Source: Acidobacteriota bacterium
Lineage (GTDB): Bacteria > Acidobacteriota > Terriglobia > Acidoferrales > 2-02-FULL-67-57
Length of the DNA: 6,202 nucleotides
Assembly (NCBI GenBank): GCA_016210895.1
Contig: JACQTG010000186.1
Location: forward strand, 1 to 6,202
Reading direction: 5' to 3'
A program made the translations under genes and the position numbers. The first letter of the stretch is position 1; every line of letters starts with the position of its first letter. Of the stretch, positions 1 to 6,202 are shown one piece after another. The notes under the pieces were generated by a model. The model saw nothing but the letters and a program-made list of their open reading frames with translations, was not told the origin of the DNA and made no database searches.

Positions 1-232
1 ATGTCCCCCATCGTCTCTCGCTTGTACCTACGTCGCGGCCGCTCATCCGCCTTCCTGGCTAGCACACACCGGCACCCCTGTCTAATAACGATGAACACCC
101 TGAACACGAAGAGAATCCTGAGAATCTTTCCCGAAAGAGGTAGGCTGGCCCGTGCGCTACAGAACTCCGCTGTGTCGGCTTGCGGCCAGAGCCCGCGGTG
201 AATTAAGATTTCCCCCCGAGGAGCGTGACTTA
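1..232. other. Left-edge region upstream of the zinc-ribbon gene, no gene supported
   Basis: No convincing gene is visible here. An open frame runs from base 1 to 201 on the + strand, but its translation is Arg- and Ser-rich, has no recognisable domain, and it lacks a visible start context because it begins at the window edge. The last 15 bases hold the ribosome site (GAGGAG, 218-223) of the next gene. The stretch presumably contains the promoter of that gene, but no strong -35/-10 pair stands out. Confidence 0.5.
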
Positions 233-469
233 ATGCCTATCTTCGAGTACGCCTGCAAGGACTGCGCGCATCGCTTCGAGGCTTTTGTCCAGGGCGGTGC
301 GCAGGCGCAGTGTCCCGCCTGTCAGAGCACGAATCTCGAGCAGCAGCTTTCCGTCTTTGCCGTGGGCGGTCGCAGTGAGCGTCTGGCCCCGAACCTTCGG
401 GGCGAGCCTGCCGGGCCCTGCGGCACCTGTGGCGACCCGCGCGGCCCCGGCTCCTGCTCCATCAACTGA
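233..469 (+). CDS. FmdB-family zinc-ribbon protein (putative regulatory protein)
   Basis: This encodes a 78-residue cytoplasmic zinc-ribbon protein of the FmdB type. The start MPIFEYACKDC is the family signature. C8/C11 and C27/C30 form a CX2C-X15-CX2C metal-binding ribbon, and the tail (about residues 63-75) adds a second Cys group, CGTCGDPRGPGSC, as in many longer family members. The ATG at 233 is preferred over an upstream in-frame start at 152 because GAGGAG (218-223) lies 9 bases before it and the homology begins exactly there. FmdB was named from a methylotroph amidase/formamidase locus and is described as a putative regulator; its biochemical role is not settled, so no target is assigned. 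It is the only + strand gene and converges on the cupin gene 17 bases away. Family assignment is firm; function is open. Confidence 0.9.
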   Translation: MPIFEYACKDCAHRFEAFVQGGAQAQCPACQSTNLEQQLSVFAVGGRSERLAPNLRGEPAGPCGTCGDPRGPGSCSIN

Positions 470-486
470 GAGTGCTTGCCCGCAGT

Positions 487-1005
487 TCAGGGTCTGTCAC
501 TCTGACAGATGATTCTCTGAAGCTTGCTTCCTTCCTGTTCCAACTCAGCCCGGCGGGCGAGCGGCACCATCGCCGTGCCTGGCCAATCGGCCGGCAGCAG
601 CTCGACGACCAGTAGCCGGGCGGGCTGCTGGGTGCGGTTTTGCACGCCGAAGCTGGCGTCGCCGGCCTCGTAGAAATATTCCCCCGCGCGCACTTGGAGC
701 TCCTTCCCGGTGGCCGCATCAATGACGGTCAACTCGCCTGACAGGACCATCCGGATGCCCGGGCCGATGTGGTAGTGGTCGCCCAGCTTGGCGCCTGGTT
801 CGAAATCGACTTCGCTGGCGCGCAGCTTGAGGCGGCCGTTGAGCGGTTGAAGAAAGCCTTCGACCGCGGCCTCAAACTTCGTGGCCCCGCGAACACCGCT
901 CATTTCAACTGCGGTGTGGCGCGCAGGCATCTGTCTCGCACGGGCAGCGAGAGCGGCGATGGCGAGAGTCACGAGAACGGGAATGATCAGATGTCTCGAA
1001 GGCAT
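487..1005 (-). CDS. Cupin-domain protein with N-terminal signal or anchor
   Basis: A 172-residue single-domain cupin. Residues 6-21 are hydrophobic after MPSRH, and ARA at 21-23 could be a signal-peptidase site, so the protein is probably exported or membrane-anchored. The cupin barrel spans about 62-137. Motif 1 reads PGAKLGDHYH (70-79) and supplies H77 and H79, but the usual Glu a few residues later is absent (GPGIRMVLSG). Motif 2 (about 108-123, GEYFYEAGDASFGVQN) lacks the customary His. Metal binding is therefore doubtful or two-His only, and a sensor, binding or structural role is as likely as catalysis. The ATG start has a GGGAGGG ribosome site at 1009-1015, somewhat close. The preceding zinc-ribbon membrane gene ends 12 bases upstream, so the two are probably co-transcribed. 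The fold is clear; substrate and function cannot be told. Confidence 0.85.
   Translation of the reverse strand: MPSRHLIIPVLVTLAIAALAARARQMPARHTAVEMSGVRGATKFEAAVEGFLQPLNGRLKLRASEVDFEPGAKLGDHYHIGPGIRMVLSGELTVIDAATGKELQVRAGEYFYEAGDASFGVQNRTQQPARLLVVELLPADWPGTAMVPLARRAELEQEGSKLQRIICQSDRP
493..509. terminator. Small hairpin at the convergent gene ends, possible weak terminator
   Basis: TCTGTCA-CTC-TGACAGA is a perfect 7-bp inverted repeat with a 3-base loop. It lies 24 bases past the stop of the + strand FmdB gene and within the last codons of the - strand cupin gene. The position suits a terminator for the + strand gene, but no T-run follows on either strand, so intrinsic termination is not supported by the sequence alone. 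Confidence 0.25.
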
Positions 1006-1017
1006 ACGCCCTCCCTG

Positions 1018-1551
1018 TTAGAACTGGTTCTTGGGCACACGCCCCAGCACGATGCTTCCTGAGTAGTAAGCAAAGACGACAGCCTGAATCAAGAGCGGAG
1101 CAAAAGGAGAAACCAGCAGACGTGGCCAGGCTATTCCTCGCGGCAGCGTAACAAGCGGGATTCCAACCGCATTGGCAACCAACACAAGCGCGGCGATGGC
1201 CCTCCCCGCGTAGCGAAGCGCTTGCCGCTGCGAGCCCACCGCTTTCCATACCCAGTCCAGCACGATCGCGTTGCCTACTATGGCCAGACCAATGGTCAGG
1301 AACAGAACCCACTGAACGAAGGCCGCGAGTCCCGACCATTCGCTGCCCTGGGTTCCTCTGGCTCCCATACCGCGAAAAGATGCGAGCACCATCAGCGCAA
1401 GGCCCATGAGTGCGAAGACCCGGCAGAGGGTGGGGAGACGCGACGTTGCCTTGGGGGCAGCAGGTGGCTCACACCGGGGGCACGCCAGGCGTTCGACGGG
1501 AACTTGGCCGCCGCAGGTGCGGCAGGTCCAGTAGATATTCGACGTGCGCAT
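1018..1551 (-). CDS. Zinc-ribbon integral membrane protein of unknown function
   Basis: A 177-residue protein that I cannot place in a named family. The N-terminus carries a rubredoxin-like zinc ribbon, C10-X2-C13-X10-C24-X2-C27, followed by a short Pro/Ala linker. Four hydrophobic segments come next, at about 41-59, 77-99, 114-136 and 147-168, so it should be a four-helix inner-membrane protein. The short ribbon is likely cytoplasmic. The ATG at 1551 places the ribbon right at the N-terminus, and only a weak purine-rich site precedes it. It starts 28 bases after the end of the GluRS-like gene and ends 12 bases before the cupin gene, which suggests one transcription unit of three. Such ribbon-plus-helices proteins are common among uncharacterised bacterial membrane proteins; no activity is claimed. 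Confidence 0.75.
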   Translation of the reverse strand: MRTSNIYWTCRTCGGQVPVERLACPRCEPPAAPKATSRLPTLCRVFALMGLALMVLASFRGMGARGTQGSEWSGLAAFVQWVLFLTIGLAIVGNAIVLDWVWKAVGSQRQALRYAGRAIAALVLVANAVGIPLVTLPRGIAWPRLLVSPFAPLLIQAVVFAYYSGSIVLGRVPKNQF

Positions 1552-1579
1552 CGCAGCGTTCTCGTCCGCTGCCGGGAGC

Positions 1580-2587
1580 CTAGACGAAAACGGAGCAGAA
1601 CTCCAGCACCCGCTGGCGGCAGCTCTTCACCGGCTGGGGCAGCGGCAGTTGGCTGCCGGTTTCGAGAATCGGCACCAGCTCGGCCAGCTCGGGGCCGAAA
1701 GGCAGCCCGGTCAGCATCACGCGGATAGGGGCAAGAAAGGCGCGGCCTTTGCGATGCGTCGCCTGCCGGACCTCTTTCAGGATGCCCGCCAGGCGCTCAG
1801 TCGTCAGCCAACTGTCGGCCAGGGCGCGCCGGCCGAACTCGCGGATGACGTCGCGGGCACCCTCGCGTTCGAGCGCCGCGCGGCTGTCGGGAAACGCGAG
1901 TGCCTGCTCGGCCGAATAGCGGAAGATGAACCGGGTGCGCTGAGGCAACAGGGAGAGGAAATCGAGCCCGGGCAAAACGGATTGAATCACGGCTTTGAGC
2001 CACTGGCGGACGGGTTCGGTTGGTTCCTCGGGGAGGTAGCCGGGGGCGGTGAAGTAGGCCAGGCTCAGCTCGAGCAAGCGGTCGAGATCGGCCTGCTGGA
2101 GCCAGTGGTGGTTCAAGGCGCGGAGCTTCTCCGCGTCAAAGTGCACCGGGGTCGAGATGATTTGCTCGGGGTGGAAGACGCGCTGAAGCTCGTCGGGCGA
2201 CAGGCTCTCGCTCGTGCCCTCGGGCGGCCGCCAGCCGAGCAGAGCCAGGAAGTTGACCAGGGCTTCGGGCAGGACACCGAGCCGGCGCAGCTCGGCAACA
2301 GACGTAGCGGCCGTTCCGGTTCCCCAGGGTGCCGGCTCCGATGGCAGAATGTCCGGTAGCCGCCTGAGCCACTCCGGTTCTTTTGCTTCCTTTGCCTCGA
2401 CTCCCAGCCAGCGCAATTCCTCCCGCCAGAGGTGGCGGCCCGGGGGGATGACGAACGGCTTGCCCTGCTGCCCCTCCCGCCCCCGGTGGGGGCGGCTCCA
2501 GAGCCAGCGGTAGAGCGCCTCCCGCGCCGCGGCAACCGTCAGGCCATGCTCGGCGGTGAGGTTCGACGGTGTGTAGCGGCAAACCAT
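1580..2587 (-). CDS. Glutamyl-tRNA-synthetase-like protein lacking the catalytic core
   Basis: A 335-residue protein descended from bacterial glutamyl-tRNA synthetase (GluRS, usually about 470-500 residues). The N-terminus MVCRYTPS matches the GluRS start VxTRxAPSPTG, and AREALYRWLWSR (21-32) matches the helix after the HIGH signature. The HIGH tetrapeptide itself aligns with TVAA (17-20), and the RIEDTD stretch is gone. After REELRWLG (55-62) the normal sequence jumps to ATSVAELRRLGVLPEALVNF (94-113), which in GluRS directly follows KMSKR; the KMSKR position reads PWGTG (87-91). About 170-190 residues of the Rossmann and acceptor-binding region are therefore missing. From 94 to about 310 the stem-contact and anticodon-binding helical domains are well kept, including FDAEKLRALNHHWL (150-163) and the terminal RVMLTGLPFGPELAELVPIL. 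It cannot be a normal aminoacylating enzyme. The ATG at 2587 is chosen because homology begins there; the GTG at 2626 would add 13 residues without a ribosome site. Its place after ispD-ispF is the classical gltX position. A true gltX must be elsewhere in the genome (inference). Confidence 0.85.
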   Translation of the reverse strand: MVCRYTPSNLTAEHGLTVAAAREALYRWLWSRPHRGREGQQGKPFVIPPGRHLWREELRWLGVEAKEAKEPEWLRRLPDILPSEPAPWGTGTAATSVAELRRLGVLPEALVNFLALLGWRPPEGTSESLSPDELQRVFHPEQIISTPVHFDAEKLRALNHHWLQQADLDRLLELSLAYFTAPGYLPEEPTEPVRQWLKAVIQSVLPGLDFLSLLPQRTRFIFRYSAEQALAFPDSRAALEREGARDVIREFGRRALADSWLTTERLAGILKEVRQATHRKGRAFLAPIRVMLTGLPFGPELAELVPILETGSQLPLPQPVKSCRQRVLEFCSVFV

Positions 2588-2672
2588 CGATATTCTTCGC
2601 GGTTCCTGCGCGATCGAGCGGGACACGACTAGGATACACCGAGTTGGCCGAGAAGCGATTCGGTGGGTTCGT

Positions 2673-2846
2673 TTAGCCAGTGGTAGGTTGTTGCTTGCGA
2701 CGCTTGCGCGCCAGCCACTCGCGCGCCAGCAGGGGTAGCTCAGCGCGCTTCAATTGCCCCTGCTCGTGGAGCTTGAGTTTTTCCTTCAGGCGCTTGCGCC
2801 GCCGCTGATGCTTCTTCCGCGTTCGGAATCGTTTCTGGCGTCCCAT
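2673..2846 (-). CDS. Small highly basic protein, 57 residues, unknown function
   Basis: This open frame encodes MGRQKRFRTRKKHQ... ending in KRRKQQPTTG. About 40% of residues are Lys or Arg, there is no Asp and only four Glu, so the isoelectric point must be very high. Residues 3-25 form an almost continuous basic stretch, and residues 31-50 (QLKRAELPLL followed by AREWLARKRR) look helical and amphipathic. That composition is typical of ribosomal or other RNA-binding small proteins, but it does not match a ribosomal protein I recognise. It resembles only loosely the small basic domains of unknown function found in several phyla. It sits between ispF (94-base gap) and the GluRS-like gene (85 bases to its ATG), in the same direction. 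A promoter candidate and a dyad precede it, but the ribosome site is weak. It is likely real because the frame is compositionally coherent and fills the gap, but without comparison this is not proven. Confidence 0.6.
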   Translation of the reverse strand: MGRQKRFRTRKKHQRRRKRLKEKLKLHEQGQLKRAELPLLAREWLARKRRKQQPTTG

Positions 2847-2863
2847 AGACAAGAATTCACTGC

Positions 2864-2886
2864 ATAGCGAATCTGAGAAGCGCTAT
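2864..2886. promoter_or_regulatory. 23-bp dyad ATAGCG-N11-CGCTAT, possible operator
   Basis: The perfect 6-bp arms at 2864-2869 and 2881-2886 are separated by 11 bases, giving about two helical turns between arm outer ends, a geometry usual for dimeric repressor sites. The dyad lies just downstream of a candidate -10 element and upstream of the ATG of the small basic gene. It could instead be an RNA hairpin in the leader of that gene. No known regulator is assigned. Confidence 0.3.
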
Positions 2887-2914
2887 TTATCCCGCAATCG
2901 TGTGGCGAAAGCAA
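2886..2914 (-). promoter_or_regulatory. Candidate sigma70-type promoter for the small basic gene and GluRS-like gene
   Basis: On the - strand, TTGCTT (2909-2914) and GATAAA (2886-2891) are spaced 17 bases apart. Each hexamer is an imperfect match, at 3/6 and 4/6. The position, about 40 bases before the start codon and beyond the ispF stop, is reasonable. It would let the small gene and what follows be expressed separately from ispD-ispF. Confidence 0.35.
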
Positions 2915-2940
2915 GTGCCAGAAAGGGTGTGGCCGCGGGT

Positions 2941-3423
2941 TCAGATTCCCTCCAGCAGGACGACAGCGTGGGCGGCTATGGCTTCGCCGCGGCCGATGGC
3001 TTCCTGGCCCTCGGTGGTCTTGGCCTTGACGTTGACCTGCGCCGGCTCGAGGGCGAGCGTGCGGGCCAGCGTTTCACGCATCTGGCCAAAGTACGGGGCC
3101 AGCCGGGGCTGCTCGGCCACGACCACTGTATCCGCCTGCGCCACGCGCCAGCCTTTCTCGCCCACGAGCTTCGCCACGCGTGCCAGCAGCTCCAGGCTGG
3201 AGGCATCTTTCCACTTGGGGTCGCTGTCGGGGAAGTGTTGACCGATGTCGCCCAGGCCGGCGGCGCCGAGGATGGCGTCGCAGAGAGCGTGCGTCAGCAC
3301 ATCGCCGTCGGAGTGTCCCGTCAGTCCCTTGTCGTGGGGAATCCCCACTCCGCCCAGGATGAGCTTCCGCCCCGCCACCAGCCGATGGTAGTCATACCCA
3401 ATCCCTACGCGCGGAGCGGCCAC
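2941..3423 (-). CDS. ispF: 2-C-methyl-D-erythritol 2,4-cyclodiphosphate synthase
   Basis: IspF cyclises 4-diphosphocytidyl-methylerythritol 2-phosphate to methylerythritol 2,4-cyclodiphosphate with loss of CMP, in the MEP isoprenoid pathway. It works as a cytoplasmic homotrimer with a divalent metal. The 160 residues match the usual length. Visible are the N-terminal RVGIGYDYHR (D11 and H13 metal ligands), ILGGVGIPHDKGLTGHSDGD (H37 ligand), LGDIGQHFPDSDP (58-69), and the C-terminal KAKTTEGQEAIGRGEAIAAH (133-152). All key positions are present, so it should be active. The start is GTG at 3423, one base past the ispD stop, with GGAGGA (3431-3436) seven bases before it inside the ispD 3' end. 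This arrangement implies translational coupling with ispD. Confidence 0.97.
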   Translation of the reverse strand: MAAPRVGIGYDYHRLVAGRKLILGGVGIPHDKGLTGHSDGDVLTHALCDAILGAAGLGDIGQHFPDSDPKWKDASSLELLARVAKLVGEKGWRVAQADTVVVAEQPRLAPYFGQMRETLARTLALEPAQVNVKAKTTEGQEAIGRGEAIAAHAVVLLEGI

Positions 3424-3424
3424 C

Positions 3425-4132
3425 TTATTTTCCTCCGGAGGCGCGTTCCTGGCTGAGGAGGAAGCGGGCGAGTTCGAGGTCGGCGGGCTTGGTGATTTTG
3501 ATATTGCAGTCGGAGCCTTCGATGACCGTCACCTCGTGGCCGAGGCGCTCGACCAGCACCGCCTCGTCCGAGCCATGATAGCCGTCGGCCTCCGCGCGCG
3601 CGAAGGCTTCCTTGAGCAGCGCGTAGCGGAAGACCTGCGGGGTCTGCGCCAGCACAATGCGCTCGCGCGCCAGCGTCCCCGTGACGCGGGTGCGCTCAAT
3701 CTGTTTGACGGTGTCGGTGACCGGCAGGGCCAGAATGGCCGCCCCCGAGGCCGCAGCGGCGTCCAGTACCTTCTCGACCAGCTCCACCGTGACAAAGGGG
3801 CGGACGGCGTCGTGCACAGCCACCAGTTCCGTGTCAGCGGGCAGCCGCGCCAGACAAGCGGCGACGGACTCCTGGCGGTAGTCGCCGCCTTCGACCAGCG
3901 TGATGCGCTCGCGGTAGGGCTCGCGCGTGAGCGCCGCCTCGGCCGCAGCCTTGTCTTCCGGGTGTACGGCAACGAACAGGTGCTCCAGGCGCGCGCAGGC
4001 GGCCAGCTTGCGCAGGGTCCAGAGAAGGAGGGGAGCACCCTCCAGTTCGAGCAGTGCCTTGTGGCGCCCTGAACGTTCGCGGTCCATACGAATGCCGAGG
4101 CCGGCGGCGGGTACGATGGCTACGGTTTTCAT
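3425..4132 (-). CDS. ispD: 2-C-methyl-D-erythritol 4-phosphate cytidylyltransferase
   Basis: IspD transfers CMP from CTP to methylerythritol 4-phosphate, two steps before IspF in the MEP pathway. The 235 residues are full length. Motifs in order are the nucleotide-binding loop PAAGLGIRM (8-16), K25 in the following loop (HKALLEL, replacing the more usual PKQ), EGGDYRQESV (81-90), VHDAVRPF (106-113), QTPQVF (163-168), GSDEA (187-191) and the C-terminal KITKPADLELA (212-222). The ATG at 4132 has AAGGAG at 4143-4148, ten bases upstream. It follows the PIN-TRAM gene by 76 bases and precedes ispF by one base, an order known from other bacteria. The replacement of PKQ by HKA is a mild variation; catalytic residues otherwise look intact. 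Confidence 0.97.
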   Translation of the reverse strand: MKTVAIVPAAGLGIRMDRERSGRHKALLELEGAPLLLWTLRKLAACARLEHLFVAVHPEDKAAAEAALTREPYRERITLVEGGDYRQESVAACLARLPADTELVAVHDAVRPFVTVELVEKVLDAAAASGAAILALPVTDTVKQIERTRVTGTLARERIVLAQTPQVFRYALLKEAFARAEADGYHGSDEAVLVERLGHEVTVIEGSDCNIKITKPADLELARFLLSQERASGGK

Positions 4133-4208
4133 CGCGCGCTGGCTCCTTGCGACACGTCCGCCGAGACGCTTGCCTCGAGCGGGTTCGAGAGAAGAGTGAA
4201 GCTAGATT

Positions 4209-5381
4209 CTACTCGTCGCTGACGACTTCGTAATGCTCGCCGCGATTGCCCGCCCGCTGGTTGGCCCGGGGCTCGCGGCCAGCCACCGCCTGGGAGTTGG
4301 AGGCGTTGCGTTCGGGCTGGGGAGACGGCTCCGGCGCAGCGTTTTGGTTTCGACCAGCTGGCTGCGGCGTGCGGTCAGCGGCTTCGGGGCGCGCAGGACG
4401 CGCTTCTTCGAAGCGGCCGAAGATCATCTTGCCGGCGGTGGTTTGCAGAACGCTGGTGACGATGACGTCGATGGTCTTCCCGATCAGGCGGCGGGCGTTG
4501 TCGACCACCACCATGGTGCCGTCGTCGAGGTAGGCGACCCCCTGGTTGTGCTCCTTGCCTTCCTTGAGGATGAAGACCCGCATGGTTTCGCCCGGCAGCA
4601 CGATGGGCTTCAGGGCGTTCGCCAGCTCGTTGATGTTCAGGACCTCGAGCCCCTGGAGCTGCGCCAGCTTGTTCAGGTTGAAGTCGTTGGTGACGATCTT
4701 GCCGTCGTAGCGCTTGGCCAGCTCGATCAGCTTCAGGTCAACGTCGCGCAGGTGGGGGAAGTCGTCGTCGATGATTTCGACCTGGAGGTTGTGAATCTTC
4801 TGAATCCGCTGCAGGATGTCGAGGCCGCGGCGGCCGCGGTTGCGCTTCAGCGCGTCGCCCGAATCGGCCACGAGTTGCAGCTCGCGCAGCACAAACTGCG
4901 GAATCAGCAGGATGCCGTCGACGAAGCCGGTCTCGCAGATGTCGGCGATGCGGCCGTCGATGATGACGCTCGTGTCCACAATCTTGAAGCTGCGCTTGGG
5001 GCGCTCGCTGCCAAACAGCCCGCCCAGGGCGGTGAGGTTCAGCAGGTCGCCCTTATTGGCGCCGACCACCAGGCCGACGTAGGTCATAAACAGCAGCAGG
5101 GCAATCTGCAGGAAGGCCAGGCTGCGGGATTCGATGTTGGTCTGGGCCAGCACCAGGGTCATCAGGTAGGCGCCCAGGATGCCGAGGATGGAACCGATGA
5201 CGGCGCCAATCAGGCGCTTGAGGCTGACGCGCCGCAGGCGCATCTCAAACAGCACGATCGAAAGCCCGAACAAGACCCCGAACAGGCCCGAGTAGAAGGG
5301 CGGCAGGCGGAAGGGCCGGATGTGGTAGGAGGCCACGGTGGTGATGATGATGAACACACTCCGGATCAGGGTGAGATCCAT
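4209..5381 (-). CDS. Membrane-anchored PIN-TRAM domain protein (YacL type)
   Basis: A 390-residue protein with four hydrophobic N-terminal helices (about 4-20, 30-47, 57-79, 88-108), then a PIN nuclease domain (about 131-255), a TRAM domain (about 260-322) and a polar tail rich in Pro, Ala, Gln, Asn and Arg (325-390) that looks disordered. PIN acidic residues are visible: D136 in KIVDTSVIIDGR, E167 in VLRELQ, D213/D215 in LRDVDLKLIELA and D233 in TNDFN. The TRAM part, VFILKEGKEHNQGVAYLDDG (269-288), is a putative RNA-binding module, so a membrane-bound ribonuclease is the likely activity. The substrate is unknown. It matches Bacillus YacL in domain order and in its place before ispD. The ATG at 5381 is chosen because the membrane segment starts there as in relatives, but it lacks a clear ribosome site; a longer form starting near 5522 is possible. 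Confidence 0.85.
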   Translation of the reverse strand: MDLTLIRSVFIIITTVASYHIRPFRLPPFYSGLFGVLFGLSIVLFEMRLRRVSLKRLIGAVIGSILGILGAYLMTLVLAQTNIESRSLAFLQIALLLFMTYVGLVVGANKGDLLNLTALGGLFGSERPKRSFKIVDTSVIIDGRIADICETGFVDGILLIPQFVLRELQLVADSGDALKRNRGRRGLDILQRIQKIHNLQVEIIDDDFPHLRDVDLKLIELAKRYDGKIVTNDFNLNKLAQLQGLEVLNINELANALKPIVLPGETMRVFILKEGKEHNQGVAYLDDGTMVVVDNARRLIGKTIDVIVTSVLQTTAGKMIFGRFEEARPARPEAADRTPQPAGRNQNAAPEPSPQPERNASNSQAVAGREPRANQRAGNRGEHYEVVSDE

Positions 5382-5528
5382 CCACCCCCAGCGCTCCCCG
5401 GTGGGCAGTAAGGACGTCCCCGAAGACTGGGAACCGGTCGAAGCCGCGGTATTGGTGACTCGGGATTCGCCGTGTCGGCCTTGCAAGAGGCGGCGGCGCC
5501 CGGGGTCGGAGCCTGCGCGGATAACTCG

Positions 5529-5535
5529 CCTCCTT
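5529..5535 (-). promoter_or_regulatory. Strong Shine-Dalgarno sequence (AAGGAGG) with no standard start codon after it
   Basis: AAGGAGG lies about 28 bases after the expected transcription start of the PIN-TRAM gene, an ideal leader length. No ATG, GTG or TTG follows within 4-12 bases in any frame. Six bases on is ATC (5520-5522), in frame with the PIN-TRAM gene. Either this is a rare ATC start adding 47 residues, a decayed start, or a chance match. Confidence 0.45.
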
Positions 5536-5569
5536 ATGAAGGCAAATAAAGCCCTGAATTTACTGGGTG

Positions 5570-5599
5570 AGTATAGCACCGCCCGAAAACCACCGGCAA
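5570..5599 (-). promoter_or_regulatory. Extended -10 promoter for the PIN-TRAM - ispD - ispF block
   Basis: On the - strand, TTGCCG (5594-5599) and TATACT (5570-5575) are 18 bases apart, and TGC directly precedes the -10 hexamer (5576-5578), giving the extended -10 TGnTATACT. Transcription should start near 5562. It lies about 130 bases past the alr stop and points into the PIN-TRAM gene. It also overlaps the farthest in-frame start codon (GTG at 5579), which rules that codon out as the translation start for this transcript. Confidence 0.65.
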
Positions 5600-5642
5600 G
5601 CTGTTTCCCGCGGCGGCCTCACAGGTAGCCCTGTAGCCGAGA

Positions 5643-5660
5643 GCCTGCCCGACGGCAGGC
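5643..5660. repeat. Hairpin-forming inverted repeat between alr and the PIN-TRAM gene
   Basis: GCCTGCC-CGAC-GGCAGGC is a perfect 7-bp stem with a 4-base loop, lying downstream of alr. It is G+C-rich enough to act as a transcript end or 3' stabiliser, but no T-run follows on the - strand. It could belong to a dispersed REP-like family; only one copy is in this window. Confidence 0.45.
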
Positions 5661-5700
5661 CGGGGAAAAGCGGGGCCAGTGCAGGGGTTCCGGTCAGGCA

Positions 5701-5720
5701 GGGATCCCGAAGCTTCGGGA
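5701..5720. repeat. Overlapping perfect palindromes just after alr
   Basis: TCCCGAAGCTTCGGGA (5705-5720) is a perfect 16-bp palindrome beginning 7 bases past the alr stop. It overlaps GGGATCCC (5701-5708), itself a perfect 8-bp palindrome. There is no loop, so the intrastrand hairpin would be short. A protein-binding site, cruciform or REP-like unit are all possible. It is not a typical terminator because no T-run follows. Confidence 0.45.
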
Positions 5721-5727
5721 CTCGCTG

Positions 5728-6202
5728 CTACTCGAGGTAGACGCGGGGGACGCGGGGGCCGAGGCCGGTCAGTATTTCCGAGGCGACACTGCCCAGCGTG
5801 CGCGCGGGCTCAGTCGGCGGGATCGCCGCCTGGCCGGATTCGCCAATCAAGATGGCTTCATCGCCCGGCTGTGCCTCGGGGACCTCGGTGAGGTCGATGT
5901 GGGTCAGGTCCATTCCGATCGTGCCCACAACCGGGGCATAGCGACCCCGCACGATGACGCGGCTGCGGCCGCTCAAGCCGCGCCGCCAGCCGTGGCCGTA
6001 GCCGATCGGCAGCAGGCCCATGCGTGCCAGCCGCGGCGTCACGAAGCGGGCCCCATAGCCAACGGTGGCTCCGGCAGGAAATGCGCGGATGGTATAAATG
6101 CGCGCCTTGAGGGTCAGCGCCGGGCGCACCGGCCACTCGCGGTAGAACTCCGCCGTGCGGTCGTTCCCATTGAAGGTGAAAAACGAGAGATACCCGTAGA
6201 GC
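5728..6202 (-). CDS. alr: Alanine racemase, C-terminal part (cut by window edge)
   Basis: The last 157 residues of a PLP-dependent alanine racemase, which interconverts L- and D-alanine for peptidoglycan synthesis in the cytoplasm. The frame runs off the right edge, so the N-terminal barrel and the PLP lysine are outside the window. The fragment begins LYGYLSFFTF, the end of the barrel, and continues into RPALTLKARIYTIR and the C-terminal beta domain. The catalytic tyrosine is in VGYGARF (fragment residue about 49), followed by LLPIGYGHGWRR and the substrate-pocket Met-Asp in GTIGMDL (about 96-98). The GYADGY motif common in the family reads GYGHGW here, a modest change. The protein ends GPRVPRVYLE, as expected, so the 3' end is complete. 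It is probably a separate transcription unit from the PIN-TRAM gene because a strong promoter lies between them. Confidence 0.93.
   Translation of the reverse strand, partial: LYGYLSFFTFNGNDRTAEFYREWPVRPALTLKARIYTIRAFPAGATVGYGARFVTPRLARMGLLPIGYGHGWRRGLSGRSRVIVRGRYAPVVGTIGMDLTHIDLTEVPEAQPGDEAILIGESGQAAIPPTEPARTLGSVASEILTGLGPRVPRVYLE

Follow-up and report, generated by a model that had tools for sequence, protein, structure and literature searches.

A core-less glutamyl-tRNA synthetase derivative in Acidobacteriota belongs to a family of short, probably non-catalytic proteins that may bind the anticodon arm of tRNA

The gene at positions 1580..2587 (minus strand, stop codon included) of the DNA analysed here, a 6,202-nt stretch of an Acidobacteriota contig referred to as the window, encodes a 335-aa glutamyl-tRNA synthetase (GluRS) derivative. 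Judged from its sequence the product is non-catalytic, as it lacks the catalytic signatures along with about 153 residues from the active site and acceptor region. It belongs to a family of short forms that is real and, as far as we could find, apparently undescribed; the open-licence literature searched yielded no account, for bacteria, of a GluRS without its core or of a GluRS anticodon-binding domain standing on its own. Besides the 335-aa type (B form) there is a type of ~190 aa that consists of the anticodon-binding domain only (C form) and is found in one bacterial order, to which the window should also belong according to its B-form relatives. On balance we think it probable that the short forms are a non-catalytic family, derived from the second GluRS (GluRS2), which still binds the anticodon arm, serving as a tRNA-binding accessory protein or as a regulator at the RNA level.

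The window gene was characterized by its open reading frame, Pfam and NCBIfam matches, an alignment of 89 rows and a structure model; all features of the window described here are on the minus strand. Both class I signatures, HIGH and KMSKS, are absent from the protein. More specifically, when aligned with 16 full-length GluRS of the HxGN type (GN), the HIGH site reads TVAA (residues 17–20, 2528..2539) and the KMSKR site reads PWGTG (residues 87–91, 2315..2329). Between them, approximately at residues 62–70 (2378..2404), lies the deletion junction, where, compared with these enzymes, the ~153 connective and catalytic residues are missing. The protein scores 101.8 bits against TIGR00464 (bacterial gltX), below the curated cut-off of 289.95. 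This match starts at residue 94 and, together with codon-position divergence, delimits the stem-contact domain that follows the KMSKS site (residues 94–170, 2078..2308). The GluRS-type anticodon-binding domain is present (Pfam Anticodon_2; residues 171–335, 1583..2077), and this half is the sole part retained in the C form. It ends with the tail PVKSCRQRVLEFCSVFV (residues 319–335, 1583..1633). The conservation of these 17 residues is higher in the B and C forms (0.87 and 0.80) than in full-length GluRS2 (0.61 in GN), and in GluRS1 it is 0.22. Structure models predict that both B and C forms fold like GluRS and that this fold is kept in the stem-contact and anticodon-binding domains; in the comparison of the B-form model all 26 top rows are GluRS and no OB-fold family is among those 26. 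An earlier note on this DNA had proposed a GluRS derivative without catalytic signatures and core that keeps the C-terminal tRNA-contacting half, a design reverse to that of GluQ-RS, and Pfam, NCBIfam and the alignment agree with this description.

The window protein is not alone in this design. Scoring of the 7,998 candidates with the most words in common with the window protein gave 333 matches with E ≤ 1e-3, and among the best 120 of these at least 88 are relatives of the same short design, 47–75% identical to the window protein, the closest full-length GluRS (P0092) being 41% identical. Since the design also recurs on the MAG contigs L001–L003, the idea that an artefact of assembly or deletion has turned an ordinary gltX into this gene, already doubted in the earlier note, is refuted and has practically no probability left. 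The source names of the relatives, where given, are Terriglobia, Acidobacteria, Acidoferrales and Acidiferrales, with one Candidatus Xenobia; of the listed database entries that carry a name most are called 'hypothetical protein' and several are labelled glutamyl-tRNA synthetase. The B alignment comprises P0001–P0089 (282–351 aa, 47–75% identity to the window protein). Three partial-looking proteins of 248–278 aa (P0090, P0091 and P0093), the 185–191-aa proteins and full-length GluRS were kept out of it, and none of the 89 aligned rows is a full-length member. The signature His and Lys occur in none of the 88 rows tallied. Where KMSKR would be, the B family has a conserved WGQWSG-like stretch, with Trp in 83 and Gly in all 89 rows.

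The short forms are shown to descend from acidobacterial HxGN GluRS2 by their place in a quick maximum-likelihood tree, built from 156 columns of the anticodon half in 100 rows (SH-aLRT supports). B proteins make one clade (support 100; 21 of the 89 were in the tree) and so do C proteins (support 99, 26 rows). Both nest within the GN clade (support 99), which also holds the full-length P0092, P0094 and P0095, and HVGG GluRS1 is separate from it. The tree does not join B and C as sister groups, but a topology constrained to do so is not rejected (AU test, p 0.45, or 0.32 with a reduced set). Eight columns have a residue that is common to B and C and differs from the GluRS2 consensus, Arg249 and Cys331 being 100% conserved in both, and against these stand 17 columns common to B and GN and four common to C and GN. 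A single origin of both forms is favoured by the eight common derived columns, by the shared slot after ispF, and by the intermediate L198 of genome G093, an anticodon-only protein encoded between ispF and rlmB that is 41% identical to the window protein. The parental HxGN GluRS2 has ~500–550 aa and keeps HIGH and LSKRHG, intact in 16 of 16 loci, whereas both motifs are missing from the short forms, which lie beside ispF; ispF was not found in the fetched flanks of any of the 16 full-length GN genes. A full-length gltX stands directly after ispF in two of the 30 genomes without a short form (L131 in G257 and L134 in G295). Two GluRS occur in some Acidobacteria, and the acidobacterial GluRS2 has been predicted to be inactive, according to PMC3927822. 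Two observations suggest that the GN enzyme works in some members of the class: its motifs are intact in all 16 loci, and in G227 and G278 no other GluRS was found alongside GlnRS.

The genomic position of the short gene is stable. In 20 of 20 fetched loci the C form is downstream of ispF on the same strand and at most 373 bp away, ispF was found at the locus in all 35 fetched C genomes, and the window gene, L001, L058 and L059 use the same slot. In the window the conserved upstream neighbour ispF (2941..3423, Pfam YgbB 3e-67) is accompanied by ispD (3425..4132, Pfam IspD 1.5e-59), a PIN/TRAM protein gene (4209..5579, Pfam TRAM and PIN) that also occurs close to the short gene in 14 of the 20 C loci, and alr for alanine racemase (5728..6201, Pfam Ala_racemase_C), truncated by the window end. 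In Bacillus the operon order is yacL-ispD-ispF-gltX ... rlmB. The next gene is rlmB in 23 of 25 B/C loci; it is on the opposite strand in L050 and does not adjoin the short gene in the window, where its usual place is occupied by a membrane zinc-ribbon ORF with N-terminal CxxC pairs (1018..1551, no Pfam match). A complex of the short protein with this neighbour had been considered and finds no support, as tblastn matched none of the zinc-ribbon, cupin and fmdB genes of the window to the 24 further B and C loci compared, some of which have short flanks.

A different small neighbour accompanies the B form. A very basic, Lys/Arg-rich ORF of 57 aa in the window (2676..2846) and 55–59 aa in relatives lies upstream of the B gene in all five B loci scanned, and tblastn (E ≤ 0.01) detected none in 105 other loci, 20 C loci included. 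Seven proteins of this type, the window's own counted, appear in the database search listing, and they have no Pfam family. Four of the seven are on contigs equal in nucleotide length to B-form contigs (6202, 7150, 23471 and 11614), and one has a locus tag adjacent to that of a B form. The 57-aa protein is a probable co-operonic partner of the B form, and the data support the view that the two make a working unit.

Regarding selection, the C form is under purifying selection, although the constraint is weaker than on rlmB and ispF. Its median dN/dS is 0.13 (range 0.05–0.32) in 45 pairs from 35 distinct genes, with pairs at least 70% identical and dS 0.1–2. A wider run, where some genes are doubled by overlapping loci, gave medians of 0.18 for the C form (237 pairs), 0.14 for rlmB (844) and 0.13 for ispF (691), and in the 184 pairs measured for all three genes the values are 0.17, 0.09 and 0.10, respectively. 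B genes are too diverged for dS and codon-position divergence was computed for them. The divergence at positions 1/2/3 is 0.19/0.11/0.43 in the closest pair (L002–L058) and 0.31/0.30/0.52 between L001 and the window; by this measure the B form shows the codon pattern of purifying selection, with the first 93 residues weakly constrained.

At the same time, the short gene is dispensable in the order. Among the 95 genomes of the order around G089, an uninterrupted C-form match is present in 61, the B form in four (G001, G002, G003 and G177), the intermediate in G093, and copies interrupted by a frame change in G312 and G047. Another 19 genomes have ispF followed by rlmB, at most ~235 bp apart, with no short gene between; two of these, G318 and G101, keep remnants (a 22-residue piece in L201 and the C-terminal 29 residues in L208). 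A weak match in L210 overlaps ispF and was disregarded. In the last eight genomes a contig end interrupts the ispF locus or no such locus was found, and absence of the short gene there may be a MAG gap. The losses are scattered across the GluRS1 tree, some of them covering entire clades, and the GluRS1 type is the same in genomes with and without the short gene.

The tRNA charging context is as follows. A full GluRS above the cut-off was found in 19 of 24 B/C genomes, the exceptions being G002, G003, G214 (a fragment), G262 and G097. A separate complete GluRS, which the earlier note proposed to look for, is present in two of the four carriers of the 335-aa form (G001 and G177), the other two, G002 and G003, being small MAGs in which none was found; the intermediate-form genome G093 also has one. 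In the class draw neither GlnRS (E ≤ 1e-60) nor full GN GluRS2 was found in the 76 genomes of the order, while GlnRS is in 84 of 223 genomes outside it at E ≤ 1e-60 (in 82 above the cut-off); 12 genomes outside the order hold both enzymes. Of 41 genomes tested, 38 have gatB above the cut-off. At the position that we take to be Thermus Arg358, GluRS1 carries Arg in 21 of 21 rows of one alignment and 50 of 50 of another, which would make it Glu-specific.

How should this combination of conservation and loss be understood? One reading is that of a functionless eroding relic: GluRS2, redundant beside GluRS1, would have been deleted stepwise from 510 to 335 and 190 aa, then to a remnant and to nothing. 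The graded size series itself, the 19 gene-less genomes (two with remnants), the two further frame-interrupted copies, the unchanged GluRS1 type and the weaker constraint as compared to ispF and rlmB are all in line with it. However, dN/dS values of 0.13–0.17, well below 1, largely refute erosion for the C form, matches are uninterrupted in 61 C-form genomes, the constraints on R241, R249, C331 and the tail are common to both forms, the KMSKR place is taken by a conserved stretch and the 57-aa protein is co-encoded in all B loci. We regard decay as distinctly improbable, and the label 'relic' given to the gene in the earlier note fits poorly, given the conservation of the family and the purifying selection on its anticodon-domain-only form. 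Quite unlikely, too, is an obligate helper in trans that replaces GlnRS/GluRS2 by supplying tRNA(Gln) recognition, so that GluRS1 makes Glu-tRNA(Gln) for GatCAB. The absence of GlnRS and full GN GluRS2 from the genomes of the order in the class draw, the frequent gatB and the presumably Glu-specific GluRS1 would suit such a role, but this Arg is identical in carriers and losers, and 88 genomes of the class outside the order have no GlnRS, GN GluRS2 or short form at the thresholds used. Moreover, GluRS1-type enzymes are the only GluRS found in gene-less genomes; these appear to manage with GluRS1 alone, therefore the short gene is unlikely to be obligate for tRNA(Gln) charging. An essential role as chaperone or competitor of GluRS1, two possibilities that the earlier note had named without calling them essential, is unlikely: the gene is missing in 19 genomes of the order that retain the same GluRS1 type.

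It is also conceivable that RNA binding has been lost as well and the helical half now acts solely on proteins, as a scaffold or as a regulator of, e.g., RlmB or the product of another neighbouring gene. Constraint has risen most at the C-terminal tail, the whole proteins have an acidic pI, and rlmB is usually the next gene. On the other hand, rlmB persists after loss of the short gene, is on the opposite strand in one locus and is not beside the window gene, and the conserved Arg 249, 241, 282 and 289 suit RNA contact at least equally well; we consider a pure scaffold unlikely. Our preferred reading is that of an accessory tRNA-binding protein. RNA binding without catalysis is most likely the job of the short forms, and the RNA target is probably the anticodon arm of tRNA(Gln/Glu). 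The short protein would bind the anticodon arm of the GluRS2 substrate (tRNA-Gln and/or tRNA-Glu), or an RNA imitating it, and the newly constrained C-terminal tail would hold a partner, in the B form jointly with the 57-aa basic protein encoded just upstream. It would thus have no enzymatic role and would assist as a tRNA-binding accessory protein or regulate at the RNA level. A more specific version is possible, though less likely than not: one acidobacterial order made a synthetase into a free-standing protein of two sizes that reads the tRNA(Gln/Glu) anticodon arm in trans, with the new conserved R241 and R249, a KSCR.R.LEFC tail and, in the larger form, the 57-aa protein as a dedicated partner.

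Among known proteins, the closest is GluRS2 of the Koribacter/Acidobacterium type (treated in PMC3927822), the parent by the anticodon-half tree, with two C-terminal domains of the same fold. The available text of PMC3927822 calls isolated GluRS N-terminal domains 'rampant' in bacteria, makes no mention of an isolated C-terminal domain, and treats the proteobacterial GluRS2 type as a chimera. Trbp111/Arc1p cofactors (PMC11286949) resemble the short forms in the proposed mode, a non-catalytic tRNA binder beside synthetases, but they use an OB fold, whereas the models of the short forms predict the helical GluRS anticodon-binding domain. Loose modules of the same kind as the short forms could have gone into the assembly of chimeric GluRS2 enzymes. 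HisZ, which regulates an enzyme, stems from the catalytic core, the very part that was removed in the short forms. HisZ and other non-catalytic synthetase paralogues (reviewed in PMC7373986) are likewise synthetase descendants with another job. The intermediate sizes and losses visible in one order offer a natural series on non-charging roles of synthetases, and there is reason to name up to ~2,400 database proteins plus the 335-aa family. GluQ-RS (YadB), the best-known shortened GluRS, is also a shortened paralogue; it retains the catalytic half and is without the anticodon domain, and the short forms are the opposite, the anticodon reader alone persisting under selection. If the proposed role is true, they represent a class of bacterial tRNA-binding protein made from the synthetase half that GluQ-RS discards.
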